Source: Crocinitomicaceae bacterium
Lineage (GTDB): Bacteria; Bacteroidota; Bacteroidia; Flavobacteriales_D; Crocinitomicaceae
NCBI GenBank assembly: GCA_023262855.1
Contig: JALQYQ010000022.1
Location: 49,969-113,968, forward strand
Length of the DNA: 64,000 nt
Direction: 5' to 3'
Position numbers and translations under genes: made by a program. Under the pieces are notes generated by a model that made no database searches, had not been told where the DNA came from, and saw nothing but the letters and a program-made list of their open reading frames with translations. Numbering within the stretch: position 1 is the stretch's first letter; every line of letters begins with the position of its first letter. This document shows, in pieces, positions 1 to 64,000 of this stretch.

Positions 1-1709
1 ATCGCACCAATCATCTCATTCGGAACGTTGAACGCTTCAATACGAGGAGTTTGAGGTTTGAAATCTGGATTTGGTTGAGCAATCGTTTCAATGATTTTGT
101 TTAAAATATGTAAACGTCCACCTTTCGCTTGCTCCAACGCTTGGATCAAAACTTCATATGGTAAACCATCCACTTTAATATCCATTTGACAAGCTGTGAT
201 ACCTTTTGATGTACCTGTTACTTTAAAGTCCATATCGCCTAAGTGATCTTCATCTCCTAAGATATCAGACAATACAGCGAATTTACCGTCATCAGCAACT
301 AATCCCATTGCGATACCAGAAACTGGAGCAGTGATTTGAACACCACCATCCATCAAGGCCAATGTACCAGCACAAACGGTTGCCATTGAAGAAGAACCAT
401 TTGATTCTAAAATATCAGAAACCAAACGAATTGTGTATGCATTATCCGCTGGTAAAACTGGTTTCAACGCTCTCAATGCCAAGTTTCCGTGACCAATTTC
501 TCTTCGTGAAGTTCCACGTAATGGTTTAGCTTCACCTGTTGAGAATGGAGGGAAATTGTAGTGCAATAAGAATTTCTCAGTTCCATGGAAAGTAACTCCA
601 TCGATTAACTGCTCATCCATTTTACCACCCAATGTTAATGTTGTTAACGATTGTGTTTCTCCACGTGTAAAGACAGCAGATCCATGAACCATTGGTAAAT
701 AATCTACTTCAGCCCAAATTGGACGAATCTCATCAAACTTACGTCCATCCAAACGTTTGTTTTCATGCAACATCACCCAACGAACAGCTTTTTTCTTTAC
801 TTCTGAGAAGTATGTAGAAATGAATCCACCAACTGTTGCTAATTCTTCTTCTGTATAAGATGCTTTTACTTCAGCTTTAATTGCTTCGAACAATTCAGTT
901 CTTTTCGCTTTATTTGCCAAGCCCATGCGAGCAACATCTTTACATTTTTCCATTGCCAACTCGTACACTTTCGCTTTTACATCAGCATCATGTGTTTCAT
1001 GGCAATATTCTCTTTTCGGATTTGCTGTTGGAATTTCAGCAGCTAAATCTAATTGGAATTGACATTGTTCTTTAATTGCAGCGTGTGCTAATTTAATAGC
1101 TTCAACCATTTCTAATTCAGAGATTTCTTTGAACTCTCCTTCTATCATGTTCACGTCTTTCATTGTTCCAGCAACCATCATGTCGATATCACCTTCTGCA
1201 ATTTGCACCATTGTTGGATTAACGATCCACTCTCCATTTACACGTCCAACTCTCACTTCTGACATTGGTCCGTTGAAAGGAATATTAGATACTGCAATCG
1301 CAGCAGATGCTGCTAAACCACACAATGTATCAGGATTGTTAACTCCATCATACGATAACAATTGAATCATCAACTGAACTTCAGCATGGTAATCATCTGG
1401 GAAAAGCGGACGCAATGCACGGTCAACTAAACGCATGATTAAAATTTCGTTCTCTGATGGACGCGCTTCACGACGGAAGAATCCACCTGGAAAACGTCCA
1501 GCTGCTGAGTATTTCTCACGATAATCAACTGTTAAAGGAAGGAAATCAACTCCTTCTTTTGCTTCAGGAGCAGCTACAACTGTTGCTAACAACATTGTGT
1601 CTCCCATTCTTACTACAACAGACCCATCTGCCTGTTTAGCCAACTTTCCGGTTTCAATGGAAATTTCTTTCCCTCCGGTCATCATTGACTTTCTTGTTCC
1701 TATATTCAT
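1..1709 (-). CDS. pnp: Polyribonucleotide nucleotidyltransferase (PNPase), 3' end truncated by window edge
   Basis: Manual minus-strand translation from CAT at 1707-1709: [45 protein letters not shown]...[34 protein letters not shown]...[22 protein letters not shown]. Classic PNPase. Absent from the ORF track because the stop lies outside the window. Downstream of rpsO, as in many bacteria. Confidence 0.97.
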
Positions 1710-1851
1710 CTTTTATTTATTGCTTATTAATAGACATTAGGATATTAAGACTTTATGATTTCAAGACTTTACTTCCATTATGTCATGTTTATTTAACAGT
1801 TCATTCGTTTATGAAACTGATTGCTTTGTTTATTTTTTGTCCAATTAAAAC

Positions 1852-1887
1852 AAAAAAGGGACAGTCGAATAACTTCGAATGCCCCCT
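1852..1887 (-). terminator. Intrinsic terminator/attenuator between rpsO and pnp
   Basis: Minus strand GGGGGCATTCGAA-GTTA-TTCGACTGTCCC followed by TTTTTTG; imperfect GC-rich stem plus U tract. Confidence 0.75.
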
Positions 1888-1917
1888 CCAATAAACTTTG
1901 TTGTGTTCGTATCAGAA

Positions 1918-2187
1918 TTAACGACGCAAGCCTAATTCTTTAACGATAGCACGGTATCTTTCGATATCTTTTCTTTTCAAATAGTCAAGTAAAGATCTTC
2001 TTTTACCAACTAATAATTGCAATGAACGTTGTGTTCCGAAATCTTTACGGTTCTTTTTCAAGTGCTCCGTTAAGTTAGAAATACGAAATGTGAACAATGC
2101 GATTTGACCTTCTGCTGAACCTGTGTTAGTCTCCGTTCCACCGTGTTTAGCGAAAATCTCTTTTTTAATTTCTGAATTAATATACAT
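1918..2187 (-). CDS. rpsO: 30S ribosomal protein S15
   Basis: 89 aa, KHGGTETNTGSAEGQIALFTFRISNLTEHLKKNRKDFGTQRSLQLLVGKRRSLLDYLKRKD. Confidence 0.98.
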   Translation of the reverse strand: MYINSEIKKEIFAKHGGTETNTGSAEGQIALFTFRISNLTEHLKKNRKDFGTQRSLQLLVGKRRSLLDYLKRKDIERYRAIVKELGLRR

Positions 2188-2255
2188 GCCAATATTTAAT
2201 TAAATGATTCTTATGTAGCCGACCCAATAACACCATGTTCTTGTAAATCGACGTG

Positions 2256-2263
2256 CAAAGATA
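2256..2263 (-). promoter_or_regulatory. Putative Bacteroidetes -7 box (TATCTTTG) for rpsO
   Basis: CAAAGATA on the plus strand = TATCTTTG on minus, matching TAnnTTTG, about 70 nt upstream of the rpsO start. Confidence 0.55.
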
Positions 2264-2296
2264 ATCTTTTTTTTCGATTCAGCGACTTTCACTTCA

Positions 2297-2860
2297 CTAA
2301 TCTTCAATTTTATTTAGTTGTGTCGCTATGATAAGTGTATTAGAATTTGCTTTCATAGATACTTCTCCAACACCATTAACAACGAACAAATCTTTTTTAT
2401 CAGCACATTTTTTATCTATGATGAGATTACCATGTAAAACGTAAAGTAAACTCATTTCCTTGCAATTCAGTTGAATCTCTTCCCCTTTCGAAAGTTCGAA
2501 ATGAAATAAACGAGCGGAATAATCCTTTGAAAAAATCACATTAAAATCAATCACTTTACCTTTTGAGCGACTCGTCCAATCTCCTGAAAAAGCATCTTGA
2601 CCAAAGGGATGTAATTGAACAGTGTAATGGTCTTCATGATTAAGGTCCAAAACACCTTCCAGTACCATTAGTTTACGATTGTAATTTGGAAATGGTGTAA
2701 ACGTTGATTCATCAATTTCAACTTTCGCAGAACTTATACGATAAGCAAAATCTCGCTTTGAAAAATCAGCCGATTCAGGATAAATGTATAATTGAGTCGT
2801 TGTGCCACCACTCCACTCACTTGTTTGTTGATTTTCAGATTTTATTAATTGAATTTTCAT
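2297..2860 (-). CDS. HutD/Ves family protein
   Basis: MKIQLIKSENQQTSEWSGGTTTQLYIYPESADFSKRDFAYRISSAKVEIDESTFTPFPNYNRKLMVLEG: HutD-like cupin. The ORF-track start at 2878 lies inside the upstream terminator; the ATG at 2860 is preferred. Confidence 0.85.
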   Translation of the reverse strand: MKIQLIKSENQQTSEWSGGTTTQLYIYPESADFSKRDFAYRISSAKVEIDESTFTPFPNYNRKLMVLEGVLDLNHEDHYTVQLHPFGQDAFSGDWTSRSKGKVIDFNVIFSKDYSARLFHFELSKGEEIQLNCKEMSLLYVLHGNLIIDKKCADKKDLFVVNGVGEVSMKANSNTLIIATQLNKIED

Positions 2861-2863
2861 GGC

Positions 2864-2891
2864 AAAAAAAAGTCCCACATATCAGTGGGAC
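2864..2891 (-). terminator. Intrinsic terminator of accD
   Basis: Minus strand GTCCCAC-TGATAT-GTGGGAC followed by TTTTTTTT. Confidence 0.85.
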
Positions 2892-2898
2892 AATTCGT

Positions 2899-3744
2899 TT
2901 AATTTTTAAACATTTTTAATGACAATGCTAATGTTTCTTTCAGCTGAGTTCTATCAACAATGTAGTCTAAGAATCCATGCTCAAGAACAAATTCTGATGT
3001 TTGGAATCCTTCTGGTAAATCACGACCAATTGTTTCTTTTACAACACGAGGTCCAGCAAACGCTATCAACGCATTTGGTTCCGCGATATTGATATCACCC
3101 AACATCGCAAATGAAGCCGTTACACCTCCAGTGGTTGGATCTGTTAAGAAAGAAATGTATGGCAATTTATGTTCTGCTAATTGTCCAAGTTTACCTGAAA
3201 CTTTGGCCATTTGCATTAACGAAAAACCTGCTTCCATCATACGTGCTCCACCAGACTTAGAAATAATCATAAATGGTGCTTTGATTTTAATTGCTTCATC
3301 AATTGCACGAGCGATTTTCTCTCCCATCACAGCTCCCAATGAACCACCAATAAACGAGAAATCCATTGCCGCAACGACGAAATCCATTCCATCTAATTGA
3401 CCTTTAGCTGTACGAATAGCATCTTTCAATCCAGTTGCTTTTTGAGTAGCCTTTACACGATCAACGTATTTTTTTGTATCCTCAAAATTCAACGGATCTC
3501 CTGAAGACAAATCAGCGTCTAATTCAGTGTATTTACCGCCATCAAACAAAATGTGGAAATATTCTTCTGAACCAATGCGTTCATGGTGAGAACAACGATC
3601 ACAAACGAAGGCATTTTTTTCCAAATCGTCCATTGTAAATAAGGTTTTACAATTAGAGCATTTAGACCATAATCCTTCTGGTGTTTCTTTTTTCTCGCTA
3701 GTTGAAGTTGTAATACCTTCTTTATTTCTTTTAAACCAACTCAT
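2899..3744 (-). CDS. accD: Acetyl-CoA carboxylase carboxyltransferase subunit beta
   Basis: N-terminal zinc ribbon CSNCKTLF...[10 protein letters not shown] and [18 protein letters not shown]...[18 protein letters not shown]. Confidence 0.97.
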
Positions 3745-3809
3745 CGTTTTGTGCTATTTTTTTTCAGAATCTTCGAATGATCGAATCATCAAATTTTATA
3801 TTCAATTGA

Positions 3810-4877
3810 TTACAAAACATTCACTGCATTCAAATCTGCAAATGCTTGTTCTAAACGTTTGATAAATGTCAACTCTCCTTCACGCATCCATTTGCGTGGG
3901 TCGTAATATTTCTTATTTGGCTTGTCGTCTCCTTCCGGATTACCAATCTGTGTTTTTAAATACTCAACATGATTCACAACGTAATCGCGCACACCTTCAG
4001 TGAATGCAAATTGTAAATCTGTATCAATGTTCATTTTAATAACACCATAACTGATTGCCTCGCGAATTTCTTCAAGTGTTGATCCACTTCCTCCGTGAAA
4101 CACAAAATTCACTGGATTAACTCCTGTATTGTATTTCTCCTGAACAAATTCTTGTGAGTTTTTCAATATTTTTGGAGTCAATTTTACGTTACCAGGTTTA
4201 TACACACCATGCACATTTCCGAATGCTGCAGCAATTGTAAAACGGTCAGAAACTTTCAATAATTCTTCATATGCATATGCAACTTCAGCAGGCTGTGTGT
4301 ACAATTTAGAACTGTCAACATCTGAATTATCAACTCCATCTTCTTCTCCACCAGTAATTCCTAATTCAATCTCCAATGTCATACCCATTTTACTCATACG
4401 AGCTAAGTATTCTTTACAGATTTCAATATTCTCTTCAATTGGTTCTTCTGATAAATCAATCATATGAGAACTGTATAACGGTTTTCCTGTTGCAGCGAAA
4501 TGTTTTTCACTTGCATCCAACAAACCATCAATCCAAGGCAATAATTTCTTTGCGCAATGGTCCGTGTGTAAAATTACAGTTGCACCATAAGCTTCAGCTA
4601 AGGTATGAACATGCAATGCACCAGCTATTCCACCTGCAATTGCTGCTTTTTCATTTTCATTTGATAAACCTTTCCCAGCGTTGTAATGTGCTCCACCATT
4701 CGAAAATTGAATAATAACGGGTGAATTTACTTTAGCCGCTGTTTCAATAACAGCATTTACTGTACTTGAACTAGTAACATTAACTGCTGGCAATGCAAAA
4801 CCTTTCTCTTTTGCATAGTCGAAAATCTTTTGTACATCGTCGCCCGTTGCAACACCTGGTTTAATATTATGAGACAT
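3810..4877 (-). CDS. fbaA: Class II fructose-bisphosphate aldolase
   Basis: HTDHCAKKLLPWIDGLLDASEKHFAATGKPLYSSHMIDLSEE...GNVHGVYKPGNVKL...FVFHGGSGST. Confidence 0.97.
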   Translation of the reverse strand: MSHNIKPGVATGDDVQKIFDYAKEKGFALPAVNVTSSSTVNAVIETAAKVNSPVIIQFSNGGAHYNAGKGLSNENEKAAIAGGIAGALHVHTLAEAYGATVILHTDHCAKKLLPWIDGLLDASEKHFAATGKPLYSSHMIDLSEEPIEENIEICKEYLARMSKMGMTLEIELGITGGEEDGVDNSDVDSSKLYTQPAEVAYAYEELLKVSDRFTIAAAFGNVHGVYKPGNVKLTPKILKNSQEFVQEKYNTGVNPVNFVFHGGSGSTLEEIREAISYGVIKMNIDTDLQFAFTEGVRDYVVNHVEYLKTQIGNPEGDDKPNKKYYDPRKWMREGELTFIKRLEQAFADLNAVNVL

Positions 4878-4901
4878 AGCTATTTAAAAAAAATATGGGT
4901 T

Positions 4902-4909
4902 CAAAGGTA
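4902..4909 (-). promoter_or_regulatory. Putative -7 box (TACCTTTG) for fbaA
   Basis: CAAAGGTA on plus, about 25 nt upstream of the fbaA start; matches TAnnTTTG. Confidence 0.55.
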
Positions 4910-5032
4910 GTAATTTAATTATTGACCTTCAATGAATGATTAAAAAAATCAAAAAGTGAAATTCTCAAATCATTAAATCAAAATTGTTGATATCTCTGGT
5001 AAATGACCACAATTCCTTCAAGGTGGTTTTAT

Positions 5033-5040
5033 TATCTTTG
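5033..5040 (+). promoter_or_regulatory. Putative -7 box (TATCTTTG) for the uvrD-like gene
   Basis: TATCTTTG 17 nt upstream of ATG 5058. Confidence 0.55.
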
Positions 5041-5057
5041 TTCATATTCTCTTCCCT

Positions 5058-7349
5058 ATGAGTTATTTGGACGAATTAAATCAAAGTCAGCGCGAAGCTG
5101 TCGAGTCAATTTATGGCCCAACAATGGTAATTGCCGGCGCTGGATCAGGAAAAACACGTGTACTAACATTTCGAATTGCGTACATGATGGAACAAGGAAT
5201 TGATCCTTTTAACATCATGGCTTTGACCTTTACCAATAAGGCCGCAAAAGAAATGTCGGAACGAATTGGTCACATCGTTGGCGGTGGCGAAGCGAAAAAT
5301 ATCACAATGGGAACGTTTCACTCAGTATTTTCAAGAATATTGCGCTACAATGCCGATCGTTTAGGTTATCCTAGCAATTTCACGATTTACGATACACAAG
5401 ATTCAAAGAGTTTACTGAAAGACATAATCAAGGAACTGAATTTGGATGATAAAGTCTATAAGCCAGGAATGGTTTTGGGTAGAATTTCATCCGCTAAAAA
5501 CAATTTAATTTCAGCGGATGCTTATGCGCAAAATGCAGAGATTTTAAATGAAGACAATCAGTCACGCAGACCTGAATTAGCAACAATCTACAAAACATAC
5601 GTCACGCGATGTTTCAAAGCTGGAGCAATGGATTTCGATGATTTATTGTTTCAAACGAATGTCTTGTTGCGTGATTTTCCGGATGTTCTTCACTACTATC
5701 AACAAAAGTTCAAATACATTTTGGTGGATGAGTACCAGGATACAAATTATGCACAATACCTAATCGTTAAAAAACTCGCGGCGGTTTACGAAAACATTTG
5801 CGTGGTTGGTGATGATGCGCAAAGTATCTACTCTTTCCGTGGTGCTAATATTCAGAACATATTAAATTTCCGAAAAGATTATCCTGATTTCAAGCTTTTC
5901 AAACTGGAGCAAAATTATCGTTCTTCAAAAAACATTGTTGAAGCGGCAAATAGTATCATTGCGAAAAATCAAGATCAGATTAAGAAAAATGTTTGGACAG
6001 ACAATAATGAAGGATCAAAAATTGCCGTTATTCGAACTTTAACGGACAATGAAGAAGGAAAGGTAATTACCAATCGCATCTTTGATTTAAAACAAGGTGG
6101 CGTTCCAAGTTATAATGACTTTGCAATTCTATACAGAACAAATAAGCAATCGCGTTCGTTTGAGGAGGCATTGAGAAAACTGAATATTCCTTATAAAATT
6201 TATGGTGGACTTTCGTTCTATCAGCGTAAAGAAATAAAGGATATTTTGGCTTATTTCCGATTGACAACGAATCCGCGGGACGAAGAAGCACTTAAACGTG
6301 TCATCAATTATCCAAGAAGAGGAATTGGAAAAACTTCGATTGAAAACATCATTATTGCAGCAAATAATTATGGTGTAAGTATGTGGGATGTGATTTCAAA
6401 TACAAATCAATATCCAGTAGCACTAAACGCAGGTACAAAAACAAAGTTATACGAATTTACCACAATGATTAACAGTTTTTCTGCCTCATTGGATAAAATG
6501 AATGCTTATGATTTAGGGCAAACAATTGCTAAATCTTCTGGGATTCTGAAAGAATTGTACAACGAAAAAGACAAAGGTCCTGAAGAAGTTGAACGCTATC
6601 AAAATATTGAAGAGTTATTGGCTGGTTTGAAAGAATTTACGATTTCACAAGGCGAAGAAGGCGACAGTTCACTTTCTGAATTCATGATTGACGTTGCTCT
6701 ATTAACCGATGCTGATGAAGACAAAGGTGATGAGAAAAACCATGTTACTTTGATGACGATTCACTCAAGTAAAGGATTGGAATTCCCACATGTTTTCTTA
6801 GTTGGATTGGAAGAAAATTTATTCCCATCTCAAATGGCCTTAAATTCTCGCACTGAACTGGAAGAAGAACGACGCTTATTTTATGTTGCTTTGACTAGAG
6901 CTAAAACAACTTGTTCACTTTCTTATGCTACTTCTCGTTTTATCTGGGGAAATTTAGTCTCAAGTGAACCAAGTCGTTTCATTGATGAAATAGATCCGCA
7001 ATATTTGAACGTTGAAACACCACAACGTGGTATGGGAAGATCATTATCAGGTCGTGTTCAAAGTTTTGATAAACCATTTACAGGCGGATTAAACAAGACA
7101 ATGGGCGCTCCATCGGGATCCTTTAAAGCTGTTGCTGATCTAAATAAATCTGCTAATTCTTCAACTCCAAACAAAACTACTGCAGACATTAAAGTAGGTT
7201 ACAATGTGATGCATGATCGTTTTGGAAAAGGAAAAGTTACAAAATTGGAAGGCGAAGGGCCGGACAAAAAAGCAACTATATTTTTTCCACATCATGGAGC
7301 GAAAACTGTCTTATTGCGTTTTGCAAATTTGACAGTTTTGGAAGAATAA
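5058..7349 (+). CDS. uvrD: UvrD/PcrA-family ATP-dependent DNA helicase
   Basis: LNQSQREAV...VIAGAGSGKTRVLTFRIAYM...VDEYQDTNYAQY...VGDDAQSIYSFRGA...LEQNYRSS...TIHSSKGLEFPHVFLVGLEE; C-terminal PcrA-like tail. Confidence 0.96.
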   Translation: MSYLDELNQSQREAVESIYGPTMVIAGAGSGKTRVLTFRIAYMMEQGIDPFNIMALTFTNKAAKEMSERIGHIVGGGEAKNITMGTFHSVFSRILRYNADRLGYPSNFTIYDTQDSKSLLKDIIKELNLDDKVYKPGMVLGRISSAKNNLISADAYAQNAEILNEDNQSRRPELATIYKTYVTRCFKAGAMDFDDLLFQTNVLLRDFPDVLHYYQQKFKYILVDEYQDTNYAQYLIVKKLAAVYENICVVGDDAQSIYSFRGANIQNILNFRKDYPDFKLFKLEQNYRSSKNIVEAANSIIAKNQDQIKKNVWTDNNEGSKIAVIRTLTDNEEGKVITNRIFDLKQGGVPSYNDFAILYRTNKQSRSFEEALRKLNIPYKIYGGLSFYQRKEIKDILAYFRLTTNPRDEEALKRVINYPRRGIGKTSIENIIIAANNYGVSMWDVISNTNQYPVALNAGTKTKLYEFTTMINSFSASLDKMNAYDLGQTIAKSSGILKELYNEKDKGPEEVERYQNIEELLAGLKEFTISQGEEGDSSLSEFMIDVALLTDADEDKGDEKNHVTLMTIHSSKGLEFPHVFLVGLEENLFPSQMALNSRTELEEERRLFYVALTRAKTTCSLSYATSRFIWGNLVSSEPSRFIDEIDPQYLNVETPQRGMGRSLSGRVQSFDKPFTGGLNKTMGAPSGSFKAVADLNKSANSSTPNKTTADIKVGYNVMHDRFGKGKVTKLEGEGPDKKATIFFPHHGAKTVLLRFANLTVLEE

Positions 7350-7351
7350 GT

Positions 7352-10015
7352 TTAGAAAGGATAACCAATACCAAAATGGAAATTTGGTATATAAGGTTTC
7401 GGTAAATATTTCGAATAATTCGTTCCAAATTTGTCAATTCCCTCTTGATAGAATTTGTCTTTTGGTTGAAAAAACCATTTTTCTCCTGCTGGCAGAGCTG
7501 GATTTGTTAAAGGCAATCCTATATCAAGACGAATGATAAAAAATTCTAAATCCATTCTAAATCCAAATCCTGTCGAAACGGCAATTTCTTTATACCAATT
7601 GGATGAAATTTTACTACCTACTCGATTCACATCATCATTGAATGTCCAAACATTTCCTGCATCAACGAATACTGCACCTTTTAAAACTGGACCAAAAGCA
7701 AATCTAAACTCAGTTGATGCACCAATACGGATATCACCAATTTGTGTAGCTGTTCTATTAGTATCTAAATAATATTTATATGATCCTGGACCAAGTGCTC
7801 TTGCTCTCCAACCTCTATTATCATTGGCTCCACCAGCAAAAAAACTATAATCGTAAGGCATTGAAGTGGTTGAATTCCCATACGGTTTTCCACCTCCGAA
7901 TTGGAAACGAGCATGAAGACTCTTTTTCTTGCCAATTGGATTTGACATGATGATTTCATTGTCCATTCTTAAAAACTGAGAATAACCTACCCCAAAAATA
8001 GCGTGCTGGCCATTTGAAATCGTATCTTGTATTCCTTTAAAAAGTGACAGTGTATTCCCTGCTGGATCTACCGTAGAATTGATGTATAAACTGAAATTGG
8101 ACTTTTTATCATCTTGATCCTTGTTGTTGAATTCGAATGTCAATTTCCAGTCCTGCCAAATAAATTGATTCGAATAAGCATTTCTCAAGAACAAATCATT
8201 TAACTGATCCAATTTAGCTTGAAACTCTGGTTGATTATTAATTCGTACAAATTTAATAATTGACATCCCAGGCAAACCAGCTTGGAAAATTTGAGTCTTT
8301 CCAACATAAAAACGCCATAAATAATTCAACTGGAAAATATGGCGCTTAAAATCATTTCTTGCTTGATAATTGTAAGCAGTAGAAATTACAGTTCTAGGAC
8401 GCTGCCTTTTGGACATAGCTGTTACTTTCGCTGGGAACAATCCTGGAATATCCAATTTTATACTTGGACCAATTTCAAAGGTGTTAAAACTTCGTCCTGC
8501 TTGCTTTATTTGTTGTCCATCTAATGTTGTTGCAAACACTGGCGGTTGAGATTCAAAACCTCCACTTAACGATAAGGTTAATTTTTCTCCTCCACCAAAA
8601 ATGTTTTTATTCGAATAATTAACTGAAGCTGCAACTCCTAAAAAACCATTTGAATTGGTTGCTCGCGGCTCGAAACCAAAAGTTTGTTTCTCAGAAGGAA
8701 CGAGATAATAATGAACATCTACAAAAGCAGAATTTGGAATTTCAACAATAACTGGTTTAATAACTTGAAATAAATCTAGCTGCATCAAACGTGAAAAAGT
8801 CCGTTCCAAATAATATTCTTTGTAAGAATTTCCTTCCTCTAAATAATTTTGACACTCAATTAATCCAGGGGAAATGCCCAACTCACCATTGTACAAAAAC
8901 GTAGCCATTCGCTTCGTGTCTAATTTAGAATGGTCTTTATGATCTTTGATTACTGCATAATGCAACGTATCAATTGTTGTAAGAAAATTGTTTGTCACTA
9001 ACGATAAACCTAAAGATTCTACCTGTGCCTGGAAATTTCCTTTAATATTGGTTGTATCTGCAATATGAAAATAAACATTTTTAACCCGAAATTCTTTGAA
9101 CTTTACAGCAACCAATGAATCACCATACATTTCTGATTTCACAAGTCGATCGGTAAATCGAATTCCCAGAGTAACCGTCATCGTTGAATAAGTGGTATCT
9201 GCTATATAATTAATGTGTGAGCTACTAAAACCATATAACAAATTATCTCTCATGTACTTCGCAACTTGTTCTCTATGATTATTTAATAAATCTTTATCAA
9301 AGGGCATCCCCTTCAAATTAGCTCCTTCAGTTTTTCTCACAAAAGACATATAATCTTGTCGAACTATTTCATTGTCGGTAACTATATACAACGAATCTAT
9401 CACGTATTGAGGTCCACTTTTAATTGAATACTTAACAACAGCTTTCCGGTTTTTTTTGTACTTCACCTCTCCATTGACAGAACCGTAAAAGTATCCCTTG
9501 TTCTTTAAGAGGATACCTAATTGCTCCAATGATTTCTGGTACATTAAACTATCAAAAACAATGGGTTTTTCTCCGATTTTATATTTGAACCATTCTCTAA
9601 AAAACAATTTTGGATTCGCTGTATCTTTTAATTGAACTATTTTCTCGGTATATAAACTTTTGCCTTTGGCACGAGCCCTCTCAATACGTTTAGCATTTAT
9701 TCTGTTTTGTTTTTCTAATTTTCGTGCATTTTCTTCCCTTAGTTTGAGATTTTCAGAATATCGTTTATTTGCAACAGCTGTTGAATCAATTCGATTGAAC
9801 GCCCAAAGTTTCATTTTAATTCCAAGTGTCTTATAGTTTGGCTTTTGTCGAATCACAGCCAAGACATCTTCTTCCGAAACGCCTTTGTCTTCAAGTTTAA
9901 CTTTATTCTTTTGCAACAAATATTTTGACTCAGGAACATACTTCGTTTGCTTACAAGCAACAAGAAATGCTCCTAAAATCAAAAGAATATATGTAAATTT
10001 GAGTGCTCTTTTCAT
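7352..10015 (-). CDS. Lipidated Omp85/BamA-family outer membrane protein (TamL-like)
   Basis: Lipobox LILGAFLVACKQ; POTRA-like region; C-terminal Omp85 barrel (FFAGGANDNRGWRARALGPGSY, RIGASTEFRF, GFGFRMDLEFFIIRLDIGLPL). Confidence 0.9.
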   Translation of the reverse strand: MKRALKFTYILLILGAFLVACKQTKYVPESKYLLQKNKVKLEDKGVSEEDVLAVIRQKPNYKTLGIKMKLWAFNRIDSTAVANKRYSENLKLREENARKLEKQNRINAKRIERARAKGKSLYTEKIVQLKDTANPKLFFREWFKYKIGEKPIVFDSLMYQKSLEQLGILLKNKGYFYGSVNGEVKYKKNRKAVVKYSIKSGPQYVIDSLYIVTDNEIVRQDYMSFVRKTEGANLKGMPFDKDLLNNHREQVAKYMRDNLLYGFSSSHINYIADTTYSTMTVTLGIRFTDRLVKSEMYGDSLVAVKFKEFRVKNVYFHIADTTNIKGNFQAQVESLGLSLVTNNFLTTIDTLHYAVIKDHKDHSKLDTKRMATFLYNGELGISPGLIECQNYLEEGNSYKEYYLERTFSRLMQLDLFQVIKPVIVEIPNSAFVDVHYYLVPSEKQTFGFEPRATNSNGFLGVAASVNYSNKNIFGGGEKLTLSLSGGFESQPPVFATTLDGQQIKQAGRSFNTFEIGPSIKLDIPGLFPAKVTAMSKRQRPRTVISTAYNYQARNDFKRHIFQLNYLWRFYVGKTQIFQAGLPGMSIIKFVRINNQPEFQAKLDQLNDLFLRNAYSNQFIWQDWKLTFEFNNKDQDDKKSNFSLYINSTVDPAGNTLSLFKGIQDTISNGQHAIFGVGYSQFLRMDNEIIMSNPIGKKKSLHARFQFGGGKPYGNSTTSMPYDYSFFAGGANDNRGWRARALGPGSYKYYLDTNRTATQIGDIRIGASTEFRFAFGPVLKGAVFVDAGNVWTFNDDVNRVGSKISSNWYKEIAVSTGFGFRMDLEFFIIRLDIGLPLTNPALPAGEKWFFQPKDKFYQEGIDKFGTNYSKYLPKPYIPNFHFGIGYPF

Positions 10016-10020
10016 AACTT

Positions 10021-10785
10021 ATGAGCAACAAAAATAATAATATTGGTCAAGTGTCAGGAATTTCTAAGAATAAGATAAAGTGGATTCGCTCATTGCAACT
10101 AAAGAAAAATAGAGAAATAGAAGGTCTCTTTTTAGTTGAGGGTGAAAAAATGGTACATGAAGCAATTGAATATTGCAAAAATCAAATTCAGTACATTGCT
10201 CATACAGAGACTTTTGTTTCTGAGGAACTTTCCGAATTTGACCATCAATTAGTAAGTGAAAAAGAGCTTGAAATGATTTCAACTTTAAAAACACCGAACA
10301 AAGCCTTGGCTGTATTAAAAATCATTAAATCAAGACCTTCCATCGACAACCAACTTGTTTTAGCACTGGATGACATTCAAGATCCAGGAAACATGGGGAC
10401 AATTATGCGTATTGCCGATTGGTATGGAATTCAAACAATCATTTGTTCTAAAAATACAGTTGATTGCTACAACCCCAAAGTTGTACAAGCGAGTATGGGC
10501 GCAATTTTTAGAGTTCAGCTTAATTATGTAGATTTAGGAAAATGGCTAAAATCTTGTAAATCGACAATTTACGGTGCTTTACTTGAAGGAGAAAACATTT
10601 ATAAAAAATCAGATTTGCCAAACGGAGTGCTTCTTCTGGGAAATGAAGGAAAAGGAATTTCACAAGAGAATATTCAGTATATCAATGAAGCAATTTCAAT
10701 TCCACGCTATGGCAATGCTGAATCATTAAATGTTGGTGTTGCAACAGGCATTTTAGTTTCTGAATTTATTCGACGTCAAAAATAG
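10021..10785 (+). CDS. TrmH/SpoU-family RNA 2'-O-methyltransferase
   Basis: GLFLVEGEKMV...LALDDIQDPGNMGTIMRIADWYGI...VVQASMGAIFRV...LLLGNEGKGIS...IPRYGNAESLNVGVATGILVSEF. Confidence 0.95.
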   Translation: MSNKNNNIGQVSGISKNKIKWIRSLQLKKNREIEGLFLVEGEKMVHEAIEYCKNQIQYIAHTETFVSEELSEFDHQLVSEKELEMISTLKTPNKALAVLKIIKSRPSIDNQLVLALDDIQDPGNMGTIMRIADWYGIQTIICSKNTVDCYNPKVVQASMGAIFRVQLNYVDLGKWLKSCKSTIYGALLEGENIYKKSDLPNGVLLLGNEGKGISQENIQYINEAISIPRYGNAESLNVGVATGILVSEFIRRQK

Positions 10786-10893
10786 AACTACGTATATTTC
10801 TGTATTTTAAGTAGATAAATCAATTTACTTGTAGTTGTTTTTTCAGATGAGATTAACTTTGGTTCAGCTTATTGTTTAATCAAATCCGAAAAA

Positions 10894-12663
10894 ATGCGTT
10901 TGATCTCATTCTTATTTACCCTTTTTGTTGGACTGAATCTTAGTGCACAATTAATTCCTAATAATCGTAAAACCGATTGGTCAGTAGCAGGAATAAAAGA
11001 CACAAATACCTCAAACTTCATTCAATTCAACATGGCATTAAATGGATTGTTTGGTGATGGCATTACTCCAAATGATGCTGCTTTTACTAATTTTTTATCA
11101 CAACACAACGGTGAAAATTTAACACTCTTTTTCCCAGCAGGAAATTATCTTTTCCAACAAACAATTGCAATTCCTAGTAACACATTATTAAAAGGTGAAG
11201 GTGCAAGTTTGACCAAATTCATCGTTCAACACGCAAATTCTGGACACGGAATAACAATTCACGGACAATCACTAGCGGACACAAGCTATTTGGTGCAAAA
11301 TCATCAGCTGAACGATTCAATCATAGTAGTTCATAATCCAACGCTTTTTCAAGAAGGCGATTGGATTCAACTGATTCAAAATGATGCACAATTCATTACT
11401 TCAAGTTGGGCTGCTAATACGGTTGGTCAAATTATTCAAATAGAAAGTATTAACGGAAACAATATCCTGTTAAAATCGAAATTAAGATTGAATTATGACA
11501 CACAATACACACCTTATATTAAAAAGATCAACCCTGTCGAAAATTGCGGCATCGAATGTATCTCAATTGAGCGAATGGATAACACAGCTCCCGAACAAGC
11601 AAGTAACATTCATTTTAGTTATGCTGTAAATTGTTGGGTTGCTGGAATAGAATCAAAAAACACAACATTTGCTCATTTGGAAGCAGAATTCTCTAGTAAC
11701 CTAGCTGTAAATCGCTGCTATTTTCATGACGCTTTTGGATATGGAGATGGTGGACGAGCATATGGCGTAATGCTCCATTTTACAACAAATGAATGTCTAA
11801 TAGAAGACAATATTTTCAAACATTTACGCCATTCCATGATCCTACAAGCAGGTGCAAATTGCAATGTTTTTGCATATAATTATTCGGAGGAACCCTATTG
11901 GACAGAAGTCAATCCACTATTACCTAGCAACTCATCTGGTGATATGGTATTACATGGTAATTACCCCTATTTAAATTTATTTGAACAGAATATTGGACAA
12001 AACATTGTTATTGACAATTCGCATGGAGCAAACGGACCTTTTAATACTTTTTTCAGAAATCGGGCTGCAAGTTTCGGTGTATTTTTCAGTGATGCCACTT
12101 CCCCATCACAAAACATTATCGCTACTGAAATTCCGAATACTTCCTTCCCTTACAGTGTTGTAAATTATACAATTTCAGGAATAAATCACTTACTGATTGG
12201 CAACAATAATAAAGGAACAATTGTGCCAGCTGGAACCCAAAACATTTCGGAAAGCTCACTAATTTACACACAAAATCCACCTTTCGTACAACCAGCATAT
12301 TATGCAACAATTGGAGCACCACATCCTATGAATAGTTCGTCTAATCCCGCTGAAAACCGTTTTAATTCTAATTCAATTTTCAGCACCAGCTGCGGACAAT
12401 CAGACTTAAGTCTAATTCAAAAATCAACCATTTCAAAACTATTCCCAAATCCAACCAATGAAACATTTACTATTGAGGTTAAGAGTCAAATAGAAAAAAT
12501 TACGATCTTCAATTCACTTGGACAATTAATTTATTCAAATGATAAACCAAGCCTTATTGAACAAATCAATACGAGTCTCTGGCCATCAGGTATTTATAGT
12601 GTTAAATTGCTTAACCAAAATGGTGAAGTAATAACCATCAAACTCATCAAATCAAACAATTGA
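10894..12663 (+). CDS. Secreted right-handed beta-helix (pectate-lyase-like) protein with T9SS type A sorting domain
   Basis: Signal peptide; glycosyl-hydrolase-28/pectate-lyase-like N-terminus; C-terminal SKLFPNPTNETFTIEVKSQIEKITIFNSLGQLIYS...GIYSVKLLNQNGEVITIKLIK = Por secretion tail. Confidence 0.85.
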   Translation: MRLISFLFTLFVGLNLSAQLIPNNRKTDWSVAGIKDTNTSNFIQFNMALNGLFGDGITPNDAAFTNFLSQHNGENLTLFFPAGNYLFQQTIAIPSNTLLKGEGASLTKFIVQHANSGHGITIHGQSLADTSYLVQNHQLNDSIIVVHNPTLFQEGDWIQLIQNDAQFITSSWAANTVGQIIQIESINGNNILLKSKLRLNYDTQYTPYIKKINPVENCGIECISIERMDNTAPEQASNIHFSYAVNCWVAGIESKNTTFAHLEAEFSSNLAVNRCYFHDAFGYGDGGRAYGVMLHFTTNECLIEDNIFKHLRHSMILQAGANCNVFAYNYSEEPYWTEVNPLLPSNSSGDMVLHGNYPYLNLFEQNIGQNIVIDNSHGANGPFNTFFRNRAASFGVFFSDATSPSQNIIATEIPNTSFPYSVVNYTISGINHLLIGNNNKGTIVPAGTQNISESSLIYTQNPPFVQPAYYATIGAPHPMNSSSNPAENRFNSNSIFSTSCGQSDLSLIQKSTISKLFPNPTNETFTIEVKSQIEKITIFNSLGQLIYSNDKPSLIEQINTSLWPSGIYSVKLLNQNGEVITIKLIKSNN

Positions 12664-12685
12664 GTTATTTTAGCTAAAAATTGTT

Positions 12686-13492
12686 TTGAGAATGAAAGAA
12701 GTTGAAAATTACATTGAAATTAATCGACGAACATGGAATGAAAAAACCGCTGTTCATTTTGATTCAGAATTTTACAACGTGAAAGAATTCATTGTTGGCG
12801 GTAATTCTCTGAATTCGATTGAACTTGATTTGTTAGGAGATCTTTCCAACAAAAAAATTCTCCATTTGCAATGTCATTTTGGACAAGATACAATTTCACT
12901 TTCTCGCATGGGAGCAAAAGTTACAGGAGTTGATTTATCAGACAAAGCAATTGAAAAAGCAAATGAGCTGAATGAACTATGTGGCGAAAATGTTCGATTC
13001 ATCTGTTCAGATGTTTATGAATTAGAAAAGCACCTTGACGAACAATTTGATATTGTTTTTACATCCTATGGAACAATAGGCTGGCTTCCCGATTTAAACA
13101 AATGGGCAAAAATTATTGATCGTTTTTTAAAACCTTCTGGAAGATTTATTTTTGTCGAATTCCATCCAGTCGTGTGGATGTTTGATGACGATTTCACAGA
13201 AGTTAAATATCACTATTTCAATGTTCATCCAATCATTGAAATTGAAGAGGGAACTTATGCAGATAAAACAGCTAATTTGTCTGAAAAATACTGTTGTTGG
13301 AATCACAGTTTAGCAGATGTTTTTCAATCTATTTTGAAGGTTGGTCTGACTATTGAGAGTTTTCAAGAATATGATTATTCACCCTACGACTGTTTTAATA
13401 AAACGGTTAAAATCGACGATAAAAAATACCAACTTGAACCATTCGAAAATAAAATTCCATTGGTCTACTCTTTAAGTGCAACTAAAGTTTAA
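12686..13492 (+). CDS. Class I SAM-dependent methyltransferase
   Basis: ILHLQCHFGQDTISLSRMGAKVTGVDLSDKAIEKANEL...FICSDVYEL: Rossmann motif I. Confidence 0.9.
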   Translation: MRMKEVENYIEINRRTWNEKTAVHFDSEFYNVKEFIVGGNSLNSIELDLLGDLSNKKILHLQCHFGQDTISLSRMGAKVTGVDLSDKAIEKANELNELCGENVRFICSDVYELEKHLDEQFDIVFTSYGTIGWLPDLNKWAKIIDRFLKPSGRFIFVEFHPVVWMFDDDFTEVKYHYFNVHPIIEIEEGTYADKTANLSEKYCCWNHSLADVFQSILKVGLTIESFQEYDYSPYDCFNKTVKIDDKKYQLEPFENKIPLVYSLSATKV

Positions 13493-13641
13493 AATCAAAC
13501 GTCTCGAGATAGAATTCATCATAAGTTTAACAACTTCAAATTATGATTTGACTTCAAAGTTTATTAATTTTGCCACTCTCTTTATTCGCACAAATAGTAT
13601 TAATTAGTTACAAATTAAATTGTATGCTTAACAACTTTAAA

Positions 13642-14076
13642 ATGAAAAAAATAGCCCTTTTAGGTTTGTTTTTTCTGCTCTTTTCCCAAATTACCTTTGG
13701 ACAAAGTAATTTTGAATTAACTTCAGATTGGAAGTTAATCGAATCAAAAAACGATGTGAATTTTTACGTAAAACGTGCTGAATGTAAAATTGAAGGTCTT
13801 GAAAAACCTTTAGTTTATGCTTTCATGAAAGTTGAAAATCTTTCTTCAACTGATAAATACCTAACTTACAATTTCGGTCTACAATATTTCGAAGGATGCA
13901 GTGGATGCGCGGAAGGGTACGAATTTTATTACAATTTAACTATTCCTGCAAATTCGGTGATTGAAGGTGATTGTTCTTTCAATAAAAGTGAACTGATCCG
14001 TTTAATTTACAATCCTAATTTAGCTGGAGGTTGGAAATTTATTCAACCTGTAATCAATAACCTAATCGTTGAATAA
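13642..14076 (+). CDS. Secreted hypothetical protein
   Basis: Signal peptide MKKIALLGLFFLLFSQITFGQ. The ORF-track start at 13570 sits inside a TAATTTTG box (13565-13572), so the ATG at 13642 is preferred. Confidence 0.75.
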   Translation: MKKIALLGLFFLLFSQITFGQSNFELTSDWKLIESKNDVNFYVKRAECKIEGLEKPLVYAFMKVENLSSTDKYLTYNFGLQYFEGCSGCAEGYEFYYNLTIPANSVIEGDCSFNKSELIRLIYNPNLAGGWKFIQPVINNLIVE

Positions 14077-14083
14077 AAAGATC

Positions 14084-16036
14084 ATGAAAAAAATATTCGC
14101 TACATTAATTCTTGGTTTGTCATTCAACGCTGTTGTGAATGCTCAATCTATTTGTACTATTACGATCACGCCAATGGACTCAACGGTCTGTATTGGTGAT
14201 TCAGTATTAATTACTTCAGTTTCCAATTTATTAAACGCAGGACAATCATTTAATTTCAACAGTGCAAGTATTCCAACAGGATGGACTGCAGCTGGAGGAA
14301 CTAGTTTTTCTACTCCATGTGGACAAAACCCAACAAACACGCCTTATTATTGGGCTTCATCTGCAGGATCAGGTACACCTGGTATTACAAGTGCATCTTA
14401 CGATGTATTTTGTGGAGGGGTACTTTCTTTTGATATGGTTTATTCAATGCAAGGTGGTGCATCTCCTTGTGAAGGACCAGATGAACAGGACGAAGGTGTT
14501 TCTTTGCAATACTCTTTAGACGGAGGTGTAACATGGGTAACTATTGTCTATTATTCTCCAGGTGGATTTGAGTTACCAACCAACCCAAACACTTCAACGA
14601 GCATTGTTGCAGCCGGACAAACGACTCCATACACTTCATGGAGCACATTCACCGTTCCAATTCCTTTAGCGGCACAAACGACTTCTACAGCTTTTAGATG
14701 GATTCAAACTCAATCTTCAGGTTCATGTTGTGATAACTGGGGGATTGAAAACATTGTAATCAATGCAACAGGTACACCTTGTGGATCTAACACAGTTGTT
14801 AACTGGGATAATGGTTTAACAGATACTGATTCTTTTTGGGCTGTTCCGACTGGAGATACAACTTTTCAAGCAATGGTCTATGACACACTTGGAAATTACC
14901 AATGTACATCTCAAATAGTAACAATTAGTGTTTATCCAGATGCGATGACCTATTCGTTGGTTGATACAGTTTATTCATATTGTCCAACTTTTTCTCCAAC
15001 GGTAGGTGTTACAAACATTGGTAATTCAACGGGACCTTACACGTATGATTGGTCAACCCCAAGCACAACAAATCCAACTGTTTTACCATCTTCAGGACTT
15101 GAACATGATACATTAACTTATTATGTTACCATTCACGATGGATGTAACTATGTGCGACAAGATAGTGTTGTATTAGTGATAAATCAGTTACTCGCTATTG
15201 ACACGATATATTCTTTCCCTGCAAGTGCATGTGATCCAGATGGTGCTGTATCAGGTATTGTAACAGGGCAAACAGTTACACCTTCACATGGAGTTTATTA
15301 TTCATGGGAAAATGCTGCTGGCACTCCTGGTCCTACCGCTTCTGTTTGGTCAAATATTCCATCTGGTTGGTATTACTTAACAGTGGAAGATGCCGTTTGT
15401 CAAGTATCGGATTCAGTTTTCGTTGATATGTTGAATCCACCAACTGCTTCTTTTACTGCAGATGTGCAAGCCGGTTGTAATCCGCTAGAGGTAACCTTCA
15501 CCAATTCAAGTCAAAATTCTACAAGTTACTATTACGATTTCGGAAACGGAAACACAGCAACATTGAATGATTTGAGTTCTCAAACACAAACTTATACTTC
15601 GAGTGCTACAGTAATGTTGGTTGCATTGTCTTCACCAACTTGTGGTGATACAGCATATACAACAATTGCTATTGTAGAATGTGGATGTACAAATCCGTTA
15701 GCCTTGAATTTCGATCCAACAGCTATGGTTGATGACGGAAGTTGTATTCTACCTGTCCCTGTAATTGTTGTTCCAAACGTGTTCACTCCAAATGGTGATC
15801 AAATGAATGATTTGTTTTATTTGGATGTTACAAATCAATCTAATGTTACCTTGACAATTGTTAACCGTTGGGGAAATAAAATGTTTGAAGGAACAGGAAT
15901 GAATCCAGCTTGGAACGGTAAAACAGAAAGTGGAGCCGCTGCTGAAGAAGGGACTTATTTCTACAAATATTTAGTGACAGGAGTTGATGGTACAGAATTC
16001 ACTGGACACGGATTCCTACAATTAGTTCGAAAATAA
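14084..16036 (+). CDS. Secreted adhesin-like protein with PKD-like domain and gliding-motility-associated C-terminal (T9SS type B) domain
   Basis: MKKIFATLILGLSFNAVVNAQ signal; PKD-like FTADVQAGCNPLEVTFTNSSQNSTSYYYDFGNG; GCTNPLALNFDPTAMVDDGSC motif; C-terminal VPNVFTPNGDQMNDLFYLDV...NRWGNKMFEG...WNGKTESGAAAEEGTYFYKYLV. Confidence 0.93.
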   Translation: MKKIFATLILGLSFNAVVNAQSICTITITPMDSTVCIGDSVLITSVSNLLNAGQSFNFNSASIPTGWTAAGGTSFSTPCGQNPTNTPYYWASSAGSGTPGITSASYDVFCGGVLSFDMVYSMQGGASPCEGPDEQDEGVSLQYSLDGGVTWVTIVYYSPGGFELPTNPNTSTSIVAAGQTTPYTSWSTFTVPIPLAAQTTSTAFRWIQTQSSGSCCDNWGIENIVINATGTPCGSNTVVNWDNGLTDTDSFWAVPTGDTTFQAMVYDTLGNYQCTSQIVTISVYPDAMTYSLVDTVYSYCPTFSPTVGVTNIGNSTGPYTYDWSTPSTTNPTVLPSSGLEHDTLTYYVTIHDGCNYVRQDSVVLVINQLLAIDTIYSFPASACDPDGAVSGIVTGQTVTPSHGVYYSWENAAGTPGPTASVWSNIPSGWYYLTVEDAVCQVSDSVFVDMLNPPTASFTADVQAGCNPLEVTFTNSSQNSTSYYYDFGNGNTATLNDLSSQTQTYTSSATVMLVALSSPTCGDTAYTTIAIVECGCTNPLALNFDPTAMVDDGSCILPVPVIVVPNVFTPNGDQMNDLFYLDVTNQSNVTLTIVNRWGNKMFEGTGMNPAWNGKTESGAAAEEGTYFYKYLVTGVDGTEFTGHGFLQLVRK

Positions 16037-16054
16037 ATAATTATACATTCTAAG

Positions 16055-16084
16055 AAAGGTCTTCAGAAATGAAGGCCTTTTTTA
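16055..16084. terminator. Bidirectional intrinsic terminator between convergent genes
   Basis: AAAGGTCTTC-AGAAAT-GAAGGCCTTT followed by TTTT; one G-U pair. Confidence 0.8.
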
Positions 16085-17080
16085 ATGCTTTTCTTTATAC
16101 ATTCTAGCACGATATAAGACATTCAATCGAATGTCTTCCCAGAACAAATTAATATCTCCAACATGATAATGTTTCATAGTAAATGCTAGATATCGAAAAG
16201 GAAAATGTGGAGTTGAAATCCAAACTATTCCATTTCCTAAATGCGTTGAAAAGCTCTGTTTATAGAATTTTCCATTTGAAAATAAAAATCCCCTGTGCAA
16301 TTCGCGACCAGCTACTTCAGTAGTATTCCAAGTTACAGGATTAATACATGCCTTGTTCTTGTAAAAAACATACGATTCTTTGTCTAATTTGCGTTTGAAC
16401 GTATTCCAAGTTACAAACCCTCCAATTTGAGAAGAATCTGTCATCAAAGGAATTGTTTGAAATTCATTCTTTTCGAAACCAATTCCAGGAATATATGCAG
16501 CAATCAATTGATCTTGAAGTTTTTTCCCATCAAAATAATCGCGAAGAATAAAACCCAAATGCGTAGAACCTTGACTATGCCCTACTAAAATTATTCCCTT
16601 ACCCTTGTTATAATGCTTTAGATAATATTCAAAAGCAGATTTCACATCCGCATAAGCAAACAACAAAGCTTCTTTCCCACCATTCTCCAATTCATAATAA
16701 GAACGTAAATGCGCTTGTCGATAATATGGAGCATATAAATTTCCTGCTTCAGAAAAAGCGGAAAGTTGAAACTGTATTGGACCATTCAAAACCATTTCAT
16801 GTTGAATTGAATCCTCCATTTCCACGTTCCAACGTTTGTCTTTTTTATCTGTTAAAAGCGTTGGATAAACATAAAACACATCAATAGAATCATTCAAGGA
16901 TTTTGCTCCAAAACGCTGTAATTGTTCTGGGGAATTCCCTGGTAAAACTGCCCAATTGCACGGCTTAGAATAATCAACTGCAATCGTATCACTTTGAGAA
17001 AAAATTGCATAAATAGGAGAAATCAGAAAGAACAGAAAAGAAAAAATGTGAATTCTATCTTTAAACAACTTAGTTTTCAT
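16082..17080 (-). CDS. DUF3089 / alpha-beta-hydrolase-like protein
   Basis: VDYSKPCNWAVLPGN...DVFYVYPTLLTDKKD...GKGIILVGHSQGSTHLGFIL. Start moved to the MKTKLF Met because the track start (17107) overlaps the upstream CDS by 38 bp. Confidence 0.85.
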   Translation of the reverse strand: MKTKLFKDRIHIFSFLFFLISPIYAIFSQSDTIAVDYSKPCNWAVLPGNSPEQLQRFGAKSLNDSIDVFYVYPTLLTDKKDKRWNVEMEDSIQHEMVLNGPIQFQLSAFSEAGNLYAPYYRQAHLRSYYELENGGKEALLFAYADVKSAFEYYLKHYNKGKGIILVGHSQGSTHLGFILRDYFDGKKLQDQLIAAYIPGIGFEKNEFQTIPLMTDSSQIGGFVTWNTFKRKLDKESYVFYKNKACINPVTWNTTEVAGRELHRGFLFSNGKFYKQSFSTHLGNGIVWISTPHFPFRYLAFTMKHYHVGDINLFWEDIRLNVLYRARMYKEKH

Positions 17081-18626
17081 CTTTGTATTTTTCAACGATT
17101 GCGTCAACGCATTTCATCCCATCGATTGCCGCAGAGATGATTCCTCCTGCGTAACCTGCGCCTTCAGCACATGGATAAAGCCCTGAAATTTCGATATGTT
17201 CCAATGTTTCAGAATTTCTAGGAATTGAAATTGGTGAAGAGGTTCGTGATTCTGGTGCATGCAAAACAGCATCATTTGTCAAATAACCTTTCATTTTATT
17301 ACCAAAATCTTTGAATGCTTGTCGTAATCGATCTGCAATGAATTTTGGAAATACTTCGTCCATTTCTACACTCACAATTCCAGGCTGATACGATGAACGG
17401 GGAAAGTCTTTTGATTTTTTACGTTGGACAAAATCCAACATGCGTTGTGCAGGAACTCTTTGAGTTTTACCAGCTAATTCCCATGCTCTTTTTTCAATTT
17501 CCTTCTGAAAATTTAAACAAATGAATGGATCATTTTCTTTACCTGGAAAGTCTGATGGCGAAACGCTCACAACAATACCAGAATTTGAATATGGATTATT
17601 GCGTTTTGAAGGTGACCAACCATTTGTCACTACTTCTTCCTGCTCTGTTGCACATGGAGCTACAATTCCACCTGGACACATACAAAATGAATAAACTCCT
17701 CGCCCATCAACTTGGGTAACCAATGAATAAGAAGCTGGCGGAACAAAATCATCGTTCAACCTTCCATGGTATTGAATCGAATCAATTAAATCTTGTGTAT
17801 GTTCAATTCTTACACCAAGTGCAAATGGCTTTGCTTCTATTTTAACACCTCGTGAATGCAATAACTCAAAAACATCACGTGCTGAATGTCCAGTTGCTAA
17901 AATTACATTATCAAACTGAAACCATTCAGAACCATTTATTTCGATGGCTTTAATTGCACCATTTTCAATTTTTAAATCCGTTAATTTTGACTCAAAACGT
18001 ACCTCGCCACCATACTTGATGATTTCTTCACGCATTGCCACAATTATATTCGGTAATTTATTCGTTCCGATGTGTGGATGAGCATCCACCAAAATATCTT
18101 TTTCTGCACCAAAATGGACAAACCATCTCAATGCCTTTTCTACATCTCCACGTTTTTTTGAGCGTGTGTATAATTTTCCGTCTGAATAGGTTCCTGCTCC
18201 TCCTTCTCCAAAACAGTAATTGGATTCAGCATTTACAATTCCTTCTTTATTTAACTTAGCTAAATCACGTCTACGAGATCGAACATCTTTTCCACGTTCA
18301 AAAACAATCGGTTTTATTCCAACTTCTAAACAGCGCAAAGCAGCATATAAGCCAGCTGGACCAGCACCAATAATTGCAATTGCTTTTTGTTGAGAACAAT
18401 CTTTTGGTTCAAAGTAATTGTCTTTTAGTGGAAACTCACCTTTCAGATAAACATCAAATGAACAATTCAGTTTTATTTGACGTTTGCGAGCATCAATACT
18501 GCGTTTTTTCCATTCAAAAGTGAAGTCATCTGACTTCAAACCAAGTTCTTGCTGTATTCGAGACTTTAAAAAAGCCTGATCTTCCACTTGCTCCGGTAGA
18601 ATTTGAAATTGGACACTAAGACTCAT
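17070..18626 (-). CDS. NAD(P)/FAD-dependent dehydrogenase (COG2509-like)
   Basis: IAIIGAGPAGLYAALRCLEVGIKPIVFERGKDVRSRRRD...NYCFGEGGAGTYSDGKLYTR...CMCPGGIVAPCATE. Confidence 0.93.
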   Translation of the reverse strand: MSLSVQFQILPEQVEDQAFLKSRIQQELGLKSDDFTFEWKKRSIDARKRQIKLNCSFDVYLKGEFPLKDNYFEPKDCSQQKAIAIIGAGPAGLYAALRCLEVGIKPIVFERGKDVRSRRRDLAKLNKEGIVNAESNYCFGEGGAGTYSDGKLYTRSKKRGDVEKALRWFVHFGAEKDILVDAHPHIGTNKLPNIIVAMREEIIKYGGEVRFESKLTDLKIENGAIKAIEINGSEWFQFDNVILATGHSARDVFELLHSRGVKIEAKPFALGVRIEHTQDLIDSIQYHGRLNDDFVPPASYSLVTQVDGRGVYSFCMCPGGIVAPCATEQEEVVTNGWSPSKRNNPYSNSGIVVSVSPSDFPGKENDPFICLNFQKEIEKRAWELAGKTQRVPAQRMLDFVQRKKSKDFPRSSYQPGIVSVEMDEVFPKFIADRLRQAFKDFGNKMKGYLTNDAVLHAPESRTSSPISIPRNSETLEHIEISGLYPCAEGAGYAGGIISAAIDGMKCVDAIVEKYKDEN

Positions 18627-18627
18627 G

Positions 18628-19398
18628 TTATCCTTCGAAAATAAAAGAAACCCACCAAACTCTATTATACATCAAATCAATTGGTTTAGAGGGTGGTGTG
18701 TTATCTTGAATAAATGAATTTATTAACCCGTGTGAATATTTCAATTCAATCCCAAATTTAAAATAAGGCGCAAAAAATTCTACTCCTCCACCAACTTGTC
18801 CTTGTAAATCGTGTTTCTTTATTTTAATAAATGGATCAATAAAACTTTGGGAAGCATCCTGTTGAGACTGTAAATCGATGGAATATTGTCCACCCAACAA
18901 TACATAGGAAGCAAAATTATTGTAGCGCAATGTTCTAAATTGAAACATCAATGGGAAATCCAAATTGGTTGAATTCACGCGTTCTTCTGCTTTTAAATCA
19001 AAAGTTTCTGTTGGATCAGGATTTGTGTATGTATATTCAATTGCTCGTTCTTGAAATGACAATGACGGTAAAAAGCGCAATCGAACAACTGGAGTACCCA
19101 ATTTCAATGTTGAAACAATACCTACTTGTCCTCCAGGTTGAGAATTAATCACCAACGATTTTAAACCATACAAAGCATATGCATCTTCTACCGGATAAGC
19201 TGTAAAACTTGCTGAATTAAACCCCAACATAAAACCGAAATGCAAGGTTCTTTCATCAAATCGACGATAATTCATTGGCTTTTCCTTTTGAGAAAACCCA
19301 TTAATAGAATTGAACATGAGTAAAATGAAAACGCCTTTCTTCATAGCGTTTAGAACGTATGTCTTTTTTCGATATTGTATGTCAAGGATTGACTGCAT
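18628..19398 (-). CDS. porT: PorT-family T9SS outer-membrane beta-barrel component
   Basis: HFGFMLGFNSASFTAYPVED...QPGGQVGIVSTLKLGTPVVRLRFLPSLSFQERAIEYTY; next to ubiE, as in other Bacteroidota. Confidence 0.85.
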   Translation of the reverse strand: MQSILDIQYRKKTYVLNAMKKGVFILLMFNSINGFSQKEKPMNYRRFDERTLHFGFMLGFNSASFTAYPVEDAYALYGLKSLVINSQPGGQVGIVSTLKLGTPVVRLRFLPSLSFQERAIEYTYTNPDPTETFDLKAEERVNSTNLDFPLMFQFRTLRYNNFASYVLLGGQYSIDLQSQQDASQSFIDPFIKIKKHDLQGQVGGGVEFFAPYFKFGIELKYSHGLINSFIQDNTPPSKPIDLMYNRVWWVSFIFEG

Positions 19399-20132
19399 TA
19401 TTTTGTTCCACTGTAGATTGTTGCAATCCCACCTGAAACCAAACGAGATTGAACATTTTTATATCCAACAGCTTTCATAATGTTTTTAAAATCTTCACCT
19501 TCAGGAAAAGCTGCTACAGATTCTGGCAAATAGGCATACGCCTTTTCGTCTTTAGAAATGCGTTTACCGAAGAACGGAATGATGTATTTTGAATGGAAGG
19601 CATAATACTGTTTAACAGGAAATTTCTTTGGTTTTGAAAATTCCAAAATGATTAATTTTCCTTCTGGACGCACTACACGAAGCATTTCTGCTAATCCCTT
19701 TTCAAGATTTTCGTAGTTACGAACCCCAAATCCAACTGTCAATGCATCAAAGTAATTATCCTCAAAAGGCAAATCTTCAGAATCTCCTAAACGCATTGAA
19801 ATGATTGAATCGTAGCCATGTTTCTTCATTTTCTCACGTCCAACTTCCAACATACCCTCAGAAATGTCCATTCCAACAATTTCTTTTGGATTCAATGTCA
19901 AACTTTGAATTGCAAAATCACCGGTTCCACTCGCAAGATCCAAAATACGCTCTGGTTTAATTTCACGCAACATGTTCACTGCTTTTCGACGCCAAATCTT
20001 GTCGATTCCAAGTGATAGAAAATGATTTAAAAAGTCATATTTTTTTGAAATGTTATTAAACATCTCAGCCACTTCTTCTTTTTTCGAGCGATCTACATCT
20101 CCGTATGGCTTAACTACTTTTCTTTCTGACAT
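19398..20132 (-). CDS. ubiE: Demethylmenaquinone methyltransferase
   Basis: [32 protein letters not shown]...[12 protein letters not shown]...[36 protein letters not shown]. Confidence 0.97.
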
Positions 20133-20199
20133 GTTTTATTTTTTCTGCAACTTGTTGTTGCAATTAATCCTTAAACAATGTGCCAAGGATAAAGTTTCT

Positions 20200-21189
20200 T
20201 TACTTCAATAATTTAATTGTTTCTTCTAACAACTGTTTTTTGCTGATTGATACAACGCCGCTTTTCTCACAAACCAAACCACCAGCAATATTGGAAATCT
20301 CAGCGATAAGTCCAGCTTCTAAACCAATTACTAAACACAAAGTAGCAATGGAAATAACAGTATCTCCTGCTCCACTCACATCGGCGATATTGCGAATATG
20401 TGCTTGTGCATAGTGCTTTTTGTCTTCTTTTTTAATGAAAACTCCATGTTCAGATAGCGTTACAAAAGAAATTTGATTGTTTAATTGAGCTTCTAATTCA
20501 TCAATCGCGCTTTCAAACTTTTTAGGTTCTTTTACAAATGAGAAATCAACACCCAATCCTTCTTTTAACTCTTTTAAATTCGGTTTGAACAAAGTAACAT
20601 TTTTGTATTCAAAGAAATTATCTTTTTTCGGATCAACTGTTGTTACGATCCCATTTTCATTCGCTAAAGTAATAACTGCTAAAATAATTTGTGGCGTTAA
20701 AACTCCTTTGTTGTAATCTTCAAAAATAATTCCGTCCAATCCTGAGGCTATTAATTTTTTAACAGAATTCAACAAGGCAGATTCTTCGTTCGCCGAAATT
20801 TGATTTGTTTGTTCAGAATCGATGCGCAACAATTGTTGATTATTTCCTATAACGCGCGTTTTAACCGTTGTTTTACGTCCTTCACTCAACACCAAACCTT
20901 CTGAAGAAATATTTGCCTCTTCTAACAGGTTTTTTAAATCATTACCGTACGAATCAGTTCCAACAACTGAACAAATAATCGGCTTTGCTCCCATTGCTTC
21001 TAAATTGATAGCAACATTTGCAGCGCCCCCAAGTCGATCTTCAACTTTTTCAAGACTAACAATTGGAACGGGTGCTTCAGGACTAATGCGATTAACTTTT
21101 CCACGCATGTACGCGTCGATCATCACATCTCCAATAACTAGAATGCGTTTACCGTTAAATTGTTCAAATACTGATTTAAAATCCATCAA
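20200..21189 (-). CDS. rfaE1: PfkB-family kinase, D-glycero-beta-D-manno-heptose-7-phosphate kinase-like
   Basis: GKRILVIGDVMIDAYMRGKVNRISPEAPVPIVSLEKVEDRLGGAANVAINLEAMGA...DVSGAGDTVISIATL. Confidence 0.9.
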   Translation of the reverse strand: MMDFKSVFEQFNGKRILVIGDVMIDAYMRGKVNRISPEAPVPIVSLEKVEDRLGGAANVAINLEAMGAKPIICSVVGTDSYGNDLKNLLEEANISSEGLVLSEGRKTTVKTRVIGNNQQLLRIDSEQTNQISANEESALLNSVKKLIASGLDGIIFEDYNKGVLTPQIILAVITLANENGIVTTVDPKKDNFFEYKNVTLFKPNLKELKEGLGVDFSFVKEPKKFESAIDELEAQLNNQISFVTLSEHGVFIKKEDKKHYAQAHIRNIADVSGAGDTVISIATLCLVIGLEAGLIAEISNIAGGLVCEKSGVVSISKKQLLEETIKLLK

Positions 21190-22400
21190 TTTAATTTTGC
21201 TAATGCTGCTTTAATGCGTTTCATTGCTTCAGTTAATGTCTCTTCTGAAGCGGCATAAGATATACGAATACAATTTGGATCTCCAAAAGCATCTCCTGTT
21301 ACCAAAGCTACCAAAGCTTCAGATAACAAATACATGCACATATCGTCAGCGTTATGAACAGTGAAACCATTGTAGGATTTACCAAAGAATGAAGCAATTT
21401 CCGGGAAGACATAAAACGCTCCAACAGGAACATTCGCATTCACCCCTGGCATTTCATTCAATGCTGTTAATACTAATTTTCTACGGTTATTAAATGCTGC
21501 AATCATGTCTTTCAATACTAAAGGATCAGCTTTCATAGCCGCGATTGCCGCTTTTTGAGTAATTGAACATGTACCAGAAGTAAATTGTCCTTGCACTTTA
21601 TTACAAGCATCCGCAATTACTTTTGGAGCACCAATGTATCCCAAACGCCAACCTGTCATCGCCCATGCTTTTGAAACACCATTAACTGTAACGACTTGGT
21701 TATAAACTTCAGGGAATTGAGCTAAACTTTCATGTTTACCAATGAAGTTTATGTGTTCGTAAATCTCATCAGAAATCACAACAATGTGCGGATATTTTTT
21801 CAAGACATCCGCTAAATCTTTTAATTCTTCTTTTGTATAAACAGAACCTGTAGGATTACATGGTGTTGAGAAAATCAACATTTTAGTTTTCGGTGTTATT
21901 GCTGCCTCCAACTGTTTTCCGTTGATTTTAAAATCATTCTCAATCCCAGCATTAATGACAACTGGAGTTCCTTCCGCCACTTTAACGATTTCTAAATACG
22001 AAACCCAATAAGGAGCAGGAACAATTACTTCATCACCAGGACCAACTATTGACAAAACAACATTTGCAATGGATTGCTTTGCACCCGTTGAAACAACAAT
22101 TTGATCTTTTGTATAATCCAATCCATTGTCTCGCTTAAATTTCAATGAAATACTTTCACGTAAATCATCGTATCCAGGAACTGGCGTGTACATCGTGAAA
22201 TTATTTTCCATCGCTTCCACTGCGGCATCTTTAATAAATTGAGGTGTAAAGAAATCAGGTTCCCCCAAGCTCAAGGAAATAATATCTTTCCCTTCTGCTT
22301 TTAATTCTCTACTTTTTCTCGACATCGCAATCGTAGCCGATTCTTCCATTGCCAACAGGCGCTCAGACAATTGTATCATTTCTTGGTGCGTAATTTTCAT
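21186..22400 (-). CDS. Pyridoxal-phosphate-dependent (aspartate) aminotransferase
   Basis: IISLSLGEPDFFTPQFIK...NPTGSVYTKEEL...VVISDEIYEHINF...NGVSKAWAMTGWRLGYI. True start may be M8 (22379); see findings. Confidence 0.95.
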   Translation of the reverse strand: MKITHQEMIQLSERLLAMEESATIAMSRKSRELKAEGKDIISLSLGEPDFFTPQFIKDAAVEAMENNFTMYTPVPGYDDLRESISLKFKRDNGLDYTKDQIVVSTGAKQSIANVVLSIVGPGDEVIVPAPYWVSYLEIVKVAEGTPVVINAGIENDFKINGKQLEAAITPKTKMLIFSTPCNPTGSVYTKEELKDLADVLKKYPHIVVISDEIYEHINFIGKHESLAQFPEVYNQVVTVNGVSKAWAMTGWRLGYIGAPKVIADACNKVQGQFTSGTCSITQKAAIAAMKADPLVLKDMIAAFNNRRKLVLTALNEMPGVNANVPVGAFYVFPEIASFFGKSYNGFTVHNADDMCMYLLSEALVALVTGDAFGDPNCIRISYAASEETLTEAMKRIKAALAKLN

Positions 22401-22401
22401 G

Positions 22402-22409
22402 CAAATCTA
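22402..22409 (-). promoter_or_regulatory. Putative -7 box (TAGATTTG) directly at the aminotransferase start
   Basis: CAAATCTA on plus, 1 nt from the annotated start codon (22398-22400). Confidence 0.5.
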
Positions 22410-22513
22410 AGCAATATTGAAGGAAGAATAACCTACTACAACCTAAAATTAAAGGAAGAATTCAAGAACAATTTGTGGATAAAAGTCAATTAACTTAAAA
22501 ATTCAATCAATCT

Positions 22514-22521
22514 TATATTTG
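22514..22521 (+). promoter_or_regulatory. Putative -7 box (TATATTTG), followed by a second match TAATTTTG at 22522-22529
   Basis: Two adjacent TAnnTTTG matches upstream of ATG 22538. Confidence 0.5.
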
Positions 22522-22537
22522 TAATTTTGTACTTACG

Positions 22538-23356
22538 ATGAGTGACGAGAAATTTATTGATATCAAACGATTGATTCAAAGCAAAAGTCCGAAGCTAGCA
22601 AAATGGCTTCCTGGCTTTGTTATTTCCTATTTAAAACGCATTCTTCATCAAGACGAAATCAATGATTTTTTGATCAAGCACAAAGATGATTACAATGCTG
22701 ATTTCTGCACGGAAGTTATCAAGTATTTCAATATTCAAATCGAAGTAAAAGGCATTGAAAACATTCCAAAGGATGGAAAAGTAATTATTGCTATGAACCA
22801 TCCGCTTGGGGGAATGGACGCTTTAGCTTTTGTTTCTGCTCTGCAAAATCACCGCACAGATTTAAAATTTATCGTAAATGACTTATTGATGAATTTAACC
22901 AATCTACGCGGATTATTCGTCGGAGTTAATAAACATGGAAAAAACGAAGGTACTGTTCGACAACAAATTCATGATGTTTTTGAAAGCGATGAAGCAGTTT
23001 GTATTTTTCCTGCTGGCTTGGTTAGTCGAAAAGTGAAAGGAGAAGTACGCGATTTGGATTGGAAAAAAACGTTTGTGACCTATTCTATTCGAATGGACCA
23101 ACCCATCATTCCAGTTTTTATCGATGGCGAATTATCCAATTTCTTTTACCGTCTGGCGAATTTTAGAAAATTCATTGGTATAAAAGCAAATATTGAAATG
23201 CTTTACCTTTCAAATGAATTGTTTAAACAGCGCAATAAAAAAATGACATTTACAGTTGGTAAACCTATTTTACCGAGCAAATTTGATAAAAAGCGTTCAG
23301 AACGTGATTTAGCTCAAGATGTAAAAGCAAAAGTTTACGAACTTTCAAAAAAATAA
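22538..23356 (+). CDS. PlsC-family 1-acylglycerol-3-phosphate acyltransferase-like protein
   Basis: VIIAMNHPLGGMDALAFV (NHxxxxD block), AVCIFPAGLVSRK, QPIIPVFIDG. Confidence 0.88.
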   Translation: MSDEKFIDIKRLIQSKSPKLAKWLPGFVISYLKRILHQDEINDFLIKHKDDYNADFCTEVIKYFNIQIEVKGIENIPKDGKVIIAMNHPLGGMDALAFVSALQNHRTDLKFIVNDLLMNLTNLRGLFVGVNKHGKNEGTVRQQIHDVFESDEAVCIFPAGLVSRKVKGEVRDLDWKKTFVTYSIRMDQPIIPVFIDGELSNFFYRLANFRKFIGIKANIEMLYLSNELFKQRNKKMTFTVGKPILPSKFDKKRSERDLAQDVKAKVYELSKK

Positions 23357-23359
23357 ATT

Positions 23360-24277
23360 ATGGAACCAATTATTTCCCCAATTGATAAAGAGATTATTAA
23401 ATCTGAACTCACTCAAGATCGTTTTGTGCGAAAAACACGCAAAGGTGATAATGAAATATACATTATTGACCAACACAATGCACCGAATACACTTCAGGAA
23501 ATTGGTCGTTTACGCGAAGTAACTTTTCGTGCTTCTGGTGGTGGAACAGGTTTATCAGTCGATTTGGATGAATTTGATACGAACGATAAATGTTACAAGC
23601 AATTAATCGTTTGGTCACCTGAAGATGAAGAAATAGTTGGTGGATATCGTTACATAAAATGTTCAGAAGCGATAGATGAAAAAACGGGAGAAATACTACT
23701 CTCAACAACACATTATTTTGATTTTTCAGAGCAATTCATTAAGAATTATTTACCTTATACAATTGAACTTGGAAGATCATGGGTTCAGCCAAATTTCCAA
23801 CCGACTGTAAATCCACGCAAAGGATTATTTGCTTTGGACAACATTTGGGATGGTTTAGGCGCTTTGGTAATTTTTAATCCAGAAATTAAGTATTTCTTTG
23901 GTAAAGTGACGATGTACCCGAATTACAATACTGCTAGCCGTGATTTCTTGTTGCATTTTATGAATCACTATTTTCCTGACAAAGAAAATTTGATGAAACC
24001 ATTTCATCCCTTAGTTCAGAATTACGACCGTGCATATGTTGAAGGGCAATTGAAAGGCTTGGATTTTAAAGACGGATTCAAAGTGTTGAACAGCGCAGTT
24101 CGTGAAAACGGTGAATTCATTCCACCTCTTGTAAATATCTACATGAATTTGTCTCCAACAATGAAAACATTTGGAACAGCAGTGAATCCTGAATTCGGAA
24201 ATGTTGAAGAAACCGGAATTTTAGTAACCATCGCTGATATTTTCGAAGAAAAGAAAGAGCGTCACATGCAGTTGTAA
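23360..24277 (+). CDS. GNAT/hemolysin-like acyltransferase (Acetyltransf_5, OlsB-like)
   Basis: IGRLREVTFRASGGGTGLSVDLDEFDTNDKCYKQLIVWSPEDEEIVGGYRYI...LPYTIELGRSWVQP; 3 nt after the PlsC-like gene. Confidence 0.82.
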   Translation: MEPIISPIDKEIIKSELTQDRFVRKTRKGDNEIYIIDQHNAPNTLQEIGRLREVTFRASGGGTGLSVDLDEFDTNDKCYKQLIVWSPEDEEIVGGYRYIKCSEAIDEKTGEILLSTTHYFDFSEQFIKNYLPYTIELGRSWVQPNFQPTVNPRKGLFALDNIWDGLGALVIFNPEIKYFFGKVTMYPNYNTASRDFLLHFMNHYFPDKENLMKPFHPLVQNYDRAYVEGQLKGLDFKDGFKVLNSAVRENGEFIPPLVNIYMNLSPTMKTFGTAVNPEFGNVEETGILVTIADIFEEKKERHMQL

Positions 24278-24278
24278 A

Positions 24279-25034
24279 TTAGAAGCAATAAGTCAATCCA
24301 CATTCAAACGAAATCAAATTTGTCGTTTTTTGCAGTTCTGAAAAGACACTCCAATCTAATTGTTTACTCAAAATAAATGAATTTTGTACAATATTGAGAT
24401 GGTAACTTATACCATAATTAATTAATAATCTCTTTCGTATAGCCGAACGCAGTTTGAAGGTATATTGTACGGAATAACCATTTTTTTGTCGATAAACGTC
24501 TTCAACAGGTAAAGATGCTTCGTTTGCAATATCAGACCATTTGTAATGCTTTTTATCAGAAATTAAGTCACCAGACATTCGAAAATAACCTATTCCAATT
24601 TGGTGCATGTAACCAATTGGCAAAGAACCATTTTTTCCAACAAATGAAACTTTAGGCATGATCGAAATACATCGATCATTTATTACAACCTTACCTTTAT
24701 ATTCATCTGTTAACCCAATATTTTCGGTAAAGATTTGATCCTTAAAAAAATCAAACCGAAGAACATCATAGCCTAACTCCAATGATAATGACAAATTATT
24801 ATTAATCACGCGACCATATTCAGTGTGAATTCCTGTATTCAACAAGCCAAATCTGTTCCTATTTAAATACGTTTGATTCGTAAGAAGGCTACTAATTAAA
24901 TTTGCTATTATCGGAGAATTATTTACTGAATTTATTTCTAAGAAATTTCTTTTTCCAAACATACCTACAGTTTGACAGTAGGGCTTTAATGTGAAAAAAA
25001 ACAAAATCAAAAATGTGGGAAAAAGTGATTTCAT
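24279..25034 (-). CDS. Secreted protein, putative outer-membrane beta-barrel
   Basis: Signal peptide; alternating beta-strand pattern; terminal ECGLTYCF. Confidence 0.6.
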   Translation of the reverse strand: MKSLFPTFLILFFFTLKPYCQTVGMFGKRNFLEINSVNNSPIIANLISSLLTNQTYLNRNRFGLLNTGIHTEYGRVINNNLSLSLELGYDVLRFDFFKDQIFTENIGLTDEYKGKVVINDRCISIMPKVSFVGKNGSLPIGYMHQIGIGYFRMSGDLISDKKHYKWSDIANEASLPVEDVYRQKNGYSVQYTFKLRSAIRKRLLINYGISYHLNIVQNSFILSKQLDWSVFSELQKTTNLISFECGLTYCF

Positions 25035-25049
25035 CTAGTTATAATTTGT

Positions 25050-27194
25050 TTATTTATTTGGGCTAAAATTATTATAAAAGAAGGACGCCAAATTGTTTAA
25101 ATTTATGGGAAAGTTGATATATACAATTTGATTTAAAAGCAATTCACCAGTTTCAAAATCAGTCATTGAAAAAGTAACGTAAGAATTTCCTGAATCAAGG
25201 TATTTTGATGGTAAATGACCTAAAATTGTATACGGAATTATTGGCGGAAATAATGCAGAAAAAACAAAAAGAGCATAGTTGTAATCTGGATTATAAACAC
25301 GTGTATAATTGATAGACATCAATTTCATTTTTTTATCTTTCGCTAACATCGAGTGTAATTCTGTATAATCAACTGGAAAGTTAACACTATCCTCCAAGGA
25401 TGTATATTGATTCTCATACGTAGCCAAAATACAATTCCTATTATACTGTTCAAGTGTTAAAACTTCCGTTTCATCCCGTTTAACGAATCCCGTTTTAACA
25501 GATAGTTCATTCGTTGCAATCAATAGTGACTCCTTGAAAAGTCCTTCTAGTATTTTGTCCCTGATGTAATCATCTGACGAACCATTTTGGGCATTTATTC
25601 TCGGATCTAAAAGGGTAAAATCACTTAATCCTGGTAAAATTAAATTACTTTTTTCCACAACTTGAAGCTCTTCATTTTCTTCAATCGGATTTTGATTTTC
25701 AATCTTTTTAATCTTTTCTTTTTCCAGAATTGAATCAATATAGTGGAGCGAAATCGAGTCTCTAGAAATTCCTTCTAGTTGAGAAAGATAGAAATTGGCA
25801 AAAAGAGAATCACTCACGGATTTTTGAATGTTATTCGATTCACTTGAAGATCGTTTGATGTATGATGAATCTTGTCTAGCGACGTACAACTTAATGTTAT
25901 GCTTCAAATCTATTTTTTCGTCAAGTGCACATTCTTTCAACATTAAATTATTGATGGAATTCAATTCTATGTCAAGTGGATTCTCCTGATGTAAATCATT
26001 AATAATTCTCAATGATAAAAATGCTAGATTTCTTAAATCCAATGCCTTTAAAAAATAATTAATTTCACCTGATTGTCCAACAGCTTCTTTAGTAGGTATC
26101 AAAATTTCGTTTAATCGATCGTTCTTTTTATATTGATAAATTCCAAGCCAAGTTTGCGCTTTGAGGTGTTTTAAGAACGTAGAATTTGGATACTTTTTTT
26201 CTAGGATTAAGATCGAATAAAGTGCTTTTGCAAAGTTTTTAGTTAATACCATGGAGCGAACTGATTCGAAACATGCAAAATCTTTAATTCTTTCAAACTC
26301 ATTTTTTTCCGAAACAAATATTTCTCCCTCAGCATTTAAATTTTCATTTCCTATTACAGAAATTAGTTTTTTATGCCTATCATAATACTGGTTATTATCT
26401 TCTTCTTTATTAAATTCTGGAATTGGTTTAAGTGATGCTTCATTCAATAATAGAGAAGGAAGTTTTGATTTTGGAGATTCAAAACAACTTAAATTCACCT
26501 CAAATTCATCGAAAGGTAAATAACTGTAATTCAAAACCTTGTACACACGGTTAAGTTCTGAAAGTGAAAAACCTGCATTTTTGTAGAATGAAACTGCTTT
26601 TTCATATACATCACAATCCTCATCAAATGGATAATTAGGAATATACATACAGCTCGAAGTGTTTTTATCAAAGAGCACGTTTCTCAGAAAATCTTCTGCT
26701 TTTTTGTTCTCAAAATGAGCAATTTCCATTGCCAAAACAAATGCTAATTGTGCGTCATTCTCAAGATTACTGATCAATCCAGTTGAATAACAAATCAATC
26801 CATTATAGGTAATAAAACAAAATGGTTTGTAGTGTTTATATGTTATCACTTCAAACTTATTTTTTGTGGTATCATTTTGCTTTAATAAAGCATTCACAAT
26901 TTTTTGACCATGTTCACTAATTTCATCACCAAAAACACAGTTTCCAGAATTAAATAAGTCTTGTGTTTTGTAAACATTTTCGGTAACAAAAACTCTTCTA
27001 TCAATGGTATTCTTTATTGATCTATCATTCAATTCCATCTCCCTTTTAATACGCTTTGATGGGTCTTGAAATAATAATTGATTAACTTCTCCCTTTGATT
27101 TAATTGTAACATAATTATTAAAATCAGTCTGAGCGTAGCTAAAATAAGAATTGATAAAAAAGAATATTAACAGATGATAACTTTTCATGTTCAT
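25050..27194 (-). CDS. Secreted M48-peptidase-like protein with degenerate HExxH (MEIAH)
   Basis: SEHGQKIVNALLKQND...FCFITYNGLICYSTGLISNLENDAQLAFVLAMEIAHFENKKAED...FYKNAGFSLSELNRVYKVL resembles the M48 core; catalytic His replaced by Met. Confidence 0.55.
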   Translation of the reverse strand: MNMKSYHLLIFFFINSYFSYAQTDFNNYVTIKSKGEVNQLLFQDPSKRIKREMELNDRSIKNTIDRRVFVTENVYKTQDLFNSGNCVFGDEISEHGQKIVNALLKQNDTTKNKFEVITYKHYKPFCFITYNGLICYSTGLISNLENDAQLAFVLAMEIAHFENKKAEDFLRNVLFDKNTSSCMYIPNYPFDEDCDVYEKAVSFYKNAGFSLSELNRVYKVLNYSYLPFDEFEVNLSCFESPKSKLPSLLLNEASLKPIPEFNKEEDNNQYYDRHKKLISVIGNENLNAEGEIFVSEKNEFERIKDFACFESVRSMVLTKNFAKALYSILILEKKYPNSTFLKHLKAQTWLGIYQYKKNDRLNEILIPTKEAVGQSGEINYFLKALDLRNLAFLSLRIINDLHQENPLDIELNSINNLMLKECALDEKIDLKHNIKLYVARQDSSYIKRSSSESNNIQKSVSDSLFANFYLSQLEGISRDSISLHYIDSILEKEKIKKIENQNPIEENEELQVVEKSNLILPGLSDFTLLDPRINAQNGSSDDYIRDKILEGLFKESLLIATNELSVKTGFVKRDETEVLTLEQYNRNCILATYENQYTSLEDSVNFPVDYTELHSMLAKDKKMKLMSINYTRVYNPDYNYALFVFSALFPPIIPYTILGHLPSKYLDSGNSYVTFSMTDFETGELLLNQIVYINFPINLNNLASFFYNNFSPNK

Positions 27195-27197
27195 TAC

Positions 27198-28061
27198 TTA
27201 AAATAAAAATCCAATTGAAAGTCTAATTTGCTGCTGTCGAAGACTATTATTTTCATACGGAGTGTTAGCGTTAGGTATCTTGAAATATGGAAAATTATCA
27301 CTTCCTAAGATTAATGTCCCATCCGATGAGTTTGATTTAAACTTATTGGATATTGGTAAATCGAATTGCAACTCCACATTCACTGTTGATTTTCCTTTGT
27401 AGCAATGTTCAAAGCCAATTCCGAACAAAAGATTTGAATTAATTCGATGATCATCTGTTGTAAGCATTTTGTAATTGTTATATTCAAATGTTACTGAATC
27501 AGACATTAAATGCATTCGTTGCATCATTTGTGTAGTTCGAATTTTTAAGTTCAATCGAACACCAGTGGAAAAGTAGTAACGATTGAGTTTGGATGGTTTG
27601 GACCGGAATACTGCCATAAAAGGCATTGACAAATAACTGAAACGAAATTTCGCATAGTTAAACTGACCAGAAATTCCAGATGTTTGGGTGTATTTCTCAT
27701 GTAATGCCACATATTCTTTATAACTCATGGGACTTTGAAGCACATGAAATGGAGCAGAGCTAGAGAAAAACAAAGCAATTGTGTCCTCAGAATTGTCTAT
27801 AAAACTTGCTTTCGAAAACTCAAGAGATGCCCCTACTCTTAAGCCAAAAAGATCGCTAAACTGGTGTTCATAAAGACCGCCTATTGATCTTACTGATGAA
27901 ATAAAGTCTTTAACCAAAAAAACATCGGAGTTCGAGCGATTCATGTTAAAACCTTCGGAATAACATACTCCGAATCTATTTCGTTCAACTAAAAAACGTT
28001 GAGCCAATGAATCAAAACCGTAAAGAGAAATTAAATAAAAAAGTATAATTAACCGTCCCAT
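27198..28061 (-). CDS. PorT-like outer-membrane beta-barrel protein
   Basis: Signal peptide; VRSIGGLYEHQFSDLFGLRVGASLEFSKASF...FRFSYLSMPFMAVFRS...YYFSTGVRLNLKI...RQQQIRLSIGFLF. Confidence 0.7.
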   Translation of the reverse strand: MGRLIILFYLISLYGFDSLAQRFLVERNRFGVCYSEGFNMNRSNSDVFLVKDFISSVRSIGGLYEHQFSDLFGLRVGASLEFSKASFIDNSEDTIALFFSSSAPFHVLQSPMSYKEYVALHEKYTQTSGISGQFNYAKFRFSYLSMPFMAVFRSKPSKLNRYYFSTGVRLNLKIRTTQMMQRMHLMSDSVTFEYNNYKMLTTDDHRINSNLLFGIGFEHCYKGKSTVNVELQFDLPISNKFKSNSSDGTLILGSDNFPYFKIPNANTPYENNSLRQQQIRLSIGFLF

Positions 28062-28212
28062 TGTAAAAGATTTTGCGGCGAATTTAACACTTTTTCGTGT
28101 ATGTAAATTATCTAAGGAAGGAAATCACCATTTGTCTAGCGAAATAAAATCCATCTCAATTAATACAAGTATCCTTTTAAAAATTCAAGTATTCAATTAC
28201 AATAAACAAAAA

Positions 28213-28506
28213 CTAATCCTCAGTCAAACAGGTAATTTTCACAATCTTACCAACCATGCAAATTGATCCTCCGTCGACTTCTTCGTATTTTACATGCAAG
28301 TCTTTTCCTTCGACGAATTCTATTTCAAATTCGTTCAAGTTTTGTGCTTCCAAATAGGAATTATCATTCAATTGCAAAACCCATCCGCAACCATCCAACC
28401 CCGTTAAATTGCGCATCTTCACATGCACAGAACCACTGCATGCATCATGCGTAGAACAAGAGGCAACAAGTGCAACGAGCGAAAATAACAATAGAAGCTT
28501 TTTCAT
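28213..28506 (-). CDS. Small lipoprotein of unknown function
   Basis: Lipobox LVALVASCSTHD; 97 aa; overlaps the sigma-factor stop by 1 nt. Confidence 0.8.
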   Translation of the reverse strand: MKKLLLLFSLVALVASCSTHDACSGSVHVKMRNLTGLDGCGWVLQLNDNSYLEAQNLNEFEIEFVEGKDLHVKYEEVDGGSICMVGKIVKITCLTED

Positions 28507-29102
28507 TAAATATCTGTAACTAATTGGTGTTTTTCAATCAATTTTCGCATATTAATCAATGCATAACGCATTCTACCTAAAGCAGTATTGATACTGATAT
28601 CTTCCGCTTCAGCAATGTCTTTAAAAGACATATCTCTGAAAATACGCATTTTTAAAATATCACGTTGAGAAGCTGGAAGGTGATCGATTAAATCAACCAT
28701 TTGTTTTTCCAATTCATCGTATGACATAGATTCTTGAATATTTTTATCCTCCAAAGAAAGTGTACTAAAAATATTGAAGTCATCTTTTGTTGAAGAAGAC
28801 TCAGAAATCATTCGAACTTTATTGGTTTTACGGAAATGGTCGATAACCAAGTTGTGAGCAATTCGCATCGCCCAAGGTAAAAATTTACCTTCTTCATTAT
28901 ATGACCCAGCTTTTAATGTATTAATGATTTTTACAAATGTCTCTTGAAAAACATCTTGTGCCAAATCAGCGTCGCGTAATTTCAAATACACAAATCTGTA
29001 AATCTTATCCTTGTGACGCATTAACAATACTTCAAAGGCTTTTTCGTTTCCGTCAATATATGATGTGATCAACTCACGGTCATCCATACGCTTCATAATC
29101 AT
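28506..29102 (-). CDS. ECF-type RNA polymerase sigma factor
   Basis: ELITSYIDGNEKAFEVLLMRHKDKIYRFVYLKLRDADLAQDVFQETFVKII...LPWAMRIAHNLVIDHFRK...LPASQRDILKMRIFRDMSFKDIAEAEDISINTALGRMRYAL. Confidence 0.96.
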   Translation of the reverse strand: MIMKRMDDRELITSYIDGNEKAFEVLLMRHKDKIYRFVYLKLRDADLAQDVFQETFVKIINTLKAGSYNEEGKFLPWAMRIAHNLVIDHFRKTNKVRMISESSSTKDDFNIFSTLSLEDKNIQESMSYDELEKQMVDLIDHLPASQRDILKMRIFRDMSFKDIAEAEDISINTALGRMRYALINMRKLIEKHQLVTDI

Positions 29103-29276
29103 AACTTCTCGTTTAGTAGTTTAAATCTTAGAACTTATTAAGCGTATACGTGTTTTATAGGCGACCTTTTTTTTAGAATTATATTCGCTAAAGTACAAAC
29201 TAAAATGAATTTTCCAAAAAAAAATGAAACTTTTTCTTTTTATCGCGTTTCGAACAAGTCTTTTCTAAAACTGTTT

Positions 29277-29284
29277 TATCTTTG
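29277..29284 (+). promoter_or_regulatory. Putative -7 box (TATCTTTG) for uvrA
   Basis: TATCTTTG 19 nt upstream of ATG 29304. Confidence 0.55.
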
Positions 29285-29303
29285 AACTCCTTCGCAAACA
29301 GTT

Positions 29304-32087
29304 ATGTCAAAACAAAAATTTATTGAAGTCAAAGGTGCCCGTGTTCACAACCTAAAAAACATGGATGTTTCCATTCCTCATGGGAAAATGACGGTCATTA
29401 CTGGACTTTCGGGTTCTGGAAAATCGTCTTTGGCTTTTGATACTTTGTATGCTGAAGGACAACGTCGTTACATCGAAAGTTTATCGTCTTATGCTCGACA
29501 GTTTTTGGGGAAATTAAATAAACCAGAAACAGATTATATCAAAGGAATTGCGCCAGCTGTTGCGATTGAACAAAAGGTAATTTCAAGTAATCCACGTTCA
29601 ACAGTTGGTACCACAACGGAGATTTACGATTATTTAAAAATCCTTTTTGCACGCGTTGGTCGCACCTTCTCACCTATTTCAGGAAACGAAGTAAAAAAAC
29701 ACAGCGTTTCTGATGTCGTTGATTTTTTAAAAACGTTACCAGAAGGTGAAAAAGCCTTGATCGTTTGTTCAATCAATGGTTTTGAGAAATATGGCGTTGA
29801 ACGTCAATTGGATTTGTTGAAGCAACAAGGATACATTCGCTTGTTGTTGAACAATGAAATTATCGATTTGGAAGAAACAATTGCTAATCATCCAAAAGGA
29901 ATTGAAAATGCGTTGTTGGTCATTGATCGTTTATCCGTTGTGTTTAATGAGGAAAATGAGTCACGTTATGCTGATTCTATTTCTTTGGCTTTTTTGGAAG
30001 GTCATGGCGAATGTTCGATTGTTCTCATGAAGGACTTTTCAAAAGTAGATTTCTCAAATCGCTTCGAATTGGACGGAATGGAATTTCAAGAACCAAATGA
30101 ACATTTTTTCACTTTTAACAACCCGTTTGGGGCTTGTAAAACCTGTGAAGGATTCGGACAAGTCATTGGAATTGATCCTGCATTAGTAATTCCAAATGAG
30201 AATTTATCTGTTTACGAAGGAGCTGTTGCGCCTTGGAAAGGTGAATCGATGGGCGAATACTTGAATGAATTAGTATTTAATGCAAAGAAATTTGATTTCC
30301 CGATTCATCGCGCCTATTCAGAATTAACAGAAAAAGAAAAAGAAGTTCTTTGGAACGGAAACAAGTACTTTACAGGAATCAATGGTTTTTTCAAATTTGT
30401 CGAAAGTCAAACCTATAAAATTCAATACCGTGTGATGCTTTCTCGTTATCGTGGAAGAACAGAATGTCCGGATTGCAAAGGAACACGTTTAAGAAAAGAT
30501 GCGAATTACGTTAAAGTCGATGGCCATTCAATAACGGATGTTGTTTTAATGCCAATTGAAGAGAGTCATGCATTGTTTTCTGGTTTGAAATTAAGCGATT
30601 ACGATCGTCAAGTTTCTAAACGTATTTTACCAGAAATCATCAGTCGTTTGAGCTTTTTGAAAGATGTTGGTTTGGGTTATTTGACCTTAAATCGTCAATC
30701 GAATTCACTTTCTGGTGGAGAATCACAACGCATCAACCTGGCAACTTCTTTGGGAAGTAGCTTGGTTGGATCCATGTACATTTTGGATGAACCTTCCATT
30801 GGTTTACACCCAAAAGATACAGCTCGATTGATAAAAGTCCTTCATAATCTGCGCGATTTAGGAAACACGGTAATTGTCGTTGAACACGAAGAAGAAATGA
30901 TGCAAGCTGCCGATGAAATCTTAGACATTGGACCAATGGCAGGAATGTTTGGTGGTGAAGTTGTTTTTCAAGGAAAACACGATCAGTTGATTCATGCTTC
31001 CAACAGCTTAACTGCGGATTATTTGACTGGAAAACGTTTAATTCCGATTCCTAAAAAACGAAGATCCGTTAAAAATAAATTAACGATTACTGGTGCTCGC
31101 CAATACAATTTAAAGAACATCACAGTTGATATTCCATTGTTCAATTTGGTTTGTGTAACCGGTGTTAGTGGCTCTGGAAAATCGACATTGATTAAAGAAA
31201 TTGTTTATCCTGCAATCCGCAAAGAATTAGGTGTTTTTGGTGATTCTGTTGGAAATTTTGGTCAAATTACAGGCGATTTAAAATTGGTGAAAGCAATTGA
31301 GTTTGTCGATCAAAACCCAATTGGAAAATCATCGCGTAGCAATCCAATTACGTATGTCAAAGCGTTTGATGACATTCGTGATTTATTTGCAAAACAACCA
31401 CTTGCGAAAATGCGTGGTTACAAACCGGGATTTTTCTCATTCAATGTGGAAGGCGGAAGATGTGAAATGTGTGAAGGTGAAGGAGAAATCACTGTTGGAA
31501 TGCAATTCATGGCGGATGTTCATTTAGAATGTGAAACGTGCGCTGGAAAACGCTACAAACAAGAAACACTTGAAGTTGAATACCGTGGAATCAACATTGC
31601 CGATTTATTGGAAATGGACATTCAATCTGCTTTGGATTTCTTTAAAGCAGGAAAAGATAAACTGGAAGAAAAAATTGTAGAGAAAATTCAACCTTTGGTA
31701 AATGTTGGTTTGGGCTATTTGAAAGTTGGACAATCGTCAAGCACTTTATCTGGTGGAGAAGCACAACGCATTAAATTGGCGTCGTTTTTATCAAAAGGAA
31801 TAAATGCGCCTTCTACTCTATTCATTTTCGATGAACCAACAACTGGCTTGCACTTTCACGACATTGACAAATTGATCATTGCCTTCAATTCTTTAATTGA
31901 TGCGGGTCATTCAATTGTCGTTATTGAACACAATACCGAAGTCATCAAATGCGCAGATCATGTGATTGATTTGGGTCCTGAAGGTGGAAAAAATGGAGGA
32001 AATATTTTGTTCACTGGAACGCCAGAAGAATTAATCAAACATACGGATAATTCAACTGGACAATTCTTGAAACCGAAATTGGTTTAA
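29304..32087 (+). CDS. uvrA: Excinuclease ABC subunit A
   Basis: MDVSIPHGKMTVITGLSGSGKSSLAFDTLYAEGQRRYIESLSSYARQFLG...LSGGESQRINLATSLGSSLVGSMYILDEPSIGLHPKD...CEMCEGEGEITVGMQFMADVHLECETCAGKRY. Confidence 0.98.
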   Translation: MSKQKFIEVKGARVHNLKNMDVSIPHGKMTVITGLSGSGKSSLAFDTLYAEGQRRYIESLSSYARQFLGKLNKPETDYIKGIAPAVAIEQKVISSNPRSTVGTTTEIYDYLKILFARVGRTFSPISGNEVKKHSVSDVVDFLKTLPEGEKALIVCSINGFEKYGVERQLDLLKQQGYIRLLLNNEIIDLEETIANHPKGIENALLVIDRLSVVFNEENESRYADSISLAFLEGHGECSIVLMKDFSKVDFSNRFELDGMEFQEPNEHFFTFNNPFGACKTCEGFGQVIGIDPALVIPNENLSVYEGAVAPWKGESMGEYLNELVFNAKKFDFPIHRAYSELTEKEKEVLWNGNKYFTGINGFFKFVESQTYKIQYRVMLSRYRGRTECPDCKGTRLRKDANYVKVDGHSITDVVLMPIEESHALFSGLKLSDYDRQVSKRILPEIISRLSFLKDVGLGYLTLNRQSNSLSGGESQRINLATSLGSSLVGSMYILDEPSIGLHPKDTARLIKVLHNLRDLGNTVIVVEHEEEMMQAADEILDIGPMAGMFGGEVVFQGKHDQLIHASNSLTADYLTGKRLIPIPKKRRSVKNKLTITGARQYNLKNITVDIPLFNLVCVTGVSGSGKSTLIKEIVYPAIRKELGVFGDSVGNFGQITGDLKLVKAIEFVDQNPIGKSSRSNPITYVKAFDDIRDLFAKQPLAKMRGYKPGFFSFNVEGGRCEMCEGEGEITVGMQFMADVHLECETCAGKRYKQETLEVEYRGINIADLLEMDIQSALDFFKAGKDKLEEKIVEKIQPLVNVGLGYLKVGQSSSTLSGGEAQRIKLASFLSKGINAPSTLFIFDEPTTGLHFHDIDKLIIAFNSLIDAGHSIVVIEHNTEVIKCADHVIDLGPEGGKNGGNILFTGTPEELIKHTDNSTGQFLKPKLV

Positions 32088-32093
32088 AAAGAA

Positions 32094-33497
32094 CTACGCT
32101 TTTTCTACAAACAAATCGTCTTCTTTCACGAACAGTTCTTTTTCGCTTCGAGCAATAACAGCCGATGCTAAACAGTTACCAAGCACGTTCACAGAAGTTC
32201 GTCCCATATCCATTAATGCATCCACAGCCAGAATAATACTCGCACTTTCTGGATTCAATCCTTCGATATCACCTACAGTTCCAGCAAGAATAACGAAAGA
32301 TGCACCACGAACACCAGCAACACCTTTAGATGTCAACATTAAGGTAAAACAGATTCCAATTTGTTCTCCGATTGTAAGGTGAATTCCTGCCATTTGTGCC
32401 ACAAACACGGTTGCCATCGATAAATACAAAGTCGTTCCATCTAAGTTAAAACTGTAACCAGTTGGAAGCACAAACGCAACAATTTTCTTTGGAACACCAA
32501 ATTTTTCCATATTTTCCATTGCGATTGGTAAAGCTGCTTCACTACTTGCTGTTGCAAATGCCAAGGTAACGGGTTCAGTAATCGCTTTGATAAATTTCAT
32601 AATCGGAATACGTGCAATCAAAGCAATTGGAACCAAAACAACAGTTATAAATACAATCAAAGCCACGTAAAGCGTTCCAACGAGTTTCATCAAATCAAAG
32701 AGCACTCCGACTCCCGATTTGGCGACGGTACTTGCCAATGCTCCAAAAACGGCCAAAGGTGCGAGATACATAACTATATCCGTGAACTTAAACATCACTT
32801 CGGAAAGGCTTTCGGTCCAACTCAACATTGTATTTTTGTGTTGCACATTTTTCACCATGCTTAAACCGATTGCAAAAATCACTGAGAAAACAACGATTTG
32901 TAAAACCTGATTCTCAGCCATTGATTTTGCGAAATTCTCTGGGAAAATTTCAATCAAATGGTCTTTGTGCTCTTTGGTTTGCTCCAATAATTCGGCGGAT
33001 TTATCCAATTCTTGTTGACTTGCTTGCTTCTTAACTCCTACTCCAGCTTGAGAAACATTAATCGCTAAAAGCCCAATAAACAAGGCAATTGTTGTTACAA
33101 TTTCAAAATACAAAATACTCTTTAAACCAATACGCCCAACTTGTTTCAGGTTCGAATGTCCTGCAATTCCAACAACAAGCGTTGCAAAAATCAACGGTCC
33201 AACAAGCGATTTGATTAAACGAATGAAAATCTTGCCAAAGCGTTCCATTTCAAGTCCAAAAGCAGGAAAATCCATTCCCACTTCTATTCCTAAAATCATG
33301 GAAGAAAAAATCCACAACGACAGCTTTTTACGCTTAAAAGAAATCACAAAAAGCAGTGCAATCAATAGAAAACGAACCATTTTAAATCCTGTTGGATCCA
33401 TGTTTGGAACAAAGCTTTCAATTAAAAATACCAATCCAATATGCATGAAAATCACCACATACCAGAAAACTGTAAACATTGACTTAAAAATTTTCAT
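32094..33497 (-). CDS. Dicarboxylate/amino acid:cation symporter (DAACS family)
   Basis: FIRLIKSLVGPLIFATLVVGIAGH...AFATASSEAALPIAMENMEKFGVPKKIVAFVLPTGYSFNLDGTTLYLSMATVFVAQMAGI. Confidence 0.95.
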   Translation of the reverse strand: MKIFKSMFTVFWYVVIFMHIGLVFLIESFVPNMDPTGFKMVRFLLIALLFVISFKRKKLSLWIFSSMILGIEVGMDFPAFGLEMERFGKIFIRLIKSLVGPLIFATLVVGIAGHSNLKQVGRIGLKSILYFEIVTTIALFIGLLAINVSQAGVGVKKQASQQELDKSAELLEQTKEHKDHLIEIFPENFAKSMAENQVLQIVVFSVIFAIGLSMVKNVQHKNTMLSWTESLSEVMFKFTDIVMYLAPLAVFGALASTVAKSGVGVLFDLMKLVGTLYVALIVFITVVLVPIALIARIPIMKFIKAITEPVTLAFATASSEAALPIAMENMEKFGVPKKIVAFVLPTGYSFNLDGTTLYLSMATVFVAQMAGIHLTIGEQIGICFTLMLTSKGVAGVRGASFVILAGTVGDIEGLNPESASIILAVDALMDMGRTSVNVLGNCLASAVIARSEKELFVKEDDLFVEKA

Positions 33498-33754
33498 GTT
33501 GTGAAGATAGTAAAATCCGCTAAAATCGTCTATTCAAAAAAATGCACCACCTGATTTATTAATTTAAACCACCTAATTTTTAACTATTTGGGAACATTTT
33601 TAATTTCAAGTTGTTTTTTTTCTGATTGTATTGTTAATTGAATGATTATTTGTATTATTGCATCATCAAAAAAGGAACACATTTCTGTTTCCTAACAATC
33701 CAAAGAAAGATTTGAAATACCCCAATTTAGTTTATAATACTTTTACCGTATTTT

Positions 33755-35560
33755 ATGGATAAAAAAGATTTAGAAAGCAAAAAACTTTCTGATTTGCGGG
33801 TGATTGCAGCAGCAGCTGGAATTGAAAACGCAGACTCATACAAAAAAGCAGAATTAATCAATCAATTAACTGGACTTGGATCAGAGGCTTCGAATGCACC
33901 TGCCCCTCAAGAAACTGCTTCTGAAACTTCTTCTGAAAACGCTGAGGACAAACCAAAACGCAAAAGAACGCGTGTTGAAAAAGTTGAAATTGGTAAAAAA
34001 CAACCAAGTTTATTTTCTGAAGAAAAACCAGCAGTTACTGCTGAACTACCAGAAGTAGTGGAAGTTGTTGAAGCAAAGGTTACTGAAGTTGTTGAAGAAA
34101 CTAAATCGGAGGTTACACCAAAGAAACAACACGGACAAAAAAATCGTCCGGAAAGAGCAGAACGTCCAGGAAGAAACTTGTTGGAAATTATTAAAACACC
34201 AACAGAAAAAGTTGAATCAACAGAAGGAGAAGCTGTAGAAGCTCCAGTTGACGGTGAAACTTCAGCTCCAGTTCAAGAAAAAAGAGAGCGTTTTGAGAAA
34301 AATCGCAATCCAAATCAGAACCAAAATCGCAATCAAGGAAATAATCCGAATCAAAATAATAACAATCCAAATCAACAAAATCGTCGTCCTCAACACGAAA
34401 ACAAACCTGTTGAAGACAAAACACCAGACGATGCGTATGATTTAGTTGGGATTGTTACAGCTGAAGGAGTTTTAGAAGTAATTCAAGATGGATACGGATT
34501 CTTGCGTTCATCAGATTACAATTACTTACCTTCTCCAGATGATATTTATGTTTCTCAAAGTCAAATCAAATTATTTGGTTTAAAAACTGGTGACACAGTT
34601 AAAGGAACAATTCGCCCACCGCGCGAAGGAGAAAAATTCTTTCCATTGGTGAAAGTTGAATCAATCAATGGACGTCACCCATCCTACATTCGTGATCGTG
34701 TTCCTTTCCAATACTTAACGCCATTGTTTCCAGATGAGAAATTCAAATTAACTGGACACAAACAAGAAACATTGTCAACGCGTGTAATGGATTTGTTTGC
34801 ACCAATTGGTAAAGGACAACGTGGAATGATCGTTGCTCAGCCAAAAACTGGTAAAACAATGTTGTTGAAAGACGTTGCAAATGCAATTGCAGCGAATCAT
34901 CCTGAAACATATTTGATTGTTCTTTTAATCGATGAGCGTCCTGAAGAGGTAACAGATATGGCAAGAAGTGTTCGCGCTGAAGTTGTTGCTTCAACATTTG
35001 ATGAGCCAGCAGATCGCCACGTAAAAGTTGCGAACATGGTATTGGAAAAAGCCAAACGCATGGTAGAATGTGGACACGATGTTTGTATTCTATTGGATTC
35101 AATTACACGTTTAGCTCGCGCTTACAATACGGTTTCTCCAGCATCAGGTAAAGTTCTTTCGGGTGGTGTTGATGCTAATGCATTACACAAACCAAAACGA
35201 TTCTTTGGTTCTGCACGTAAAATCGAAAATGGTGGATCACTTTCAATTATTGCAACAGCTTTAACTGAAACAGGTTCTAAAATGGACGAGGTAATTTTCG
35301 AAGAGTTTAAAGGAACAGGTAACATGGAGTTACAATTGGATCGTAAAATTGCGAATCGTCGTATTTACCCAGCAATTGATATCACTGCTTCTGGAACACG
35401 TCGCGAAGATTTATTAGTTGGTAAAGATGTCTTACAACGCATCTGGTTGATCCGTAAGTTTATTGCTGATATGAATCCTGTTGAAGCAATGGAGTTTATG
35501 AAAAGTCACATGGAAAACACGCTTTCAAACGAGGAATTCCTTGTGTCAATGAACAGTTAA
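33755..35560 (+). CDS. rho: Transcription termination factor Rho with long disordered N/Q-rich N-terminal insertion
   Basis: [22 protein letters not shown]...[68 protein letters not shown]; low-complexity [25 protein letters not shown] insert. Confidence 0.98.
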
Positions 35561-35584
35561 TTCGATATTAAACTATACTTTTGT

Positions 35585-35616
35585 CCCGGTGTGATTTTCA
35601 TACCGGGATTTTTTAT
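35585..35616 (+). terminator. Intrinsic terminator of rho
   Basis: CCCGGTGTGA-TTT-TCATACCGGG followed by ATTTTTTATTTT. Confidence 0.85.
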
Positions 35617-35626
35617 TTTAAAGACT

Positions 35627-36223
35627 ATGCGCATCACAGTTAAAACAGGAATTATTGCAGCTTTTGCTTGGATTGGAATTAAAATGATCATGCATTCATT
35701 TGGCACATATGTAATTGCTCCAGCAGTTTTATTAAATATTCTTGGATTATTGTTGGCAATTGCGATTGGTTTGTTTATTCAAAAAATGCGTGATACAGAA
35801 GAAACGAATGCGCTTTTAGACATTAAAAATGCGATGACTGCTGGAATCCCATACGTGATTATCGTTAGTATTTTTATTTATGTTTATTACAACAATATCA
35901 ATCCCGAGTTTTACAAACACCAAATTGCAGAAAACGAAATGACCATTCACAAAATGGTGAACGACCCTGTGCAATTGAAAAAATTCAAAGCTTCACAACC
36001 AGATGCTGAGGTTATGACAAAAGAGCAAATTGAGAAAAAATTAATTGCAAACAATAAAAACGGTGCTTCTGCTAAAAACACAGCAATCCTGTCTGTATTA
36101 TCTTTGACTGTTCTAGCAACAATTTACAGTCTATTAGTGACTATGATTTTTAGAAAAATCTTGTTCAAACGATTGAAAGAAGTGAATCAACCATTGGATA
36201 GTTCTTCACCTAAAGCTTCGTAA
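35627..36223 (+). CDS. DUF4199 family membrane protein
   Basis: MRITVKTGIIAAFAWIGIKMIMHSFG...MTAGIPYVIIVSIFIYVYYNNINPEFYKHQI. The track start (35591) lies inside the rho terminator; the ATG at 35627 is preferred. Confidence 0.8.
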   Translation: MRITVKTGIIAAFAWIGIKMIMHSFGTYVIAPAVLLNILGLLLAIAIGLFIQKMRDTEETNALLDIKNAMTAGIPYVIIVSIFIYVYYNNINPEFYKHQIAENEMTIHKMVNDPVQLKKFKASQPDAEVMTKEQIEKKLIANNKNGASAKNTAILSVLSLTVLATIYSLLVTMIFRKILFKRLKEVNQPLDSSSPKAS

Positions 36224-37545
36224 TTAATTCCATCGAAATTTCCTGAAGACATCATCAAAAGAACGGCATTATCCCATTTTTTTGAGCGAATAAACTTCAG
36301 AACTTCTTCGGTTTCATTCATTACTAGAACATTTCCACCAAATCCTTCAGCAACCAGTTCTTTTGAAATTGGTTCTAGCTTTTTGTGCTTCACCACCTCA
36401 GGACTGTAATAAACAACTGCTTCATCCGCCATTTTCATTGCATCTTTGTAGTGTGGCAAAAATTCTTTCTTTAACGATGAAAACGTGTGTAATTCCATAC
36501 AAGCGACTACATGACGCTCAGCAAATTGTTCTTTAACAGCTTTTGTAGTTGCTTTTAATTTGGACGGTGAATGAGCAAAATCTTTGAACATTGTAAACGC
36601 ACCTTTTTCAGCTACTTTCTGCAAACGCTTTCCAGCACCAGTAAATGATTGTACTGCTCTAAAGAATACTTTTGGCTCGATTCCAATAGCTTCGCCTAAA
36701 CGCATTGCGCCCATTAGATTTTGCAAATTGTGACCACCAAATATTTTTAAATTAAAAATCTCATCGTCGAAAAATAAGCGTGTTCCATCTTCTGCCACTT
36801 CGTATGTTGGAGTTTTGTATGGAATAGCCTTTAATGTTGATGCATATTTCTCACCTAACTTATTCACTTCCTCATCTTCCGTGTTGTAGATTAAGGTTCC
36901 ATTTGGTTCAATCAGCGAGCAGAAAATATCGAATTGTTCTACGTAATTGTCAAACGTTGGAAACACGTTGATGTGATCCCAAGCAATTCCGCTGATAATA
37001 GCAACATTTGGTCGGTATAAATGAAACTTCGGACGACGATCAATTGGAGAAGACAAATATTCGTCTCCTTCTAAAATCATTACTGGAGCATCTTCAGTCA
37101 ATTTCACCATGCAGTCATAGCCTTCCAATTGAGCACCAACCATGTAATCAACGTTCATTCCAAGTTCATTGATAACATGTAAGAGCATTGAAGTAATCGT
37201 AGTTTTTCCGTGACTTCCGCCGATAACAACACGCGTTTTATTTTTGCTTTGTTCGTATAAATACTCCGGATAGGAATAAATTGGAATGCTTAATTCTTTC
37301 GCTTTGATTAGCTCAGGATTATCTTCACGCGCGTGCATTCCTAAGATAACTGCATCCAATTCACTTGAAATTCTAGTTGCATCCCAACCAATTGAAGCAG
37401 GAAGAATGCCTTGTTTCTCCAAACGCGTTCTTGAAGGTTCGAAAATCTCATCGTCGGAACCCGTCACATTTGCTCCTTTCCTACTCAATGCGATTGCTAA
37501 ATTGTGCATCGCACTTCCTCCTATTGCTATAAAATGTACGTTCAT
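36187..37545 (-). CDS. mpl: Mur ligase family, UDP-N-acetylmuramate:L-alanyl-gamma-D-glutamyl-meso-diaminopimelate ligase-like
   Basis: MNVHFIAIGGSAMHNLAIALSRKGANVTGSDDEIFEPSRTRLEKQGI...RVVIGGSHGKTTITSMLLHV...EGDEYLSSPIDRRPKF...GHNLQNLMGA. Confidence 0.92.
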   Translation of the reverse strand: MNVHFIAIGGSAMHNLAIALSRKGANVTGSDDEIFEPSRTRLEKQGILPASIGWDATRISSELDAVILGMHAREDNPELIKAKELSIPIYSYPEYLYEQSKNKTRVVIGGSHGKTTITSMLLHVINELGMNVDYMVGAQLEGYDCMVKLTEDAPVMILEGDEYLSSPIDRRPKFHLYRPNVAIISGIAWDHINVFPTFDNYVEQFDIFCSLIEPNGTLIYNTEDEEVNKLGEKYASTLKAIPYKTPTYEVAEDGTRLFFDDEIFNLKIFGGHNLQNLMGAMRLGEAIGIEPKVFFRAVQSFTGAGKRLQKVAEKGAFTMFKDFAHSPSKLKATTKAVKEQFAERHVVACMELHTFSSLKKEFLPHYKDAMKMADEAVVYYSPEVVKHKKLEPISKELVAEGFGGNVLVMNETEEVLKFIRSKKWDNAVLLMMSSGNFDGINYEALGEELSNG

Positions 37546-37907
37546 TTGATTTTCTTTTTCAAAAACAGTTGATAGATGTCTGCGAATAAAGGAAGGATTA
37601 AAAGCACCGTTCCAATTCGAGTTAACATGTGGAATGTATTAAACGTTTCTTGTGAAATGAAAATTGAAGCAAGCATGATACAAAGTAATCCTCCGTAATA
37701 AACCCAATCCCACCAATTTGAAGTAATGGCCAATTTTCGTGTTAATAATTGAAGGAGGATGTAAACAATTGCCACAATGATAATTCCCAAATCAATGTAT
37801 TTTATCGCTAAAAAATCTTCAGCTTTCCAAAAATACATAAATAGCAGCCCAGAAATAATCAATTTACTGAGTGTTGCAAGAATGACAATAACTTTTTTCG
37901 TTTCCAT
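37542..37907 (-). CDS. Small integral membrane protein of unknown function
   Basis: Several hydrophobic helices; overlaps the mpl start by 4 nt. Confidence 0.7.
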   Translation of the reverse strand: METKKVIVILATLSKLIISGLLFMYFWKAEDFLAIKYIDLGIIIVAIVYILLQLLTRKLAITSNWWDWVYYGGLLCIMLASIFISQETFNTFHMLTRIGTVLLILPLFADIYQLFLKKKIK

Positions 37908-37989
37908 TATTGATGTGAAATTACACCAATTTAAACGAAAAAATCGAGTTAAGAAAAAGAGTTACTGACAATGCAAATTGAATAAATTC

Positions 37990-40900
37990 TTAGAAGTGTC
38001 TCTCCAATTTAGCACTTTGAGTTTCTTTTTGCCACACATATTCAGTTGACGCTTCACCATTTTTCGTGTAGGTAATTGAATTCAAAGTTTGAGTGCGAAC
38101 ATAAACATTTCCTTGACCATTTATCACAACTACTCTACGCGTAATAATTGCAGTCATCAATCCATTTTCATCCGATTGAGTAAACGACTCTTGACTCACA
38201 CCTTCAGGATATTCTTGTCCCAAAGTGTTAGCAACAATCACTTTTGCTGGTTTTGTATTGTCAACACTGCTCAATTGTTTTTGTGCTTCATAGTGCTTTT
38301 CAGTGTCTTTTGCTTCTTGACCAATTTGTTCAGATTCTTTTGCTTTACTGACATCCGACATTTTGTAAGCATTTTTCTCTTGCTTTTCAGTCGATGAAGT
38401 AGAATTCAACTCCGCAGCTGTATTTGCAACAACAATCGTTGACTTCGCTTTTTGTCGCGTTTGCTCATCTGTTAAATCAGATTCAACATTCACAATCGCA
38501 ATGTTCTTATCAATTTTCTTAACTTCTTCTACTTTAATAGCGTGTTTATCTTCTGCTATTTCATCAACTTGAACAGTCGATTCAACCGCGCTGTTGATTT
38601 CATTTTTATTCTTTAAATACTTAACCGTCTCATTTGAATAATCTTCAAATTGTTTTTCTTCGATCGCTAAACTTTCATCTCTTAAAGTTGATTCTGTTTC
38701 CTGACGATTCATATCGCGTTCAACTTTATTTTCTTCAATGTACAAATTGATTTCCTCAACACCTCTATTCAATTCATATGAACTTTCAGTTTGTTTATTT
38801 TCTAAATTCTGAACCCCATTGTTCACTTCAATTTCGATTACTTTCAATTGGTTTTCGTTGCTCTCTGTCTGCACAGCACCATCTTTTTCAAGCTCTCCCG
38901 CTGTTATTTTAACATCGTCAATTCCTTTTTTAGTTGATTGAACTTGGTCGGTTTTTGAATTGGTTAATGCATCAGTTTTGTCAGCATTCGTTACTTGCAA
39001 CACTTTAACTTGCTCTTTTATTTTTTGACGCTCCTCAGAACGATTATCATCACTTTCTGCCATTGACATTTTAACGTCATCAATGGTTTGATCAGCATTC
39101 ACATTCACAAGCGCATCAGCTTGTGCTTGTTTACGAATCATCTCAGCTTGATCATAAGTAATCGTTGTGATTTTTTCAGTATTCTCTAGATGAACGCCAT
39201 CACGCGTTGTATTTTCATTCTCCGTTGAGACAACAGCCTCGTGGATACTTTCTTTAGCTCGAATGTTTTCAGCTTTTTCATAACCATCCGCTTCAACAGT
39301 TTCATTGACTCTGTTTAATTCTTCTTCTCTCAGCACATCAACTGTTCCTTGACGATTTATATCACCTTCCTCTTCATCAATGGCTATTTTATTGCGTAAC
39401 AAGTAGATTTCATTTGTTGTTTCTTGTTGATCTGAAACTTTATCCGTCATCAATTCATCTTGTGTAACAACAACATCTTCAACTCTTGTTAACACCTCTG
39501 TGGCTTGCAAATTTCTACGCTCCAAATCTGCTTTAACAAGCGCCGCGTATCCATCCATAATTGAATTATCATATGGATCACCTAATGGTTGCAACGTAGT
39601 TGATTTCACTAAAGCTGGATTCAATATTGCATCAATTTCTGCAAGTTTTGTTTTTGGATAAACATCTGTCGGTCGTTTACTCAATGCTTCTGTATATTTC
39701 TCTTTCGCTTTGTCATAAGAAGCCAAGTTAAAATATTCGTTAGCACTTGTAATTAGTTGCTGGTATTCAATTTCCGCAGCACTATTTGCGCTTAATCGAA
39801 TACGGTTTTCGGCTTCTTCAATTTGTTTTTTAGCATATAAATTCGTATTATCGATTTGCAACGCGCTTTTATAATTTGCAATCGCATCCTGATAATTCGT
39901 TGAAGAAAAGGCATTATCTCCAGCAGTAATGAATGCCTCAAACTGATTTTTCTTGTCTAATTCAGATTTGTTCTTGTTCGCTAAATCATCCAAAATCTGT
40001 TGAAGCTCGCTTATTTTATCACTTGCTGCTTTGTCTCCTGGTTTAACAGACAAGGCGTTTTGGTAATGAGAAAGTGCCTGCTCATAACTTTTAGCAGCCT
40101 GGTTCACACCACCTTTTGCCATGTGATCCAAGTACAATTTTTCCTTCGCTTGCTGATCCATTAAACCATTGACAATTTCATTGATTTCATCAATTCTTTT
40201 TTGAGGAGTAGTTTCGTCAGGTTTAATAATTTTTGCTTGTTCGAAAGCCACCAACGCTTTTTGATAATCCTTGGCAGATGCGAAAGTTTCAGCCTCTTTC
40301 ATCTTAGCCGCATAGTTCTTTTCAGCAAGCTCAATTGCTTGGATTTGACGCAACAAATCATCTGGTCTTGTATCGTTCGGCATGATACTAAACTGTTTGT
40401 TGTAACTCTTTGCACGTTCAACTAACTCTTTACCTCTTGTATAATCTTTCTCACCAATTGCTTTGTTGATTCCAACAATAATTTTTTCGTAGTTCTTTTT
40501 ATCTTCAGAACCCTTATCTTCTTCTTTTTGTTGTGCCAAAGCAGCTTTTTCAATTGGTTCTTTTTCTTCAGGTTTCAAACCATTCGCCAAGTTGTATTCC
40601 TGAATTGCAGCTAAGAAATTATCTTTTACAAAAAACTCGTCACCTTTTTTCAAATAAGCATTGTACTTCGCATCAATTTCTTTTTGTTTGGCACTATTCA
40701 GTTTTAACACTTCCAAATCAGCCAATTTTCCTTTTGGAAAAGGATCAGTTGGTCTTTTTGTTAATGCTTCAGTATATTTCGCAATTGCACCGTCAATATC
40801 ATTAGAAGATTCCTTAGCTTGTGCTGCTGCCAAAATATCTTGGTAATCTTTTTCAGCTTTCAACGCATCGGCTTCAGCTTTCAACTTATCATCCAACTCT

Positions 40901-43713
40901 TTTATCTTAGCCGTAACCGTTGGATCTGTTTTCAATGTTTGAGCTTCAACTAATTTATCTTTTGCTGCTTGATTTTTTTGTTCAGCCGCCAATTTCATCC
41001 CTTCAGCTTTCAAACGTTGAAATTGATCTTCTACTGATTCCTTATCAGCAAGTTCTTTCAGTTTGACGTTTGCTTCGTCTATTTTTGATTGAACTCCAGT
41101 ATCTGCTTTTAGAGCAATTGCAGCTTGGTATTTGGCAATGGCTTCAGTATATTTCAGCGTTTTCGCTAAACCATCACCTTCAGCAACTAGTTTATTGAAT
41201 TTCTCATTATTTGCTTCTTGAGCAGCAATCTCTTGTTGTTTTTTAGTAATTGCTTCCAATTGTTTCTTTGCTTCAGCATTTGTTGCATCCAACGCAAGAA
41301 CTTCGTTGTATTTTACTTTTGAGTCATTCCATTTTTCTGCCCCAAACAAACTATTTGCTTCTGTTAGTAAAGCATTAATTTTTTCAGTTTTCTCTTTGTC
41401 CTTTGAGAGTTCAAGTAGTTTTGCCTCACACGCTTTTACTTTCTCTTTTGGCAAGGCCGCTGTTGCATCAAGCGCAATTGCTTCGTTGTATTTAGCTTTT
41501 GCATCTTCCCATTTTTCCGTTTTAAACAAGGCATCCGCATCTGCCATTGCTTGATCAAACTTTTGTTTTTTAGCAGCAGCTTCAGCTCCTAATGCTTCCT
41601 GTTCAGCAATTTTTGCAAGAACACTATCTAACTTCGTTTGAGTTGGAACGTCAGTTTTTAACTTTAAAGCTTCTTCATATTTTGCTTTTGCCTCTGCATA
41701 TTTTAATCCAGTCGTAAATGCGTCTGCTTCAGCAACTAATTTCTTAAACTTCGCTTCTTGCGCCTCTTTATCTGCTACTTCTTGCAATTTTTTAGTGATT
41801 TCAGCTAATTGACTTTTAGCTTCTGTATTAGTGGCGTCTAAAGCAATAACCTCGTTATATTTTGCTTTCGAATCATTCCATTTCTCAGCTGTAAACAGTT
41901 GATTTCCTTCTGCTAAAAGGGCAGTGATTTTGTCTGCTTTTTCTTTATCTTTTGAAAGCGCTAATAATTTTGCTTCACATTGCTTCACTTTTTCTTTAGG
42001 TAAGGCAGCCGTCGCATCTAGAGCAATTGCTTCATTGTATTTAGCTTTTGCTTCTTCCCATTTACTTTCTTTGAACAAGGCATCAGCATCCAACATTGCT
42101 TGATCAAATTTTTGCTTTTTCTCTGCTGCAGAAGCTAATTCGGTCAATTTTGAATTTACACCATCCAGTTTGGTTTGAGTCGGAGCATCGGCTTTTATTG
42201 CCAAAGCAGCTTCATATTTTGACTTTGCATCGGCAAATTTCAATGCTTTTGAAGCAGCATCACCTTCTGTGACCAACTTTGTGAATTGCGCTTCCTTTTC
42301 AGCTAAAGCTGCTGCATCTTTTAATTTTGTTTCGATCTCAGCAAGTTTAGCAGTTGCTTCAGAATTGGCATTATCTAAACTTAAAACCTCCGTATACTTT
42401 GCTTTTGCCTCAGGTAATTTATTTCCTGTAAGAAGGGTTCCCCCTTCAGTTAACAATTTGGCAATTTTCTCTGCTTTTTCTTTTTCTTTGGCTTTTTCAA
42501 GAAGAATGGCTGTACACTTTTGAACGCCTTCTTCTGCAGAAGTTGATGCAGGCTCGTATGTTAAGGCTTCTGAATATTTCGCTTTTGCCTCTTCAATTTT
42601 CTGTTCGCCAAAAAGAGCATCAGCCGCAGCCAAGGCCTCTTCATATTTCACTTTCTTTTCGTTGGCAACATTTTGTTCCGCTAATTTCTTTTCAATTTCA
42701 ATTAATCGCGTTTTGGGATATTGTTCTGAAGGTTTTAGTTGCGTTGCAAGCGTATATTTTTCTTTTGCTTTACCGTATGTTTTTTGATTAAACATCATAT
42801 CAGCAAGTTTAATTGCCTCTTGATATTTCGCTTCATTTTCTTTTTCCTTTAGCTGATCAGCCAAAATCTTTTCCAAGGCAGCAATTTGATCTTTTGGCAT
42901 TTGCTCATCACGTTTTGCCAAGGATTCTTTGTACTTGTCAATTGCCAGTTCGTACTTCTTTTGATCACGCAACGTATTCGCAGCAGTGATTAAATTTTGG
43001 TATTCTGTATCCGCTAATTGGCTTTCTAAATTTGCTTTTTTATTCGCAGCAATTAAGGCATCAAGTTCTGTTATTCGTTGAATCGGATGTGTTTCTTTTG
43101 GTTTAATACCATTTGCTTCTTCATATTTTGCTAACGCTTCTTCGTATTTTTTCTGTGTGTAAAAGGCATCCGCTGCTGAAACTGCGGCCTGGTATTTTGC
43201 TTCGTCTGCCGTCTTTTTTTGTTCCGCTTCAAGAATTAATCGATCTATTTTATTTTTTACAGAGGTTGAATACGTATTTTGAATATTTGGATCTGAACCA
43301 TTTCCAAATTTTGCAACTGGTTCTGTTTCTAAAAACGACAAATCTGCAGGAATTGACTTTGGATACATATCTGTCGCTGAATTCTTCCATGGACTCAAAT
43401 CACCAGCAGGAAAATCTTCAGGATTGACTTTAGAATAATCAAATGCAATCGTTTTACTGTAAAATCCATCTTTTTTAAACACGACTGAAAATGGTTTTGA
43501 AACATCCACGGAACCATTTAAATCATATTTTCCATTTGACGCTGAAACAGTTTGCCCCATGCTAGAGCCATTTTGAATAAGCTCTACAGTAATTCCCGCT
43601 TCAGGTTTTGCTAACGAACTATTTTTAATTGTTCCATCTACATGAAATTTCATAATTTGTCCAAAACTCAATGAGCTCAAACAAAGGAACAGTAAAGACA
43701 AAAATTGCTTCAT
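37990..43713 (-). CDS. Giant secreted TPR-like repeat protein with carboxypeptidase-regulatory-like N-terminus and charged coiled-coil-like C-terminus
   Basis: 1907 aa; signal peptide [19 protein letters not shown]; Ig-like [41 protein letters not shown]; about 20 units of about 60 aa (e.g. [49 protein letters not shown]); C-terminal [48 protein letters not shown]. Confidence 0.9.
   Translation of the reverse strand: [1907 protein letters not shown]
41023..42651 (-). repeat. Three tandem copies of an about 181-aa (about 543-bp) super-repeat, each made of three divergent TPR-like units
   Basis: Units cycle A ([14 protein letters not shown] / [12 protein letters not shown] / [12 protein letters not shown]), B ([12 protein letters not shown] / [12 protein letters not shown] / [12 protein letters not shown]), C ([12 protein letters not shown] / [12 protein letters not shown] / [12 protein letters not shown]). 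Copies 2 and 3 are offset by 549 bp. Confidence 0.88.
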
Positions 43714-43817
43714 ATTTTTGGTTTAAACGTACCGCTGTACACCTAGTTACAGATTTGGTTTAAATTTGACATCAAATTATATACAAATATGACGAAAAAT
43801 GTTCAATTAATTGCCCT

Positions 43818-44963
43818 ATGAATCCATTAAACATTGAACAATTAAGCTTTTGGGAGCGTAAGACCTATTTTGAAGATAATGAATTCGTAATCATCGGTGC
43901 AGGAATCGTTGGTTTCTCAACTGCCATTGAGTTACGAAAACTTCATCCTACTGCTAAAATTTTAATTCTAGAACGTGGTTTTCTACCAAGCGGTGCCAGT
44001 ACGAAAAATGCTGGTTTTGCCTGTTTTGGAAGTGTGACAGAATTACTTGATGATTTAACTAAATCAAGCGAAGAACAAGTGTTTGCAACTGTGAAAAAAC
44101 GTTGGGATGGATTACAAAATCTAAAACATTTGGTTGGTGAAGATACAATTGAATTAGAAGTGAACGGATCATGGGATTTAATTCTACCTGAAGAAGCCGA
44201 GCAATTGGAAACTATTCGACAACAACTTCCCTATTTAAACACAGAATTGGAGAAAATCACTGGAGAAAAAGATGTTTATTCTGAAGATTCCACTTGTGCT
44301 GAAAAATTTGGATTTAATGGATTAGCAACTAGCTTTTACAACCGTTTAGAAGGCCAAATTAATACTGGGAAATTAATAACAAAACTCTATCAAATTGCTA
44401 TTGAACAAAACATCAATTGTTTGTTCGGAATTGAAGCAATCGCCCTGCAAACACATTTATACAATGTTGGAATTCAAACATCGATTGGTTATATGAAAGC
44501 GCGAAATGTATTGATTTGCACGAATGGATTTGCACAGCAATTCATTCCAAATCGAGATGTTCTTCCAGCCAGAGCACAAGTAATCGTTACAACCCCAATT
44601 GAAGAGTTGAAAATCAAAGGAACTTTTCATTATCAACAAGGATATTATTATTTCCGCAATGTGGAAGATCGCATATTGTTAGGTGGTGGAAGAAATTTAA
44701 ACTTTGAAGGTGAGACAACTACAAAACTCGAAACGAGTGATGAAATTATTTCAGCTTTGGAAAAATTACTTTCAACCGTTATTTTACCCAATCAACAGTA
44801 TTCAATTGAATATCAATGGGCTGGAATTATGGGGGTTGGACAAACAAAATCTCCAATTATCGAAAAAATAGATGATAAAATTGGAATCGGCGTACGCATG
44901 GGAGGCATGGGTGTCGCAATCGGTTCTTTAGTCGGTAAAGAACTTGCCGAACTATTTAAGTAA
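43818..44963 (+). CDS. FAD-dependent oxidoreductase (DAO / D-amino-acid dehydrogenase-like)
   Basis: EFVIIGAGIVGFSTAIELRKLHPTAKILILERGFLPSGASTKNAGFACFGS...EYQWAGIMGVGQTKSPIIEKI. Confidence 0.92.
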   Translation: MNPLNIEQLSFWERKTYFEDNEFVIIGAGIVGFSTAIELRKLHPTAKILILERGFLPSGASTKNAGFACFGSVTELLDDLTKSSEEQVFATVKKRWDGLQNLKHLVGEDTIELEVNGSWDLILPEEAEQLETIRQQLPYLNTELEKITGEKDVYSEDSTCAEKFGFNGLATSFYNRLEGQINTGKLITKLYQIAIEQNINCLFGIEAIALQTHLYNVGIQTSIGYMKARNVLICTNGFAQQFIPNRDVLPARAQVIVTTPIEELKIKGTFHYQQGYYYFRNVEDRILLGGGRNLNFEGETTTKLETSDEIISALEKLLSTVILPNQQYSIEYQWAGIMGVGQTKSPIIEKIDDKIGIGVRMGGMGVAIGSLVGKELAELFK

Positions 44964-45000
44964 AACTGAACGAAAAGCACTAAAATCTCGATTAAAATCT

Positions 45001-45008
45001 TACTTTTG
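45001..45008 (+). promoter_or_regulatory. Putative -7 box (TACTTTTG) for gcvT
   Basis: TACTTTTG 29 nt upstream of ATG 45038. Confidence 0.5.
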
Positions 45009-45037
45009 ACGCATTAAATGAAACAAAATTGAAACAA

Positions 45038-46120
45038 ATGAAAAATACTGCTTTAACCGACAAACACATCGCTTTGGGAGCAAAAATGGTTCCTTTCGCA
45101 GGATATAACATGCCTGTTCAATACGAAGGTGTAAATGCTGAACACGAAACAGTGCGTAATGCTGTTGGTGTTTTTGATGTTTCTCACATGGGTGAATTTG
45201 TTTTAAGAGGTCCAAATGCAGAAGCATTAATTCAAAAATTTGCATCGAATGATGTATCGGTTTTGTTTGATGGTAAAGCACAATATTCATGTATGCCGAA
45301 TGGTAAAGGTGGAATCGTTGATGATTTAATCATTTACCGTGTGAATGCAAATGAGTTTTTCATTGTAGTTAATGCTTCAAATATTGAGAAAGATTGGAAT
45401 TGGATTTCCTCTTTGAACGACTTAGGAGTAGAAATGGAAAACTTGTCTGATGAATATTCATTATTGGCAATTCAAGGTCCGAAAGCTGCTGAAGCAATGC
45501 AATCATTGACAGATGTAAATTTGAAGGACATGGTTTATTACACATTTGCTCACGGTACATTCGCTGGTGTTGAAAATGTGATGATTTCTGCAACAGGATA
45601 TACAGGTTCTGGTGGATTTGAGATTTATGTTAAAAACAAGGATATTAATCACGTTTGGGACAAAGTATTTGAAGCAGGTGCTGATTTCGGAATTAAACCA
45701 ATTGGATTAGCTGCTCGCGATACCTTGCGTTTAGAAATGGGATTCTGTTTATATGGAAATGACATCGACGATACAACTTCACCACTTGAAGCTGGATTGG
45801 GATGGATTACTAAATTCACAAAAGAATTTACAGATGCTGACTTCTTGAAAAAACAAAAAGAAGAAGGTGTTAAACGTAAATTAGTTGCCTTTGAAATGGT
45901 AGATCGCGGAATTCCTCGTCATGACTACCCTATTCAAGATGCAAATGGAAATGTAATCGGAAAAGTTACATCTGGAACAATGTCACCATCTATGAAAGTT
46001 GGAATTGGTTTAGGTTATGTGACAACAGAACATTCAGCATTGGAAAGCGAAATCTTCATTGAAATTCGTGAAAAAGGTGTAAAAGCAAAAGTTGTTAAAT
46101 TGCCGTTCTACAAGAAATAA
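45038..46120 (+). CDS. gcvT: Glycine cleavage system aminomethyltransferase (T protein)
   Basis: [57 protein letters not shown]...[15 protein letters not shown]...[15 protein letters not shown]. Start taken at ATG 45038 rather than the TTG at 45029. Confidence 0.97.
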
Positions 46121-46140
46121 TACAATCGGAATTATAGATA

Positions 46141-46173
46141 AAAGGTTAATGCTTCGGTGTTAACCTTTTTTTT
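46141..46173. terminator. Intrinsic terminator with cTTCGg tetraloop between convergent genes
   Basis: AAAGGTTAATGC-TTCG-GTGTTAACCTTT followed by TTTTT. Confidence 0.85.
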
Positions 46174-46187
46174 GTGCCAATAACGAA

Positions 46188-47540
46188 TTAGTGATTTGAA
46201 ACGATTTCCTTTTCATGTTTAGGAACAAACATCAAGAAGATCAATCCAAAAACAAAGAAAAATGCAACAGAAGCTACTGAATAACGAATTGAACCTGTCC
46301 AGAATTCCATTAAACCGAAAAACAAAGTTCCCAATACAATTCCGATTTTTTCTGTAACGTCGAAGAACGAGAAGTAGCTGGCGTGATCCGTTGTTTCAGG
46401 TAAGAATTTAGAATACGTTGAACGCGCAATTGCTTGAACTCCACCCATAACTAAACCAACTGAACTTGCAAGAATGTAGAATTCAACAGGCGTTTTGATA
46501 AAAAATGCTCCCATGCAGATTACAATCCAAATAGAAACAGAAATAAACAAAGTGCGAATGTTTCCAATTTTACTTGAAACGCGTGACATGATAAATGCTC
46601 CCAGTGCGCCTAGAATTTGAATCAATAATATAGCAATGATAAGCCCAGATGATCCACTTCCTTCTGGCCAAGCTATTTCCTTGTTTGCAAAAATAGTTGC
46701 CATCAACATGACAGTTTGTACTCCCGTATTGAAAAAGAAAAAAGCGAATAAATAACGTTTCAATCGTCGTGTTTTCTTGAATTCTTTGAAAACCAGCAAC
46801 AATTCTTTGAAGCCTCGCCAAATGTAACCGCTTTCTGGTTTTTTATTGTAAACATTGTTCGGTAAAGCACGGTAGGTAAATTGACTAAAACCAATCCACC
46901 AAAGACCTACAAGAACGAAACTCCAACGCGTATACTCTTTACCAATGCCCATAATTATTGCTAAACAAATCACCAATAAAGTCATTGATCCAATATAACC
47001 CATCGAAAATCCTCTGGCTGAAATTTTATCATGATCTTCAACCTCTGCTATTTCCGGTAAAAAGGCATTGTAAAAAACCAAACTATTCCAATAACCAATA
47101 CTTGCAAGAAACACAGACAACATTCCTAACTCCAATCTTGAAGGATCAAATGCAAACAAACTCATACATGAAAATGAGCCCATGTAACAGAAAAACTTAA
47201 GAAATTTCTTTTTACTCCCCGTATAATCTGCTACACCGGAAAGTAATGGAGACAAAAAAGAAACAACAAGAAATGATGCTGATAAAACAAATGAATATAA
47301 AACAGATGATGATAATTCACTACCAAAGAAGTTAACTAAAACTGTTTCATTTTCCTTAATCATATTTACATCAACAAGACCATCTCCGTCTAAATATCCT
47401 TTTGATGCAGCATATGCATGTTTTGTTTGTGAATCATAAAAAATAGGAAAAATAGCTGAGGAGATAACTAAATTGTATACCGAGTTCGCCCAGTCATACA
47501 TTACCCAGCCGCGAATTATTTTCTTATTTCCTTTTTCCAT
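46188..47540 (-). CDS. MFS transporter, UMF1 (Atg22-like) family
   Basis: IRGWVMYDWANSVYNLVISSAIFPIFYDSQT...LSPLLSGVADYTGSKKKFLKFFCYMG...GGVQAIARSTYSKFLPETTDHASYFSFFDVTEKIGIVLGTLFFG. Confidence 0.95.
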   Translation of the reverse strand: MEKGNKKIIRGWVMYDWANSVYNLVISSAIFPIFYDSQTKHAYAASKGYLDGDGLVDVNMIKENETVLVNFFGSELSSSVLYSFVLSASFLVVSFLSPLLSGVADYTGSKKKFLKFFCYMGSFSCMSLFAFDPSRLELGMLSVFLASIGYWNSLVFYNAFLPEIAEVEDHDKISARGFSMGYIGSMTLLVICLAIIMGIGKEYTRWSFVLVGLWWIGFSQFTYRALPNNVYNKKPESGYIWRGFKELLLVFKEFKKTRRLKRYLFAFFFFNTGVQTVMLMATIFANKEIAWPEGSGSSGLIIAILLIQILGALGAFIMSRVSSKIGNIRTLFISVSIWIVICMGAFFIKTPVEFYILASSVGLVMGGVQAIARSTYSKFLPETTDHASYFSFFDVTEKIGIVLGTLFFGLMEFWTGSIRYSVASVAFFFVFGLIFLMFVPKHEKEIVSNH

Positions 47541-47568
47541 AATCTTACCTTTTCAATTGTACTGACGA

Positions 47569-48789
47569 TTATTCTTTCCCGTCAACGTAATCTTGTAAAT
47601 AACTGTAGTATTCAGTTAATTGTCCATCGGTAGTGGTTTCGCTTGCTCGACCAATCATGTTATCAGGATCTTCTTTCAACAAGGCTGGTAATACATGACG
47701 CATCAATTCGTTTCCAAAATCTTCTGAAGCATCTAATGGTAATTCGCACGGCAAATTGTCAACTGCCATTACTGCAATTGCCCCTTGTTTTGTGAAATCA
47801 ACCTCTGATTCCGAAATTGGATCGTATCCATAAATTGGATCAGCAATTTTACTTGGACGAATCGTGCACGCAACAGGTCCGTCAATATCACATGAAATAT
47901 CTGCTACTACACTTAAACGAACATTGTCTTGTTTTAAATCTTCACGCGTAATGATGAATGGTGAACGATTACTCCAGAAATGACATGGAATGTACATATC
48001 CATCTCCGGTAAAAAACGATTAAATGTTGATTTGTACAATTCAGGATTCGAATAAAATTCTGCTTTATCGAATGGTTTTCCATCTTTTCTTCCGTAATAA
48101 TCTTCTACTTCCAAATGCGCAAAAACTGGCTCATTGAACGTTGTTTTCAAGAACTCGTCTGGAGTCACTTCTTTGATCGGTAAAATGTCAATTATTTCAC
48201 GAGCGCCATGTCCTACTCGACCGAATCCAGTTAGCACAATTTTTGTATTTTCCGGCAATACGATTTTCGACATTTCAGCTTCCATTTCTTTGCGGTCAGC
48301 ACATTTGTTCGCTGGCTTAATATCGAATAAACCAGTTTTCAATCCCATCGCTCTAAAACCATTGTAAGCTCCTACAATTCCAGCGTAACGACCAAAACCA
48401 ATCACTCGCTTATTTTGCTTATTTTTGATGGTTTCATAATCAATCAACTGGATTTTCTTTTCCAAAATTGCACGCAACAAATCACGATTGTATGGTTGCT
48501 TTTTTAGTGTATGAGAAAAGAATAAGAATTTTTTATTTGGAATTAAATCAGAGATATTAACTTCCTTCACCCCCATGATAATGTCACAAGCACTCAAATC
48601 TTCGTTTAATTTCATCCCCTCAGCAACATATTCTTCGTCTTTGTATGCACGAATTGGACTAGGCTGAACAATGATTTCAACATTTGGATAGATTGCCTGA
48701 ATCGATTTACATTGCTTTGGAGTCAGTGGTACACGGTGATCTGGTGGAACTTTTCCTTCTCGAATTAGACCAATTTTAATTTTTTCCAT
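47569..48789 (-). CDS. Alanine dehydrogenase/saccharopine dehydrogenase-like NAD(P)-dependent oxidoreductase (AlaDh_PNT fold)
   Basis: MEKIKIGLIREGKVPPDHRVPLTPKQCKSIQAIYPNVEIIVQPSPIRAYKDEEYVAEGM...KIVLTGFGRVGHGAREIIDIL...SVVADISCDIDGPVACTIRPSKIADPIYGYDP. Confidence 0.85.
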   Translation of the reverse strand: MEKIKIGLIREGKVPPDHRVPLTPKQCKSIQAIYPNVEIIVQPSPIRAYKDEEYVAEGMKLNEDLSACDIIMGVKEVNISDLIPNKKFLFFSHTLKKQPYNRDLLRAILEKKIQLIDYETIKNKQNKRVIGFGRYAGIVGAYNGFRAMGLKTGLFDIKPANKCADRKEMEAEMSKIVLPENTKIVLTGFGRVGHGAREIIDILPIKEVTPDEFLKTTFNEPVFAHLEVEDYYGRKDGKPFDKAEFYSNPELYKSTFNRFLPEMDMYIPCHFWSNRSPFIITREDLKQDNVRLSVVADISCDIDGPVACTIRPSKIADPIYGYDPISESEVDFTKQGAIAVMAVDNLPCELPLDASEDFGNELMRHVLPALLKEDPDNMIGRASETTTDGQLTEYYSYLQDYVDGKE

Positions 48790-48799
48790 TTTTAATCTC

Positions 48800-49477
48800 T
48801 TAAGATAATGGTTGTTTTAATATGTATGAATCGATGAATTCTCTTACGCATCCATCGCCTCCTTTTTTCGTTAATACGACATCTACATGTCCTTTTACTG
48901 CATTCACAGCATCACTTGGGCAAGCTGAAAAACCAACATTTTTGATTATTTCCAAATCATTGATATCATCGCCAACAATCGCAACGTTTTCCAGCGTTAT
49001 GCCTAAATCGGCGCAGTGTTGCTTCAATATTTCAATTTTGGGATCTCGGCCAACATAACAGAATTGAATTCCCAAAAGTTCAGCTCTTGCTTTTACCATT
49101 TCACCTTTGAAACCTGATGAAATAATTGCCAATTGAAAATTATCTTTCACCAAATGTTGAATTGCCATTCCGTCTTTGGTATTGTATTTTTTAAATTGAT
49201 CTCCACTTTCGGTATAGTACATTCCGCCGTCCGTCATGACGCCGTCAACGTCCAACACCAACAATTTCAATTTTTCAATTTTCTTGTTCCACAAATCAGG
49301 ACGATACATTGGTTTGAACAACAAAGATAACATGTCAACGTCGTATTCTTCACAAACAGCTTCCAAATCGTAAACTGTCAGTTCATTTACATCATCCACA
49401 TCCAAATCATTCAAAAACTCGTTGTAATCAACACCGAATTTCGCACAAAGTCCTTTTAAATTTTGTTGTAAATGCAT
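48800..49477 (-). CDS. KdsC-like HAD-superfamily phosphatase with about 65-aa N-terminal extension
   Basis: LKLLVLDVDGVMTDGGMYYTESGDQFKKYNTKDGMAIQHLVKDNFQLAIISSGFKGEMVKARAELLGIQFCYVGRDPK...VAIVGDDINDLEII...LTKKGGDGCVREFIDSYIL; extension MHLQQNLKGLCAKFGVDYNEFLNDLDVDDVNELTVYDLEAVCEEYDVDMLSLLFKPMYRPDLWNKK. Confidence 0.88.
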   Translation of the reverse strand: MHLQQNLKGLCAKFGVDYNEFLNDLDVDDVNELTVYDLEAVCEEYDVDMLSLLFKPMYRPDLWNKKIEKLKLLVLDVDGVMTDGGMYYTESGDQFKKYNTKDGMAIQHLVKDNFQLAIISSGFKGEMVKARAELLGIQFCYVGRDPKIEILKQHCADLGITLENVAIVGDDINDLEIIKNVGFSACPSDAVNAVKGHVDVVLTKKGGDGCVREFIDSYILKQPLS

Positions 49478-49478
49478 A

Positions 49479-50477
49479 TTAAATCATTTTATAACCAACG
49501 CTTTCCGCAACTGGACGAAGTGAATTCAACAATTGTTCGAATTGCGCATGATCTAATTGCTGAGACGCATCAGATTTCGCTACTTTAGGATTTGGATGTG
49601 CCTCAATCAACAAACCATCAATTCCCATTGCCACACATGCTTTTGCTAAATTTGGAATACCATAAGCATAACCCATTGCATGCGAAGGATCCAAAATAAT
49701 TGGCAAGTTCGTATATTCTTGCATCCAAGCAACACCGCACAAATCAAGCGTAAAACGTGTTCCTGTTTCGAACGTACGTAAACCGCGTTCACACAAGATC
49801 ACATTTTCATTTCCACCTGATAAAACGAATTCTGCTGCTTGTGCAAATTCTTGTAAAGTCGTTCCGAAACCACGTTTAATTAAGACTGGTTTATTTGTTT
49901 TTGCACACGCTCGCAAGATTCCCTGATCGTACATTGCTTTTGCTCCAACTTGAATAACATCAGTGTATTCGATGATTTCATCAATGTGCGTTGCATCACG
50001 CGCTTCTGTTATAACATTTAAGCCATAATCTTCACGCATTTTTGCCAATAATTTTAATCCTTCAAGGCCTAAACCTTGAAAGGAATAAGGACTCGTTCTC
50101 GGTTTGTAGCAACCTCCGCGAAGTGTTGTCAATCCTAATTTTATCAATAATTCAGAAGATTCTCTTATTTGCTCTTCTGACTCAACAGAACAAGGACCAC
50201 CAATTAACAACGTGTTTCCAGTCGATCCTCCAATTGTTACGTTTCCAATTTTAACTTCACGCTTTTCATTGCGATAATTTCTAGACGCCAATTGCATGTC
50301 GTTCGGAAATACCCAAAATTGGTCAACACTATTTTCTATGCTAGTTGGAACTTCTTTTACACCTGAACCAGTGATCAAAATATTTGTTCCATTTGAAGTA
50401 ATGTGAAATGCCTTGATTTGTTCTGCCAAAGCTGCAGCATCTTGTTGTGAAACAGATGATTTTAAATGTATTATCAT
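49479..50477 (-). CDS. aroF: 3-deoxy-7-phosphoheptulonate (DAHP) synthase, type I-beta
   Basis: N-terminal ferredoxin-like module; LIGGPCSVESEEQIRESSELLIKLGLTTLRGGCYKPRTSPYSFQGLG...VLIKRGFGTTLQEF...VILCERGLRTFETGTRFTLDLCGV...LPIILDPSHAMG...IEAHPNPKVAKSDASQQL. Confidence 0.93.
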   Translation of the reverse strand: MIIHLKSSVSQQDAAALAEQIKAFHITSNGTNILITGSGVKEVPTSIENSVDQFWVFPNDMQLASRNYRNEKREVKIGNVTIGGSTGNTLLIGGPCSVESEEQIRESSELLIKLGLTTLRGGCYKPRTSPYSFQGLGLEGLKLLAKMREDYGLNVITEARDATHIDEIIEYTDVIQVGAKAMYDQGILRACAKTNKPVLIKRGFGTTLQEFAQAAEFVLSGGNENVILCERGLRTFETGTRFTLDLCGVAWMQEYTNLPIILDPSHAMGYAYGIPNLAKACVAMGIDGLLIEAHPNPKVAKSDASQQLDHAQFEQLLNSLRPVAESVGYKMI

Positions 50478-51478
50478 AATTCTCCTTTGATAAGATGCAC
50501 AAAGTTAACAATTCCTGCCGCTTTTCCTTCGTTTTTTAACACTGGCAAGTACATTACAGGAAATGCACATTTTTTAATTGTTTGAAGTAATTCTACCACT
50601 GTTGAATCGTCTGAAATAGACACAGGATTCGAATTCATCATAGATTTAGCTTCCAAAGCATTTAAATTTGATAAGTTTTTCAAAACTCCTTTTCGAATAT
50701 CAGCCGAAGAAACAATTCCTGCCAAATTCCCAGAATTGTCAACGACCAAACAGAAGCCAAGATTTCCATCTTCAATTGTTTGCAACGTTGTTTTCAAATC
50801 CATTGTTTCATAATTCACCACTGGACATTCATCCAACGGCATCATAAAATCCCCAACATGGAATTGTGATTCAATTTCTCGTTTCGTCAAGTTCATCAAT
50901 GCATGACCAATGCTTGGTGCGTTGAATAAATAGGAACCTGACACCGATGAACTCACCCCCATATTTCGTAGGATAAATGAAACTTCTCCATTTACTCCAC
51001 CGTCAACATGAATAGATTTTGCAGGATATTTTTTTCTAAACTGACGAATTTTTGAGAAATTAATTTTATCAAAAACGCCCCCACTTTGTCCAGGAATTGT
51101 CGCCATGATCAAAATAAAATCAAACTGTGCATATTCATCAAAAGCTGCAATTGAAGTTGGAGTAATGATTGCCAACCCTTTTCGACCAGAAATATCCGCT
51201 GGAATTTCTAATTTCCCTGGCAAATCTTCATATTGAAAGGTGATGTATTCAACAGGATTTTGGCGCAATAAATCAAAATACTTTGTGGGATCGTTGGTAA
51301 TAATATGCAAATCAATCGGCAAATTACACATCGAACGAATCAACTGAATATCTTCAAAAACACTTAAATCATCATTGCAATCAACATGCAACAAATCTAC
51401 TTGGTGGTTAACTAAGTCGATAATCACTTCGGGTAATGAGCGTTTTTTGTCAGAATAAATTGACGCTGATATCTTCAT
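50474..51478 (-). CDS. Ribulose-phosphate-3-epimerase-like TIM barrel fused to a tandem CBS domain pair
   Basis: RPE-like signatures LLHVDCNDD, IDLHIIT, ATIPGQSGGVFDKINFSKIRQFRKKYPAKSIHVDGGVN; then CBS pair DFMMPLDECPVVNYETMDLKTTLQTIEDGNLGFCLVVDNSGNLAGIVSSADIRKGVLK...MMNSNPVSISDDSTVVELLQTIKK...VLKNEGKAAGIVNFVHLIKGEL. Confidence 0.85.
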   Translation of the reverse strand: MKISASIYSDKKRSLPEVIIDLVNHQVDLLHVDCNDDLSVFEDIQLIRSMCNLPIDLHIITNDPTKYFDLLRQNPVEYITFQYEDLPGKLEIPADISGRKGLAIITPTSIAAFDEYAQFDFILIMATIPGQSGGVFDKINFSKIRQFRKKYPAKSIHVDGGVNGEVSFILRNMGVSSSVSGSYLFNAPSIGHALMNLTKREIESQFHVGDFMMPLDECPVVNYETMDLKTTLQTIEDGNLGFCLVVDNSGNLAGIVSSADIRKGVLKNLSNLNALEAKSMMNSNPVSISDDSTVVELLQTIKKCAFPVMYLPVLKNEGKAAGIVNFVHLIKGEL

Positions 51479-51542
51479 GCAGGTAATTTCAAAATTTGCA
51501 AGGTAAAGATAGTAAATTCGGCGTCTACTTTGTCGAAAATGT

Positions 51543-51550
51543 TATTTTTG
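51543..51550 (+). promoter_or_regulatory. Putative -7 box (TATTTTTG) for the alpha/beta hydrolase
   Basis: TAnnTTTG match 8 nt upstream of ATG 51559. Confidence 0.45.
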
Positions 51551-51558
51551 GGATTATC

Positions 51559-52392
51559 ATGGAAAGAACACTTATTAATCAGCAATATACAGGTGCAAAC
51601 GAAAGAAAAAGTCTGTTAGATTTAGTTGTACCAGCCAATTTCAATCAACAATTAATCGTTTTCATGCACGGTTATATGGGATACAAAGATTGGGGATGTT
51701 GGAATTTAGTACAAAATCATTTTGTTTCGAAAGGCTATGGTTTTTGTAAATTCAATGTGTCACACAACGGAGGAACGTTTGAAAACCCGATTGACTTTCC
51801 GGATTTAGAAGCGTTTGCTAAAAATTCATATACCAATGAATTAACTGATTTAACAGCTGTTTTGGATTGGCTTGAAACACAATTTGAGGAATTACCAGAA
51901 ATCTATCTAATTGGACATTCGCGAGGAGGTGGAATTGTTTTGTTAAAGGCAGCTGATCCACGTGTAAAACGCATTGTGACTTGGTCAGCCATTTGTGATA
52001 TCGAAAAGCGCTTTCCGACTGGAAAACAATTGGAAATATGGAAAACGCAGGGAACTCGCTACACAGAAAACAGTAGGACTTTACAAAAAATGCCTCACTC
52101 CTATTCTCAATTTGAAGATTTTGATGCTAATCGAGATGTGTTAAACATCGAACAAGCTTGTTTAAATTCTAGTAAGCCAACTTTGGTAATTCATGGTGAT
52201 TTAGATACTTCAGTGGAAATTGAGGAAGGAAGACAAATAGCATCTTGGTTGAAAACGCGACTTTTTGAAATTGAGGAAGCTAATCACACTTTTGGTGCTA
52301 CTCAACCTTGGACAGAAACTGAAATGCCAGAACATTTGCAAAAAGTCTGTATGTTGACAGAAGGATTTTTTGAAATTGATTACAACATCTAA
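51559..52392 (+). CDS. Alpha/beta hydrolase (prolyl-oligopeptidase-like)
   Basis: LIVFMHGYMGYKDWGCWNLVQNHFVSKGYGFCKFNVSHNGG...IYLIGHSRGGGIVLLKA...PTLVIHGDLDTSV...ANHTFGATQPW. Start moved from 51496 to ATG 51559. Confidence 0.9.
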   Translation: MERTLINQQYTGANERKSLLDLVVPANFNQQLIVFMHGYMGYKDWGCWNLVQNHFVSKGYGFCKFNVSHNGGTFENPIDFPDLEAFAKNSYTNELTDLTAVLDWLETQFEELPEIYLIGHSRGGGIVLLKAADPRVKRIVTWSAICDIEKRFPTGKQLEIWKTQGTRYTENSRTLQKMPHSYSQFEDFDANRDVLNIEQACLNSSKPTLVIHGDLDTSVEIEEGRQIASWLKTRLFEIEEANHTFGATQPWTETEMPEHLQKVCMLTEGFFEIDYNI

Positions 52393-52449
52393 ACTTAAAA
52401 TTAAGCAAAATAAAAAAATCAACTCTTAATCAATTTTTGGATTGCTAAA

Positions 52450-52851
52450 TCAACTTAAAAATCGTTTTTTCTGCTCTTCTGTTGGCATTAAACAGTATCC
52501 TTTTGATAATCTATGGCGTCTTTTAGCTACAAAGCGATACAATTGATCACGCTGACAAACAGGAATAATTCGAAAGAATTGAAGCAAGGGAAGCGGAAAT
52601 TTCAATTTTCGAACCAAAGCCAATGCACCATTCGATTGTGAGTACAACTGGTAATTTGTAAAAAAATAAAAGGTTTCCAAATTTGGTACTTGACCGTGAT
52701 TATCGTGAAAAAAACGCTTCGCAAAATCAGATTGCAAAGCACAAAAGTAGACTTCGGGTTTCTTTTCAAATTTCAACACCAATCGAACTACATGATTACA
52801 AAAACCACAATCTCCATCGTAAAATACAATTGATTTTTCATTCCAGTTCAT
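52450..52851 (-). CDS. Thiol-disulfide oxidoreductase DCC family protein
   Basis: IVFYDGDCGFCNHVVRLVLKFEKKPEVYFCALQSDFAKRFF (DGxCxxC motif). Confidence 0.92.
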   Translation of the reverse strand: MNWNEKSIVFYDGDCGFCNHVVRLVLKFEKKPEVYFCALQSDFAKRFFHDNHGQVPNLETFYFFTNYQLYSQSNGALALVRKLKFPLPLLQFFRIIPVCQRDQLYRFVAKRRHRLSKGYCLMPTEEQKKRFLS

Positions 52852-52936
52852 GCGTTAAAATTACACTATTCAAATCGAATTCTAACCACGCTGATAATTA
52901 AATTTAAAAACAATGGTTCAAGCAAAATGACATTGT

Positions 52937-52944
52937 TATATTTG
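52937..52944 (+). promoter_or_regulatory. Putative -7 box (TATATTTG) for 3-hydroxyacyl-CoA dehydrogenase
   Basis: TATATTTG 20 nt upstream of ATG 52965. Confidence 0.55.
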
Positions 52945-52964
52945 CCAAACAAAACGAAAACACG

Positions 52965-53855
52965 ATGAAAAATATAGCAGTAATTGGATCTGGAACAATG
53001 GGAAATGGAATTGCGCACGTTTTTGCACAATTTGGTTACAAAGTTTCATTGATTGATATTTCACAAGCTTCTTTGGATAAAGGAATGGCGACAATTTCAA
53101 AAAACTTAGATCGTCAAGTTGCAAAGGAAGCAATCACCGAAGCAGATAAAGCAGCAACTTTAGCAAATCTAACTACTTTCACTTCAATGGAAGAAGGTGT
53201 TAAAAATGTTGATTTAGTAGTTGAGGCAGCAACAGAAAATGTTGATTTAAAATTGAAAATCTTTGCTGATTTGGATAAATTCACTTCTCCAAATGTCATT
53301 TTAGCTTCAAACACTTCTTCAATTTCGATTACTAAAATTGCTTCTGTTACAACACGTCCAGACAAAGTTATCGGTATGCACTTTATGAATCCAGTTCCAG
53401 TAATGAAATTGGTTGAAATTATCCGTGGTTACTCTACATCTGACGAAGTAACTCAATTAATCATGGAAACTTCGCGCAACTTGAAAAAAGTTCCTGTTGA
53501 AGTGAACGATTATCCTGGTTTCGTTGCAAATAGAATCTTAATGCCAATGATCAATGAAGCAATCATTACGTTGTTTGAAGGTGTAGCGGGTGTTGAAGAA
53601 ATTGATACTGTGATGAAACTAGGAATGGCTCATCCAATGGGTCCGTTACAATTGGCTGATTTCATCGGATTGGATGTTTGTTTAGCGATATTAGAAGTGC
53701 TTCATGAAGGTTTTGGAAATCCAAAATATGCTCCATGCCCACTTTTAGTTAACATGGTTACAGCTGGTAAAAAGGGTGTTAAAACAGGTGAAGGATTCTA
53801 CTCTTGGACACATGGAACAAAAGATTTGGTTGTTGCAGATTACTTTAAAAAATAA
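52965..53855 (+). CDS. 3-hydroxybutyryl-CoA dehydrogenase family protein
   Basis: IAVIGSGTMGNGIAHVFAQFGYKVSLIDIS...IGMHFMNPVPVMKLVEIIRGYSTSDE...VNDYPGFVANRILMPMINEAI...GMAHPMGPLQLADFIGLDVCLAIL. Confidence 0.97.
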   Translation: MKNIAVIGSGTMGNGIAHVFAQFGYKVSLIDISQASLDKGMATISKNLDRQVAKEAITEADKAATLANLTTFTSMEEGVKNVDLVVEAATENVDLKLKIFADLDKFTSPNVILASNTSSISITKIASVTTRPDKVIGMHFMNPVPVMKLVEIIRGYSTSDEVTQLIMETSRNLKKVPVEVNDYPGFVANRILMPMINEAIITLFEGVAGVEEIDTVMKLGMAHPMGPLQLADFIGLDVCLAILEVLHEGFGNPKYAPCPLLVNMVTAGKKGVKTGEGFYSWTHGTKDLVVADYFKK

Positions 53856-53871
53856 GCAATATCATATTACT

Positions 53872-53902
53872 AAAAAAGGTCAGTTTTCACTGACCTTTTT
53901 TT
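53872..53902. terminator. Bidirectional intrinsic terminator between convergent genes
   Basis: AAAAAAGGTCAGT-TTTC-ACTGACCTTTTTTT; touches the TTA stop codon (53901-53903) of the downstream minus gene. Confidence 0.88.
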
Positions 53903-54887
53903 ATGGAGTAACAAATAACTCATCCATTACAATCCCTTTTGATGTGGGCATTTTAAAATGCAGCATTTCAGCGATTGTGGCACTAATATCCAGTTGATCA
54001 TACATCCCATCGATTACAAAGTTTTTCTTGAAATCAGGACCTAAACCAATCATGTAAATTGTTCGACATCCATCGCAATTATCACCATGATTAACAAAAC
54101 CATTTTTATGACCTACAGTATGTCTACCGTGATCATTTGTAATAATTAATGTTGTATTATCCTTGTAAACAGGATCATTTTGGATAAAATTCCACAAATT
54201 CAATGCGGTATTATCTGTTGTTTTTATCGCTTGCAAGTATTCTGGCCATTCGTTTTGGTGTCCACGCACATCGACTTCTAACAAATTAATCAATGTCATT
54301 TCAGGATGATATTTCTTTAAAATCGATTGCGCATCTCTCCATGTGTAGGCATCATTCGTATATCCTTCACCTTTTCCGTCAACACCGCAATACTGAGATG
54401 GGGTATTTTTCCCATTCCACTTACTATTTTTGGTATTGGCCAATATGTTTAATTTTCCTTTGCTCGTAATCACCCAAGCATGAGTAGAATCTAAATTTTT
54501 CTCATTCAAAAAATATTGAAACATTGAGGGAAATTTTGGCAATTCTGAGCCATCATTTTTTACACTTTGATAATTTCCTGTACAAATTGCAGTATGTCCA
54601 GAATTCGTTGTCGTTGTTCCGTTATTTTTAAAATTCTTAATTAACACACCTTGCGGAGCCAACACAGTTGATAAATTGGGAATGTACTGACAAGTTGAAT
54701 CACCAAACGTTTCTGAATAGCGAGGACCATCAATGATTAATACAACAACATATTTTGTCTTGTATTCACGAACTGGGCGAACTTCGTCTTTGCACTTATC
54801 AGAATTAAACGAGAAACCAACACCTGTAAAGAGAACAAGTGCCAGAATTGTTAAAATTCTATAGCGATATGATTTTATCAAAATCAA
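53901..54887 (-). CDS. Alkaline-phosphatase/sulfatase-superfamily phosphodiesterase-like protein
   Basis: [36 protein letters not shown]...[16 protein letters not shown]...[23 protein letters not shown]...[25 protein letters not shown]. Confidence 0.9.
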
Positions 54888-55699
54888 GGGAATTTAGGAA
54901 ATTTCTGAAAATCTGGATCACGCTTTTCTAAAAAGGCATGTTTACCTTCCTGCGCTTCTTCCGTTAAATAGAACATTAATGTTGCATCACCAGCTAATTC
55001 CATAATACCATGTTGACCGTCCAATTCTGCATTCAAACCACGTTTGATCATGCGAATTGCCAAAGGACTTCTTTTCATGATTGTTTTACACCATGCAACA
55101 GTTGTATCTTCTAATTGATCCAATGGAACAACCTTATTAACCATTCCCATTTTCTCCGCTTCCTCAGCTGTGTATTGCTCACACAAATACCAAATCTCAC
55201 GTGCTTTCTTTTGTCCAACACATCGTGCTAAATAGGATGAACCAAATCCTCCATCAAAACTTCCAACTTTAGGACCTGTTTGTCCAAAACGCGCGTTTTC
55301 TGATGCAATTGTTAAATCGCAAACTACGTGAAGTACATGTCCGCCACCGATTGCATAACCATTCACCATTGCAATTACTGGTTTCGGCATTGAACGAATT
55401 GCTTTGTGCAAATCAAGTACATTCAAACGAGGCACGCCATTTTCGGAAATATAACCCCCAATTCCTTTCACATTTTGATCTCCTCCCGAGCAAAATGCCT
55501 TATCACCAGCTCCGGTAAGAATGATTACACTGATATCATTTCGCTCTCTACAAATATTCATCGCATCCAACAATTCCATATTTGTTTCAGGGCGAAAGGC
55601 GTTGTAAACGCGTGGACGATTAATCGTCAGTTTTGCTATTCCTTCGAAAAATTCGAATTTAATATCGGTATATTCTTTTATGCTTGTCCAATTGCGCAT
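54884..55699 (-). CDS. menB: 1,4-dihydroxy-2-naphthoyl-CoA synthase
   Basis: [39 protein letters not shown]...[15 protein letters not shown]...[47 protein letters not shown]. Confidence 0.97.
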
Positions 55700-55721
55700 T
55701 GTCTTGTGTTTTTATTTTTGT

Positions 55722-55729
55722 CAAATTTA
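55722..55729 (-). promoter_or_regulatory. Putative -7 box (TAAATTTG) for menB
   Basis: CAAATTTA on plus, 22 nt upstream of the menB start. Confidence 0.5.
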
Positions 55730-55764
55730 CGAATTGCCTTTAAATCAACTTCAGAAAGTTGAAT

Positions 55765-56661
55765 TTATTCACTTCCATTTGGTGTGTACATCGTCACGCC
55801 TCTTTTTGTGTATTCTTCAATCATTGTTTCCAATAATCCTTTGGCATCTACTAACAGCGTGTTTGCCTTGCCTATTTGCACTTTTTTCAGTACTCCTTTT
55901 TGTTCAAATAGTGGAATTAATCCGTCACATTTACGTTTTTTACTTTGTTCGGGATTGTGAACTTTTGTTTTCATGAACGCTTCTTCCCCATTCTCAAAGC
56001 GCACTTTTACATCAAAAATATCAGGGTAATAAACTGGATACTTAAAATCTGAAACTGCGTCTTCGAGCGTATGCAAATTTGTTCCTGCGTTGTCAAATGT
56101 AACACCTAAATAAATGATTTTCCCTCCTTTCTCGGATATACGATAGAAGGGACTTTTTGAAGTATAGGGTGTTAATTCACCAAAATGATCTTTCGTAAAA
56201 TAAGCTGCATCAGGACCAATACACGAAACGGGTTCAGTTGGATGAGCGCTGCGAACCGCATTTGGCAACTTTCGGAAATACTCAGAAATCGATCCAAGTT
56301 TTGATGGCGAATTCTTGACATCAAAGCACGATAAATGTTGAATATAGTTTAGTTGAAATTCCGCATTTGGAGAATTCGGCATTAATAGATTTCCCTTTTC
56401 TCCAACAACTTCTAACAAGGCTTCAACAACGTCTTTTGGACCGTTTTCAACATATCCTATCTTTGAAAGGCTTGAATGCACCAACACACTATCACCTTGT
56501 TCAATTCCAATCGATTTAAACTGTTGAATCAAATCGTGTTTTGTTAAAACGACTCCATTGGATTTATCAATTTCAAGTTGGGCGTTGACTGCTTTCTTTT
56601 TAGAACTTCGGTACCAATCCAGCAGAAATTGTGGTGTTAATTTACGTATGAGATTTCTCAT
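55765..56661 (-). CDS. AAC(3)-family (antibiotic_NAT fold) N-acetyltransferase-like protein
   Basis: GDSVLVHSSLSKIGYVENGPKDVVEALLEVVGEKGNLLMPNS...AVRSAHPTEPVSCIGPDAAYFT...SPFYRISEKGGKIIYLGVTFDNAGTNLHTLED. Confidence 0.9.
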   Translation of the reverse strand: MRNLIRKLTPQFLLDWYRSSKKKAVNAQLEIDKSNGVVLTKHDLIQQFKSIGIEQGDSVLVHSSLSKIGYVENGPKDVVEALLEVVGEKGNLLMPNSPNAEFQLNYIQHLSCFDVKNSPSKLGSISEYFRKLPNAVRSAHPTEPVSCIGPDAAYFTKDHFGELTPYTSKSPFYRISEKGGKIIYLGVTFDNAGTNLHTLEDAVSDFKYPVYYPDIFDVKVRFENGEEAFMKTKVHNPEQSKKRKCDGLIPLFEQKGVLKKVQIGKANTLLVDAKGLLETMIEEYTKRGVTMYTPNGSE

Positions 56662-56662
56662 T

Positions 56663-57439
56663 TTATTGACCTACGAAGGTATATACAATGGTTCCTGTTT
56701 GAGACTTTGGGGCTGAGCCAGAATAGTTAAACCTGGATAACTTCGCATATTTTAAAGCTTGCTGAATCATACAATCATTGGCTCCAGATGAACCAGTTGC
56801 CGTTGCATTCACAACATCGCCGTTTTGATTAACATAAATTTGAACGCTAACTCTTCCACTTGAGCCATAACCACATGTATATCCTGGATTACGAACATAC
56901 CAGCTATTGTTTTGATGTGGACTTCTACCGGATAACGACCAATCGACCATTACATTTCCTGCTGCAGCTGTATTTCCACCAGGTGTTGAATTCGAGCCTT
57001 TAGAATTGGAATTAGACGTATTAGTGCTCGAATTTTGTTTTCTGCGCTCGTCCATCTCCTTTTGAATTGCAGCACGTTTTGCCTCACCTCCAGTAGCAGA
57101 ATACAAGCTTTTCTCATAATCCTTCACTGCTTTTTCGACATCACCAGTCGATTTGTTTGCATACCAATTTTCTTCCGAACGTTGGCGCGTATCATTTACA
57201 TCACGCGATGTGTTTTTTACTTCTCCTCCCATTTCATTCTGAGCAATTTCAAGATTTTCTGGCGTTAATTCCAATTCATCTTTAACGATGTTTACTTCAG
57301 CTTGCTCAAAAAACGGTTGAATCGGAAAATATCGACTATAAGTTACCAATTGTAAGTAAACGAAAATTCCGGTATACAAAGCAAAAACAGATACAATTGC
57401 ATACTTATACTTGTCAATATAATAGAAGAATTTATTCAC
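56663..57439 (-). CDS. Energy transducer TonB-like (AgmX/TonB C-terminal) membrane-anchored protein
   Basis: N-terminal TM helix YAIVSVFALYTGIFVYLQLV; low-complexity linker; C-terminal SGRVSVQIYVNQNGDVVNATATGSSGANDCMIQQALKYAKLSRFN. Confidence 0.82.
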   Translation of the reverse strand: MNKFFYYIDKYKYAIVSVFALYTGIFVYLQLVTYSRYFPIQPFFEQAEVNIVKDELELTPENLEIAQNEMGGEVKNTSRDVNDTRQRSEENWYANKSTGDVEKAVKDYEKSLYSATGGEAKRAAIQKEMDERRKQNSSTNTSNSNSKGSNSTPGGNTAAAGNVMVDWSLSGRSPHQNNSWYVRNPGYTCGYGSSGRVSVQIYVNQNGDVVNATATGSSGANDCMIQQALKYAKLSRFNYSGSAPKSQTGTIVYTFVGQ

Positions 57440-59549
57440 TGTCTTTTATCGGTTGAATGATTCTTTTTTCGGGAAGATACAAATAATGCAGCTCATTTTG
57501 ATTTGTCAGCACCAAAATTTCCTTATCCATTACTCTAATTTGCTGATAATTAAGCGGAACTATCATTTCACCTGAACTAGAATAAACACCATATTTTGCG
57601 CCAACTGAAACCAAATAATATTCTTTTGAAATTCGATCGACTGTTGTAAAACTCAAAGGAATTACAACTTTTCCTTTTGGGTCTATTGCTCCTTGTAAAG
57701 TTAGTTTCTCAACAATTGCCAATCCGTCTTTGAAACTTTCAGCATAATCATAATCATTGGCTAGTACTTGTTTTCCTGTTAAATCCATGAAACCCCAACC
57801 TTTTCCTTTTGTATAAGCCATCAATGAACTTACATCACCGATTTGTTCAAAAACAGCGGGAATTATCATTTTTCCGTTGATATCGATTACACCAAATTTT
57901 CCTTTGGATTTCACAATAGCCATATTTGATATGAATTGTCCACGTTTTGTGTAGTTTGGAAATGTTTCAAACGTACAAGGAATCACATTTTTTCCCGTTC
58001 CATCTAAATAGCCAATTGCATCATCTTTCACAACTAACGCACGATTCAATGCCAACTTACCAATTTCATCATATTCTGCAGAAACTACAACGCGACAGTT
58101 TTTACGCATTAAACCCTTCATCCCATCTTCATCAAACACAAGCAAGGAATCATTGTAAAAATCAATTTCTTCGTAACCTGGAGGAACAATTTGAGAGCCA
58201 AACTCATCAATAAAAGCTTGATTTTCTCCAATCTGTACTTTTGCTAAACCATTGTTAAATGGAAACGCTTCTTCAAATTTTTCTGGAATTCTTAGTGCAT
58301 GATTTTTATCAAAATAACCGTACAACGAATCTTTTTGAGCGTAAACAAGTCCTTCTGAAAAATTCCCTAAATCATTGTACGAAATTGGAAATATTGCAAC
58401 GCCTGTGCGGTCTATCATTCCTTGTTTTTCTTTTTTTTCTACAATAGCTCTTCCTTGGTCAAAATCAGTAGCGGCATCAAATTCAAAAGGTATAACGACA
58501 CGATTTCCTTTGTCAATAAAACCATATTTTCCATCTTTTACGGCAACTGCTAATCCTTCTTTAAAGAAACCTAATTGCTCATAAACAGCAGGAATAACAA
58601 CTTTTCCTTGATAATCCATGAAACCGTAATACACATCTTGTTTAAAAGGAAGTAGTTTCAACTGAAGATATGCCATGTCAATTTCCAACTCATCTCTGTA
58701 TGGGTAATTTGGATAATCCACTTTAAATTGTTCAATGCGTTGATCCGAAAAATCGACCATATAGATTTGATAAATCTTCCTCCATGCCTCACCGACATTT
58801 CTATTTTTTGGATAATTGGTCACGAAAGAGTAATACGATTTTATTGAGTTGTTTTCGGTAACAATTTCATAAATTCTATTTTCTGCTTCACCAACATAGG
58901 GATTTTCTGGGAACTTTTTCAAGAAATCCAAATACGAAACCAAGGTGTTTGGTTTTGTTGTTTCGTGGTATTGTGCCAAATAAAAATCTTGCTGAACCTG
59001 CTGAATCAATTGACTTTCAGGATATGCTTGCAAAAAACTTTGGTATGCAGCTGCCGTGTTTTGATCTTTAACTTGAGAATATGCAATTGAATCACGTTTA
59101 TGTGTTGCAATAAAAACTTCATTTGACCATGGATGCTTAAGAATGAATGAAGAATAAGCCAAAACTGTATTTTCCTTCAACGCAAGTTTATAGAACTCAG
59201 AACTAATTTTCGAACGGAGCTCCAAAATATTTAAATAATCAAAACCAAATGTTTTGTACTTCGTTTTCTTTTTTTCACTGAGACTAGAATAATTCTGCTC
59301 GGAAATTTGAACAAATTTAAATGCTGAATCAATCGAATGAAAAGGATTATCGTTGCGATAATAGATTTGAGCCAAACCATAAGATGCCGGTGACAGTTCT
59401 TTTTTCAGTGATTTTTCAAAAAGACCTTTTGCTTTAAAATAATTGTATTCTTTTAATGCCGCAAATGCACTTTCAATCTTTCCCGCTTTTGCAGGGTTCA
59501 TCACGAATAAACCAAGGATAAAAATGAATATGTGGCGTTTTATTCTCAT
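57432..59549 (-). CDS. WG-repeat protein with TPR-like N-terminal region
   Basis: About 11 WG-type units (e.g. YYGFMDYQGKVVIPAVYEQLGFFKEGLAVAVKDGKYGFIDKGNRVVIPFEFD); signal peptide; N-terminal helical repeats (YQSFLQAYPESQLIQQVQQDFYLAQ). Confidence 0.93.
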   Translation of the reverse strand: MRIKRHIFIFILGLFVMNPAKAGKIESAFAALKEYNYFKAKGLFEKSLKKELSPASYGLAQIYYRNDNPFHSIDSAFKFVQISEQNYSSLSEKKKTKYKTFGFDYLNILELRSKISSEFYKLALKENTVLAYSSFILKHPWSNEVFIATHKRDSIAYSQVKDQNTAAAYQSFLQAYPESQLIQQVQQDFYLAQYHETTKPNTLVSYLDFLKKFPENPYVGEAENRIYEIVTENNSIKSYYSFVTNYPKNRNVGEAWRKIYQIYMVDFSDQRIEQFKVDYPNYPYRDELEIDMAYLQLKLLPFKQDVYYGFMDYQGKVVIPAVYEQLGFFKEGLAVAVKDGKYGFIDKGNRVVIPFEFDAATDFDQGRAIVEKKEKQGMIDRTGVAIFPISYNDLGNFSEGLVYAQKDSLYGYFDKNHALRIPEKFEEAFPFNNGLAKVQIGENQAFIDEFGSQIVPPGYEEIDFYNDSLLVFDEDGMKGLMRKNCRVVVSAEYDEIGKLALNRALVVKDDAIGYLDGTGKNVIPCTFETFPNYTKRGQFISNMAIVKSKGKFGVIDINGKMIIPAVFEQIGDVSSLMAYTKGKGWGFMDLTGKQVLANDYDYAESFKDGLAIVEKLTLQGAIDPKGKVVIPLSFTTVDRISKEYYLVSVGAKYGVYSSSGEMIVPLNYQQIRVMDKEILVLTNQNELHYLYLPEKRIIQPIKDSE

Positions 59550-59556
59550 GTGAATA

Positions 59557-59564
59557 CAAAGATA
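59557..59564 (-). promoter_or_regulatory. Putative -7 box (TATCTTTG) for the WG-repeat operon
   Basis: CAAAGATA on plus, 7 nt from the start codon at 59549. Confidence 0.5.
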
Positions 59565-59620
59565 ATTCGATTGCTTTTAGTAACGTTATTTCTATTCAGA
59601 AGTTTCACAAAAAAAATCAT

Positions 59621-59653
59621 AAAAAAAGCCTTCATTCGTGAGAGTGAAGGCTT
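59621..59653 (-). terminator. Intrinsic terminator of rpmE2
   Basis: Minus strand AAGCCTTCA...TGAAGGCTT followed by TTTTT. Confidence 0.82.
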
Positions 59654-59673
59654 ACTATCATTAAACGATTGTC

Positions 59674-59928
59674 TTATTTCATGTGACGACCGTAACGGTT
59701 TTTGAATTTATCGATACGACCAGCAGTATCAACGAACTGAACGATACCAGTAAAGAATGGGTGAGATTTGTGAGAGATATCCAATTTAAACAATGGATAC
59801 TCGTTACCATCTTCCCAAGTGATAGTTTCGCTTGTGTTTGCACATGATGGGCAAAGGAAAGCGTAATCGTTTGACATATCTTTAAAAACTACCAATCTGT
59901 AATCTTCTGGATGTATATCTTTTCTCAT
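59674..59928 (-). CDS. rpmE2: 50S ribosomal protein L31, type B
   Basis: MRKDIHPEDYRLVVFKDMSNDYAFLCPSCANTSETITWEDGNEYPLFKLDISHKSHPFFTGIVQFVDTAGRIDKFKNRYGRH. Confidence 0.96.
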   Translation of the reverse strand: MRKDIHPEDYRLVVFKDMSNDYAFLCPSCANTSETITWEDGNEYPLFKLDISHKSHPFFTGIVQFVDTAGRIDKFKNRYGRHMK

Positions 59929-59969
59929 TTTGATGTATATTAAATGCTATTATATCCTCAATCGGGTTG

Positions 59970-59977
59970 CAAAGTTA
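59970..59977 (-). promoter_or_regulatory. Putative -7 box (TAACTTTG) for rpmE2
   Basis: CAAAGTTA on plus, 41 nt upstream of the rpmE2 start. Confidence 0.5.
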
Positions 59978-60037
59978 ATCAAACTTTTTAAAAACAATCA
60001 TTTTTTTTGAATTAAAATAAAGATAAGTAGTTTTCGT

Positions 60038-60045
60038 TACTTTTG
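60038..60045 (+). promoter_or_regulatory. Putative -7 box (TACTTTTG), 1 nt before the annotated ATG
   Basis: TACTTTTG then C then ATG 60047; see the finding on start codons. Confidence 0.5.
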
Positions 60046-60046
60046 C

Positions 60047-61462
60047 ATGAAACAAATTCAAATCTCAGTGAAAAAAGTAGGAATTTTATTTCTTTTCAGT
60101 TTCGCAATAATAGTAGCTTCATTTTCAAGCTGTAAGAAACCTCTTCTTTTGTCTAAAGGAAACTTAGAATTCTCTGTCGACACTGTAGTTTTTGATACTG
60201 TTTTTACCACAATCGGATCCACAACACAGCAATTTAAAATTTACAATCCAGAAAATAAAGCGGTTGAAATTGAAGAAATTGAATTAATGGGCGGAGAAAG
60301 TTCACCATTTCGAATGAACGTAGATGGGAATATGACCACTTCCCTATCGAACATTACGATTGAAGGAAAAGATAGTTTGTTTGCCTTTGTGGAAGTTACA
60401 TTAGAAGTGAATGGACAAACCTTGCCGATGGTTGTTGAAGATTCAATTCGATTTAGAACGAACGGTAAAGATCAATACGTTAAATTGGCTGTTTGGGGTC
60501 AAGATGCCTATTTTCACTACAAAGATATTATGGCAACTCAAACTTGGCCAAATGATAAACCGCACGTCATTTATGGTTATGCAGCAGTTGATTCAGCAGA
60601 GACGCTAACCATACAAGAAGATACCGATATTTACTTGCATAAAAATGCCATTTTGTATGTTTACAAAGGAAGTTTAGATGTTCAAGGAAGTTTAGGCCAT
60701 GAAGTGACTTTTCAAGGTGATCGATTAGAATCTTTGTACGATGATGTTTCCGGGCAATACTATGGAATCTATTTTCAAGAGGCACGACCTTCGACAATCA
60801 ACTATGCAATTATTAAAAATGGAACTTCTGGAATTCATCTTTATTCGCGAGACAACTCCTTTTCTGGTTACACCTTAAATGTCACGAATACAATTGTTAC
60901 GAACAATGCTCGGTATGGAATTTTCATTTATTCAGGGGCGAAAGTAAAAGCTGAAAATTGTGTCATTTCAAAAAATGGTAACCATGCCCTACTCGTTTTA
61001 GAAGGCGGCGATTTCAATTTTAATTTCTGCGATCTAATTGGATTTGGTGATAGTCAATCTTCAACTCCAGCAGTTGGAATTAGTAACTTCTTCAACGATT
61101 ACGCGAATGGAACACAAAACATCGGTTCGATTAATGAAGGAAAAATTTACAACAGTGTAATTTACGGTGGACAAGATGTGGAACTGGTTTTCGATACAAT
61201 TTCTGACATCGCAATAAACTTGAATTTTGACATACAGAATTGTTTGATCAAACGCACTCCGACATTGACAGATGGATTTTTAGCATCTATTTTCTGGAAC
61301 AATAATCCATTATTTACTTCAGTTACAGATAATGATTTCACCTTCATGTCAGGATCTATTCTGAATAACAATGCTAATTCTAGCTTACAATCCTTTTTAC
61401 CACTAGATATAAAAGGTTTAACAAGAGGTCCAGTTCCTGACATTGGTGCCTACGAGAATTAA
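60047..61462 (+). CDS. Right-handed parallel beta-helix lipoprotein
   Basis: Lipobox-like FAIIVASFSSCKK; HLYSRDNSFSGYTLNVTNTIVTNNARYGIFIYSGAKVKAENCVISKNGNHALLVLEGGDFNFNFCDLIGF; ends RGPVPDIGAYEN. Start may be GTG 60068. Confidence 0.88.
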   Translation: MKQIQISVKKVGILFLFSFAIIVASFSSCKKPLLLSKGNLEFSVDTVVFDTVFTTIGSTTQQFKIYNPENKAVEIEEIELMGGESSPFRMNVDGNMTTSLSNITIEGKDSLFAFVEVTLEVNGQTLPMVVEDSIRFRTNGKDQYVKLAVWGQDAYFHYKDIMATQTWPNDKPHVIYGYAAVDSAETLTIQEDTDIYLHKNAILYVYKGSLDVQGSLGHEVTFQGDRLESLYDDVSGQYYGIYFQEARPSTINYAIIKNGTSGIHLYSRDNSFSGYTLNVTNTIVTNNARYGIFIYSGAKVKAENCVISKNGNHALLVLEGGDFNFNFCDLIGFGDSQSSTPAVGISNFFNDYANGTQNIGSINEGKIYNSVIYGGQDVELVFDTISDIAINLNFDIQNCLIKRTPTLTDGFLASIFWNNNPLFTSVTDNDFTFMSGSILNNNANSSLQSFLPLDIKGLTRGPVPDIGAYEN

Positions 61463-61473
61463 TTTTCGACCAT

Positions 61474-61500
61474 AATCATCACACGCCTGATGTGATGATT
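61474..61500. other. Perfect 10-bp inverted repeat spanning the 3' end of the SbtA-like gene
   Basis: AATCATCACA-CGCCTGA-TGTGATGATT; no T-tract on either side. Confidence 0.7.
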
Positions 61501-62444
61501 AAATAATACAATGGAATTCCAAGTGTTAAATTAAAGGGAAAGGTAATTCCAAGTGCCATAGGAATGTACAATCCTGGATCAGCTTTTGGAGCTACAAGTC
61601 TCATAGCTGCAGGAACTGCAATGTAAGAGGCACTTGCAGCTAGAACTGAAAAAATAAAGCGATTTCCTACATTATCAATCATGAACTGACTGAAATAGGC
61701 AACTAAACATCCGTTGATTGCAGGAATTATAAGAGAAAAAGCGATGACAAACCATCCTTGTTTTTTAAAGGCGGAAAATCGTCCTCCTGTTGTGATGCCC
61801 ATTTCCAACAAAAAGATGGCTAAAAATCCCTTAAAAATATCGGTTGTAAATGGTTTAAACTCTGCTGCTTGTTGAATGTTAGATATATATCCGATGATTA
61901 AACTACCAAGAATAATGAGGACGCTTCCATTGGACAATGAATGTTTCAAGGTATGCGAAATGCTCAATCCATCCGATTTTGTTCGATCGTAGCGTTTCAT
62001 CAAGAGTACGCCAACAATAATTGCAGGAAATTCCATGCAAGCCATCACTGCAACTAAATATCCATCAAAATGAATGTGTTGTGCTTCAAGAAAGGAGGTA
62101 GCCGAAACAAACGTTACTGCACTAACTGAACCGTAGGCCGAGGCAATAGCACCTGCATTCCAAGTATCTAACTTTCGAATTAAAATAAAGAATGTATAAA
62201 GTGGAATTAATGAGGAAATAATAACTCCCAAAATAAGATTGAAAATAATGGTTGAATTTATTTCGCTGTGTGCTAGCTCTTGTCCACCTTTAAAACCAAT
62301 TGAAAACAACAAATAAATGGATATAAATTTAAAACTTGCTGCAGGAATTTCTAAATCACTTTTTACTATGGATGCAATGATTCCAAGGATAAAAAACAAT
62401 AAAACGGGGTTGGTGATGTTGGTAATTAATAAATCTAAATTCAT
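61479..62444 (-). CDS. Sodium-dependent bicarbonate transporter family permease (SbtA-like)
   Basis: LFFILGIIASIVKSDLEIPAASFKFISIYLLFSIGFKGGQELAHS...AIASAYGSVSAVTFVSATSFLE...GYLVAVMACMEFPAIIVGVLL...LAASASYIAVPAAMRLVAPKADPGLYIPMALGITFPFNLTLGIPLY. Confidence 0.93.
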   Translation of the reverse strand: MNLDLLITNITNPVLLFFILGIIASIVKSDLEIPAASFKFISIYLLFSIGFKGGQELAHSEINSTIIFNLILGVIISSLIPLYTFFILIRKLDTWNAGAIASAYGSVSAVTFVSATSFLEAQHIHFDGYLVAVMACMEFPAIIVGVLLMKRYDRTKSDGLSISHTLKHSLSNGSVLIILGSLIIGYISNIQQAAEFKPFTTDIFKGFLAIFLLEMGITTGGRFSAFKKQGWFVIAFSLIIPAINGCLVAYFSQFMIDNVGNRFIFSVLAASASYIAVPAAMRLVAPKADPGLYIPMALGITFPFNLTLGIPLYYLIITSGV

Positions 62445-62449
62445 ACTTT

Positions 62450-63400
62450 TTATTTTAATTCTGATGCTCTTTTAATGCGATCATTGATGGTTTTGCCTAG
62501 GCCGATATTGGGGAATTCTTCAAAAATGAGAATGTCTAAATTTTGATCATCTAATTCATGTAAAAGACTATATAAACGTGATGCTGCGAAGTCTAAATCT
62601 CCATGAAACGAATAAAATATGGTATTTTCCATTTCTTGGACATTGGGTAATTGATCGAAACAAACAATGCTTCTTTTTCGATTATCCAGTCGTTGAAGCA
62701 CTTCTTCTATGTTCTTCGTTACGATCAAAGGTGTTTTTGGCGAATAATGTTTTTTAGCCATCCCGGGAGATTTTAGATCACGTCCAGTATTCATTTTGAC
62801 CTTTCCAACGCAAGCTTCAATATCTTCCAATGGAATTGAGCCTAATCTGTAAATTACAACATCATCATCCTCAAAACCAACAATGGTTGATTCAAGTCCT
62901 TTTTCACAAAAACCACCATCCAGCACAAGCGTTAATTCATTTTCGAAATAATCAGCAACATGTTTGGCACTCGTTGGACTAATCGATTGATAAGGATTTG
63001 CACTCGGTGCAACCAAGGGAAAATCTAAACTCTCTAGTAATTTTAATGCGATTGGGTGATTGGGGATTCGCACTGCTACAGTTTCTTGTCCAGCGGTCAC
63101 TAAATCACTTATTTTATCTGATTTCTTTAGCAAAAGCGTCAATGGTCCTGGCCAAAATTTATCTGCCAATTGGTGCGCTTTGTTCGGCATATTTTCAGTG
63201 ATAAAATCAATTTTATCCAGTGAACTTACATGCACAATCAACGGATTATCAAGTGGTCTGTTTTTAAGTTGAAAAATGGATCGAATCGCTTTTTCACTCA
63301 AAGCATTTCCGGCTAAACCATAAACTGTTTCTGTTGGAAATCCGATTATTCCGTCATTTTCTAAAACTTGTTTTGCCTTATCGGTATTGGTTGTTATCAT
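62450..63400 (-). CDS. Threonylcarbamoyl-AMP synthase (Sua5/YciO/YrdC, with Sua5 C-terminal domain)
   Basis: IIGFPTETVYGLAGNALSEKAIRSIFQLKNRPLDNPLIVHV...KFWPGPLTLLL...VAVRIPNHPIAL...VAPSANPYQSISPTSAKHV...SPGMAKKHYSPKTPL. Confidence 0.96.
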   Translation of the reverse strand: MITTNTDKAKQVLENDGIIGFPTETVYGLAGNALSEKAIRSIFQLKNRPLDNPLIVHVSSLDKIDFITENMPNKAHQLADKFWPGPLTLLLKKSDKISDLVTAGQETVAVRIPNHPIALKLLESLDFPLVAPSANPYQSISPTSAKHVADYFENELTLVLDGGFCEKGLESTIVGFEDDDVVIYRLGSIPLEDIEACVGKVKMNTGRDLKSPGMAKKHYSPKTPLIVTKNIEEVLQRLDNRKRSIVCFDQLPNVQEMENTIFYSFHGDLDFAASRLYSLLHELDDQNLDILIFEEFPNIGLGKTINDRIKRASELK

Positions 63401-63406
63401 TTATTT

Positions 63407-64000
63407 TTATGGATTACAGATGTCACAATACATTGGATCTTCTTCATATTTATCGTGCGGAAATTCGAGCTTTTCTTCGAAAAAACAATTTGTGCATTTA
63501 TACAAGAAAGCTTTAGTAGATTTTGTAGGAAATCTGCAACTTGAACAAGGTAATCCTGGGACGACTTGTGCAACGCCAAATCCAGGAAAATCGCACTGTG
63601 GACAACATGATGCTATTTTATCACATAACTTTGACGTAGCTAGTGCGATATTTTTCATTCGAGTTGGATTGTACATAGCACGCATATCCGTTTCGACAAA
63701 AACTGAAGCATAATTATCTAAACATGTTTTGAATTCTAATTGTAATTTTTCTTTGGACTGAATGCCTTTTTTCAAAAAACTAAAATCTGATTCTTTATCC
63801 TTCACAATTAGTGCATGAGATGGAAAAAACACTTTCTCTGCGAACGCGTCTAGTTCTTCCAAAGAATGAATGTATCTACCTGCAAGATTTGTTGATAAGG
63901 ACAACTCACGTTCTACAATTTCAATGTTATTTTTTCGATCTAAGAACATGACCAATTCATCATTTGCTTGAGAAAAAAACAGCAATGGATGATTACCAAA
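63407..64000 (-). CDS. DUF6671-like protein with several CxxC zinc-ribbon motifs; 5' end beyond the window
   Basis: C-terminus has CCPQC, CSSC, CTNC and CDIC motifs. The frame stays open to the edge (GNHPLLFFSQAND), so the track start at 63985 (a TTG) is probably not the real start. Confidence 0.7.
   Translation of the reverse strand, partial: FGNHPLLFFSQANDELVMFLDRKNNIEIVERELSLSTNLAGRYIHSLEELDAFAEKVFFPSHALIVKDKESDFSFLKKGIQSKEKLQLEFKTCLDNYASVFVETDMRAMYNPTRMKNIALATSKLCDKIASCCPQCDFPGFGVAQVVPGLPCSSCRFPTKSTKAFLYKCTNCFFEEKLEFPHDKYEEDPMYCDICNP

Follow-up and report, generated by a model that had tools for sequence, protein, structure and literature searches.

Three adjacent genes on the (-) strand of the window (the whole stretch of 64,000 nucleotides that was analysed) form the locus described here and are referred to as the triad (Table 1). 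They encode a fusion of an RPE-like barrel with a pair of CBS domains (RPE-CBS), a DAHP-synthase-like enzyme (DAHPS*) and a KdsC-like phosphatase. The original prediction was of a 334-aa protein with an RPE-like barrel and a KdsD-like CBS pair, overlapping a DAHP synthase gene by 4 nt, with a KdsC-like phosphatase gene following after 1 nt. The protein architecture held in the ORFs, in Pfam, in profile comparisons and in Foldseek searches, and the ORF coordinates confirmed both the overlap and the gap of 1 nt between DAHPS* and the KdsC-like gene. Downstream of the triad (46188..48789) we observed genes for an alanine-dehydrogenase/transhydrogenase-like protein, without NCBIfam match, and for an Atg22-type MFS transporter. 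Reading the locus as a defence system was rejected, as there was no PADLOC match.

Table 1. Features discussed in the text, with positions in the window unless a locus identifier is given
Feature	Position	Strand	Size	Remarks
RPE-CBS fusion	50474..51478	(-)	334 aa	Proposed first committed enzyme, KdsD equivalent
RPE-like (beta/alpha)8 barrel	50879..51478	(-)	Residues 1 to ~200 of RPE-CBS	S6, H31, D33, H58 and D159 kept
CBS pair, KdsD-type	50477..50878	(-)	Residues ~201-334 of RPE-CBS	Proposed CMP-sugar feedback sensor
Stop/start overlap of RPE-CBS and DAHPS*	50474..50477	(-)	4 nt	Kept in most relatives
DAHPS*, DAHP-synthase-like enzyme, type I-beta	49479..50477	(-)	332 aa	Proposed ulosonate-phosphate synthase, KdsA equivalent
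KdsC-like HAD phosphatase	48800..49477	(-)	225 aa	~65-aa N-terminal extension; proposed ulosonate-phosphate phosphatase
Transaldolase-CBS	L210:4718-5728	(-)		Further copies in L215-L224

With Pfam, RPE-CBS matches the RPE family (71.5 bits, cut-off 21.1) and CBS (49.2 bits); Ribul_P_3_epim and CBS were the only domains given, and a SIS sugar-isomerase domain was not found. Its score against the RPE equivalog TIGR01163 (65.4 bits) stays below the cut-off of 212.6. An AlphaFold2 model of the protein (mean pLDDT 90.6) was compared with known structures using Foldseek, and the best matches were RPE structures, followed by the CBS pair of the arabinose-5-phosphate isomerase 4o9k, which we take to have been solved with CMP-Kdo. 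The same entry is the best PDB profile match of the CBS pair (5e-12), and the KdsD/KpsF model TIGR00393 matches residues 208-325 with 35.1 bits. Sequence profiles and Foldseek thus show that the CBS pair of RPE-CBS is closest to those of KdsD/KpsF.

The prediction that the His/Asp metal positions are kept also held. In the aligned orthologues S6, H31, D33, H58, M125, D159, G160-G161 and G181-S182 are invariant. They correspond to the metal, catalytic and phosphate positions of RPE, so that the barrel has the His/Asp metal site and the catalytic Asp pair of RPE. Two methionines that stand beside the metal ligands in RPE are replaced (HxDxM becomes HVDCN and HLM becomes HII), and the loop that follows strand 6 has changed to PGQSGG. 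Since the metal and catalytic residues are invariant and the methionines and the loop are changed, RPE-CBS looks like an active epimerase with an altered pocket; this activity is inferred from sequence, without assay data. The source genome encodes a separate, ordinary stand-alone RPE, and normal KdsA and KdsD were not found in it.

DAHPS* matches the Pfam family DAHP_synth_1 (223.8 bits) and passes the NCBIfam model DAHP_synth_Bsub, TIGR01361 (312.7 bits, cut-off 267.75), and is well below the cut-off of the KdsA model TIGR01362 (130.7 versus 314 bits). The KPRTS motif is present in all orthologues readable at that stretch. In the motif comparison, the KANRS motif of KdsA was absent from DAHPS*; loop 7 is short, without the extension seen in KdsA. 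Because it keeps the KPRTS of DAHP synthases and not the KANRS of KdsA, DAHPS* may use a C4 aldose. The enzymes nevertheless form a clade of their own, which has lost the GRR/GIRK loop and has GAKxMYD in 48/48 triad sequences versus GARNxQN in 6/6 canonical DAHP synthases. Some genomes with KdsA have DAHPS* but no RPE-CBS; they belong to genera g34 (L131, L132, L158), g49 (L157) and g45 (L154-L156) of family f3 and g26 (L152, L153) of family f10. There DAHPS* lies in KdsD-KdsA-KdsB-DAHPS* or KdsD-KdsA-DAHPS* clusters or beside a KdsC-like gene; in g34 and g49 it is inside a KdsD-KdsA cluster.

The KdsC-like protein passes the KdsC family model TIGR01670 (140.2 bits, cut-off 106.95) and remains under both the KdsC equivalog cut-off (133.7 versus 208 bits) and that for KDN-9-phosphatase (153.3 versus 180 bits). 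The N-terminal extension is also found in KdsC-like copies outside the triad, and one relative has a weak score against an RstR-type repressor model. Most triad genomes tested have a second KdsC-like phosphatase of canonical length (~180 aa) elsewhere (G000:C36:22475-22915 in the source genome, and equivalents); in G101 the triad copy is the only one.

The conservation of the triad was followed in 50 retrieved loci. RPE-CBS adjoins DAHPS* in nearly all of them, with the KdsC-like gene next where the contig permits, and gene order and the 4-nt overlap are retained down to 53% identity; the arrangement is therefore not due to chance. There are two exceptions: one locus (L029/L135) has an additional ORF between synthase and phosphatase, and in L051 the synthase and KdsC genes are on the same contig but ~9 kb or more distant. 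We then looked at distribution in two samples, 197 genomes from the order and 299 from across the phylum. Within the order, RPE-CBS was found in 68 genomes, or 69 when G145 is included; G145 cannot be counted as lacking the gene, as its triad copy is truncated by a contig end. These genomes comprise almost all sampled members of family f1, which is Crocinitomicaceae since it includes Fluviicola, plus a few genera of f3, f8 and f10; in the phylum sample RPE-CBS is confined to f1. The triad is thus conserved beyond the species in which it was noticed.

In the same 197 genomes (69 with the triad, 128 without) we searched for KdsA, KdsD, KdsB and WaaA. No triad genome has a KdsA-grade match (0/69) or a KdsD-grade match (0/69), while KdsB (67/69) and WaaA (68/69) are retained. 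Among the non-triad genomes, KdsA is present in 120 and KdsD in 113, and 10 have another fusion, transaldolase-CBS, described below, so that KdsD or transaldolase-CBS is found in 123/128. RPE-CBS, KdsD and transaldolase-CBS never occur two together, and 192 of the 197 genomes have exactly one of the three. LpxC was found in 25/25 genomes tested. Among triad genomes, G077 alone encodes a KpsF-like SIS protein (L141, G077:C1:29568-30023), which is strongly diverged (92.7 bits, cut-off 203.7). Gaps between contigs could mimic the absence of KdsA and KdsD; we rejected this explanation because both are also missing from a complete genome, G107, which we take to be that of Fluviicola taffensis, in one contig of 4,633,577 bp (PMC3236050).

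Two members of f1, G154 and G187, carry KdsD and KdsA. At the syntenic locus the MFS, AlaDH-like and KdsC-like genes are still present, as is the upstream hydrolase, and the only genes missing are RPE-CBS and DAHPS*; the KdsD-KdsA pair is located elsewhere in the genome. In the KdsB tree, both genomes are nested among triad genomes. From synteny and this tree, we read them as a two-for-two enzyme exchange, a natural reversal that acts as a genetic control, and it is this exchange that indicates replacement at the level of the pathway. In genomes that lost RPE-CBS and the synthase, the AlaDH-like and MFS genes still adjoin KdsC. At the vacated site, both exchanged genomes have a small ORF, probably for a lipoprotein (L136:3519-3935 and L139:3146-3526); that of L136 has no Pfam match.

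Except for G021, a fragmented assembly, every triad genome examined also encodes a chorismate-mutase-type DAHP synthase, which makes the triad synthase dispensable for aromatics. Very probably, the triad replaces KdsD and KdsA as a non-orthologous source of a 3-deoxy-2-ulosonate that is activated by KdsB for lipid A; this rests on comparative genomics, without biochemical or LPS-composition data. One of the two options left by the original prediction, a variant 3-deoxy-ulosonate pathway with an epimerase barrel substituting for the KdsD isomerase, has strong support, because triad genomes lack KdsA and KdsD and keep KdsB and WaaA, and because G154 and G187 swap RPE-CBS and the synthase for KdsD and KdsA. 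None of the grounds for dismissal named with that prediction was encountered: the triad extends beyond the species, and the barrel retains its catalytic residues. Which aldose phosphate is used is not settled.

A further apparent stand-in for KdsD was observed in 10 genomes that have neither KdsD nor the triad (G004, G016, G002, G067, G085, G106, G061, G076, G115 and G127, from genus g21 of f5 and genera g19 and g47 of f3). It is a transaldolase/FSA-like barrel joined to a KdsD-type CBS pair; the G004 copy shares its operon with genes for a KdsA-like enzyme and a HAD phosphatase. The KdsA-like synthases of these genomes (L207, L208, L209, L210, L212, L213) have KDNRSS for KANRSS and Met in place of the AxxR arginine, and may therefore use another aldose. 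From sequence and genome distribution, we infer that transaldolase-CBS is a second, independent replacement of KdsD. CBS pairs of KdsD can bind CMP-Kdo, and the presence of this pair in KdsD, RPE-CBS and transaldolase-CBS would fit an inferred role in sensing the final CMP-sugar, exerted on whichever enzyme provides the first committed substrate. That the KdsD pair sits on two unrelated barrels suggests a portable feedback module for the first committed step.

Whether the product is Kdo itself was approached through KdsB. We compared 31 KdsBs from triad genomes with 29 others over 248 alignment columns and examined four pathway switches. At residue 141 (Ile141 in the source genome, alignment column 146), 29/31 KdsBs from triad genomes have Ile and 29/29 from other genomes have Val; the two triad exceptions with Val are G168 and G186. 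Val is also found in all solved relatives compared and is kept in the KdsBs of transaldolase-CBS genomes. Of the 248 columns, only column 146 changes identically at every one of the four switches, the reversal in G154/G187 among them. The KdsB tree indicates vertical inheritance, and so the change from Val to Ile arose separately in f1, f3 and f8 and was reverted in G154/G187. An unchanged product would not require this switch, which favours a different sugar. We lean towards a product other than Kdo, an inference whose weight is limited by the two exceptions and by the fact that the residue could not be placed in the sugar pocket. In sialate synthetase, a contact with the glyceryl tail was proposed for Lys142 (PMC2901514), but the profile alignment of KdsB to this enzyme covers only the N-terminal domain and ends before residue 141; a correspondence between Ile141 and Lys142 is possible but no more than a hunch. 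In a small sample, nothing clear was found when a matching co-change was sought in WaaA.

Taken together, the best explanation is that the triad replaces KdsD and KdsA, contributes its own KdsC-like phosphatase and feeds KdsB and WaaA, to which we give a probability of roughly 0.75; substrates, product and regulation are inferred. RPE-CBS would epimerise an aldose phosphate, with the CMP-sugar acting on its CBS pair to inhibit or tune the enzyme. DAHPS* would condense the aldose phosphate with phosphoenolpyruvate and the KdsC-like phosphatase would take off the phosphate. KdsB would then make the CMP-sugar and WaaA attach the sugar to lipid A, as usual. The second KdsC-like phosphatase that most triad genomes tested retain, and the lack of a clear co-change in the small WaaA sample, count against this explanation.

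For the sugar, the chemistry we rank first, without giving it more weight than all others combined, is inferred from established reactions: erythrose 4-phosphate would be epimerised at C2 to D-threose 4-phosphate, and condensation with phosphoenolpyruvate would yield 3-deoxy-D-lyxo-heptulosonate 7-phosphate. Erythrose 4-phosphate is ribulose 5-phosphate without the C1 hydroxymethyl group and cannot close a ring, and an enzyme of RPE type could for these reasons epimerise it at C2; the reaction would be the same alpha-carbon proton transfer as that of RPE on ribulose 5-phosphate. The D-lyxo C7 product would have the ring stereochemistry of Kdo, with carbon 8 missing. This route accounts for the three-gene order, the retained KdsB and WaaA and the small change in KdsB. 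A bolder and slightly more doubtful reading, still compatible with the data, makes a joint claim: that the whole family joins its core oligosaccharide to lipid A via a C7 analogue of Kdo, 3-deoxy-D-lyxo-heptulosonic acid, with D-threose 4-phosphate as its precursor, and that RPE-CBS is an erythrose/threose-4-phosphate epimerase under feedback control by a CBS pair borrowed from KdsD. To our knowledge, D-threose 4-phosphate is not known as a bacterial metabolite, and neither it, nor a heptulosonate in LPS, nor a bacterial C7 analogue for LPS was found in the literature searched. Against the C7 chemistry, the DAHPS* copies that lie without RPE-CBS in KdsD-KdsA clusters could possibly mean that the enzyme uses arabinose 5-phosphate.

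The most serious rival, which remains possible, is that the triad makes ordinary Kdo. DAHPS* would then be a new KDO8P synthase, supplied with arabinose 5-phosphate that RPE-CBS forms either from ribose 5-phosphate, epimerised at C2, or from ribulose 5-phosphate by isomerisation. The mutual exclusivity and the clean swap with KdsD and KdsA, with KdsB and WaaA unchanged in presence, fit this equally well, as do the DAHPS* genes without RPE-CBS where KdsD is present, including those of g34 and g49 in KdsD-KdsA clusters. Known chemistry lends it further support, since some type I-beta DAHP synthases accept a broad range of aldoses (Pyrococcus furiosus) and D-allulose-6-phosphate 3-epimerase, a member of the RPE family, accommodates a phosphate one carbon further away. 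However, an identical product would not require a change at a fixed position of KdsB at each pathway switch, and DAHPS* retains the C4-aldose motif KPRTS and a short loop 7. Moreover, ribose and arabinose 5-phosphates are mostly cyclic, whereas RPE uses open-chain sugars.

It could also be argued that DAHPS* makes ordinary DAHP, with 3-deoxy-D-arabino-heptulosonate (DAH) as the product, and that RPE-CBS only steers pentose phosphates to erythrose 4-phosphate. DAHPS* does pass the DAHP synthase model (312.7 versus 267.75 bits) with KPRTS kept, and no tetrose epimerase has to be postulated. We nevertheless consider this unlikely: DAH differs from Kdo at C5 and would require KdsB and WaaA to tolerate a ring epimer, otherwise conserved residues are altered in DAHPS*, and the strict linkage between RPE-CBS and DAHPS*, together with the mutual exclusivity of RPE-CBS, KdsD and transaldolase-CBS, suggests that RPE-CBS makes the actual substrate. 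Least plausible of all is a CBS-regulated pentose-phosphate module that supplies DAHP synthase for aromatic amino acids, with the KdsC-like gene incidental. In its favour, RPE and DAHP synthase share a metabolite pool and the barrel keeps the RPE residues. However, the tested triad genomes other than the fragmented G021 have a chorismate-mutase DAHP synthase, the source genome has a stand-alone RPE, and neither the loss of KdsA and KdsD with KdsB and WaaA kept, nor the exchange in G154/G187, nor the KdsD-type CBS pair is explained. The second option of the original prediction, a regulated supply of erythrose 4-phosphate for aromatics, is thus unlikely, given that other DAHP synthase and the unexplained loss of KdsA and KdsD.

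Kdo synthesis is regarded as near-universal and essential in LPS-making bacteria, and KdsA and KdsD serve as drug targets and LPS markers. In a whole bacterial family, both appear to have given way to enzymes from unrelated protein families. Which sugar results is undecided and Kdo itself is still possible, as the case is inferred from comparative genomics without substrate or product data; if the C7 product is true, it would be a new inner-core anchor for LPS. The Val/Ile switch of KdsB makes the question of sugar specificity directly testable.

Compared with known systems, RPE-CBS has the same type of C-terminal CBS pair as KdsD/KpsF, is likewise the first gene ahead of a ulosonate-phosphate synthase and is mutually exclusive with it across genomes, but its catalytic domain is an RPE-like TIM barrel and that of KdsD a SIS domain. 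Fold and metal and catalytic residues are common to RPE-CBS, RPE and D-allulose-6-phosphate 3-epimerase; RPE-CBS differs from RPE in its sub-cut-off score, the lost methionines, the PGQSGG loop and the CBS fusion, and the true RPE is encoded separately. DAHPS* shares the TIGR01361 pass and KPRTS with type I-beta DAHP synthases and differs from them by its clade, GAKxMYD, the missing GRR/GIRK loop and a dedicated operon. It belongs to the same superfamily as KdsA (KDO8P synthase) and holds the same inferred pathway position and niche, but without KANRS and the extended loop 7 and with a TIGR01362 score far below cut-off. The KdsC-like protein passes TIGR01670 like KdsC and KDN-9-phosphate phosphatase, but fails both equivalog cut-offs and has ~65 extra N-terminal residues. 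Finally, Dha (3-deoxy-D-lyxo-heptulosaric acid) of rhamnogalacturonan-II carries the D-lyxo C7 skeleton of the proposed product, but is an aldaric acid and occurs in plants.
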